Positions 1-33,031 of a stretch of DNA of 33,031 bases are shown here, piece by piece. The DNA is taken from contig DXCL01000006.1 of NCBI GenBank assembly GCA_019115995.1, positions 1-33,031 on the forward strand. Reading direction: 5' to 3'. The translations under genes and the position numbers were made by a program. The notes under the pieces are model-generated. The model was not told the origin of the DNA. It made no database searches and saw nothing but the letters and a program-made list of their open reading frames with translations. The number at the start of each line of letters is the position of its first letter. Position 1 is the stretch's first letter. The DNA comes from Candidatus Borkfalkia avistercoris. GTDB taxonomy: Bacteria; Bacillota; Clostridia; Christensenellales; Borkfalkiaceae.

Positions 1-19
1 CCCGATATGGCATATCGGG
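1..19. promoter_or_regulatory. 9-1-9 perfect palindrome upstream of feoA
   Basis: The arms CCCGATATG and CATATCGGG are perfectly complementary around one central base. A one-base spacer cannot form a normal terminator loop, and a 19-bp palindrome with a single centre matches the size of Fur and DtxR operators, although the sequence does not match either consensus well. It lies about 26 bases before feoA, so an iron-responsive operator is plausible. The window starts here, so the promoter and the left context cannot be seen. Confidence 0.45.
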
Positions 20-27
20 GCGCGCCG

Positions 28-50
28 CTTCATATAGTCAATATATGAAG
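28..50 (+). promoter_or_regulatory. Hairpin enclosing the feoA start codon
   Basis: CTTCATATA and TATATGAAG form a 9-bp inverted repeat with a 5-base loop. The right arm contains the proposed feoA ATG at 45. No clear Shine-Dalgarno sequence precedes that ATG. The structure could dampen initiation at 45; GAAGG within its right arm lies eight bases before a second in-frame ATG at 60. The fold is seen in the sequence; the regulatory role is inferred. Confidence 0.4.
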
Positions 51-293
51 GTTTCGGAAATGAAGGCGGGCGAGAGCGCGCGGGTGATCGCGGTCGCGGC
101 GGAAAAGAAGGCCGCGGAGCGGCTGAAAATGCTCAACGTTTACGAGGGTGCGCGCATAACGCTCGTGCGCCGCGCGCCGTTCGGCGGCGGCGTTATGCTG
201 GAAGCGGGCGGGGTGCGCCTCGCCTGCGGGGAAAAGCTCGCCGAGGGAATTTCTGTCGCAAAGGAGTGCGGAGATGAGCGGGCGGACATCTGA
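45..293 (+). CDS. feoA: Ferrous iron transport accessory protein FeoA
   Basis: This 82-residue protein is a single SH3-like FeoA domain, the small cytosolic partner of the FeoB iron(II) permease. The opening MKVSEMKAGESARV resembles the usual FeoA start, with a hydrophobic residue followed by K-x-G. RLKMLNVYEGARITLV and the FGGGVMLEAGG turn match the family pattern of short beta strands. The length is typical (about 75-85 residues). The end overlaps the start of feoB by 20 bases, so the two are translationally coupled. The start at 45 lies inside a hairpin and lacks a Shine-Dalgarno; an ATG at 60 is the alternative but would trim the family-typical N-terminus. Confidence 0.85.
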   Translation: MKVSEMKAGESARVIAVAAEKKAAERLKMLNVYEGARITLVRRAPFGGGVMLEAGGVRLACGEKLAEGISVAKECGDERADI

Positions 294-2154
294 ACATATG
301 CGCATACTGCTCGCGGGCAATCCGAACTGCGGCAAATCCACGCTGTTCAACGCGCTCACGGGCGGGCACGCGAAAACTGGAAACTGGCACGGCGTAACGG
401 TGGGCATGACCGAACGTGCCGCGCGGCTCAACGGCAAAAGGGCGACGGTTGCGGATCTTCCGGGCATCTATACCCTCTCTTCGCCCAATATGGAGGAAGA
501 GATCTCCCGCCGCGCGCTCGAAGGGAAGGATTATGCCGCCGCGCTCGTGGTGGCAGACGCGCTCACCCTGCCGCGTTCGCTGCGCCTTTTTTACGAGGTA
601 AAGGCACGCGCTCCTCAGACGCTGTTGGTCGTAACGATGGGGGATCTGTTAAAGAGGAGGGGAGGCTTTCTCGACGAAAAGGCGCTTTCCGCCCGCCTCG
701 GCGCGCCCGTGCTTTGCGTCAACGCGCACAGCCGCAGAGATATCCGTAAACTGCGCGCGTTTCTCGCGGAGAACCTGTTTTGCGGAAACGTGTGCGGAAA
801 AGACCGCCCGATCGTGCGGGAAGACGGGGCTCCCTTGGAGGGCATATGGTCTGGCGGAGCGTTCCGGGAAAGCCGCGCCGAAAGGTTTTTGTATAAGCCT
901 TATATCGCCGTACCGCTCTTTTTTATGACCCTCCTTGCGGTGTTTTTTTTCGCTTTTGCAAACAATATGCCGGGCGAACTTCTCAAAGGGCTGTTGGAGG
1001 AGCTCGTCGCCGTCAGGGTCGGGGGCGCTCTCTCCGCGTGGGCGAGGAACATGGGCGCGGCTGAGGCAGCCGCAGCGTTCGTTTCCGCCCTCTTTTCGGG
1101 GCTGGGTATGCTCTTTTCCTTCCTGCCGCAGATCGCCATTCTGTATTTTGCTCTCTTTATGATGGAGGAGAGCGGCTATATGTCTGCGCTCGCCTTTATG
1201 ACGGACGGCATTTTCCGCAAGGCGGGGCTGACGGGCAGGGCGGCGTTTTCGATCCTGATGGGCTTCGGCTGCTCCGCCGCCGCCATACTCACCACGCGCG
1301 GGCTGGAAAACAAGGCGGTGCAGCGGCGCGCGATCCGCATATTGCCGTACATTTCATGCAGCGCGAAAATGCCCGTATATCTCGCCGTTATATCCTCCTT
1401 TTTCACGCATAAATTTTTTGCGCTCGCCGTCATTTACTTCGGCGGCGTATTTCTCGCCCTTGCCGCCGCGTTCCTGCTCAAAAGAGGGGAGGAGGAAACG
1501 CTTGCCATGGAGATCGCGCACCTGCAATTCCCTTCTTTGCGGCAGGTCGCAAAATCGTTGCTATTTTATTGCAAACAGTTTATAATGAAGATAGTTACCG
1601 TCGTAGCGGCGGTTTTGGTCGTGATGTGGTTTTTGCTCTCCTTCGATTTTTCCCTGCGCTATGTGGGCGAAGGGGGCGCGGGCAGCATCGCGGAAACGCT
1701 GTGCCGGGGGCTGAAATATCTCTTCTATCCCATGGGGATCACCGAATGGCAGGTCGCGCTTGCCGCCTTTACGGGGCTCATCGCAAAGGAAAGCGTGGCG
1801 GGTATGCTTGCGGTCTTTTACGGCGCGGATCTCTCCGCGGCGATGAGCGCGCAGTCCGCCGCGGCGTTCACGGCGTTCATCATGGCGTGTTCGCCCTGCG
1901 TATCCGCGATCGCGGCGGCGGGCAGGGAGCTCGGCGCGGGGCGCGCCGTTGCCGACGCGTTTATCCAAACGGGCATCGCCTTTTTGCTTGCCTATGCGGT
2001 GTACGCGCTCCTCTTTTTCGGCGCGGCGCTCTGGGCGGTCATGGGCGCGGCGCTGTTGACGGCTACGGCCGTATTTATAAAAAACAAACGGGGGAAACGC
2101 CGTGAAAAAGCTTATCGTCTCCGAGCGCGGCAGGCTCAGAGACTTCACCGATGA
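274..2154 (+). CDS. feoB: Ferrous iron transporter FeoB (short form)
   Basis: FeoB is a membrane permease for Fe(II) driven or gated by an N-terminal G domain. The 626-residue protein shows G1 GNPNCGKST (residues 15-23), the HAKTGNWHGVTV switch region and G3 DLPG. The G4 site reads TMGD where FeoB normally has NxxD. The membrane part keeps FGCSAAA (331-337), SCSAKMPVY (361-369) and SPC (540-542), corresponding to the Nucleoside_recog/Gate and FeoB_C segments. It is shorter than many FeoBs (700-770 residues). AAGGAG sits seven bases before the ATG at 274, supporting that start over the ATG at 298. The C-terminus is basic and overlaps the next gene by 53 bases, an unusually long overlap. Confidence 0.92.
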   Translation: MSGRTSEHMRILLAGNPNCGKSTLFNALTGGHAKTGNWHGVTVGMTERAARLNGKRATVADLPGIYTLSSPNMEEEISRRALEGKDYAAALVVADALTLPRSLRLFYEVKARAPQTLLVVTMGDLLKRRGGFLDEKALSARLGAPVLCVNAHSRRDIRKLRAFLAENLFCGNVCGKDRPIVREDGAPLEGIWSGGAFRESRAERFLYKPYIAVPLFFMTLLAVFFFAFANNMPGELLKGLLEELVAVRVGGALSAWARNMGAAEAAAAFVSALFSGLGMLFSFLPQIAILYFALFMMEESGYMSALAFMTDGIFRKAGLTGRAAFSILMGFGCSAAAILTTRGLENKAVQRRAIRILPYISCSAKMPVYLAVISSFFTHKFFALAVIYFGGVFLALAAAFLLKRGEEETLAMEIAHLQFPSLRQVAKSLLFYCKQFIMKIVTVVAAVLVVMWFLLSFDFSLRYVGEGGAGSIAETLCRGLKYLFYPMGITEWQVALAAFTGLIAKESVAGMLAVFYGADLSAAMSAQSAAAFTAFIMACSPCVSAIAAAGRELGAGRAVADAFIQTGIAFLLAYAVYALLFFGAALWAVMGAALLTATAVFIKNKRGKRREKAYRLRARQAQRLHR

Positions 2155-2935
2155 TCATTATGCGCAGGGCTCGTTTGCCTTCTCGCGGCTTTTGCGGGAA
2201 AAGGACGTGCGCGTCAACGGCAAAAAGACGGGCGAAAACGTCATGCTCGAAGCGGGCGACGAGGTCGCGTACTACACCACCTTAAAAGAGGAGGCGCGCC
2301 CGTTTTACGGCGTTTTATATGAAGACGAAAACGTGCTGTTTGCCGATAAATATGCGGGCGTCAATTCTGAGGCGCTGTTTTGCACGCTGGCGGAGGCGTA
2401 CGGAGCGCGGCCGGTGCACCGCCTCGACCGCAATACCTGCGGCGTGATGGCGTTTGCCAGAAACGACGGCGCGGAAAGGGCTCTGGCGGCGGCGTTCAAA
2501 GAGCGCCGCGCGGTAAAAATTTACGAAGCGGTTTGTTTTCACCCCTTCAAAAAGCCGGCTGACGTGCTGACCGCTTATCTCGTAAAGGACGCCGCCGCCG
2601 CGCGTGTGAGAGTTTATGCGGAACCGCGCAAGGGTGCGGAGAAGATCGTGACCGAATATTTCGGTGCGGAAAACGCGGGAGAACTCGCGCGCGTGCACGT
2701 GCGCCTGCACAGCGGAAAAACGCATCAGATCCGCGCGCACCTCGCCTTTATCGGGCACCCCGTCGCGGGAGACGAAAAGTACGGAGACGAGGCTCTGAAC
2801 AAAAAATATGCGCTCAAAAGGCACATTTTGGTCGCAAAAGAGCTGTCGTTCTCTTTTACGGGCATGCTTTCCTATCTGAACGGAAAGACGTTTACGTCTT
2901 CCTTTTCTGCGCAGTTCCCGAAAAACGAAAAATAA
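2102..2935 (+). CDS. RluA-family pseudouridine synthase
   Basis: This 277-residue enzyme isomerises uridine to pseudouridine in rRNA or tRNA. An S4-like RNA-binding segment (FSRLLREKDVRVNGKKT, about residues 28-44) precedes the catalytic domain. The catalytic motif HRLDRNTCG begins at H106 and places the nucleophile at D109. HSGKTHQIRAHLAFIGHPVAGDEKYG is the second hallmark block. The GTG start lies inside the end of feoB, preceded by a GGGGG-rich stretch, so translation is probably coupled. The family covers RluA, RluC, RluD and YlyB-type enzymes; the exact target base cannot be read from the sequence. A two-way terminator follows immediately. Confidence 0.88.
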   Translation: MKKLIVSERGRLRDFTDDHYAQGSFAFSRLLREKDVRVNGKKTGENVMLEAGDEVAYYTTLKEEARPFYGVLYEDENVLFADKYAGVNSEALFCTLAEAYGARPVHRLDRNTCGVMAFARNDGAERALAAAFKERRAVKIYEAVCFHPFKKPADVLTAYLVKDAAAARVRVYAEPRKGAEKIVTEYFGAENAGELARVHVRLHSGKTHQIRAHLAFIGHPVAGDEKYGDEALNKKYALKRHILVAKELSFSFTGMLSYLNGKTFTSSFSAQFPKNEK

Positions 2936-2973
2936 AAGAGCCGCCCTCGCCTGCATCTGCGAGGGCGGCTCTT
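2936..2973. terminator. Two-way terminator between converging genes
   Basis: A perfect 15-bp stem (2936-2950 with 2959-2973) encloses an 8-base loop. On the minus strand the stem is followed by a T-rich run (TTTTATTTTTC), so it ends the thioesterase transcript well. On the plus strand the following sequence is only mildly T-rich. It separates the converging pseudouridine synthase and thioesterase genes. Confidence 0.85.
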
Positions 2974-2991
2974 GCCGCTTTCAATCTCTTT

Positions 2992-3417
2992 TCAATCTCT
3001 GCCCTTTTCCGCATAGGAGAGGAATATTTTGTCCCATTCGGGGAACTTCCTGCGCAGGGAAATGGGTTTTCCGCTTTCGTCTATAAAGCAGTGGCTGCTC
3101 GAACACAGAGTGCGCAGGTCGCCCCGCTCTCCCCGTATTTCGTATTCTATCTCAAATTTTACGCCCGTATAGCGCACGAGGCGCACGGAGATCACGACCG
3201 TTTCTGGAAAGCGCGTCATCGCCTTGTATTCGCACCGGACGGAAAGCACGGGGCTGAGCACGCCCGCCTTTTCCATCACGTCGTAGCCGACGCCCATCTG
3301 TTCGAGCATATCCACGCGCGCCTCCTCGATCCAGCGCACATAGTTGGAGTGGTGCACGATCTTCATCGTATCCGTTTCGTAATACTGCGTTTTGTGCTTA
3401 TAGGGGATCAAGGGCAT
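2992..3417 (-). CDS. Hotdog-fold acyl-CoA thioesterase (YbgC/FadM type)
   Basis: This 141-residue protein has the 4HBT hotdog fold and should hydrolyse an acyl-CoA or acyl-ACP thioester in the cytosol. YYETDTMKIVHHSNYVRWIEEAR (residues 12-34) is the family signature, with the expected catalytic acid D16 ahead of the HHSNY segment. The length matches YbgC/FadM proteins. AAGGAGG sits before the ATG, and a good promoter lies upstream. It is transcribed away from the glycerol-1-phosphate dehydrogenase, from back-to-back promoters. The natural substrate (short, long or aromatic acyl group) cannot be decided from sequence. Confidence 0.88.
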   Translation of the reverse strand: MPLIPYKHKTQYYETDTMKIVHHSNYVRWIEEARVDMLEQMGVGYDVMEKAGVLSPVLSVRCEYKAMTRFPETVVISVRLVRYTGVKFEIEYEIRGERGDLRTLCSSSHCFIDESGKPISLRRKFPEWDKIFLSYAEKGRD

Positions 3418-3449
3418 AAATTTTGCCTCCTTCTGCCGTCTTTTATAAA

Positions 3450-3479
3450 ATTATACCACTTGCCGCCCTTTTATGTCAA
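3450..3479 (-). promoter_or_regulatory. Promoter of the thioesterase gene
   Basis: On the minus strand TTGACA (3474-3479) and TATAAT (3450-3455) are both exact consensus hexamers with an 18-base spacer. The start codon lies 33 bases beyond the -10 with a clear AAGGAGG between. It is back to back with the plus-strand promoter at 3501. Confidence 0.85.
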
Positions 3480-3500
3480 CGGCAAAAATGCGCAAATTTG

Positions 3501-3529
3501 TTGACGGCGCGCCCGCTTTGTGCTACAAT
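3501..3529 (+). promoter_or_regulatory. Extended -10 promoter of araM
   Basis: TTGACG (3501-3506), a 17-base spacer, and TACAAT (3524-3529) preceded by TGC form a near-consensus extended -10 promoter. The predicted transcription start is about 3535-3537, which coincides with the ATG at 3536. Confidence 0.85.
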
Positions 3530-3535
3530 TTTCTC

Positions 3536-4675
3536 ATGAAAAACTGTGAAGACATCGTAAGTTTATCTGAAAAATTCGGCATCAACGCCGAGTATAAGAG
3601 CGAAGATTTTTATCCCGTGTTCAGAGCGGCGGCAGCGGGCATGCGCATTCTCGTGCTTGCGGATAAAAATACCGCGCGCTATGCGGAGCCTTTTTGTAAA
3701 GAGCTGTGCGCGCGCGGGCTGAACGCCGCGCTCTTTGTCATTCCCGAGGAGGAGCCCGTGGCGGACGAAAAGACGTGCGGCCTCGTCTATGACGGGCTGA
3801 AAGGGTTTGACTACGTTCTCGCCGTCGGCTCGGGAACGCTCAACGACATCGCGAAGTATACTTCCTTTCATGCGGGCAAAAAGTGCGGCGTGCTCGCCAC
3901 GGCAGCCAGTATGGACGGGTTTACCTCGGGCGTTACGCCTCTCATCAAAAACGGTTTTAAGATCACCGAAAACGCGCACACGGTATCGGATATACTCATC
4001 GATTTCGATATATTGTGTTCCGCCCCGAAGATCATGACGGGCGCAGGGGCGGGGGATATCCTCGCAAAATTCTGCTGCCTTACCGACTGGAAAATGTCGC
4101 ATCTGCTCAACGGCGAAGCTTATAACGAGGAGGCGGCGTCTCTCATGCGCGTCGCGCTCGAAGAGTGCGTCGCAAACATAGAGAGCATCAAAACCTGCGG
4201 CAGGGAAGGGATCGGCAGCCTCATGCGCGCCCTCCTCATTTCCGGCTATGCGATGGTCATTGCGGGCAATTCCCGCCCCGCGAGCGGCGCGGAACATCAT
4301 ATGTCGCATTTTTTGGAGATGGATTTTCTCCGCCGCGGCGAACGGATCCCGCTGCACGGGATAAAGGTAGGGCTGGGCACCCTCGTTTCCCTCAGAATGT
4401 ACAAGCGGGTCAAGGAGATCCCGCAGGATTTTGCGGGGAAGGATACGGTCGTTGCGCTTGCAGAGGGGCTCCCCGAGCCCGGGTGGGTCGCCTCCGTTTT
4501 GTCTTCGCTCGGCTGCCCGACGCGGTTTTCTCAGATCGGCGTTTCCGAAGATACCGTGCGGGATATGCTCTTTCATTGCTATAAGATACGCGACCGCTTT
4601 ACGATCATGACCCTTTACAACAAGTATGACCTGATGAAGGGAGCGGCGGACGAGCTGATCGGGCTGTATTATTAG
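3536..4675 (+). CDS. araM: sn-glycerol-1-phosphate dehydrogenase (AraM family)
   Basis: This enzyme reduces dihydroxyacetone phosphate to sn-glycerol-1-phosphate with NAD(P)H. The 379-residue protein matches the bacterial AraM/EgsA family: GSGTLNDIAKYTS binds the nucleotide, TAASMDGFTSGVTPL is the family block, and likely metal ligands are D174 (GAGDILAKF), H254/H255/H258 (AEHHMSH) and H274 (PLHGIK). The ATG at 3536 is chosen because it matches family N-termini; a longer reading from 3473 would start upstream of the promoter. There is no Shine-Dalgarno, so the mRNA may be leaderless. It forms an operon with the next gene. In B. subtilis AraM feeds archaeal-type G1P ether lipids; the role here is inferred. 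Confidence 0.88.
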   Translation: MKNCEDIVSLSEKFGINAEYKSEDFYPVFRAAAAGMRILVLADKNTARYAEPFCKELCARGLNAALFVIPEEEPVADEKTCGLVYDGLKGFDYVLAVGSGTLNDIAKYTSFHAGKKCGVLATAASMDGFTSGVTPLIKNGFKITENAHTVSDILIDFDILCSAPKIMTGAGAGDILAKFCCLTDWKMSHLLNGEAYNEEAASLMRVALEECVANIESIKTCGREGIGSLMRALLISGYAMVIAGNSRPASGAEHHMSHFLEMDFLRRGERIPLHGIKVGLGTLVSLRMYKRVKEIPQDFAGKDTVVALAEGLPEPGWVASVLSSLGCPTRFSQIGVSEDTVRDMLFHCYKIRDRFTIMTLYNKYDLMKGAADELIGLYY

Positions 4676-4684
4676 GAGGACGGC

Positions 4685-5476
4685 ATGTACAGCGGCGTTT
4701 CCACGGCGTCTTTGTTCCTTCGCGAATTCAACGAAGACGCGCTCACCGTGCTCAACGGGCTCGGCGTGAGATCTACGGAAGTTTTTTTGACCACTTTTTC
4801 CGAATATACGGAGGAATTTGCGCGGCTTTTGCTCGCCCGCAGGGGCGCGCTCAAAGTCAATTCGGTGCATCTTCTGAACACGCAGTTCGAGCCGCAGCTG
4901 TTCGGCCAGCACCCGCGCGCCAAAGCGGACGCGTTCAGAATATTGGACGGCGCCATGGCTTCCGCCCGTATTTTCGGCGCGGAACGCTATACCTTTCACG
5001 GCATTACGCGCCTGAAAAAGAATTCCGCTCCGCCCGATTATAAAAAAACGGGCAAAAGCTTTTGCGAGATATCTGAATGCTGTGCCGCGCACGGGGTCAG
5101 GCTTTGCCTGGAAAACGTGCACTGGGCGTTTTATAACGAACCTGGCATTTTCGGCAGGGTCAGGGAATACTGCCCCGATCTTTCAGGGGTTTTCGACGTC
5201 AAGCAGGCGCGTCTTTCCTGCTATCCGTATCAGATGTATATCAAGGATATGGAGGGATGCATTTCGCACGTGCACCTTTCCGACGTGAACGAGCGGGGCA
5301 AAATATGTCTTCCCGGCAAGGGGACGTTCGACTTCGAGGAGTGCCTGAGACGGCTCAAAGACGCGGGCTTCGACGGCGCGGCGCTCATAGAAGTATACGC
5401 GAACGACTACGGCGATTATAGAGAATTGAAGCAGGCGTGCGACTATATCGACGAGATCATCTATAAGATCGGCTGA
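4685..5476 (+). CDS. Xylose-isomerase-like TIM-barrel protein (sugar phosphate isomerase/epimerase)
   Basis: The 263-residue protein belongs to the AP-endonuclease-2/xylose-isomerase-like TIM-barrel group, which includes sugar isomerases, epimerases and some endonuclease IV relatives. Visible landmarks are KVNSVHLL (about 57-64), YTFHGI, LCLENVHW with its likely metal-binding glutamate, GVFDVKQAR, SHVHLSDVN, GKGTFDFEECL and a late AALIEVYAND. Metal binding by Glu, Asp and His is expected. Its Shine-Dalgarno overlaps the araM stop codon, so the pair form one operon. The substrate is not evident; the link to glycerol-1-phosphate metabolism is only by neighbourhood. Confidence 0.75.
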   Translation: MYSGVSTASLFLREFNEDALTVLNGLGVRSTEVFLTTFSEYTEEFARLLLARRGALKVNSVHLLNTQFEPQLFGQHPRAKADAFRILDGAMASARIFGAERYTFHGITRLKKNSAPPDYKKTGKSFCEISECCAAHGVRLCLENVHWAFYNEPGIFGRVREYCPDLSGVFDVKQARLSCYPYQMYIKDMEGCISHVHLSDVNERGKICLPGKGTFDFEECLRRLKDAGFDGAALIEVYANDYGDYRELKQACDYIDEIIYKIG

Positions 5477-5480
5477 AAAG

Positions 5481-5517
5481 AAATGCGCGGAGGGTTTTTC
5501 GCGCATTTTTGTTTTTC
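5481..5517 (+). terminator. Terminator of the araM operon
   Basis: The stem AAATGCGCG/CGCGCATTT (5481-5489 with 5500-5508) has a 10-base loop and continues into TTTGTTTTT. The following 166 bases to the pgi promoter hold T-runs and no convincing gene. Confidence 0.8.
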
Positions 5518-5683
5518 GGAAATCTGAAATTTTTGGGGAGCTTTTCCGTTTTTTTGGTAGGTGCTTTCGGCGAACGCGCTCTCCGCCGTCGCAGGCTCCG
5601 TTCTCGTCGCCCTCGTTTTATATGTTTTTTAGGGGCAAATTGCCTGAAAATTGTGAAAAACCCGCCTTTTTTTTGGCGAATCG

Positions 5684-5712
5684 TTGACATACGCGTTTTT
5701 TTGCTTTACAAT
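5684..5712 (+). promoter_or_regulatory. Promoter of pgi
   Basis: TTGACA (5684-5689) is separated by 17 bases from TACAAT (5707-5712). The transcript would start near 5719, leaving a leader of about 50 bases with GGAGGG before the ATG. CGCC and GGCG arms flank a T-run at 5663-5678, just upstream of the -35, and could be a weak operator or an earlier terminator. Confidence 0.85.
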
Positions 5713-5767
5713 AAATGAGAAAGGCGAACCGCCTCGAATAAGCAATTCAAAACGGAGGGATTTCGAT

Positions 5768-7195
5768 ATGAATTTCAGGAACAAAGAGTGGCGCAATTCC
5801 ATGCGCGTGACCGTCGACTACAACAACATGATGAAAAAGTTTGTCGGGCAAGACGGCTTTACCGACGCGGATCTCGCGCGCGAAAAGGAAGCGGCGGCGG
5901 ACGCGTTCGATTATGTTGCGGATAACCGCGGCAAGGGCATGATGGGCTGGACGGAGCTTCCTTATAACCAGAAAGAGATCGTGGAAGACATCATCGCGAC
6001 CGCCAAGGAAGTGCGCCGCAAATTCAAATATTTCGTCGTGCTCGGTATCGGCGGGAGCGCGCTCGGTCCTATCGCCGTGTTCAACGCGCTGTGCCATTTG
6101 CATTATAACGACCTCGCGCCGTCCAAGAGGCGCGGCCCCAAATTTTATGTAGAGGACAACGTTGACCCCGAGCGCATGGCGGCGCTTTTGGACGTTATCG
6201 AACCCGAAAAGACCTGCTTCAACGTGATCACAAAATCGGGCGCGACCAGCGAGACGATGACGCAGTACCTCATCATCAACGACATTCTCAAAAAGGCGCT
6301 CGGCGAAAAGGCGAGCGAGAATATTATCGCCACCACAGACCAGATCAAGGGCAACCTCATCAAGCTCGCGAAGCAGAACAATTATAAAACCTTCTATATC
6401 CCCGACGGCGTGGGCGGCAGATTTTCCGAACTCTGCCCCGTGGGGCTTTTGCCCGCTGCGGTTTTGGGGCTCGACATAAAGGCGATGCTCGCGGGCGCGG
6501 CTTATATGGACGGCGTATGCAATAAACCCTCCGTTACAAAAAATCCGGCGCTTGCCTGTGCCGTTTTGCAGGTCATGGCGATGAAGCGCGGCAAGAACGT
6601 GGGCGTCATGATGCCGTATGCAGACAGCCTCAAACTCATGGCGGACTGGTATTGCCAGCTGTGGGCGGAGAGCCTCGGCAAAAACGTAACGCTTGACGGC
6701 AAACCCTGCAACGTGGGGCAGACGCCCGTCAAATCTTTGGGCGTTACCGATCAGCATTCGCAGGTGCAGCTGTACACCGAAGGCCCCTTCGATAAGGTCG
6801 TTACCTTCCTCTCGGTAGGCAATTACCGCACGGTAGTGGATATCCCGCACGGCTGCGAGGATATTCCCGACGTCGCTTTCCTCGGCGGGCATACGATGAA
6901 CGAGCTCATCACCGCGGAAAACAAGGCGACCGCTTACGCTCTCACGAAGGCGGGCAGGCAGAACTATACCGTGCATATCCCTGAGGTCAATGAGTTTACG
7001 CTCGGCCAGCTGATGTATCTGTTCGAACTGCAAACGGCTTATGCGGGCGCGATGTTCAACATCGATACCTTCAATCAGCCCGGCGTGGAAGCCGGCAAAC
7101 AGGCGACGTACGCTCTCCTCGGCAAGCGCGGCTATGAAGCGAAAAAGGAAGAGCTCGACAACGCGCCGCAGGCGGAAGAAAAATATATCGTATAA
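5768..7195 (+). CDS. pgi: Glucose-6-phosphate isomerase
   Basis: This cytosolic enzyme interconverts glucose-6-phosphate and fructose-6-phosphate in glycolysis and gluconeogenesis. The 475-residue protein shows the sugar-phosphate-binding SIS block VLGIGGSALGPIA, TKSGATSETMTQY, the PGI signature GVGGRFSELCPVG, and DQHSQVQLYTEGPFDK, which carries active-site residues. Length fits the compact bacterial form. The ATG at 5768 has GGAGGG eight bases upstream; an upstream reading from 5684 would begin inside the promoter. The gene stands alone between its own promoter and a strong terminator, so it is probably constitutively expressed. The C-terminal tail EEKYIV is slightly extended but unremarkable. 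Confidence 0.95.
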   Translation: MNFRNKEWRNSMRVTVDYNNMMKKFVGQDGFTDADLAREKEAAADAFDYVADNRGKGMMGWTELPYNQKEIVEDIIATAKEVRRKFKYFVVLGIGGSALGPIAVFNALCHLHYNDLAPSKRRGPKFYVEDNVDPERMAALLDVIEPEKTCFNVITKSGATSETMTQYLIINDILKKALGEKASENIIATTDQIKGNLIKLAKQNNYKTFYIPDGVGGRFSELCPVGLLPAAVLGLDIKAMLAGAAYMDGVCNKPSVTKNPALACAVLQVMAMKRGKNVGVMMPYADSLKLMADWYCQLWAESLGKNVTLDGKPCNVGQTPVKSLGVTDQHSQVQLYTEGPFDKVVTFLSVGNYRTVVDIPHGCEDIPDVAFLGGHTMNELITAENKATAYALTKAGRQNYTVHIPEVNEFTLGQLMYLFELQTAYAGAMFNIDTFNQPGVEAGKQATYALLGKRGYEAKKEELDNAPQAEEKYIV

Positions 7196-7216
7196 GTTTA
7201 CCAAGAGAATGATCGG

Positions 7217-7252
7217 CGGGCGCGGGCCTTTTGACCCGCGCCCGTTTCGTTT
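7217..7252 (+). terminator. Terminator of pgi
   Basis: CGGGCGCGGG (7217-7226) pairs with CCCGCGCCCG (7235-7244) over an 8-base loop, followed by TTTCGTTT. Confidence 0.85.
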
Positions 7253-7292
7253 AAAAAAGGCGGGGCCCTCGTTTGAAAACGAGGGCCCCGCC
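7253..7292 (-). terminator. Terminator of the XRE regulator gene
   Basis: A 16-bp inverted repeat (7259-7274 with 7277-7292) is followed on the minus strand by a run of six Ts. It ends the leftward regulator gene and faces the pgi terminator tail to tail. Confidence 0.85.
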
Positions 7293-7308
7293 CGCTGCCG
7301 CTTTGTTT

Positions 7309-7635
7309 TCAGGGCGTCTGCAAAAATTTGATGAGCGCTTCCTTTTTTTCTTTGGAAAAGCAGCGGAAGAGCTTTAACAGCTCCGCGTCGGCGGGATATT
7401 GCTCCATATCGTAATAAAACAGCTCCTCCATGCTCGCGTTGCACGCTTCCACGATGGCGTACAGGGTATCTACGGACGGAATGAATTTACTCTGTTCCAT
7501 GCGGTTGATGTACGAGCTTTCTTTGCCGATCCTCAGGCTCAGCTCCCGCTGCGAAAAATTGTTTTTTACGCGCATGGCGGAGAGCCGTTCTATCAGAAAA
7601 GAGGCGATCTCCGCCGTTTGGCCGTTTTTTGCCAT
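7309..7635 (-). CDS. XRE-family helix-turn-helix regulator
   Basis: This 108-residue protein carries one HTH_3/XRE domain at about residues 12-72: LIERLSAMRVKNNFSQRELSLRIGKESSYINRMEQSKFIPSVDTLYAIVEAC. The recognition region is around ESSYINRMEQ. The remaining 36 residues (FYYDMEQYPADAELLKLFRCFSKEKKEALIKFL) resemble short C-terminal helices often used for dimerisation. AGGAGG precedes the ATG. The gene stands alone in an AT-rich intergenic region with inverted TTAAGA-type repeats, so autoregulation is plausible. Its targets are unknown. Confidence 0.85.
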   Translation of the reverse strand: MAKNGQTAEIASFLIERLSAMRVKNNFSQRELSLRIGKESSYINRMEQSKFIPSVDTLYAIVEACNASMEELFYYDMEQYPADAELLKLFRCFSKEKKEALIKFLQTP

Positions 7636-7716
7636 GCCGGGTTCCTCCTTATGCTTTTTTTATTATTGTAGCCGCAAAGGGAGGATTTATATAAGATTTA
7701 TAATTGTTAAATTATG

Positions 7717-7739
7717 TCTTAATATGCGCAAAATTAAGA
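7717..7739. promoter_or_regulatory. Inverted repeat upstream of the XRE regulator
   Basis: TCTTAAT and ATTAAGA are 7-bp arms nine bases apart. Related AAGATTA/AAGATTTA words recur at about 7693 and 7755. On the minus strand a TATAAT (7739-7744) with a poor -35 (TTTGTA at 7762-7767) abuts the repeat. This fits an operator for the XRE protein, but the promoter itself is weakly supported. Confidence 0.4.
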
Positions 7740-7770
7740 TTATAAAGCTTATTTTAAGATTTACAAACAA

Positions 7771-7807
7771 TAAAAAGCGCCCGCGCGCATTTTTTGCGCG
7801 CGGGTGC
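7771..7807 (-). terminator. Terminator of the radical-SAM/DUF4130 operon
   Basis: A stem of about 13 bp (7777-7789 with 7795-7807, one G-U pair) has a 5-base T loop. On the minus strand it is followed by TTTTTATTG, directly after the stop codon of the DUF4130 gene. Confidence 0.85.
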
Positions 7808-7813
7808 CGTCGT

Positions 7814-8542
7814 TCAGTTCTTTTCCGGCATGAATTTCCAATAGCGCACGGGCATGTAGCCCTTCATCTGTTTTTCGTGCGGGCGGGAGGGGATGTTCAC
7901 GGAACGGTAATACTCCTTCCACAGATCCTGAAACGCGGTTTCGCAGTCGGAAAGGGAAATGCTCACCGTATCGTCCGTTTCGGCGATCACGCATTCCTTT
8001 CCGTTATAGAGCGCCGCTTTTTTGCGTGCGGTGTCGTGGATCATGAAGGGCTGGGAAGGCAGCCGTGCGATGAAGTGAGGCAGGATCAGCTCCAAAATGT
8101 CGTTATCGGGCGAAAAGGGGGCGTAGTAAATGCCGCCCTTTCCCTCCATAAAGCGCAAAAATCCCGTAAAACGGTGCGCTTCGAGGGTCACTTTTTTCTT
8201 TTCCTCCCGCGCGGCGATCACTGCGGGGTGAGAGAGCATATCGCCCACGGGCGCTTTTCTGCGTATGATGAGCCGTATATATTCGAGCGCGGTCTGCTCC
8301 TTCGTTTCCGATCCGCGCCGAAGCAGGAGGGAAACGTCTTTCAGGGAGCGCGGCGCATATTCCGCCAATTTTTTCCTGACCCGCGCGCACTTTTTTTCGT
8401 CCGTCTGCGTCACGATCACGGTGCTGTCCATCGGCAGCTGTACCGTGCGGGAGGAGGTAACAACGCAGTCTTTGTCCGTACAGGCGGAAAATACGGCGGT
8501 ATAAAAACAATCTTCGCTTCCGTCGGTGATGTATACGTTCAT
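7814..8542 (-). CDS. DUF4130 protein, partner of the DNA-metabolism radical SAM enzyme
   Basis: This 242-residue protein matches the TIGR03915/DUF4130 family, annotated as a probable DNA metabolism protein and nearly always next to a radical SAM protein of the TIGR03916 type. Recognisable features are the N-terminal YITDGSEDCFYTAVFSA, the central VTLEAHRFTGFLRFMEG followed by YYAPFSPDNDILELILPHF, and the C-terminal WKEYYRSVNIPSRPHEKQMKGYMPVRYWKFMPE. In some genomes the family is fused to a uracil-DNA-glycosylase-like domain; no such domain is present here. The ATG overlaps the stop of the radical SAM gene by four bases (ATGA), so the two proteins are made together. The biochemical role is unknown. 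Confidence 0.85.
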   Translation of the reverse strand: MNVYITDGSEDCFYTAVFSACTDKDCVVTSSRTVQLPMDSTVIVTQTDEKKCARVRKKLAEYAPRSLKDVSLLLRRGSETKEQTALEYIRLIIRRKAPVGDMLSHPAVIAAREEKKKVTLEAHRFTGFLRFMEGKGGIYYAPFSPDNDILELILPHFIARLPSQPFMIHDTARKKAALYNGKECVIAETDDTVSISLSDCETAFQDLWKEYYRSVNIPSRPHEKQMKGYMPVRYWKFMPEKN

Positions 8543-9798
8543 AACTGCCCCGTAAGCGCGGAAATGGAAACCTCCGGCGCGGAGAAAAGGGAAAGCTGTT
8601 CGTAGCGTTCGCTCTTTTCTTCCAGCATGAGCATGGTTTTTACCGCGGATATGTTTTCGCTCCCGTAGAACTTTCCGCCGCAGGTGATAAAGTGTTTTGC
8701 GCGTTTTAAAACGATGCGCATTTTTGCGAGGTCGTCAAAATCCAAAGCCGCGTACTTTCTCGCCTTTATGATCTTATACGCCCCCAGCGTGCCGATGCCG
8801 GGCACTCGCAAAAGCGCTTCGAGCGGCGCCTTGTTGATTTCGACGGGAAAGAGCTGCATGTTTTTGAGCGCCCAGGCGCATTTGGGGTCGTATTCTTCGG
8901 GCAGGTTTTCGTTTTCTCCCGCGATCTCCTCGGCGGAAAATCCGTAAAAGCGCATCAGCCAATCCGCCTGATAAAGCCTGTGCTCGCGCAAAAGCCCCGC
9001 GCATCGGTCGGGGAGCAGGGAGTGGCGCACGACGGGGATATAGGAGGAGAAATATACCCTTTTGAGGGAAAAGCGGCGGTACATCGCCTGGCTCAGCTTC
9101 AGGATCTGCCCGTCCGATTCGGGGGAAGCGCCCACGATGAGCTGGGTCGTCTGGCCGGCGGGCAGAAACATTTTGCGGTGTTTTGCCTTTTCTTCTTTGA
9201 CGGCCGCCTTTTCGAGGGCGAGCTGCTTCATGGGTTGCAAAACGCCCTCTTTGCTCTTTTGCGGCGCCAAAAGCCGCAGGCTCTTTTCGGAGGGGAGCTC
9301 CACGTTGAAGCTCATGCGGTCGACGTAGAGCCCCGCGCGGGAGATGAGGGATCTGTCCGCTTGCGGTATGCCTTTCAGGTGGATATATCCGTTGAATCTG
9401 TAAACCTTGCGCAGCTTGATCACCGTATCGAGCATTTTTTCCATGGTCGCGTCGGGCGAGCCTTCCACGGCGGAGGAGAGGAACAGCCCCTCGATGTAGT
9501 TGCGTTTATAAAAAGCGAGCGTGAGCTCGCAGATCTCGTCGGGGGTGGCGGAGGCGCGCGGCACGTCCGCTTCGGCACGGTTGGGGCAGTACAGGCAGTT
9601 GTACACGCAGCGGTTGCTCAGGAGGATCTTCAAGAGAGATACGCACCGCCCGTCAGGAGTAAAGGAATGGCAGATCCCCGCGGGGCTCGCGTTCCCCGTG
9701 CCTCCCTTAACGTTTGTCCGCCGCGAGCCGGAGGAGGAACAGGATACGTCGTACTTTGCGCTTTCCGTAAGAATTTTCAGCCGTTCGGCGTCTATCAT
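8539..9798 (-). CDS. Radical SAM protein of the putative DNA repair/modification type
   Basis: The 419-residue protein carries the radical SAM cluster motif CVYNCLYC (C64, C68, C71), which binds a 4Fe-4S cluster and S-adenosylmethionine. The N-terminus YDVSCSSSGSRR and the block RIGTHE-like replaced here by GGTGNASPAGICHSFTPDG fit TIGR03916 members. The C-terminal KAPLEALLRVPGIGTLGAYKII is a helix-hairpin-helix, a DNA-binding element. The ATG at 9798 is preferred because GGGAGG lies eleven bases upstream and it follows a consensus promoter; a longer reading would run through the promoter. It is the first gene of a two-gene operon. A LexA-like box overlaps the -35, suggesting SOS control. Substrate unknown. 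Confidence 0.88.
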   Translation of the reverse strand: MIDAERLKILTESAKYDVSCSSSGSRRTNVKGGTGNASPAGICHSFTPDGRCVSLLKILLSNRCVYNCLYCPNRAEADVPRASATPDEICELTLAFYKRNYIEGLFLSSAVEGSPDATMEKMLDTVIKLRKVYRFNGYIHLKGIPQADRSLISRAGLYVDRMSFNVELPSEKSLRLLAPQKSKEGVLQPMKQLALEKAAVKEEKAKHRKMFLPAGQTTQLIVGASPESDGQILKLSQAMYRRFSLKRVYFSSYIPVVRHSLLPDRCAGLLREHRLYQADWLMRFYGFSAEEIAGENENLPEEYDPKCAWALKNMQLFPVEINKAPLEALLRVPGIGTLGAYKIIKARKYAALDFDDLAKMRIVLKRAKHFITCGGKFYGSENISAVKTMLMLEEKSERYEQLSLFSAPEVSISALTGQL

Positions 9799-9837
9799 AT
9801 CCGAATTTTCCTCCCTCGTTTTTTGGTTTGCATACTC

Positions 9838-9866
9838 ATTATACCGCCGCGCGTTCAAAAAGTCAA
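9838..9866 (-). promoter_or_regulatory. Promoter of the radical-SAM operon
   Basis: On the minus strand TTGACT (9861-9866) and TATAAT (9838-9843) are 17 bases apart. The start codon is 39 bases beyond the -10. Confidence 0.85.
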
Positions 9867-9877
9867 ACATTTGTTCG
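9864..9877. promoter_or_regulatory. LexA/SOS-like box overlapping the -35
   Basis: On the minus strand the sequence reads CGAACAAATGTTTG. The Bacillota LexA consensus CGAACRNRYGTTYC is met at 13 of 14 positions, failing only at the last base. It overlaps the -35 hexamer of the radical-SAM promoter by three bases, the place expected for repression. Almost the same 14-mer recurs at 19709-19722. Confidence 0.65.
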
Positions 9878-9909
9878 TGTTTTTTGAAGGTAAAAAATGC
9901 TGTTTTCAC

Positions 9910-9939
9910 TTGTTTTTCATCTCGCGATAGTGTTATAAT
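9910..9939 (+). promoter_or_regulatory. Likely promoter of the two-component operon
   Basis: TTGTTT (9910-9915) and TATAAT (9934-9939) are 18 bases apart. A second TATAAT at 9953-9958 lacks a good -35. Both precede the response regulator start at 9990. The promoter is divergent from that of the radical-SAM operon, 43 bases away. Confidence 0.6.
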
Positions 9940-9989
9940 AATAAACACCGTATATAATGGCTGTGTACGATTATCGGGAGGATAAAAAG

Positions 9990-10655
9990 ATGAAAGTTTT
10001 GATCGTGGACGACGAAGAGATGATCCGCAACGTGCTCAAAGAGTATGTGGAATTCGAAGGCAATGAGGCATACGAGGCGTCCGACGGTATTCAGGCGGTC
10101 AAAATGTGCAGAGATAACGACTACGACATTATTTTGATGGACGTTATGATGCCCGCCCTCGACGGGTTTTCCGCCGTCAAGGAGATCCATAAGATCAAGG
10201 ATATACCCGTCATCATGCTCTCCGCGCGCGGCGAAGAGTATGACAAGTTGTTCGGCTTCGAGGTGGGCGCGGACGACTATGTGACCAAGCCTTTCTCTCC
10301 GAAGGAAGTGATGGCGCGCATCGCGGCGGTGACCAAGAGGCATAAGGCGGGCGCGGCGTCGCGCGAGACGCTAAAATTCGAGGGGCTGGAAATCGACATG
10401 AAGGGGCGCAACGTATACGTAGACGGCGAAAAGCTGGAACTTACGCCCAAGGAATACGAGCTGCTGTTCTACCTCGTAAAGAACAACGGCATCGCGCTTT
10501 CGCGCGAAAAACTGCTTTCCGACGTTTGGGGCTTCGACTTTTACGGAGACGACCGCACGGTGGATACGCACATCAAGATGCTGCGCAGCAGCTTGAAGGA
10601 ATACAGAAAATTTATCGTCACCCTGCGGGGCATGGGGTATAAATTCGAAGCATGA
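9990..10655 (+). CDS. OmpR/PhoB-family response regulator
   Basis: This 221-residue protein has a receiver domain (about residues 1-115) and a winged-helix DNA-binding domain (about 125-221). The acidic pocket VDDEE, the phosphoacceptor D51 (LMDVMMP), S78 and K100 (VTKPFSP) are all in place. The effector domain has LTPKEYELLFYLVKN, DVWGFDFYGDDRTVDTHIKMLR and a terminal RGMGYKFEA. The ATG at 9990 is chosen because GGGAGG is spaced correctly before it and the protein then begins exactly at the receiver domain; a start at 9957 would add eleven residues. It overlaps the histidine kinase gene by four bases. The signal and regulon are unknown. Confidence 0.93.
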   Translation: MKVLIVDDEEMIRNVLKEYVEFEGNEAYEASDGIQAVKMCRDNDYDIILMDVMMPALDGFSAVKEIHKIKDIPVIMLSARGEEYDKLFGFEVGADDYVTKPFSPKEVMARIAAVTKRHKAGAASRETLKFEGLEIDMKGRNVYVDGEKLELTPKEYELLFYLVKNNGIALSREKLLSDVWGFDFYGDDRTVDTHIKMLRSSLKEYRKFIVTLRGMGYKFEA

Positions 10656-12103
10656 AGGGAAAGAGGTTTCGCAGCATCAATTTCATATTGTGGATCAGTT
10701 TTCTGGCATTCGCTGCGTTTATCCTTATTTTGACCTGGGTGTTTCAGACGACGCTTTTGCGGAAATTCTTTACCGACGAGGTGAAGACAGAGCTCGAAGA
10801 CATCGGCGGCGAGGTGTACAGGGGTATTTCCGCCATTCAGAGGCTGGAAAACGCGGATAAAGGCAACGGCATAAACGCGTATATCACGCTCGCTCAGTAC
10901 GATAACCCCGCCATCAATATTTACGTTTTGGACGAGGCCGGAGACTGCATGTATCCCACGGGCATGGGAGACTCTGCGGGGGATTACGGCATCGAGGGAG
11001 TAGACGAGCAGGTCGTTGCCCTCGTTTTCGACGCGCTCGAACAGGCCGGGACGGATAAGGGCGTGATCGTGCGCATCAACGACAACAGTTACGTTTATTC
11101 CGCACGCTTCGCCCGCGCAGATGGGCAGAGCGCCGATACCTACCTGTATATCAGCTATTCCACCGAGCTTTCCGACAATGCGTTCAGCATGATGCAGAGG
11201 GAGCTGATCATGATCGCCGTTATCGTCGTTTTTGTGGCGCTCATCATTTCGGCGCTGCTCTCCATGGAGCTCACCCGCCCGATCGCCCGCTTTACCCGCG
11301 CGGCGCGGCGCATGGCAAAGGGGGATTTTACCGTCGATTTCAAGGGCGCGTACACTTATGCCGAAATGGACGCCCTCGCGGAAACGCTCGACTATGCGAA
11401 GGAAGAGATCGGCAAGAGCGACGCCCTGCAAAAGGAAGTGCTCGCAAACGTTACGCACGATCTGAAAACGCCGCTGACCATGATCAAGGCGTACGCTTCG
11501 ATGATACAGGAGATCTCCGGCGGCGACCCCGAAAAGCGCGCCAAGCATACGCAGGTCATCATAGACGAGTCGGACAGGCTCACGGCGCTCGTCAACGACA
11601 TTCTCAACCTTTCCAAAATACGCTCGGGCATGGACACGCTGAAATTGCAGACGTTCAACCTGTCTGAATTTATCCATACCGTGCTCGAACGCTTCTCCTA
11701 TCTCACCGAAACGCAGGGGTATACCCTTACGAGAGACATCGAAGACGAGCTGTATACCGAAGCGGACATGGAAAAGATCGAACAGGTGGTGTACAACCTC
11801 GTCGGGAACGCGGTCAATTATACGGGAGAGGATAAAAAGATCGCCGTATCTCTCAAAAAAGAGGAGGGCGGCAAGATCCGCTTCTGCGTAAAGAACACGG
11901 GCAAGGGCATTCCGCCCGAAGAGATCGACACCATCTGGGACAGATATTACAGCTCCAACGAGACGCATAAGCGCCCCATAAAGGGGACGGGGCTCGGGCT
12001 CTCCATCGTAAAGACCATTCTCATCAAACACGGCTTCGAATACGGCGTGGAGAGCGAAGTGGGCAAGGGTACCGCCTTTTACGTGCTTTTCCCCGAAAAG
12101 TAG
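10652..12103 (+). CDS. Membrane sensor histidine kinase
   Basis: The 483-residue kinase has a first membrane helix at about residues 11-31, an extracellular sensor region of about 150 residues, and a second helix at about 186-206 followed by a HAMP linker (LTRPIARFTRAARRMAKGDF). The HisKA box NVTHDLKTPL carries the phosphorylated H269. The ATPase domain shows NLVGNAVNYTGE (N box), a G box NTGKGIPPEEIDTIWDRYY and GTGLGLSIVKTI. All catalytic motifs look intact. It should autophosphorylate and pass phosphate to D51 of the adjacent regulator. ATGA coupling to the regulator and a terminator right after show a two-gene operon. The ligand is unknown. Confidence 0.93.
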   Translation: MKGKRFRSINFILWISFLAFAAFILILTWVFQTTLLRKFFTDEVKTELEDIGGEVYRGISAIQRLENADKGNGINAYITLAQYDNPAINIYVLDEAGDCMYPTGMGDSAGDYGIEGVDEQVVALVFDALEQAGTDKGVIVRINDNSYVYSARFARADGQSADTYLYISYSTELSDNAFSMMQRELIMIAVIVVFVALIISALLSMELTRPIARFTRAARRMAKGDFTVDFKGAYTYAEMDALAETLDYAKEEIGKSDALQKEVLANVTHDLKTPLTMIKAYASMIQEISGGDPEKRAKHTQVIIDESDRLTALVNDILNLSKIRSGMDTLKLQTFNLSEFIHTVLERFSYLTETQGYTLTRDIEDELYTEADMEKIEQVVYNLVGNAVNYTGEDKKIAVSLKKEEGGKIRFCVKNTGKGIPPEEIDTIWDRYYSSNETHKRPIKGTGLGLSIVKTILIKHGFEYGVESEVGKGTAFYVLFPEK

Positions 12104-12116
12104 ATTGCATTTTTCC

Positions 12117-12152
12117 GCGCCGCCCGCAACGGGCGGCGCATTTCTTTTTTAA
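12117..12152 (+). terminator. Terminator of the two-component operon
   Basis: GCGCCGCCCG (12117-12126) pairs with CGGGCGGCGC (12130-12139) over a 3-base loop, followed by ATTTCTTTTTT. Confidence 0.88.
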
Positions 12153-12169
12153 ATTTTTTGCAAAAGAGA

Positions 12170-12198
12170 TTGACAGCCTTGCATTTATGTGATACTAT
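12170..12198 (+). promoter_or_regulatory. Promoter of the GntR-ABC operon
   Basis: TTGACA (12170-12175), a 17-base spacer and TACTAT (12193-12198) preceded by TGA give a strong extended -10 promoter. The transcript starts near 12205, about 80 bases before the GntR gene. Confidence 0.85.
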
Positions 12199-12212
12199 GT
12201 AAACAGGAAGCG

Positions 12213-12235
12213 GACGCGTTCGGCGTCTATTTTTT
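12213..12235 (+). promoter_or_regulatory. Short hairpin plus T-run in the GntR operon leader
   Basis: GACGC (12213-12217) pairs with GCGTC (12223-12227) across GTTCG, followed by TATTTTTTA. It resembles a small intrinsic terminator inside the leader, only about ten bases after the predicted transcription start. It may act as an attenuator; the short stem makes this tentative. Confidence 0.4.
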
Positions 12236-12242
12236 ACCGATC

Positions 12243-12268
12243 TATTGTATCAATCTGATAGTACAATA
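12243..12268. promoter_or_regulatory. Inverted repeat, likely GntR operator
   Basis: TATTGTA (12243-12249) and TACAATA (12262-12268) are 7-bp inverted arms, with inner TATCA and TGATA also complementary. The site lies between the promoter and the GntR gene, the usual place for an autoregulatory YtrA-type operator. Confidence 0.5.
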
Positions 12269-12284
12269 AAAGGGCGGCGGCGGT

Positions 12285-12668
12285 ATGAACTTTAAGAACA
12301 ACGAAACGATCTATTCTCAGATCGCGGAATATGTGAAAAAGAAGATATTTTCGGGCGAATATGCCTGCGGCGCCCGCCTGCCCGCCATACGCGATTTTGC
12401 GCAGATCTGCCAGGTCAATCCGAACACGATCGTGCGCGTCTATTTGCAGCTTTCCGAGGAAGGGCTGATCTATACGGACAGTACCAACGGAAAATACGTT
12501 ACGCTCGACGCCGCGTTCGTCAAAAAAAAGAGGGAAGAATTCCTTGAAGGGAAAACAGAACGTCTGGTTACGGAGGTGAAGGAGGCCGGCATGGCGGAGA
12601 AGGAGTTCCTCGACCTTGCGGGCAGGATATACCGCGGCGAAAAGGGCGGCGGGGGAGGAAAAATATGA
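12285..12668 (+). CDS. GntR-family regulator, YtrA subfamily
   Basis: This 127-residue protein has a GntR winged helix at about residues 6-72 (IYSQIAEYVKKKIFSGEYACGARLPAIRDFAQICQVNPNTIVRVYLQLSEEGLIY). The short C-terminal region, predicted to be two helices for dimerisation, is typical of the YtrA subfamily, which controls linked ABC transporters. GGGCGGCGG precedes the ATG. The stop overlaps the ABC ATPase start (ATGA). It most likely represses its own operon through the inverted repeat just upstream. The effector is unknown; in related operons cell-wall stress releases repression. The poly-glycine end (GEKGGGGGKI) partly reflects the overlapping Shine-Dalgarno of the next gene. Confidence 0.9.
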   Translation: MNFKNNETIYSQIAEYVKKKIFSGEYACGARLPAIRDFAQICQVNPNTIVRVYLQLSEEGLIYTDSTNGKYVTLDAAFVKKKREEFLEGKTERLVTEVKEAGMAEKEFLDLAGRIYRGEKGGGGGKI

Positions 12669-13336
12669 GTGAGATGAGGGAATTTTATTTTAAAGACATT
12701 GCAAAGAGCTACGGCAGAAAGCCGGTGCTGCGCGGCGCGGCGGGGCATTTTCCCCGCGGGGCGTTTGTCGGCGTGCTGGGGCTGAACGGGGCGGGCAAGA
12801 CCACTCTGTTCAATATTCTCGGCAATGCGGACAGGGAGTTCGCGGGGGAGGTGTCTTTGCGGGGCGGCGACGTGGCGTACATGCGCACGGAATCCGCTTT
12901 CCCCGCATATATGCGCGTATCCGAACTGCTCGCTTTTTACGCCCGTTTTTATCCGTTCGACGCTGAGGGCGCGAAAGAGCGGCTTGCGAAAGCGGGCGTT
13001 CCCGTAAAGAGCCGCCTTTCTGCGCTGAGCTCGGGAAAGCGCAGGGTCGCGGAATTTATTTTGAATTTCAGTACCCGTTCGCCCGTGCTGCTGCTCGACG
13101 AGCCGCTGACCAATCTCGATCTGAATGCGCGCGACCTCGTGATCAACGCGCTCATCGATTGCTCGCTGGATTCGCGCGTGGTAGCCGTGGCGACGCACGA
13201 GATCTCCGAATTCGAAAACCTGTTCACGCACGTAACGGTGCTCAAAGACGGCGTGCTGAGCAAGCTCGAATATGCGGAAAATATCCGGGAAAAGGGAATG
13301 AGCGTTTCCGAATATTACAGGGAGATGGTATTATGA
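12665..13336 (+). CDS. ABC transporter ATP-binding protein
   Basis: This 223-residue nucleotide-binding subunit has Walker A GLNGAGKTT (39-47), Walker B VLLLDEP (141-147), a D-loop NLD and the switch histidine in ATHEIS. The signature reads LSSGK (121-125) in place of LSGGQ, a divergence also common in YtrB-like ATPases linked to GntR regulators. The Q-loop region (VAYMRTESAFPAYMRVSELL) is likewise atypical. GGGAGG precedes the ATG; a second in-frame ATG nine bases on is possible. It is coupled to the GntR gene before it and the permease after it, each by ATGA. It should power the adjacent permease; substrate unknown. Confidence 0.92.
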   Translation: MSEMREFYFKDIAKSYGRKPVLRGAAGHFPRGAFVGVLGLNGAGKTTLFNILGNADREFAGEVSLRGGDVAYMRTESAFPAYMRVSELLAFYARFYPFDAEGAKERLAKAGVPVKSRLSALSSGKRRVAEFILNFSTRSPVLLLDEPLTNLDLNARDLVINALIDCSLDSRVVAVATHEISEFENLFTHVTVLKDGVLSKLEYAENIREKGMSVSEYYREMVL

Positions 13337-14157
13337 TCGGAAAAGTGTTTTTGACCGAATCGGGGCGCATGCGCAAAACGGGGGCGGCGGCGCTCGCCCT
13401 GTGCGCGGGCGCGATGCTCGTATGCGGGTTGATTTCCGTCGGATCGGCGGCGCGCGCCGAGCTCTGCGCGCGCATCGCGTTCGGCATAACCGTCGTGTTG
13501 AGCTATGCGGTGCCGCTGTTCTTTCTCGCCTATACCTTCTGGAACGAGCGCTACGGCTATTTCCGCATCGCGGGCGTGCAGGACAAAGACGTCTGCGGCG
13601 GGCGGCTCCTTGCTCTGTTCGTATGGACGGCGGCGTTTCTGGCGGCGGAAATGCTGCTTGCTACCCTGTTCGACGCGCTGTTTTTTATCGGGCGCGAACA
13701 GGTGCGCAACGTTGTGCCGCAGGGCTTTTTTATGCTTTCGCTCCGTGCGCACGGCGCGGAGAGACTGCTGTTTGCGGCGTCTGCGGCGGTTTCGATGTGC
13801 CTCGTTTATTACTGCTACGACGCGGTAAAGTGCGCCGTAAAAAGGCCGACCTCTTACGGCGGCAAAACGGCGGCGGCAGTGATCGCGATCGCGCTCATAT
13901 TGCTTTATCAGATCGCGGCGTTCTTTTTCTGGCAGGGCAGCGCGGCGGCGGATCTTTCCCTCCTCGCCTCGCCCGATTCCGTTATCCCGCTGTACTTCGG
14001 GGCGTACAGGAACGCTTCGGACGCGGTCAAAGACTATCACGCCTTTGCCGCCCCCGTTCTGAACGTGCTTTTTATCGCGGCGGAAGGGCTGTTCGTACTG
14101 GCGTGCGTGTTTTTCAAAAAATGGAAGGGGAGGTGTTACAATGAGATCGGGTCGTAA
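13333..14157 (+). CDS. ABC-2-type membrane permease
   Basis: The 274-residue protein has about six hydrophobic segments (near residues 18-37, 43-64, 92-117, 143-163, 181-202 and 238-262), consistent with the membrane half of an ABC-2-type transporter. The start at 13333 overlaps the ATPase stop (ATGA) and gives a short cytoplasmic N-terminus MIGKVFLTESGRM before the first helix. A longer upstream reading overlaps the ATPase gene and is rejected. No family-specific motif stands out, so the assignment rests on topology and position. It overlaps the next gene by 17 bases. Confidence 0.75.
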   Translation: MIGKVFLTESGRMRKTGAAALALCAGAMLVCGLISVGSAARAELCARIAFGITVVLSYAVPLFFLAYTFWNERYGYFRIAGVQDKDVCGGRLLALFVWTAAFLAAEMLLATLFDALFFIGREQVRNVVPQGFFMLSLRAHGAERLLFAASAAVSMCLVYYCYDAVKCAVKRPTSYGGKTAAAVIAIALILLYQIAAFFFWQGSAAADLSLLASPDSVIPLYFGAYRNASDAVKDYHAFAAPVLNVLFIAAEGLFVLACVFFKKWKGRCYNEIGS

Positions 14158-16798
14158 ATATGCGCTCGGATTTTTTATCGCGCTGTTTTTCGCGGCAGTG
14201 ATGGCGCTGTACGGGATTTCAAACCTTTCCGCTGCGGAATATGAGGAGTTCGGCGGCGCTTCCGAGAAGCTCGTCCGCCTGAAAGTGGGGGAAACGGCGT
14301 CTCTCGGCCTTGCCGATGAAGAGTATCACATCATCCGCATGCGCGGCGACGCGGACGGCGTTTTTCTCGATGAAAACGGCGATCTGCACGCAAACAAAGC
14401 GGGCAGGTATGAATTTTCCCTTACGAACAATCCCCGCTATGCGGGCGAAGGCGATCTGAATTCGGTCGTGATCGGCAGGTATATCGTCGTTGCGGAGGAT
14501 TCCGACTATTCCGATTATACGCCCGTATACAGTATGGAAGAGATCGGCAAAACGGGCAAATATATTCTGGCGCAATCGTTCGAAGCGGGCGCGGAGCATA
14601 TCGTCGACAGGGAAGACGACGCTTTCAACGGCATCATCGTCAATCCGCACGGGTACACGGTGACCCTTTCGGGGGAGCAGCCGCTCTTTTACGAGCTCGG
14701 GCCGTCTGCGATCGTGAGCGGGCTGAACATACGCTTCAAGGACGGCGCATTTCGCCCGGAAACGCTCGCACAAGAAGTGCACGGTTCGGTCGGCCCGATC
14801 GCCTGTCTGAACGGCGGCACGGTGGCGGATTGCGCGGTAGAGGGAACGCTCGTGGCGGAAAACGGCAACCTCAGCGGCGTTGTGGGTTGGAACGGCGACG
14901 GCGGCCTGGTGTGCGCGAGCTCCTTTACGGGAGAGATGTTTTGCTCTCCCGACGCAAATTTCGGCGGAGGGATCGCCGGCTCGGGCGGATATATTTATGA
15001 TTGCACCGTCCGCGGAGACGCATACGCGGGCGCGGAACGGAATGTAAAGGATCTGCGCACCCTGTATTGCAGGACATTCGGGCAGACAGCCGACTACGCC
15101 TGCGGCAACCGCGTGTTCAATTACGACGGCACCGTGGAGGTGGATTTTAACAGCCTCGTAGAAGTCGAGGTGACGCAGGAAGGGGAAAACGGAAGCGTGA
15201 AAGAAGTCGTGTTCGCGGGCAGCGTACTGCCGAGAGACGGCGGGCTTTTTTCGGACGATACCCTCGGCGTATGCGGCGTAGAAGACAGTTATTCGGGAGA
15301 GCGCCCCTGCGACGCGCCCTATTATGTGCCGTCGGCCGAAAAGGTGAGCGTGCATTATACGTTCCGCTATTTGCAGACAAAGGTCTATGAAGAGTCGGAC
15401 GGCAGGATCTATCGCATCGACGCCGCCGAAAGCGCGGTCAGGCTTCCGGAAGGGAGCGTTCTGCCGGGCGATCTCATGCTGGGTGAATATTCCGCGGAGA
15501 ACGTTACGCTCGTTCTGGCAAAAGATACGGTCATCGAAGAAGATCTCGGCGGTATATCCGTTGCGGAGCTGGATTTTAGCGGATCGGACATTTATGAGCA
15601 GGAAGGGAAAAACGTATTCAAACAAGACGGCGAAAGCTGCTTGCTCGTACGCTGCGGCGAAGAGGCGCAGGACGGCTGCGTGACCGTTCCCGACCGCGCG
15701 ACCCGCATCGGCGGCGACCCGTTCGGCGACATGGAAGTCGTTGCTTTGGATACGAACAAGGCGGAGAGCATTTATACGAGCAATACGGCGATGCGGGCGG
15801 CATGGCGGAAAAAGCTCAAAACGCTGCACTTCGGAACGGCGTTCGATTTGCAGGCATATTCGGCGGAAAAGCAGGGTTTTACCCAGCTTACGCGTTACGA
15901 AACAGGAAAGCGCTCCGACGGCTATTTTGCCACAGCGGGCGGGCATCTGGCGCTCGAAAGGGAGGGCGAAACACGCCTCGTCGCAGTGCCGCCCGTACAG
16001 CCGGAATTGTACGGCGACCGGATCCGTTTGGAGGGCTACGACGTCATCGCCGGGAACGCGCTCTGCAACAACCGGGCGCAGACGATCGTGCTGGCGGGGG
16101 TCGGCAGAGCGGAAGCGAATGCCTTTTACGATTGCAGCGCGAAGACGATCTGCGTGGAGGGGGATACGGTCTTTGAACCGACGGCGCTTCGGCGCTGCCC
16201 GATGCTGCAAGAGGTGATCGTAAGCGGTGCGGCGGTGTTTGAGAACGGTTCCGTCTCAGATTGCCCCTCCCTTCGTTCCCTGCGCGGAGAGGGGCAGTCC
16301 TCCGCCATTACGTTGAAGAGCCGGGCTATCTCGCAGTGCGGCAATTTGGAAACTGTTTTGCTCGACGGGGCGTTTGCTTCCGTCGCTTACGACGCCGTTG
16401 TGCAGGCAAAGCGATTTAAAGGATTCACCCTCGTCGACGGCTGCGACGCATTCGACGTGCGCGGCGGAGTGCTGCTTGTAGAGAACAAGGCTTATATACA
16501 GGAGGGCATGGGAGAGGCGCTGCTGCCATTCGGCGGCGGGCAGCTCGGCTCCCTCAGGATAGACGGCGACCCCGCGTCTTCCGCATGGCTGTTGTTTGCC
16601 GACCCGAACGTAAACGTTTCGGTGGAAGGCGGCCTGAAAAACGTGCGCGCGCTGTACGCAGGCTCAGAGGAAACATACTTTTCCTGCGGCGCGAGCATCG
16701 AGGGGGCGGAGATCTACTATTTCTCCCCGCAAAAACCGGAAACGGAGGGGAATTACTGGCATTACGGAGAAGACGGCTCGGCCGAAATATGGGAGTGA
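14141..16798 (+). CDS. Large secreted protein with BspA-like C-terminal repeats
   Basis: The 885-residue protein has a signal peptide or signal anchor (basic start, hydrophobic residues 8-30, likely cut near SAA-EYEEF). Residues about 40-125 look like an Ig-like/bacterial-surface domain (LKVGETASLGL ... GRYEFSL). Residues about 125-330 hold parallel-beta-like repeats (GGTVADCAVEGTLVAENG, GGIAGSGGYIYDCTVRG). The C-terminal third has irregular repeats of the type CPMLQEVIVSGAAVFENGSVSDCPSLRSL, resembling BspA/LRR_5 repeats. There is no LPXTG and no clear C-terminal anchor. GGGGAGG precedes the ATG. It is the last gene of the GntR-ABC operon, so it may act with that transporter at the surface. 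Function unknown. Confidence 0.75.
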   Translation: MRSGRKYALGFFIALFFAAVMALYGISNLSAAEYEEFGGASEKLVRLKVGETASLGLADEEYHIIRMRGDADGVFLDENGDLHANKAGRYEFSLTNNPRYAGEGDLNSVVIGRYIVVAEDSDYSDYTPVYSMEEIGKTGKYILAQSFEAGAEHIVDREDDAFNGIIVNPHGYTVTLSGEQPLFYELGPSAIVSGLNIRFKDGAFRPETLAQEVHGSVGPIACLNGGTVADCAVEGTLVAENGNLSGVVGWNGDGGLVCASSFTGEMFCSPDANFGGGIAGSGGYIYDCTVRGDAYAGAERNVKDLRTLYCRTFGQTADYACGNRVFNYDGTVEVDFNSLVEVEVTQEGENGSVKEVVFAGSVLPRDGGLFSDDTLGVCGVEDSYSGERPCDAPYYVPSAEKVSVHYTFRYLQTKVYEESDGRIYRIDAAESAVRLPEGSVLPGDLMLGEYSAENVTLVLAKDTVIEEDLGGISVAELDFSGSDIYEQEGKNVFKQDGESCLLVRCGEEAQDGCVTVPDRATRIGGDPFGDMEVVALDTNKAESIYTSNTAMRAAWRKKLKTLHFGTAFDLQAYSAEKQGFTQLTRYETGKRSDGYFATAGGHLALEREGETRLVAVPPVQPELYGDRIRLEGYDVIAGNALCNNRAQTIVLAGVGRAEANAFYDCSAKTICVEGDTVFEPTALRRCPMLQEVIVSGAAVFENGSVSDCPSLRSLRGEGQSSAITLKSRAISQCGNLETVLLDGAFASVAYDAVVQAKRFKGFTLVDGCDAFDVRGGVLLVENKAYIQEGMGEALLPFGGGQLGSLRIDGDPASSAWLLFADPNVNVSVEGGLKNVRALYAGSEETYFSCGASIEGAEIYYFSPQKPETEGNYWHYGEDGSAEIWE

Positions 16799-16801
16799 GT
16801 G

Positions 16802-16831
16802 ACGCGCGGCACCCCGAAGGGCGCCGCGCGT
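16802..16831 (+). terminator. Hairpin after the secreted-protein gene
   Basis: ACGCGCGGC (16802-16810) pairs with GCCGCGCGT (16823-16831), with an inner CCC/GGG pairing. No T-run follows, so it may stabilise the 3' end rather than terminate by itself. Confidence 0.5.
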
Positions 16832-16868
16832 TCCCGTATGCGGAAAATCCGGAAAAGAAAATGCAAAA

Positions 16869-16908
16869 GCGCCCGCGCGTTATTTCGCGCGGGCGCCCGT
16901 TTATTTTT
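16869..16908. terminator. Two-way terminator between converging genes
   Basis: GCGCCCGCGCG (16869-16879) pairs with CGCGCGGGCGC (16886-16896) over a TTATTT loop. TTTATTTTT follows on the plus strand and TTTTGCATTTT on the minus strand. It ends both the secreted-protein operon and the leftward beta-propeller gene. Confidence 0.85.
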
Positions 16909-16911
16909 GGG

Positions 16912-19512
16912 TCATTGCAGGGTAGGCTGTTTGCGCAAAAGCAGGTAACATACCGAAAGTATGACTGCCGCCGCCGCGACCATCACGATGACGAGCGTCA
17001 CCATAACGACGGGCGTCGCATTATAGAGTATGGAGGGGTCGATATAGCCCGCGTAGGTGCCGTTTTCGTTCGTGTATTCCGCATATACGTTGCCGTTTTC
17101 GTCCGTTAAGGAATCGTACACCTTTAACTGTTCCCGATCGGAAAGCGTAATGCCCTCGCCCGTGTTTTTGTGCAGGAGCGTCGCGCTCTCGCCGCGGTCG
17201 AGGCGGGCATAGCGGAATTGCGTGCCCGAAGCGACGCCCGCGTTGCCGCTCTTCAATACGAAGCCTGCGGGAACATAGCCGTATACGGTCTGTCCGTCGA
17301 GTTCTGCTTTCACGAAGCAATAATCCGCGTCGAGGGCGCCGTTGCCGATTTTCTGCAAAACCGTTACCGCCGTATTTTTGGGAAGCTCCTGTATACAGGC
17401 AAAGTCGGTAAAACTGCCGTTTTCGCCGAGGCGCATCTGCGGGAATCGGTACAGCCCGACCGCCTCCACGACGTAGCCGTCGGAATAATCGGGGGAGGAG
17501 AGATATCTGGCGCCGTCTACGGCGGTCACGCTGTCTTCGCCGCCGTCTTTCAAAACGAGCCATACGTTATAAGAGTAGAGCACATAGACTTCACCGCTCG
17601 GCGTTTTGGTAAAGACGCCCACGAGCGTGCCGTCGCCCGTTTCCGCAAGCACGACGCCCGTCATGGCTTCCGCCGTTTTTTGGTAGCCGTGATAGGGGAG
17701 AACTGCGGAATTCTGAGAGAGCTCCGTCACGTCCAGCGCGATGACTGCCGAACTCGGCGCAACGTTTACGAGCAGTCCGTTATAGTCGTCGGAGGAGAGC
17801 GGCGTATCGAACAGGGCGGCGTAAACGCCGTCTGCGTCGAGATCGTTCAGAGATTTTACGCCGAGCTTTTGCGTTACGGCGATAAATCCGTCGGACAGCA
17901 CGTACACGTCTTTGCTTTCAAAACCGAAGGCGAAAGAAACGGCGGAAGGCGTGTCGCTTCCGTAATATACGAGGCCGTTCAGGTCTTCCAGCGGCGTGAA
18001 TACCCGCTGCTGTGACCCGTCTTCGCGCAGAGAGAAGATGGAACCGCTCTGATCCAGTGCGTAGAGATTGCCCTCATAGTCGCACAAGATCTTTTTCGTG
18101 CCGGACGGTGCGGTATAAGTAGCCAAAGCCGTAAAATCACTGTCGTATTTCTGTACGGAGGTACCGCTCAATATATAAAGGTTGCCGTGTATATCCGCCG
18201 TTACGGAGGAGATCGCGGTATCGAGGTCGTGCTCCGTTGCCTGGCCGCTCGTCTCGTCTATCTCATACAGTATGCTCATGCCGCTTACCGCAACAAAGTA
18301 TTTTCCGTAAGAGTAAGCGATGCCGCCGATCGCCGCGCCGAAGTTCGTCTTGACCTCCGTATAAGAGTCGCCGTCATACGGATAAATGCGCAGAGAACGG
18401 TTGCTCGCCACGGCAAAAGTGTTTTCCTGCGCGCAGATGAGGGAGGGAGAAAAGTCTTCTGTTTTTATTTCTTTGTAGGTATAGCTGCCGTTCGCGCTCT
18501 TTTCGGCAAGGAGCACGCGCTCGTTGCCCGTATCGGCTACCGCGATGCGGCTGCCGCATACGGAAAGGTCGGAAGCATTCTGCCCGATGCGGTTGGCGAT
18601 GTCTGCATATTTGCCGATAGTGTAATCGAGGAAGGAATAACCTTCTGATGTAAAAGGATCGAGCAAGCGGATATTTTGGTTTTCTATGAACCAAAGCTCG
18701 TTGCCGACAAGTTTGACGGAAGGGACACCCGTGATCGGGTTCCCGTTATATTGCACGGTTTCCGATGTTTGGTTTTGATAGACCAAGAAATCTCGGTCGC
18801 TTCCCGTGGTGGAGTAAAATATTTTGTCGTCTGTTACCGAAAAAGCGGTTATGGAGGAGGAAACGCTGCGGTATTCCTGTGGTGCCCCGCTTTCCGTAAC
18901 AAGATAAACGCGGCTGTTTAAAGAAAAATAAAGTTCGCTGCCCGACATGGAAAAGTAGGGGGTTATGCTCGTCGTCGCGTCCTGTTCGATCGTTTCTCCT
19001 TCTGCAAGGGAGCTCAGCGACATGGCGGTTCGGTATACTACCGCTCCGCTCGTTGTGCGAGAGTAATACAGGGTTTCTCCCTGTATGATAAACGAAGCAC
19101 ATGTAAAGCTCAGCGGAGTGGAGGAAAATGTGTCGTCGTCGGCGCGCGAACCGCAGTCTATATAGTAAATATTCGTATTGCTGTCAACGAAAAGCAGGTA
19201 GCAAGAGCCGCCGCTTTCGTAAAAGTTCAGGGAACTTAAAGTGCTTGTGGACGTTGTATGGGTATACGTCGCGAAAACGCTTTCGTTCTTGTCGTATACA
19301 TATATGATACCGCCGTCCGCCACGGCAATGTATTGCTCGTTTACAGCAAAGTCAGAAGGATTTTCCAGAGAAAGATACTGTTCGTAGGACGAGGGCATGA
19401 AGAGGGCGGTGCCGCTTTCGTCGCCTTCCGCCGCGTATGCGGAAACGGCTCCCCAGCCGAGAGCGCAGATCGCCGCCGATATGATCAATAATGTGAAAAG
19501 CTTTTTTTTCAT
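16912..19512 (-). CDS. Secreted beta-propeller protein with C-terminal membrane anchor
   Basis: The 866-residue protein has a signal peptide (residues 1-27, cut near AYA-AEGDE). About 600 residues of repeated beta-strand units follow (for example IAVADGGIIYVYDKNE, IAVADTGNERVLLAEK, NLYALDQSGSIFSL), as expected for one or two WD/NHL-like beta-propellers. Two SH3-like segments follow (ending YGYVPAGFVLKS and YAGYIDPSILY), then one membrane helix at about 834-858 and a short basic tail. It should face outward, anchored at its C-terminus. There is no good Shine-Dalgarno, and a strong hairpin lies in the leader. It is not an enzyme I recognise. Its architecture resembles the smaller protein at 20336-21040. 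Confidence 0.8.
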   Translation of the reverse strand: MKKKLFTLLIISAAICALGWGAVSAYAAEGDESGTALFMPSSYEQYLSLENPSDFAVNEQYIAVADGGIIYVYDKNESVFATYTHTTSTSTLSSLNFYESGGSCYLLFVDSNTNIYYIDCGSRADDDTFSSTPLSFTCASFIIQGETLYYSRTTSGAVVYRTAMSLSSLAEGETIEQDATTSITPYFSMSGSELYFSLNSRVYLVTESGAPQEYRSVSSSITAFSVTDDKIFYSTTGSDRDFLVYQNQTSETVQYNGNPITGVPSVKLVGNELWFIENQNIRLLDPFTSEGYSFLDYTIGKYADIANRIGQNASDLSVCGSRIAVADTGNERVLLAEKSANGSYTYKEIKTEDFSPSLICAQENTFAVASNRSLRIYPYDGDSYTEVKTNFGAAIGGIAYSYGKYFVAVSGMSILYEIDETSGQATEHDLDTAISSVTADIHGNLYILSGTSVQKYDSDFTALATYTAPSGTKKILCDYEGNLYALDQSGSIFSLREDGSQQRVFTPLEDLNGLVYYGSDTPSAVSFAFGFESKDVYVLSDGFIAVTQKLGVKSLNDLDADGVYAALFDTPLSSDDYNGLLVNVAPSSAVIALDVTELSQNSAVLPYHGYQKTAEAMTGVVLAETGDGTLVGVFTKTPSGEVYVLYSYNVWLVLKDGGEDSVTAVDGARYLSSPDYSDGYVVEAVGLYRFPQMRLGENGSFTDFACIQELPKNTAVTVLQKIGNGALDADYCFVKAELDGQTVYGYVPAGFVLKSGNAGVASGTQFRYARLDRGESATLLHKNTGEGITLSDREQLKVYDSLTDENGNVYAEYTNENGTYAGYIDPSILYNATPVVMVTLVIVMVAAAAVILSVCYLLLRKQPTLQ

Positions 19513-19534
19513 TTTTCTTTATCGTTCCAAATGG

Positions 19535-19556
19535 CCGGCGCGCGGCAGCGCGCCGG
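19535..19556 (-). promoter_or_regulatory. Strong leader hairpin of the beta-propeller gene
   Basis: CCGGCGCGC and GCGCGCCGG form a 9-bp all-GC stem with a 4-base loop, centred about 33 bases before the start codon on the minus strand. No T-run follows, so it is not a terminator. It may stabilise the mRNA or affect translation. Confidence 0.5.
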
Positions 19557-19574
19557 ATTTCCTTATTATAAACG

Positions 19575-19603
19575 ATTATATCACATTATTTTCCGTTTGT
19601 CGA
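19575..19603 (-). promoter_or_regulatory. Promoter of the beta-propeller gene
   Basis: On the minus strand TCGACA (19598-19603), a 17-base spacer and TATAAT (19575-19580) preceded by TGA form a good extended -10 promoter. Confidence 0.75.
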
Positions 19604-19642
19604 CAATATTTTTATCTTTCCCGCGGGCAGACGCGCTCCGAA

Positions 19643-19696
19643 ATGTTTTATTATTTTATAAAACATGCAAACGCATGCCTCTTTTATTTGATAAAA
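19643..19696. promoter_or_regulatory. Cluster of inverted repeats upstream of the phage-type genes
   Basis: Three inverted repeats lie close together: ATGTTTTAT/ATAAAACAT (19643-19651 with 19658-19666), CATGC/GCATG (19664-19668 with 19673-19677) and TTTTAT/ATAAAA (19682-19687 with 19691-19696). The AT-rich 295-base region 19513-19807 holds no gene. The cluster resembles a multi-operator control region. Confidence 0.45.
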
Positions 19697-19699
19697 TAA

Positions 19700-19731
19700 A
19701 TAAAAATACAAACATATGTTCGTATTTTTAT
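19700..19731. promoter_or_regulatory. 32-nt palindrome containing a LexA-like box
   Basis: The two 16-base arms match at 15 of 16 positions around the centre CATATG. The core 19709-19722 reads CGAACATATGTTTG on the minus strand, 13 of 14 to the Bacillota LexA consensus. It differs at one base from the box at 9864-9877. It lies 77 bases before the phage-type regulator and 97 bases behind the beta-propeller promoter, so plus-strand control is more likely. No strong plus-strand promoter is obvious beside it (best -10 AATAAT at 19766-19771 with a poor -35). Confidence 0.6.
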
Positions 19732-19807
19732 GGCAGCTATGCTGTAAAACGCAATAAATATATGCAATAATAGATTTGCGGCAGGCAAAAAAGCGGGGTG
19801 AAGAGGA

Positions 19808-20329
19808 TTGAAGGATTATCAAAAAATTTTACTGTATCTCTATCCGAAAATGGGACGGCTGATCCGCAGCGCGGGAGAGATCGCCTCGGCGCGCGCGATC
19901 GCTTCGGGCGGGGAGATAAGCACGGAGCGGTGCATCGAGAGGATCCTTGCGCTCATCGGGTTCAAAAACGCGCTCCTGTATGTTTCGGAGGAAATGGAAA
20001 TAATTTTTTCCGCGCTCGGCAGGGAGGAGCGCTATCTGCTCGAATACAAATATTTCCGGAGAAAAAGCAGGCTGGAAGGAGAATTTGCGGACATAAAAAT
20101 GGCGTGCTCCGAGCGCACCTATTTCCGCAGGCAAGCGCGGCTCGCGGCAAAGCTGAACGCGCTGTTCATGCGGGAAGGGCTCACCGAACAGTGGTTTGCG
20201 CGCACCCTGGGCGAATACCCTTACATAAGGCAAGCGCTCGAAAAGCTGAGGGAAGCGGGCGAATATTCCTTTACGGACAAGCGCGCCCGCTGTTCGCTCG
20301 CGAGGGAAGGGGCAAAAAGGGGCGCATGA
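19808..20329 (+). CDS. Sigma-region-4-like phage-type transcriptional regulator
   Basis: The 173-residue protein contains LGREERYLLEYKYFRRKS (about residues 70-87) followed by SERTYFRRQARLAAKLNALF. This is the layout of sigma-70 region 4-like late regulators found in prophages (RinA/ArpU/YqaJ-neighbour types), in which an acidic helix precedes an HTH. The N-terminal 60 residues carry no recognised domain. The start is a TTG at 19808; GGGGTG about seven bases upstream is the best available Shine-Dalgarno. It directly precedes the terminase cassette except for one inserted minus-strand gene, so it is a candidate activator of late genes. Its stop lies six bases from the stop of the converging gene, with no terminator between. 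Confidence 0.6.
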   Translation: MKDYQKILLYLYPKMGRLIRSAGEIASARAIASGGEISTERCIERILALIGFKNALLYVSEEMEIIFSALGREERYLLEYKYFRRKSRLEGEFADIKMACSERTYFRRQARLAAKLNALFMREGLTEQWFARTLGEYPYIRQALEKLREAGEYSFTDKRARCSLAREGAKRGA

Positions 20330-20335
20330 ACGCGC

Positions 20336-21040
20336 TCAGAACACGTCTTCCGTTTCGTCGTAGGCGGCAGGTTCCGTCCTGCGCGCCTTGGAGGGGCGGA
20401 ACAGAAAGTAAAGCGCGCCGAGCGCAGCCACCGCGAGCACGCAGATGAGCACCACGTTGAGCGCGCCGAAGCTCTGTTCGGCGGCGGGTTCCTCTTCCGC
20501 GGGCGGCGTTTCCTCTTCGGGGTGTTCGGTGTTTTCGGGGTAGTTTACGGCGGAGCACGCCGCAGCCGGCACGTAGCCGAACCGCCCCTCCATATTTACA
20601 TAGTAACAGGTCGCCGAACCGTACATGAATTCCCCGTAATAGGCGGCTTCCGCCTCGTATTCCGTAAAAAAGGAATCGGGCAGATCCATGCCGCCGTTGT
20701 CCGCGCGGAAGGTTACGGTAACGGTGTAGCTCAGGTAGGGCGTTTCGGGTATGTAGTTTACGGGCGTTACTTCGGAAGCCTTGCAATAGCCTTCCAGAGC
20801 GGCGCCTGCGTCTCCGTAGCTTACCTTATAAAAGTTTCCCGCCTCTCCCGTGATCTTTACGAAGTAGGTGCGAGGCAGGATAAACAGCCCCGCGCTCTCG
20901 TCTGCATAGCGGTAAAAATAAACGCCTTCCTGCGTGACGCGCGCGTAGCTCTCCGCCTCGGCTTCGGCAAAGGCGGTCAGGGAGGGCAGGCACCCGGCAA
21001 AGAGCAGGGCGGTCAAAACGAATATCGATAATTTTTTCAT
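20336..21040 (-). CDS. Secreted SH3-like protein with C-terminal membrane anchor
   Basis: The 234-residue protein has a signal peptide (residues 1-26, likely cut at AFA-EAEAES; LFAGC is a poor lipobox alternative). Two SH3-like segments follow (FVKITGEAGNFYKVSYGDAGAALEGYCKASEV and YYVNMEGRFGYVPAAACS). A Pro/Glu-rich spacer (HPEEETPPAEEEPAAEQ) leads to one membrane helix at about 191-212 and an acidic cytoplasmic tail. GAGGAG precedes the ATG. It is transcribed against the phage-type genes that flank it, so it is either a moron-like insertion or part of the same system. The architecture, including the GYVPA turn, recalls the end of the 866-residue protein at 16912-19512. Function unknown. Confidence 0.75.
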   Translation of the reverse strand: MKKLSIFVLTALLFAGCLPSLTAFAEAEAESYARVTQEGVYFYRYADESAGLFILPRTYFVKITGEAGNFYKVSYGDAGAALEGYCKASEVTPVNYIPETPYLSYTVTVTFRADNGGMDLPDSFFTEYEAEAAYYGEFMYGSATCYYVNMEGRFGYVPAAACSAVNYPENTEHPEEETPPAEEEPAAEQSFGALNVVLICVLAVAALGALYFLFRPSKARRTEPAAYDETEDVF

Positions 21041-21130
21041 GGTTCGCTCCTCATTAACGGAGCTTTATTGTACCGCCGCGCGGCGCGCGCCTGAGGGGAA
21101 AAAGGAGGGGATATACACTTATTTTGTCAT

Positions 21131-22573
21131 ATGCATGAAAACGAAATCATTGCAAAGCTCTTGGAAATAGAGCGGGAGGAGGAACGCCGCGCGCGGAAGG
21201 GCCCCTTGGCGCTCTACAATACGGGCAGAAAAAAGCATAAAAAGCAGATCGCCTTTCACAAGTGCAAAAAGCGCAACCGCTGGGTATTCGGCGGGAATCG
21301 GAGCGGAAAAACGGAATGCGGGGCGGCGGAATGCGTTTATATGGCGCGCGGCGTGCACCCGTACCGCAGGAATAAAGACGGCGTTTTCGGCTGGGTCGTT
21401 TCCCTCTCTCAGCAGGTGCAGCGAGATGTCGCGCAGAAAAAGATCCTGCACTATCTCGACCCTTCCTGGATCGAAGACGTTACCATGCTCTCGGGCAGGA
21501 AAGACGCCCCCGCGTCCGGCATTATCGACCAGATCCGCGTGCGCAACGTGTTCGGCGGCGTTTCCGTCATCGGCTTCAAAAGCTGCGACCAGGGGCGGGA
21601 AAAGTTCCAGGGCAGTTCGCTCGACTTCGTATGGTTCGACGAGGAACCGCCCCGCGACGTATACGAGGAATGCCGCATGCGCGTGCTCGACAGGCGCGGA
21701 GATATTTTCGGCACGATGACGCCGCTCAAAGGCATCACGTTCCTCTTTGACGAGATCTATATGAACAGGGGCAACGACCCCGAGGTCTGGTACGAATTCA
21801 TGGAATGGGAAGACAACCCGTTTCTCGATAAAAAGGAGATCGCGCGCATGAGCGCGGCGCTCGGGGAAAAGCAGCTGGAAAGCAGGCGCTTCGGCAGGTT
21901 TTGCGTAAACGAGGGACTCGTGTACCCGGAATTTGACGAACGCGTGCACGTGATCCCGCCCTTTTCCGTTCCGTTCGGGTGGCAGGATACGATCTCCATA
22001 GATCCCGGGCTGAACAATCCGCTGTCCGCGCACTGGTATGCGGTGGACTACGACGGCAACGTGTACGTGGTCGCGGAACATTACGAGGCGCGGCGCGACG
22101 TCGATCACCACGCCGCGCGCATCAAAGAGATCTCCGAGGAGCTCGGCTGGCATACGGACGGGAAGGGAAGGCTGTGCGCGCTCATCGATCCCGCGGCGAA
22201 CCAAAGGACGCTCGCGAGCGCGAAGAGCGTGAGCGAGCTGTTTTACGAGAGAGACATTCTCGTGAACACAAACGTGAACAAAGATATTTTTGCGGGCGTG
22301 GCGCGGGTCAAAAGCTATCTCATCGGGGAGGGCGGAAAGCCGAAGCTGTACATATTTTCCGGCTGCGTGAACATGATACGCGAGATCAAGGGGTATTTTT
22401 GGGGAGAGGGCGACCTGCCCAAAAAGCGCGACGATCACGCGATGGACGAGCTCAGATACTACCTGATGACCAAACCCCGTCGCGACCCGCCCGCGCGGGA
22501 GGTCTCTCCCGTTTTGCGGGACAAGCAAAGGCTCATGCGCAGGCAGTCGCGCAGGGGAGGCTACGGTGAATGA
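21131..22573 (+). CDS. terL: Phage terminase large subunit
   Basis: The 480-residue DNA-packaging motor has an N-terminal ATPase with Walker A GGNRSGKT (54-61), Walker B VWFDEE (167-172) and coupling motif GTMTP (194-198). Its C-terminal RNase H-like nuclease shows D291 (SIDPG), D353 (LIDPA) and D435/D439 (DDHAMDE). All the key residues are present, so it appears functional. Length is close to P22 gp2 (499 residues). The ATG at 21131 has no Shine-Dalgarno close by; an AGGAGGGG at 21104-21110 is too far (about 20 bases) unless the leader folds. It overlaps the next gene by eight bases and heads the head-gene block. Confidence 0.92.
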   Translation: MHENEIIAKLLEIEREEERRARKGPLALYNTGRKKHKKQIAFHKCKKRNRWVFGGNRSGKTECGAAECVYMARGVHPYRRNKDGVFGWVVSLSQQVQRDVAQKKILHYLDPSWIEDVTMLSGRKDAPASGIIDQIRVRNVFGGVSVIGFKSCDQGREKFQGSSLDFVWFDEEPPRDVYEECRMRVLDRRGDIFGTMTPLKGITFLFDEIYMNRGNDPEVWYEFMEWEDNPFLDKKEIARMSAALGEKQLESRRFGRFCVNEGLVYPEFDERVHVIPPFSVPFGWQDTISIDPGLNNPLSAHWYAVDYDGNVYVVAEHYEARRDVDHHAARIKEISEELGWHTDGKGRLCALIDPAANQRTLASAKSVSELFYERDILVNTNVNKDIFAGVARVKSYLIGEGGKPKLYIFSGCVNMIREIKGYFWGEGDLPKKRDDHAMDELRYYLMTKPRRDPPAREVSPVLRDKQRLMRRQSRRGGYGE

Positions 22574-22826
22574 CGGCGTAAAGGAGGCGCTCCGCCGCCG
22601 TGCGCTCGGTTTCGAGGCGGAGGAAGTGGTGGAGGAATACGCCTTTCAGGAAGGGGAAGCGGTACTCCTCAAACGGAAGGTTACCAAAAAGACGGTGCCG
22701 CCGGACGTGGCGGCGGCAAAGCTGCTCTCGGAGGAAGAAAAGCCGCTCGCGGCGCTCACGCCCCGGGAGTTGCAGGAGCAAAAAGCAAGGCTTCTCGCGC
22801 TGTTGCGGGAAGGGGAGGAAAAATGA
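22566..22826 (+). CDS. Small phage protein, possible terminase small-subunit relative
   Basis: This 86-residue charged protein starts at GTG 22566, inside the end of terL, and ends by ATGA overlap with the portal gene. The segment KRKVTKKTVPPDVAAAKLL recalls a P-P-D-x-A block seen in some small packaging proteins of Clostridia prophages, but the usual following W-R-D motif is missing. No domain can be assigned firmly. Coupling on both sides shows that it is a real gene made with the packaging proteins. No other small-terminase candidate is visible. Confidence 0.55.
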   Translation: MNDGVKEALRRRALGFEAEEVVEEYAFQEGEAVLLKRKVTKKTVPPDVAAAKLLSEEEKPLAALTPRELQEQKARLLALLREGEEK

Positions 22827-24718
22827 AGGACAGGCAGGAGGGCGCCCTTTCGGGCGCGCAGAACAGGGCGGCAGAGCGCATCGTGCGCGAGGTGAAGGAA
22901 GACTTTTCGAAAAGGCAGGCGGAACGCAGGCTGATCGAGCGCGGGTGGGAGCTTTCCATGAACTTTCTGGCGGGCAATCAGTATTGCGGCATAAACCCGG
23001 CAGGAGAGCTGGAAGAGGAGGAACCGCGCTACGCGTGGCAGTACAGGAGGGTGTTCAATCACATCGCGCCCGTCGTCGATACGCGCTGCGCAAAGCTCGC
23101 GTCTATGCGGCCCGCGCTCACGGTACGCGCGGCGAGCGATCAGGAAAGCGACCTGCGCACGGCGAAAATTTCGGCAAACGTGCTCAAAGCCGTGTGCGAA
23201 GAAAACGGCTTCGACGGCGTGATAGACAAGGCGACCGTTTGGAGCGAAACGTGCGGCACCGCCTTTTACAAGGTGCTTTGGGACGGCGGCGCGGGCAGAA
23301 AGATCGGCGAACGCGGCGGGGAGAACGTCTACGAGGGCGGCGTGCGCATCGCCGCCGTATCGCCCTTCGAGATCTATCCCGAAAATCTCGGCGCGGAAGG
23401 CATAGAGGAGCAGGAAAGCATCGTGCACGCACGGGCGATGCACGTTTCGGAGATCGAACGGCTTTACGGGGTTCGGCTCGCGGGCAGGGAGATACGCGGC
23501 TCTTCCTTTGCGCCCGTATCCGCTTCCGTCCATTTTGCGGGCGGGGCGGGCATGCGCGCGGAGAACGTGATCAAAGACGCGGAGCTGGTCATAGAGCGCT
23601 ACGAGCGGCCGTCAAAGGGGCTGCCCGAAGGCAGGCTGACGGTCGTGGCGGGAGACGCGCTCGTATACGACGGCCCGCTCCCGTATAAAAACGGGGCGGG
23701 AGGCGCCCGCGCGTTCCCTTTCGTAAAGCAGTGCGCCATCGAGCTTTCGGGCAGCTTTTTCGGCGGGAGCATCGTAGACAGGCTGATCCCCGTGCAGCGG
23801 GCGTACAACGCCGTAAAAAACAGGAAACACGAATTTTTAAATCGGCTCACGATGGGCGTCCTCGCGGTGGAAGACGGCTCCGTAGACACGGAGGAACTCG
23901 TCGAGGAGGGGCTCGCTCCCGGCAAGGTGCTCGTTTACCGCCAGGGTTCCGCGGCTCCGCAGATGCTCGGCGCAGACGCGCTCCCTTCCGACTTTTGCGA
24001 GGAGGAGGAAAAGCTGTTGGACGAGTTCACGTTGGTGAGCGGCGTCAGCGAGATCAGCTCCTCCTCCGCAAACGGAACGCGCATCACGAGCGCGACGGGG
24101 TTGCAGCTGCTCATCGATCTCGACGATACCCGCCTCGCCGTAACGCGCGGCAGCATCGCGCGGGCGGTAAAGGAGGCGGGCAGGCAGGCGCTGCGGCTGA
24201 TGCGGGAATTTGCGGGTGCGGGCAGGCTGATGCGCATGACGGGCGAAGGGGGCAAGGTGGAAATGTTCTACTTTGCGTCCAGCGACATCTCCTCCGACGA
24301 CGTCGTGTTCGAGGCGGAGAGCGCAAATGCGAATACGCCTGCGGAAAACAGGTCTCTCTTGTACGAGATCTACAACATGGGGCTCTTGTCGGGCGAAGAC
24401 GGAAAAGTCAGCTCGGATACGAAAAGGAGAGTTCTGAACGCGCTGGGCTTCGGCGGCTTGCAGAACGCGCGCGGGCTAGAACAGCTGCATTGCGACAAGG
24501 CGGCGGAGGAAAATCTGCGCCTTGCGAAGGAAGACGTTGCCGCCGACGGATACGACGACCACGCCCTGCACATTGCGGAGCATATACGCTATCTTTTGTC
24601 GGGCGAGTTCAAAAAATGCGGCGCCGGCGCCAAAGAGCGCTTTGAAAGGCATATTTCCCTGCACAGGGAGGCGCTCGCCGCGGCGGAAACGGCGGATAAA
24701 AAAGATAAGGAGAATTGA
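22823..24718 (+). CDS. Phage portal protein (P22-like)
   Basis: The portal is the dodecameric ring at one capsid vertex through which DNA enters and leaves. The 631-residue protein begins with a charged helical region, then MNFLAGNQYCG, YAWQYRRVFNHIAPVVDTRCAKLASMRPALTV and VIDKATVWSETCGTAFYKVLWD, which together match P22-type portals. Later YERPSKGLPEGRLTVV, AYNAVKNRKHEFLNRLTMGVLAVEDG and EISSSSANGTRITSATGLQLLIDLDD fit the stem/wing region. Size is within the family range (P22 gp1 has 725). The C-terminal 80 residues are helical and charged. It is coupled to the small protein before it and followed closely by the scaffold gene. Confidence 0.88.
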   Translation: MKDRQEGALSGAQNRAAERIVREVKEDFSKRQAERRLIERGWELSMNFLAGNQYCGINPAGELEEEEPRYAWQYRRVFNHIAPVVDTRCAKLASMRPALTVRAASDQESDLRTAKISANVLKAVCEENGFDGVIDKATVWSETCGTAFYKVLWDGGAGRKIGERGGENVYEGGVRIAAVSPFEIYPENLGAEGIEEQESIVHARAMHVSEIERLYGVRLAGREIRGSSFAPVSASVHFAGGAGMRAENVIKDAELVIERYERPSKGLPEGRLTVVAGDALVYDGPLPYKNGAGGARAFPFVKQCAIELSGSFFGGSIVDRLIPVQRAYNAVKNRKHEFLNRLTMGVLAVEDGSVDTEELVEEGLAPGKVLVYRQGSAAPQMLGADALPSDFCEEEEKLLDEFTLVSGVSEISSSSANGTRITSATGLQLLIDLDDTRLAVTRGSIARAVKEAGRQALRLMREFAGAGRLMRMTGEGGKVEMFYFASSDISSDDVVFEAESANANTPAENRSLLYEIYNMGLLSGEDGKVSSDTKRRVLNALGFGGLQNARGLEQLHCDKAAEENLRLAKEDVAADGYDDHALHIAEHIRYLLSGEFKKCGAGAKERFERHISLHREALAAAETADKKDKEN

Positions 24719-24720
24719 AC

Positions 24721-25194
24721 ATGGAAGAAAGGAAGGATAACATGGACGCTGCGCGCGAAGCGGCGCAGGGGGCGGACGCCCGAAGCGGAGAAGGCGCGGC
24801 GGCTGGCGCGGATCTCGGAAAGTTCAAGAGCGTAGATGCCCTTCTGAACGCGTACAGCTCGCTCGAAGCGGAGTTTACCCGCCGCAGCCAACGCCTCAGA
24901 GAGCTGGAAGCGCGGGTGCGGAACAACGGGAACGCCGCGGCGGACGAAAACGATCGGCCGGCCGCCGCGCGTGAAAGCTCGGCATCCGTCAAAGAGCCCG
25001 AAAGGGCACAGGCGGGGGAGGTGTCCGACGAGGTAAAACATGCCGTCATCGCCGAGTACCTCTCGTCCGTTGCAAACGGCGCGCCCTTCATCATGGCGGG
25101 CGGCGGAACGCATGCTTCCGCGCCCGAGAGAAAGGCGCGCACCATCGAGGAGGCGGGCGCGCTCGCGGCGCACCTTTTCAAGGATAAGCCGTAA
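24721..25194 (+). CDS. Putative capsid scaffolding protein
   Basis: The 157-residue protein is highly charged, with a predicted coiled coil in FKSVDALLNAYSSLEAEFTRRSQRLRELEARVRNN (about 33-67), an Ala/Glu-rich low-complexity middle and a C-terminal VKHAVIAEYLSSVANGAPFIMAGGG segment. This composition and the place between portal and coat are typical of scaffolding proteins. AAGGAG stands seven bases before the ATG at 24721; a TTG at 24715 is less likely. It is short compared with P22 gp8 (303 residues). The assignment rests mainly on position and composition. Confidence 0.72.
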   Translation: MEERKDNMDAAREAAQGADARSGEGAAAGADLGKFKSVDALLNAYSSLEAEFTRRSQRLRELEARVRNNGNAAADENDRPAAARESSASVKEPERAQAGEVSDEVKHAVIAEYLSSVANGAPFIMAGGGTHASAPERKARTIEEAGALAAHLFKDKP

Positions 25195-25242
25195 CGCGGG
25201 CGCTCCCGCAAAAATATTTATCGAAAGGAGCAAAAAAACAGA

Positions 25243-26406
25243 ATGGTAACAATGACCAGCGCGGACAACGCGCTCAAAAGCGTATACCTCGGCGTCGTTT
25301 CCGATCAGCTGAATACGGCGGCAAACCCGCTTCTGGCCGCGATCAGGCAGTCTACGGCGGACGTGTGGGGCAAAGAGGTGAGAAGGCTCGCCCGCTACGG
25401 CGTGAACGGCGGCGTGGGCGCGGGTACGGAGGAGGGGGATCTCCCCGCTTCCGCGGGCAACAATTACGAGCAGTTCGTGACCACCCTCAAAAATCTGTAC
25501 GGCACCATCGAGATCAGCGATAAGGCCGTGCGCGCCTCCGAAAACAACGTCGGCGCGTTCGTCAATCTGCTGAATGCGGAGATGGACGGGCTCGTAAGAT
25601 CTTCTTCCTTCAATTTCGGGCGCATGCTCTTCGGCGACGGGAGCGGCGTGCTCACTACCGTTTCCGCGGTTTCGGGCACGACTGTTACCGCGGCGAGCGT
25701 CAAAAACCTGATCGAGGGAATGGTCGTCGATTTTATCTCGGCCGATACCGCCGTTACGGGCGCTACGGGCAGAAGGATCACTTCGGTGGACAGAGACAAT
25801 AAAACGTTCACCGTTTCGGGGGCCACTTTAACGGGCGTCGCCAAAGACGACAAGGTGTGCGTGCAGGGCTCGTATAATCTGGAACTCACGGGGCTCGGCG
25901 CGATCTTTAAGACGACGGGCACCATTTACGGGCTCGACCGCGCCACGCATAAATGGATGATCCCGTATATCAAAACGAGCGTCGGCGCGATCACCGAAAC
26001 CGCCATACAGACGGCGATCGACCGTTTGGAGGAAACGGCGGGCAGCCGCGTCAACTTTATCGTGTGCAGCTGGGGCGTAAAGCGCGCCCTGCAAAAGCTC
26101 TTCGGGGAGAATAAGCGCAATATCGACGTTACGGAGCTTGCGGGCGGCTACCGCACCATCACGTATAACGGGATCCCCGTCGTCGCGGACAGGTTCTGCC
26201 CGGACGGGACGATGTATCTGCTCAACACGGAAGACTTTTGCCTGCACCAGCTCTGCGACTGGAAGTGGCTGGAAGGCGACGACGGCAGGGTGCTCAAACA
26301 GGTCGCGGGCAAACCCGTCTATACGGCGACGCTCGTCAAATATGCCGATCTCATCTGCACCCGCCCCTGCGGGCAGGCGATGCTCTCCGGCATAACCGAA
26401 GCGTAA
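25243..26406 (+). CDS. Major capsid (coat) protein
   Basis: The 387-residue protein begins with TSADNALKSVYLGVVSDQLNTAANPLLAAI and continues EQFVTTLKNLYGTIEISDKAVRAS, the usual N-arm/E-loop opening of HK97-fold coat proteins in Clostridia phages. Residues about 138-215 (VSAVSGTTVTAASVKNLIEGMVVDF through DDKVCVQGS) form a beta-rich insertion like the I-domain of P22-type coats. SRVNFIVCSWGVKRALQKLF and the late YNGIPVVADRFCPDGTMYLLNTEDF match the conserved P-domain end. AAGGAG precedes the start. A strong terminator follows, so coat mRNA can exceed that of downstream genes. Confidence 0.88.
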   Translation: MVTMTSADNALKSVYLGVVSDQLNTAANPLLAAIRQSTADVWGKEVRRLARYGVNGGVGAGTEEGDLPASAGNNYEQFVTTLKNLYGTIEISDKAVRASENNVGAFVNLLNAEMDGLVRSSSFNFGRMLFGDGSGVLTTVSAVSGTTVTAASVKNLIEGMVVDFISADTAVTGATGRRITSVDRDNKTFTVSGATLTGVAKDDKVCVQGSYNLELTGLGAIFKTTGTIYGLDRATHKWMIPYIKTSVGAITETAIQTAIDRLEETAGSRVNFIVCSWGVKRALQKLFGENKRNIDVTELAGGYRTITYNGIPVVADRFCPDGTMYLLNTEDFCLHQLCDWKWLEGDDGRVLKQVAGKPVYTATLVKYADLICTRPCGQAMLSGITEA

Positions 26407-26418
26407 GAGGAACGCGGG

Positions 26419-26449
26419 AACGCCCCGCCCCGTGCGGCGGGGCGTTTTT
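26419..26449 (+). terminator. Terminator after the coat gene
   Basis: CGCCCCGCC (26421-26429) pairs with GGCGGGGCG (26436-26444) over a 6-base loop, extended by AA/TT and followed by five Ts. Terminators directly after the coat gene are common in phages and set protein ratios by partial read-through. Confidence 0.88.
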
Positions 26450-26482
26450 GCGGCGCGGGCGGTCGCCCGCAAAGGAGGAAGG

Positions 26483-27031
26483 GTGAAGGTTCAAAAGATC
26501 ATGGCGTGCGCCGCGGCGCTCGTCGGCAGGCGGGATCTGTGCGATTATCTGGAAGGAAAGGGCGGCGCCGATTCCGACGGGCTCCGCCGCGACGCGGAGC
26601 AGATGCTGCGGTGCTTCAACCTCGCGGAAAACGAGGTCGCGCTCGATTTTATTCCCCTGAAAAAGGAGCAAAAGGTCAGTTCTGACGGCGTGATCCCGTT
26701 TTCTGCGCTCGCATGGGCGCCCGTCGAGGTGGAGGGGGTGTTTTCTCCCGCGGGCGGGCGGCTGCATTTCAGGGTGACGGAAGAGGGGATAGCCGTGCGG
26801 AGCGGGGAGGCTCTCGTGCGTTACCGCGCCCGTCCCGCCGTAAAGTGCGCGTGCGACGAAGCGGATTTCGAAGGGGGAGAGCGATTTCTCGCGCTCGGAA
26901 CGGCGTGCGAATTCGCGCTGATGGAGGGCATGCTCGACCGTGCCGCCGAGCTGGACGCGCGCTATAAAGACGCGCTCGCCGCCGCTGCCCGCAGCCGCGG
27001 CGGGCGCATGCGGCAAAGGCGGTGGATATGA
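26483..27031 (+). CDS. Phage head-neck connector-type protein
   Basis: The 182-residue protein starts at GTG 26483 with GGAGG four bases upstream. It has helical N-terminal residues (KIMACAAALVGRRDLCDYLEG ... DAEQMLRCFNLAENEVA), a beta-rich middle (SSDGVIPFSALAWAPVEVEGVFSPAGGRLHFRV ... ALVRYRARPA) and a helical end (FLALGTACEFALMEGMLDRAAELDARYKDALAAAARS). This layout recurs in proteins placed after the coat gene in Clostridia prophages. Its position corresponds to P22 gp4, the tail accessory factor (166 residues), although gp4 is helical throughout, so true homology is uncertain. The stop overlaps the next start (ATGA). Confidence 0.6.
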   Translation: MKVQKIMACAAALVGRRDLCDYLEGKGGADSDGLRRDAEQMLRCFNLAENEVALDFIPLKKEQKVSSDGVIPFSALAWAPVEVEGVFSPAGGRLHFRVTEEGIAVRSGEALVRYRARPAVKCACDEADFEGGERFLALGTACEFALMEGMLDRAAELDARYKDALAAAARSRGGRMRQRRWI

Positions 27032-28320
27032 TGCGGGCAGACAAGAGGCGCTTTGAAAAAGCGGGCTCCCTGCACTACGCGGCGTGCGATCTGTCCGCGG
27101 GCGTGCGCGCGGGTTTTACGCTGCAAAACGGGGCGTTGGCGCACGCGGCCGCGGGCGAGTACGTCGGCAGCGGGGGGAGGTTCGCATTGCCTGCCGGCTG
27201 CGTGCCCGAAGCGCTGTATTTTCTCCGTTCGAACGCCTTTTGCGCGGCTGCGTACGCGGCGGGCAAACTGTATTTTTGCGCGGGAGACGGCGGCGCCTTT
27301 GCCGAAGTGCCCGACGTGGCTTTGACGAGGGCGCCCGTCGGCGTACGCGTTTACGACGGCGGCGAGGCGCTCGTGCTTTCCGACGGCGTGAGCGTGTGCG
27401 AGCTTACGGCGGAAGGGGTCGCTGCGTGCGAAGGCGTTGCGCCCTTTGTGTGCGCGGGTTACGCGTACGAACGGCTCTGGATCTGTACGGACGGCTTCCG
27501 CGTACGGTTCTCCGCGCTCAGAGATGTACACGACTTTGAATCGGGCGGATATATCGATTTTCCCGACGGCAAAGGGGAGATCCTCGCGTTTGCCGATCTG
27601 AATAACGCGTTTTACCTGTTCAGGCGCTTCGGTATCCAAAAACTGATCGCCAAGGGCACGGAAGACGAATTCGCCCTCTCCGATGTGCCGTCGCCCGCAG
27701 CCGAAATATACGGCGCCGTCTGTACGGAAAACGGAAAGGCGTATTTTCTCGCCGAAGGGGGCCTGTATTCCTTCGACGGCCGCGCCTCCGCGCCGCTCTG
27801 TCCGGATTTTCGGCCTGCGATCGCCCCGCGTGGAGAGCGCGGCGCGCAGATGGCGGCGTGCCGCGGGCGGATATATCTTTCGGCGCGCTTCGGAAAAGAG
27901 GAGGGCGTCGGCGTGTTTCGCGAAGACGGGTCGGAAGGATACGTGCTCTTGTACGGCGGGGGCGCGCTTGTCGCCGCGGATTTGCCTGCGGGCAGAAGGG
28001 TGCTTTTTTGTAAAGACGGGCAGTTTTTGGAGCTTCGCGGGGAAAAGGGCGCGGCGCCCGCGCTCTGGGAGTCTGTGCCGGCGGCGCCCTTCGGCGGCAG
28101 GGAAGGCGTGCTCGAAGAGGTCGTTTTTTCGGCGGAAGGCTCCTTTTCCGTTTCCGTGAGGAGCGAGTACGGTGAAAGGCGTTTCGAAGTCGTTTCGGAG
28201 GGCGGAACAAAGCGGTTCCGCGCGTCGCTGCGGGGCAGTGAATTTACTTTTACCGTTCTTTCGAAAGGCGATGCGGGGCGCGCGTTTGCATTGGCGGCGG
28301 GGTATTCCCGCCGCGCGTAA
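27028..28320 (+). CDS. Beta-propeller-like virion plug protein (P22 gp10-like position)
   Basis: The 430-residue protein is almost entirely beta strands in repeated units, such as GALAHAAAGEYVGSGGRFALPAGC, GKLYFCAGDGGAFAEVP, EALVLSDGVSVCELT, NAFYLFRRFGIQKLIAKG, GKAYFLAEGGLYSFDGRASAPL and GRIYLSARFGKEEGVGVF. This fits a five- to seven-bladed propeller followed by a beta-sandwich tail (residues about 375-430). P22 gp10, the packaged-DNA stabilising hub, has similar length (472), shape class and gene position. The ATG at 27028 overlaps the previous stop; GTG 27022 and ATG 27031 are alternatives. No enzymatic motif is seen. Confidence 0.65.
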   Translation: MMRADKRRFEKAGSLHYAACDLSAGVRAGFTLQNGALAHAAAGEYVGSGGRFALPAGCVPEALYFLRSNAFCAAAYAAGKLYFCAGDGGAFAEVPDVALTRAPVGVRVYDGGEALVLSDGVSVCELTAEGVAACEGVAPFVCAGYAYERLWICTDGFRVRFSALRDVHDFESGGYIDFPDGKGEILAFADLNNAFYLFRRFGIQKLIAKGTEDEFALSDVPSPAAEIYGAVCTENGKAYFLAEGGLYSFDGRASAPLCPDFRPAIAPRGERGAQMAACRGRIYLSARFGKEEGVGVFREDGSEGYVLLYGGGALVAADLPAGRRVLFCKDGQFLELRGEKGAAPALWESVPAAPFGGREGVLEEVVFSAEGSFSVSVRSEYGERRFEVVSEGGTKRFRASLRGSEFTFTVLSKGDAGRAFALAAGYSRRA

Positions 28321-28329
28321 GGAGGAGGA

Positions 28330-28806
28330 ATGACGCAGGAAGAGATCGAAAGGGCGGCTGAGCGGCTCATCAAAGAAGCAAACCGCAAGAGCACGGTAAA
28401 AAAGCGGCAATACGAGGAGGAGTGTTATGCGGAGGAGTGCAGGGCGGCCGAGCGCAGGGCGGCGCGGTCGAGCATACTGGAAAATATACTCGGCAGGCTG
28501 AAAACGGAGTTTGACGACGCCGTGGCGCTCATTCAGAGCGAGCTCGACGAAAAGTTGGAGGAGCTGTACGAGAAGGGAGACGGCGGCTCGGGCGGGGGGA
28601 GCGATCCCGGCGGAGGCGAAGACGCGCCTTACGAGGTGGATTATTCTCTGCCCATGCGCGAGCGTTACATCACGGTGCGCGATTATTATCTCGCTTATGA
28701 AGATAAGCAACAGGCGCTTGCGGATTTTCGCGAGGACGAGATCGCGCAGGACTATCTCGGTTCCTATTATAACTATGTATTGCAGCTTCTCATGACGATG
28801 GTATAA
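28330..28806 (+). CDS. Coiled-coil phage-type protein (needle-like candidate)
   Basis: The 158-residue protein has a long charged helix, probably a coiled coil, over residues 1-85 (including ARSSILENILGRLKTEFDDAVALIQSELDEKLEELYEKG). A Gly/Ser/Asp linker follows (GDGGSGGGSDPGGGED), then a C-terminal domain rich in Tyr and helical residues (RERYITVRDYYLAYEDKQQALADF ... YYNYVLQLL). TAAGGAGGAGG places its Shine-Dalgarno on the previous stop codon. It is the last gene of the cassette before a terminator. The position and coiled coil recall the P22 gp26 tail needle (233 residues), but there is no sequence motif to confirm this. Confidence 0.6.
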   Translation: MTQEEIERAAERLIKEANRKSTVKKRQYEEECYAEECRAAERRAARSSILENILGRLKTEFDDAVALIQSELDEKLEELYEKGDGGSGGGSDPGGGEDAPYEVDYSLPMRERYITVRDYYLAYEDKQQALADFREDEIAQDYLGSYYNYVLQLLMTMV

Positions 28807-28812
28807 AAAGGG

Positions 28813-28840
28813 AGGCGGGCGCGCGTGCGCCCGCCTTTTT
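28813..28840 (+). terminator. Terminator of the phage-type cassette
   Basis: AGGCGGGCGC (28813-28822) pairs with GCGCCCGCCT (28827-28836) over GCGT, with T-runs after it. It marks the right edge of the cassette. Confidence 0.88.
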
Positions 28841-28916
28841 CGTGTTTTTTTGCGCCTTTCTGCGCGCCGCCGGGCGCATAGAGGGCAAAACTTTGGCATA
28901 AAATTTTAGGAAAGGC

Positions 28917-28945
28917 TTTACATCGCCGCATTTTTATTATATAAT
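28917..28945 (+). promoter_or_regulatory. Promoter of the membrane-protein operon
   Basis: TTTACA (28917-28922), a 17-base spacer and TATAAT (28940-28945). The 60-base leader has a small CGGCC/GGCCG hairpin near 28961-28974. Confidence 0.8.
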
Positions 28946-29015
28946 ATATACGATAATCGGCCGTCGGGCCGCAAACAATAAAAAACGGGCCGCGGCAACG
29001 CGGGCGGGACTGACA

Positions 29016-29834
29016 GTGAGATACATCGGAAGCGCACTCAAATATATGTTCAAAAACTTTATATTTCTCTTTCCGTTTGCGCTGATCCCCTCTTATTTTT
29101 TTGCGCTGGCGCTCGATCTGAACAGCCTTGAAACGATCGTGCGCAAGGTGCTCGCGGTAGACGTGGAAGTTTCCTTCGATACCGTTTTCAACAGTTTTTC
29201 CTTGATCACGGCGGACAGGTGGCTGTTCGGCATAGTGAGCTTTATCTGCATGGCGCTGTTCATGCCCATGCTCCTCGCCTTTATCGAAAAGCATATGCGC
29301 ATCGGGTCGCGCTCATTGAAAGGCATCGCAAAGAGGATCAACTATAATTTTATTTCTACGCTCGTGATCCTGATAATTGCGCTTGCGATCTATGAGCTTT
29401 GGGCGCTGGTCGCGTCCGGGCTCATCTATGCGTCCGTGCTTCTGCTCGACGGCGCGGCACGCCTCGTCGTGGCGATCGTGATCGCTTTGGGCATGTTTCT
29501 TCTGCTCGCCTATATATTTACCCAGATATGGCTCTGGCTGCCCTGCTTGCAGATCACGGGTTACAATTTTATGGACGCGCTCGTCTTTTCCAGCCAGGCG
29601 ATCGGCTCGAATAAAAAGCGGCTGTATCTCGCCGTCATGATACCGTACATCGTATGCATGGCGCTCATTCTCACGGTCGTCGGCATATGCGGCTCTTACG
29701 ACGTGGTCGTTCCCGTCTTCGTGTTTATTGAACTTATTTATATTCTGCTGTTTTTGTACTGCAACGTGCTGATGTACACGGCGTATTTCGACGCCGCAGG
29801 CGAAGACCGCGAGGATCTGAAAAAACGGTTTTGA
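29016..29834 (+). CDS. Polytopic membrane protein of unknown function
   Basis: The 272-residue protein has about six membrane helices (near residues 12-33, 66-90, 110-140, 145-175, 205-228 and 230-255) and a charged C-terminus EDREDLKKRF. It starts at GTG 29016, with CGGGCGGG as a weak ribosome site. No motif identifies a transporter or enzyme. It shares a similar N-terminal pattern (a short helix with FKN followed by aromatic residues) and general plan with the next gene, so the two may be distant paralogues that work together. Its promoter lies just beyond the phage-type terminator, so it is a separate transcription unit. Confidence 0.7.
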   Translation: MRYIGSALKYMFKNFIFLFPFALIPSYFFALALDLNSLETIVRKVLAVDVEVSFDTVFNSFSLITADRWLFGIVSFICMALFMPMLLAFIEKHMRIGSRSLKGIAKRINYNFISTLVILIIALAIYELWALVASGLIYASVLLLDGAARLVVAIVIALGMFLLLAYIFTQIWLWLPCLQITGYNFMDALVFSSQAIGSNKKRLYLAVMIPYIVCMALILTVVGICGSYDVVVPVFVFIELIYILLFLYCNVLMYTAYFDAAGEDREDLKKRF

Positions 29835-29849
29835 TCAGGAGGCCGGAGA

Positions 29850-30821
29850 GTGCTTTTTAAGAATGCGTTTCATCTTCTCGTAGACAATTTTTCTCTCAAC
29901 TATAAATATCTTTTGTATAAGATCATCGTCTGCGTGATCGCCGTCGGTCTTGCCGCTGCGCTCATCGTGCCGAACGTGGCGTTCCTCTTCAACAGTGCGG
30001 AGTTCAAATCGCTGATCGATCTCATCAAAGATTTTCTCCGTGCGCTCGTTTCGGGCGACGTCGAATTTCTGAACGGCTTTCCTTCCGCAATCAAAGAATG
30101 CGTGCAGGCGCTCGGCGATCTGATCGTATCCCGTACGGGCAGGTTCGTTTTTGTGTTCGTCGCCGCGATCGTCGTTATTCTCGTCTATCGCTTTTTGAGC
30201 GGCATGGGAAATTTCGTTTTCGGCGGGCTGATCGACGATAAAATGTCGAGCTACGCAAAGACCTCTTTTTCGTCTTCGTATATCAAAAATCTTGGCAGAG
30301 CAGCACTGTGGCAGATCATTTATGTGCCCGTTACGTTCGTTTACGACGTCGCCGTGCTCGCCATATGCTATGTATTCTTTTTGGTGCTTTTGAACGTCAT
30401 TTCCTTTGCGCTTTTGGCAACGAGCGCGGCGCTCATGCTCTCCATCGCGCTGTTTCTGGCGGCACAGGCAGTCAAACTTACCGTGTTCAACAGCATGGTG
30501 CCCGCCATGGTGAGCGAAAAGCAAAAGGTATCCGCGGCGTTCAGAACGGGCTTTTCTCACTGCAAAAAACATTTCGGCTCCCTGTTTTCCACCTATCTGG
30601 TCACCTCACTCATCATTTTGTGTCTGAGCGTAGGGGGGAGCATTTGCTCGTTCGGCGCGTCGCTCCTTTTAACGATCCCCATGTCTTTTATGATGCTCAT
30701 CTGCATTCAATTCGTGGCGTTTTACACTTTTTCCGGCAAAAAATATTTTCTCGCGGAGGACAAGATCGTTCTTCCAAAAAATAACGAGTCGGAAGACTTT
30801 TACGATAAATTCGATCTGTAA
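29850..30821 (+). CDS. Polytopic membrane protein, possible paralogue of the preceding gene
   Basis: The 323-residue protein has about six membrane segments (near 24-46, 100-120, 150-190, 192-215, 250-275 and 278-300) and a charged tail ending NESEDFYDKFDL. It starts at GTG 29850, with AGGAGG seven bases upstream. The gap to the preceding gene is 15 bases, so they form an operon. The segment MVPAMVSEKQKVSAAFRTGFSHCKKHF between helices resembles the cytoplasmic loop of the glycerophosphodiester-phosphodiesterase-associated/DUF975-like membrane families, but I cannot assign it. Function unknown. Confidence 0.7.
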   Translation: MLFKNAFHLLVDNFSLNYKYLLYKIIVCVIAVGLAAALIVPNVAFLFNSAEFKSLIDLIKDFLRALVSGDVEFLNGFPSAIKECVQALGDLIVSRTGRFVFVFVAAIVVILVYRFLSGMGNFVFGGLIDDKMSSYAKTSFSSSYIKNLGRAALWQIIYVPVTFVYDVAVLAICYVFFLVLLNVISFALLATSAALMLSIALFLAAQAVKLTVFNSMVPAMVSEKQKVSAAFRTGFSHCKKHFGSLFSTYLVTSLIILCLSVGGSICSFGASLLLTIPMSFMMLICIQFVAFYTFSGKKYFLAEDKIVLPKNNESEDFYDKFDL

Positions 30822-30846
30822 CGGGCGCAGGCTTTTGCTCCGTTCA

Positions 30847-30855
30847 TGATATAAC
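30847..30855 (+). promoter_or_regulatory. Possible extended -10 promoter before the phosphohexomutase
   Basis: TGA followed by TATAAC forms an extended -10 with no good -35. Read-through from the membrane-protein operon is the alternative, since no terminator separates them. Confidence 0.35.
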
Positions 30856-30890
30856 AGTGAAAATTTTTAGGGGGCACCCTCGGAGGTTTT

Positions 30891-32603
30891 ATGTTTATGA
30901 ATTACAAATCGGAATACGAAAAGTGGCTGAATAATCCCGCTTTGAACGAGGAAGGCAGGCGTGAGCTGGAATCGATCGCGGGAGACGAAAAGGCGATCGA
31001 GTACCGCTTCGGGGCGGAACTCGAATTCGGTACGGCAGGCATGCGCGGCATCATCGGCTACGGTACGAACATGATGAACGTGTATACCGTGCGCCGCGCG
31101 ACGCAGGGTCTTTCCGAATACATCAAGTCGCTCGGCGCCGCGGCGATGAAGCGGGGCGTCGTCATTTCCTACGATACGAGAAGAAAGTCCGAAGAGTTTG
31201 CAAAGGCTTCTGCCGGAGTGCTCGCGGCAAACGGTATCGTCGCGTATCTTTTTTCCGATGTACACCCCGTTCCCATGCTTTCCTATTCCGTGCGCAGGCT
31301 GGGTACGATCGCGGGTATCATGATCACGGCGAGCCACAACCCCAAAGAATACAACGGATATAAGGTGTACGGGGAAGACGGCGCGCAGATGTCTCCCGAG
31401 GCGACCGCCATCGTGGTGGACTACATCGAAAAGATCGCCGACTATTTCTCCGTGAAGGAAACGGTCTCCTCCCTCATCAAAAAAGTGCCCGCCTCCGTCG
31501 ATAAGAGCTATTATAAAAAGCTGACAAAACTCACGCTTTCTCCCGAAGCGGTCAAAAAAGTGGGCAAAACGCTCAAACTCGTATATACTCCCGTGCACGG
31601 CAGCGGTTACGTTCCCGTCACCACGATCCTGAAAAAATTGAAGATCAACGTTACCGTGGTGCCCGAGCAGGTCAAAAAGGATACGGAATTTTCCACGGTG
31701 GAAGTCCCTAACCCCGAATTCAAAGAGACCCTTTCCATGGGTATCGCGCTCGCGCAGAAGATCAATGCCGACGTCGTGTTCGGCACCGATCCCGACAGCG
31801 ACCGCCTCGGCGTAGCCGTCAAAGACGGCAAAGGGGAGTTCGTGGCGCTCTCGGGCAATCAGGTCGGCATTTTATTGCTCGATTATATTCTTACCCGTCT
31901 GAAAGAGGACGGCAAGCTGCCCGCAAACGGCGTCGTGGTCAAGAGCTTCGTTACCACCGGCATGGCAAAGGCGATTTGCGACGATTTCGGGGTCGAACTG
32001 GTAGACGTCCCCGTCGGGTTCAAATTCATCGGCGAAAAGATCAAGGAATATGAAGCGGATAAATCGCATACCTTCCTCTTTGGCTTTGAGGAGAGCTGCG
32101 GGTATCTGCGCGGCACCGACGGCAGCCGCGACAAAGACGCCGTCGTCGCAAGCATGCTCTGCGCGGAGATGGTCTGCTATTATACCTATAAAAAACAGAG
32201 CGTTTACGATAGGCTCATGGATATTTACGCCCATTACGGCTATGTGCTCGACAGGAACGTGAGCATTAAATATTCCGGGCTGAACGCGATGAAGGAAATG
32301 AACGCCGTCGTAGATGCCTGCAAGACCAAAAAGGCGGAAAAGTTCGATATTTATAACGTCGTCGCCGTGCGCGATTATTCCGCTTCCGTGCGCCGCCTTT
32401 CCGACGGCAGCGAGGAAACGCTGAATATTCCCAAGACAAACGCCGTTTATTACGAACTCGAAAACGGAAGCTTTATCTGCGTCCGTCCGAGCGGCACGGA
32501 GCCCAAACTGAAAATTTATTATTCCGTGCGCGCGAAAGACGAAGAGGCCGCGGAAAAAGCGTACGAAAAGATGAAAACGGCTTTCGAGAGCTTTTTGAAG
32601 TAA
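30891..32603 (+). CDS. Phosphoglucomutase/phosphomannomutase
   Basis: This 570-residue alpha-D-phosphohexomutase moves phosphate between C1 and C6 of glucose or mannose, linking glycolysis to cell-wall and glycogen precursors. All four hallmark loops are present: the phosphoserine loop TASHNPKEYNGYK, the metal loop DPDSDRLG, the sugar-binding loop GFEESCGYLRG and the phosphate-binding RPSGTEPKLKIYY. Length and the opening EFGTAGMRGIIG fit the long PgcA-type bacterial enzymes. GGAGG is four bases from the ATG at 30891 and ten from the in-frame ATG at 30897; either may be used. A second sugar-phosphate enzyme (pgi) lies elsewhere in the window but is not linked. Confidence 0.94.
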   Translation: MFMNYKSEYEKWLNNPALNEEGRRELESIAGDEKAIEYRFGAELEFGTAGMRGIIGYGTNMMNVYTVRRATQGLSEYIKSLGAAAMKRGVVISYDTRRKSEEFAKASAGVLAANGIVAYLFSDVHPVPMLSYSVRRLGTIAGIMITASHNPKEYNGYKVYGEDGAQMSPEATAIVVDYIEKIADYFSVKETVSSLIKKVPASVDKSYYKKLTKLTLSPEAVKKVGKTLKLVYTPVHGSGYVPVTTILKKLKINVTVVPEQVKKDTEFSTVEVPNPEFKETLSMGIALAQKINADVVFGTDPDSDRLGVAVKDGKGEFVALSGNQVGILLLDYILTRLKEDGKLPANGVVVKSFVTTGMAKAICDDFGVELVDVPVGFKFIGEKIKEYEADKSHTFLFGFEESCGYLRGTDGSRDKDAVVASMLCAEMVCYYTYKKQSVYDRLMDIYAHYGYVLDRNVSIKYSGLNAMKEMNAVVDACKTKKAEKFDIYNVVAVRDYSASVRRLSDGSEETLNIPKTNAVYYELENGSFICVRPSGTEPKLKIYYSVRAKDEEAAEKAYEKMKTAFESFLK

Positions 32604-32622
32604 GTTGTTTGCGTGAAAAAGA

Positions 32623-32651
32623 TGCGCGCCGCCCGATACGGGCGGCGCGCA
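32623..32651. terminator. Strong hairpin after the phosphohexomutase
   Basis: TGCGCGCCGCCCG (32623-32635) pairs with CGGGCGGCGCGCA (32639-32651) over a 3-base loop. The plus-strand sequence after it is not T-rich, while the minus strand has CTTTTTC. It probably still ends the mutase transcript, perhaps with help from Rho or as an mRNA end stabiliser. Confidence 0.6.
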
Positions 32652-32821
32652 CGGCGTTTACAAAGAAAACGCGCCGCTTTGCCGTTTGCCGGCGCTGCCC
32701 GTTATACAAGTTATTATATAATATGGAAAGACCGAAAAGCGGCCGGGCTGCGGGTACCTGAGACGCGCGCGTTTCTTGCTCGTTTATGAGAAGAAAAATC
32801 GAAAAAATCTGAAAAAATTGC
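32652..32821. other. Intergenic stretch before the last promoter
   Basis: No gene is seen. A TATAAT at 32717-32722, flanked by ATTATATAATAT, has only a poor -35 and could be the upstream member of tandem promoters. The A-rich stretch just before 32822 could act as an UP element. Confidence 0.4.
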
Positions 32822-32850
32822 TTGACATATAAATGCAAAAGTGGTATTAT
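32822..32850 (+). promoter_or_regulatory. Strong extended -10 promoter
   Basis: TTGACA (32822-32827), a 17-base spacer and TATTAT (32845-32850) preceded by TGG, with an A-rich stretch immediately upstream. Its strength and the non-coding sequence that follows fit a stable-RNA promoter. Confidence 0.85.
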
Positions 32851-33031
32851 GTCTAAGCTGTCGATTGAGGCAGCTCCTTTCTCTTCTGTTGAAGAGTGAT
32901 AGAAGATTGACAACTGCATAGTGAAGAAAGAAATAAAGACGAAGAAGAGTACGAAAGGCAATACTAAGAAAAGTAGAGCGAAGAAGATGGTTAATGCGAG
33001 AACGTATTGAGCAAGGTAAAGCCGGAAGGCC
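32851..33031 (+). ncRNA. Probable rRNA-gene leader, cut by the window end
   Basis: The 181 bases after the promoter have no open frame with a ribosome site. They contain hairpins AGCTG/CAGCT (32856-32875) and CTCTTC/GAAGAG (32881-32896), then TTGACAACTGCATAG, which resembles the TTGAAAACTGCATAG-like antitermination segment that precedes rRNA genes in Clostridia. The last bases, GGTAAAGCCGGAAGG, resemble the 23S rRNA 5' end pattern (GGTCAAGCTAnTAAGG). This makes a 23S gene starting at the window edge my best guess; a 16S leader or another stable RNA is possible. Confidence 0.4.

Follow-up and report, generated by a model that had tools for sequence, protein, structure and literature searches.

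Genes and borders of the cassette

The window, the whole stretch of 33,031 nucleotides analysed here, comes from Candidatus Borkfalkia avistercoris and holds an intact cassette at positions 19808-28806. The initial annotation had read it as a tight series of genes, from a regulator to a coiled-coil protein, closed by a terminator. This reading stands: every gene it named is an open frame, and a strong terminator-like hairpin (14 pairs, T tail) follows at 28809-28840. All of these features lie on the forward strand; one gene on the opposite strand, at 20336-21040, had been overlooked.

The cassette opens with REG (19808-20329), a putative transcription regulator of helix-turn-helix or sigma-like type. 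Its PHROG matches, to transcription regulators, are weak (E 0.13-0.5); it was found in 18 of 21 loci of the window's family and aligned (alignment A7). The large terminase, TerL (21131-22573), matches Pfam Terminase_6N (1.5e-10), PHROG_2 (1.7e-27) and PDB entry 5oe8 (1.5e-15). Residues G54-G59-K60-T61, D170, E171, D291, D353, D435 and D439, which we take to be its ATPase and nuclease motifs, are invariant in 29 aligned sequences, so that the earlier claim of a complete set is borne out. SMALL (22566-22826, 86 amino acids) is a candidate small-terminase-like protein, whose residues 5-54 weakly match (9e-5) the C-terminal part of PHROG_309, a terminase small subunit. The portal (22823-24718) is of P22/SU10 type (P22_portal, 5.4e-17; PHROG_156, 1.5e-37). 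SCAF (24715-25194, 159 amino acids) yielded no convincing match in Pfam and PHROG-type family searches and is a putative scaffold by its position and its length in relatives, 103-328 amino acids in uncut copies from family f1 and other families. The coat, or major capsid protein (25243-26406), is SU10-like by family match (PHROG_14242, 5.3e-62; SU10_MCP, 5.3e-7) and shares about 25-30% of its residues with the closest phage entries, including Arthrobacter phage Jasmine and Microbacterium phage Shocker.

The gap behind the coat contains a terminator-like hairpin (26426-26444). The frame of the following gene, NECK, opens at 26432, inside this hairpin, which is why its start probably lies nearer 26483 (26483-27031). 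Family searches with NECK gave no match. Its AlphaFold model (pLDDT 91.9) retrieved phage tail or connector proteins in all eight Foldseek matches at E ≤ 0.001 (SU10, LME-1, KHP30 and others), among them SU10-type adaptors at 1e-4, with GP4 (3e-3) and T7 gp11 (2e-2) further down. PLUG (27022-28320), with only a weak PHROG match (E 0.31), was modelled with a pLDDT of 92.9. Its best 26 Foldseek matches are tail proteins of podophages or crAss-like phages, among them 9nwi (7e-17) and the P22 tail complex 8u10 (1.6e-13, TM 0.70); a PDB profile search gave 8jov (4.3e-8), then eukaryotic propellers at 2e-5. The neck and beta-propeller-like plug of the initial annotation thus correspond to a podophage-type tail adaptor and tail nozzle. 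The last protein, COIL (28330-28806), had been equated with gp26 and is better described as a short coiled-coil form of a DUF7934-type protein: a longer relative in locus L066 matches DUF7934 (4.8e-23). COIL was found in 20 of the 21 family loci. By family and structure matches the particle genes trace to tailed phages, and the portal family, the two tail folds and the order of the head module agree with the P22-type arrangement first proposed.

Two further genes on the reverse strand accompany the cassette. The overlooked one, SH3tm (20336-21040), lies between REG and TerL and encodes a putative exported protein with, by eye, a signal peptide, an SH3-like region and a C-terminal transmembrane segment. 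It is present in 18 of 21 family loci, and for this synteny we initially counted it as part of the cassette. Its profile matches all 25 coat-bearing genomes tested, but also 14 of 24 genomes that lack a proper coat (8 of the 14 below 1e-15); we therefore call it a neighbour and not strictly a particle part. The other gene (16912-19512) encodes a putative exported protein of 866 amino acids with a C-terminal transmembrane segment, beta-propeller-like by eye. Its profile is matched in 17 of 21 family loci, and the gene is still present where the cassette was lost or cut (L321, L322, L323). It is probably a host surface protein rather than a particle component.

The host-like base composition noted earlier holds in part. 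GC content over 21131-28806 is 61.5%, above the 55.3% and 50.7% of the flanks; third-position GC is 0.68-0.79 in the cassette genes, close to the 0.65-0.75 of eight other genes in the window. No tRNA and no RNA family was found in the window, and its direct repeats are short and imperfect. The phage functions listed as missing were likewise not recovered: the scan of 29 window proteins returned no integrase, repressor or replication family, and no lysis or tail-spike gene was recognised in the window, nor a receptor-binding protein in its cassette. In several other families the cassette ends with holins: among 18 loci, 10 have one of BhlA type and 9 one of phage-holin type. These two families, PF10960 and phrog_297, were the ones sought in the window's family, and were found in none of 15 draft genomes. 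Besides these holins, the window lacks two genes found in other lineages, one for a small head protein (c11) and one that is fibre-like.

Distribution, inheritance and selection

Far from being confined to one strain, the cassette is a regular feature of its family. Within the window's genus (Candidatus Borkfalkia or close kin), 37 of 40 genomes have the portal. The coat is present in every one of the family's 18 genera and in 371 of 398 family genomes (187 of 197 among those with completeness of 90% or more and contamination of 5% or less). Across the order Christensenellales the coat was found in 237 of 396 sampled genomes, representing 72 of 142 genera and 18 of 33 family codes, and was absent from the other 159. 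Outside the order only 12 genomes had a match (391 sampled in the class). The cassette is mostly single-copy. Its gene order, for which a synteny comparison had been suggested, is largely kept in 21 loci of the window's family and in 17 from 12 further families (13 families in all), with neighbour genes common to loci of several genera. In f28, one family of the order, genes are dispersed over several loci: of the 10 genomes with coordinates for both genes, 8 have TerL 22-103 kb away from the coat or on a different contig.

We compared trees (FastTree) of the cassette proteins with that of RpoB, sought in 30 genomes; G243 and G264, which gave none, and G457, which gave pieces, were left out. 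For the remaining 27 genomes the joint TerL, portal and coat tree tracks RpoB (Mantel r 0.69; 0 of 5000 permutations as high) and shares 12 of 24 splits with it (shuffles: mean 0.27, maximum 3). Taken singly, coat (0.73), TerL (0.64), portal (0.53) and adaptor (0.44) also follow RpoB, each with 0 of 2000 permutations as high. The nozzle does not (r 0.15; 255 of 2000). The single-gene trees of TerL, adaptor and nozzle do not recover family f1 as one clade, and that of the coat does so with weak support (0.49); for the deep branches f19, f28, f30 and f33, the joint tree and RpoB disagree. The trees indicate mostly vertical inheritance of the cassette, apart from the nozzle and some of the deep branches. 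It was probably passed on with the chromosome since before many families of the order split.

These data bear on the idea of a very common prophage family, or of capsid-forming satellites, re-entering genomes again and again. In other orders, relatives of coat and portal do sit within prophage-like regions (L285, L286, L290, L293), and an IMG/VR search with the coat alignment found 39 loci carrying a coat, while a search with the portal alone found nothing. Recurrent entry nonetheless has to face a cassette that is mostly single, constant in order and set among shared neighbours, a joint tree that tracks RpoB, and a TerL unlinked from the coat in most f28 genomes. Satellites of the cf-PICI kind carry an integrase and a primase beside their capsid genes; neither is among the 29 window proteins scanned, which likewise lack the repressor and replication families of a prophage. 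We regard recurrent entry as highly improbable.

TerL, coat and portal are under purifying selection, with median dN/dS of 0.15, 0.15 and 0.25 (NG86, pairs with dS of 0.05-1.5 only). Among neighbours the median is 0.09 for PGM and 0.26-0.52 for the others. The relaxation that the initial annotation had proposed to look for in terL, portal and coat is not seen; the nozzle, at 0.59, is relaxed. A similar check for broken frames came out clean among the portal matches listed in the genus and the coat matches listed in the family, with zero stop codons, and less so in wider searches, with one stop each in two of the matches listed order-wide and in one remnant of the class search.

Lost copies and inserted elements

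Some nearly complete genomes have lost the cassette or hold a broken one. Some absences are assembly gaps, since 4 of 28 genomes picked for a missing, incomplete or degraded coat or portal hold a portal piece. Of seven loci from genomes lacking a proper coat, five have TerL cut at one site; in G025 everything from TerL to the coiled-coil gene is gone, and G420 is an internal-deletion remnant. Such losses, together with the holins, c11 and fibre-like gene missing from the window, could be read as a head module in decay, retained by chance. This seems to us very unlikely: it sits poorly with a coat in nearly every family genome, with the low dN/dS of TerL, coat and portal and with the intact catalytic residues of TerL. 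Spread, selection, gene order and trees instead favour a capsid module kept by the host, as the initial annotation had inferred.

In several genera and families, foreign elements interrupt the cassette at a small number of exact codons, about 173, 278 and 440 in terL and about 378 in coat. One element carries tyrosine recombinases, another is a phage encoding terminase, portal and protease, and some bear defence genes. A recombinase was seen in G009 only, the phage contig of 54,951 bases having been read to base 30,046. A search of IMG/VR with the exact 21-base element end gave no match. The elements share an end motif, but with one of them a phage and another carrying tyrosine recombinases, we no longer take it as a sign of Tn7-like transposons.

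These insertions resemble those of elements in the competence genes comK, comYC and comM. By analogy, prophages and integrative elements may have independently evolved to enter exact codons of terL and coat, shutting off DNA exchange by the host and so shielding themselves from being recombined away; we find this conceivable, though we lean somewhat against it. If true, it would be, as far as the literature searched shows, the first sign of mobile elements targeting a gene transfer agent (GTA), and the insertions would be indirect evidence that the particle exchanges DNA.

A candidate podovirus-type gene transfer agent

Judged from its genes, the cassette is predicted to encode a DNA-filled, short-tailed particle, with scaffold, coat, portal, TerL motor, adaptor and nozzle. 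Tailed-phage origin, vertical transmission, purifying selection and a lack of integration and replication genes (29 window proteins) are features by which GTAs are recognised. In our view the cassette is likely to represent the head-and-neck locus of a GTA of podovirus origin, chromosomally inherited and ancient in the order, whose particle most probably packages DNA of the bacterium itself.

Packaging, release and transfer of DNA are steps that we infer. The regulator would switch the operon on in some cells, and coat and scaffold would assemble a procapsid on the portal. TerL, presumably without a specific start site, would load chromosomal DNA by headful, after which adaptor and nozzle would seal the head. 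Cell lysis would then free the particles. In other families the two holins at the cassette end could carry out lysis; as they were not found in the window's family, release there would take a route other than these two. Similarly, in the available part of their report, the authors of the Faecalibacterium agent FpGTA did not find its holin (in FpGTA II) in all strains (PMC12946183). We are least sure of delivery into a recipient, as the window's cassette has no recognised receptor-binding protein.

The same two gaps would suit a host-kept particle with another use and no role in gene transfer, such as killing (as a DNA-filled particle) or enclosing host cargo (as a shell). A PBSX-like role was also left open by the FpGTA authors for their own particle, in the part of the paper available (PMC12946183). 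Portal, adaptor and nozzle are nevertheless retained, and the invariant TerL residues and low dN/dS speak against a DNA-free shell, which would need neither. Such other uses strike us as unlikely.

If the GTA reading holds, an apparatus for packaging the cell's own DNA is inherited by much of an order whose members are common in the gut and for the most part uncultured, and GTA biology gains an old podovirus-type lineage. The terL and coat insertions would then allow a test, outside natural transformation, of whether gene exchange purges mobile elements. The cassette could also supply the genes behind the GTA-like packaging by Christensenellaceae reported in human faeces, 3 of 25 events, listed there under HMG11616 and QANA01, for which the accessible text names no operon (PMC12946183).

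The cassette shares its portal family, adaptor and nozzle folds and head-module gene order with the podoviruses P22, SU10 and GP4. It differs from them, and from a P22-like temperate prophage, in that integrase, repressor, replication, lysis and tail-spike genes are unrecognised in the window. RcGTA is siphovirus-like with a full tail, whereas the Christensenellales cassette is podovirus-like with adaptor and nozzle. As far as the available part of the source describes them, RcGTA and its relatives (Rhodogtaviriformidae; PMC9662315) resemble it in vertical inheritance with the host, in genes dispersed in some lineages and in a conserved TerL and coat.

A close likeness by description is with FpGTA, as presented in the available part of Borodovich et al. 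(2026, PMC12946183). FpGTA I is a ten-gene TerS-TerL-portal-scaffold-MCP operon of 10.5 kb, yielding particles of about 40 nm with DNA of about 9 kb. Both systems comprise about ten genes in about 10 kb, with TerS-like protein, TerL, portal, scaffold, coat and short-tail proteins, have no replication genes, and are near-universal in their host genus among gut Clostridia. The Christensenellales cassette is described here from sequence. FpGTA II, with fibre, receptor-binding protein, holin and endolysin, lies at a separate place, whereas here holins stand in the cassette itself in several other families. Finally, FpGTA is reported there from one genus, while the present cassette is spread across an order.

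Gene content and setting of the cassette

The large terminase (TerL), the portal and the coat have clear family matches, and the adaptor and nozzle were recognised by structure. Both predicted models are confident; the neck protein and plug of the initial annotation turn out to be tail-adaptor-like and tail-nozzle-like, their best PDB matches being phage tail adaptors and phage tail nozzles, respectively. Sequence comparison likewise pairs the nozzle profile with 8jov, a tail protein of GP4, at 4.3e-8, followed by eukaryotic propellers at 2e-5, and the portal profile with the GP4 portal (4e-4). Because of these matches, we conclude that the cassette codes for a head with a short stub of tail, beyond a capsid alone. 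The complete ATPase and nuclease residues initially read in TerL (Walker A, Walker B and the nuclease acidic residues) are invariant among 29 aligned sequences. Coat and adaptor are separated by a terminator-like hairpin (window positions 26426-26444) that overlaps the start of the longest adaptor frame; it may lower transcription of the tail genes.

The window is one entire contig of a 1.77 Mb draft genome (completeness 88.6%). By Pfam, the left flank carries FeoB, a pseudouridine synthase, Fe-ADH, a TIM-barrel protein, PGI, a two-component pair, a GntR regulator and an ABC protein; the right flank has phosphoglucomutase (PGM) and two multi-TM proteins. For seven probable genes in the flanks Pfam gave no match; none of the matched ones is a phage gene. 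Third-position GC of the cassette genes is close to that of other window genes, which agrees with long residence.

Conservation, descent and selection

Using profiles made from loci of Borkfalkiaceae, the window's family, we recovered the gene set in 21 family loci (one a 5.5 kb contig) and in 17 loci from 12 other families. The family order is REG, SH3tm (reversed), TerL, small, portal, scaffold, coat, adaptor, nozzle, coil; scaffold, coat, adaptor and nozzle occur in all 21, TerL, small, portal and coil in 20, REG and SH3tm in 18. Elsewhere, coat, portal, scaffold, small, adaptor and nozzle are present in all 17 loci, coil in 16, TerL beside the cassette in 15, SH3tm in 13 and REG in 11; a small-protein match precedes TerL in two.

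Within the genus, 37 of 40 genomes have the portal; the coat is found in 371 of 398 family genomes, including all 18 genera (187 of 197 at best quality); 13 of the 371 have two coat matches, mostly with weaker scores. In the sample of the host's order, Christensenellales, the coat occurs in 237/396 genomes, 72/142 genera and 18/33 family codes (f1, f3, f6, f8, f10, f13, f14, f16, f18, f19, f20, f24, f26, f28, f29, f30, f32, f33). In the class sample it occurs in 26/391 genomes, 14 of them Christensenellales. A relative is encoded in 485 stretches of GTDB contigs, with Candidatus Borkfalkia, Heteroclostridium and Fimimonas as named carriers among the 80 listed; phage records hold 16 relatives, at 29.7% identity or less.

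Two TerL and two coat matches (L223 and G429:C1:2218466) occur in a single-contig f33 genome, where part of the system may be duplicated at an unlinked position, and an f28 genome has tandem coat genes within the cassette (L296:8035-10379, G485), possibly two capsid subunits. In family f76, of another order, the coat is present in 5/5 available genomes, and a second, separate module (L292:5785-10514, L294:3378-8151, L295:6238-10994) comprises scaffold, coat, small head protein, adaptor-like and nozzle-like genes. It adjoins a gene that by eye resembles serC, with neither TerL nor portal next to it. An f107 genome (L289:9511-11550, G1093) has only coat and scaffold amid housekeeping genes, with a serC-like gene nearby.

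In 27 genomes, 12 of 24 splits are common to the RpoB tree and the TerL+portal+coat tree, against a mean of 0.27 and a maximum of 3 in shuffles; the corresponding distances correlate (Mantel r 0.69; 0/5000 permutations as high). Correlation with RpoB distances also holds for coat, TerL, portal and adaptor one at a time. The nozzle shows no such correlation (r 0.15; 255/2000 permutations as high) and deep branches conflict between cassette trees and RpoB; some exchange, or poor tree resolution, is therefore possible.

Selection was estimated by Nei-Gojobori with our own script on the window and 27 genus-like loci, using pairs with dS of 0.05-1.5 alone. Median dN/dS is 0.146 for TerL (161 pairs), 0.245 for portal (236) and 0.150 for coat (306), in line with the host-kept module, rather than decaying prophage, of the initial annotation. 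Adaptor, scaffold and nozzle reach 0.341 (201), 0.402 (308) and 0.587 (103), respectively; among neighbours, the medians are 0.089 for PGM (83), 0.258 for u29850 (37), 0.331 for u29016 (39) and 0.523 for a propeller protein (20).

Family f28, with genomes of 0.8-1.4 Mb, has a single TerL in 11/11 genomes, one with an internal stop. Where both genes have coordinates (10 genomes), eight have TerL at a distance of 22-103 kb from the coat, or on a separate contig, and two have it close by; a phage would hardly be expected to show such a separation.

At the cassette end, a BhlA-type holin (for example PF10960, 2.3e-10) occurs in 10/18 other-family loci and a phage-type holin (for example phrog_297, 1.1e-8) in 9/18. 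Both types are missing from all 21 family loci and from the 80 listed of 485 GTDB loci, and neither is found genome-wide in 15/15 draft genomes of the family; three of three other-family genomes, picked for holins in their cassette, have one of each. The window's lineage therefore has a reduced form of the system. In some lineages nozzle and coil are separated by a further gene of 280-800 aa: one family of such genes is present in 6/21 family loci and 3/18 others, and a tail-protein PHROG is matched (1.7e-32) by an IMG/VR gene in the same place.

Foreign DNA within coat and TerL

The most surprising part of the locus is its insertions, whose meaning is the least proven; the cuts came to light in part because genomes lacking the coat were inspected. 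In G190 (f1) and G623 (f3), the coat is interrupted at codon 378-382, with 53 identical foreign bases in both, and contigs of G207 (f1) and G647 (f19) end within one base of this point (L335, L337, L336, L338). Three IMG/VR contigs are cut there too: L181 (L181:6472) and L191 represent one element, a tailed phage in which type I restriction genes are followed by phage genes for primase, terminase, portal and protease; L196 (L196:5519) carries a methyltransferase.

Among genomes without a proper coat, five from two genera have TerL interrupted at residue 277/278, with the register identical to the base: G169 and G194 (g4), G071, G105 and G106 (g3) (L322:33-881, L323:9800-10642, L324:5607-6578, L325:30-989, L326:48-887). 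The foreign DNA opens with related ends (AAAAGTCTAA motif); 44 identical bases are common to G106 and G169, of different genera, and 50 to G071 and G105. Four of the five contigs end within about 50-530 bases. The G071 insert is a defence island with a DNA methyltransferase and Thoeris genes, and occupies the place of the whole stretch between TerL residue 278 and roughly residue 331 of the coat. In the window's genus, the DNA preceding TerL residue 440 on contig G009:C44 (L100:800-3994) is foreign, with two tandem tyrosine recombinases (PF00589, 3e-24 and 1e-28) and a small protein, perhaps an excisionase. In an IMG/VR contig (L187:1-6260), amidase-, head-decoration- and tail-like phage genes come first and TerL follows from residue 173 onwards, the phage genes being possibly the right end of a prophage within the cassette.

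Insertions in competence genes have been explained as elements guarding against recombinational removal (Croucher et al. 2016, PMC4774983), in a paper whose text, when searched, yielded no mention of GTAs (gene transfer agents). By analogy, the cassette insertions may guard their elements against removal by recombination; alternatively, integrases may merely prefer conserved, dispensable genes. On elements within GTA genes, our search, outside most subscription journals and bioRxiv, returned PMC12946183 and a Wolbachia phage paper.

A candidate gene transfer agent

At the level of sequence, gene set, conservation, descent and selection are established, and the cassette is a genuine and old locus for a podovirus-type particle, inherited with the host and most probably a GTA. 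The regulator would start the operon and the portal would serve as the base on which coat and scaffold assemble. TerL would pack host chromosome into the head with no specific start site, adaptor and nozzle would seal it, and particles would leave through lysis, their DNA recombining in the recipient cell.

Outside most subscription journals and bioRxiv, we found no literature on Borkfalkia prophages, and on GTAs in Christensenellales or Christensenellaceae only PMC12946183, which attributes 3 of 25 GTA-like packaging events to Christensenellaceae, naming no genes. Among tested systems, FpGTA of Faecalibacterium comes closest. Its operon I resembles the cassette in gene classes and in length, and is reported to make particles about 40 nm in size with about 9 kb of DNA (PMC12946183).
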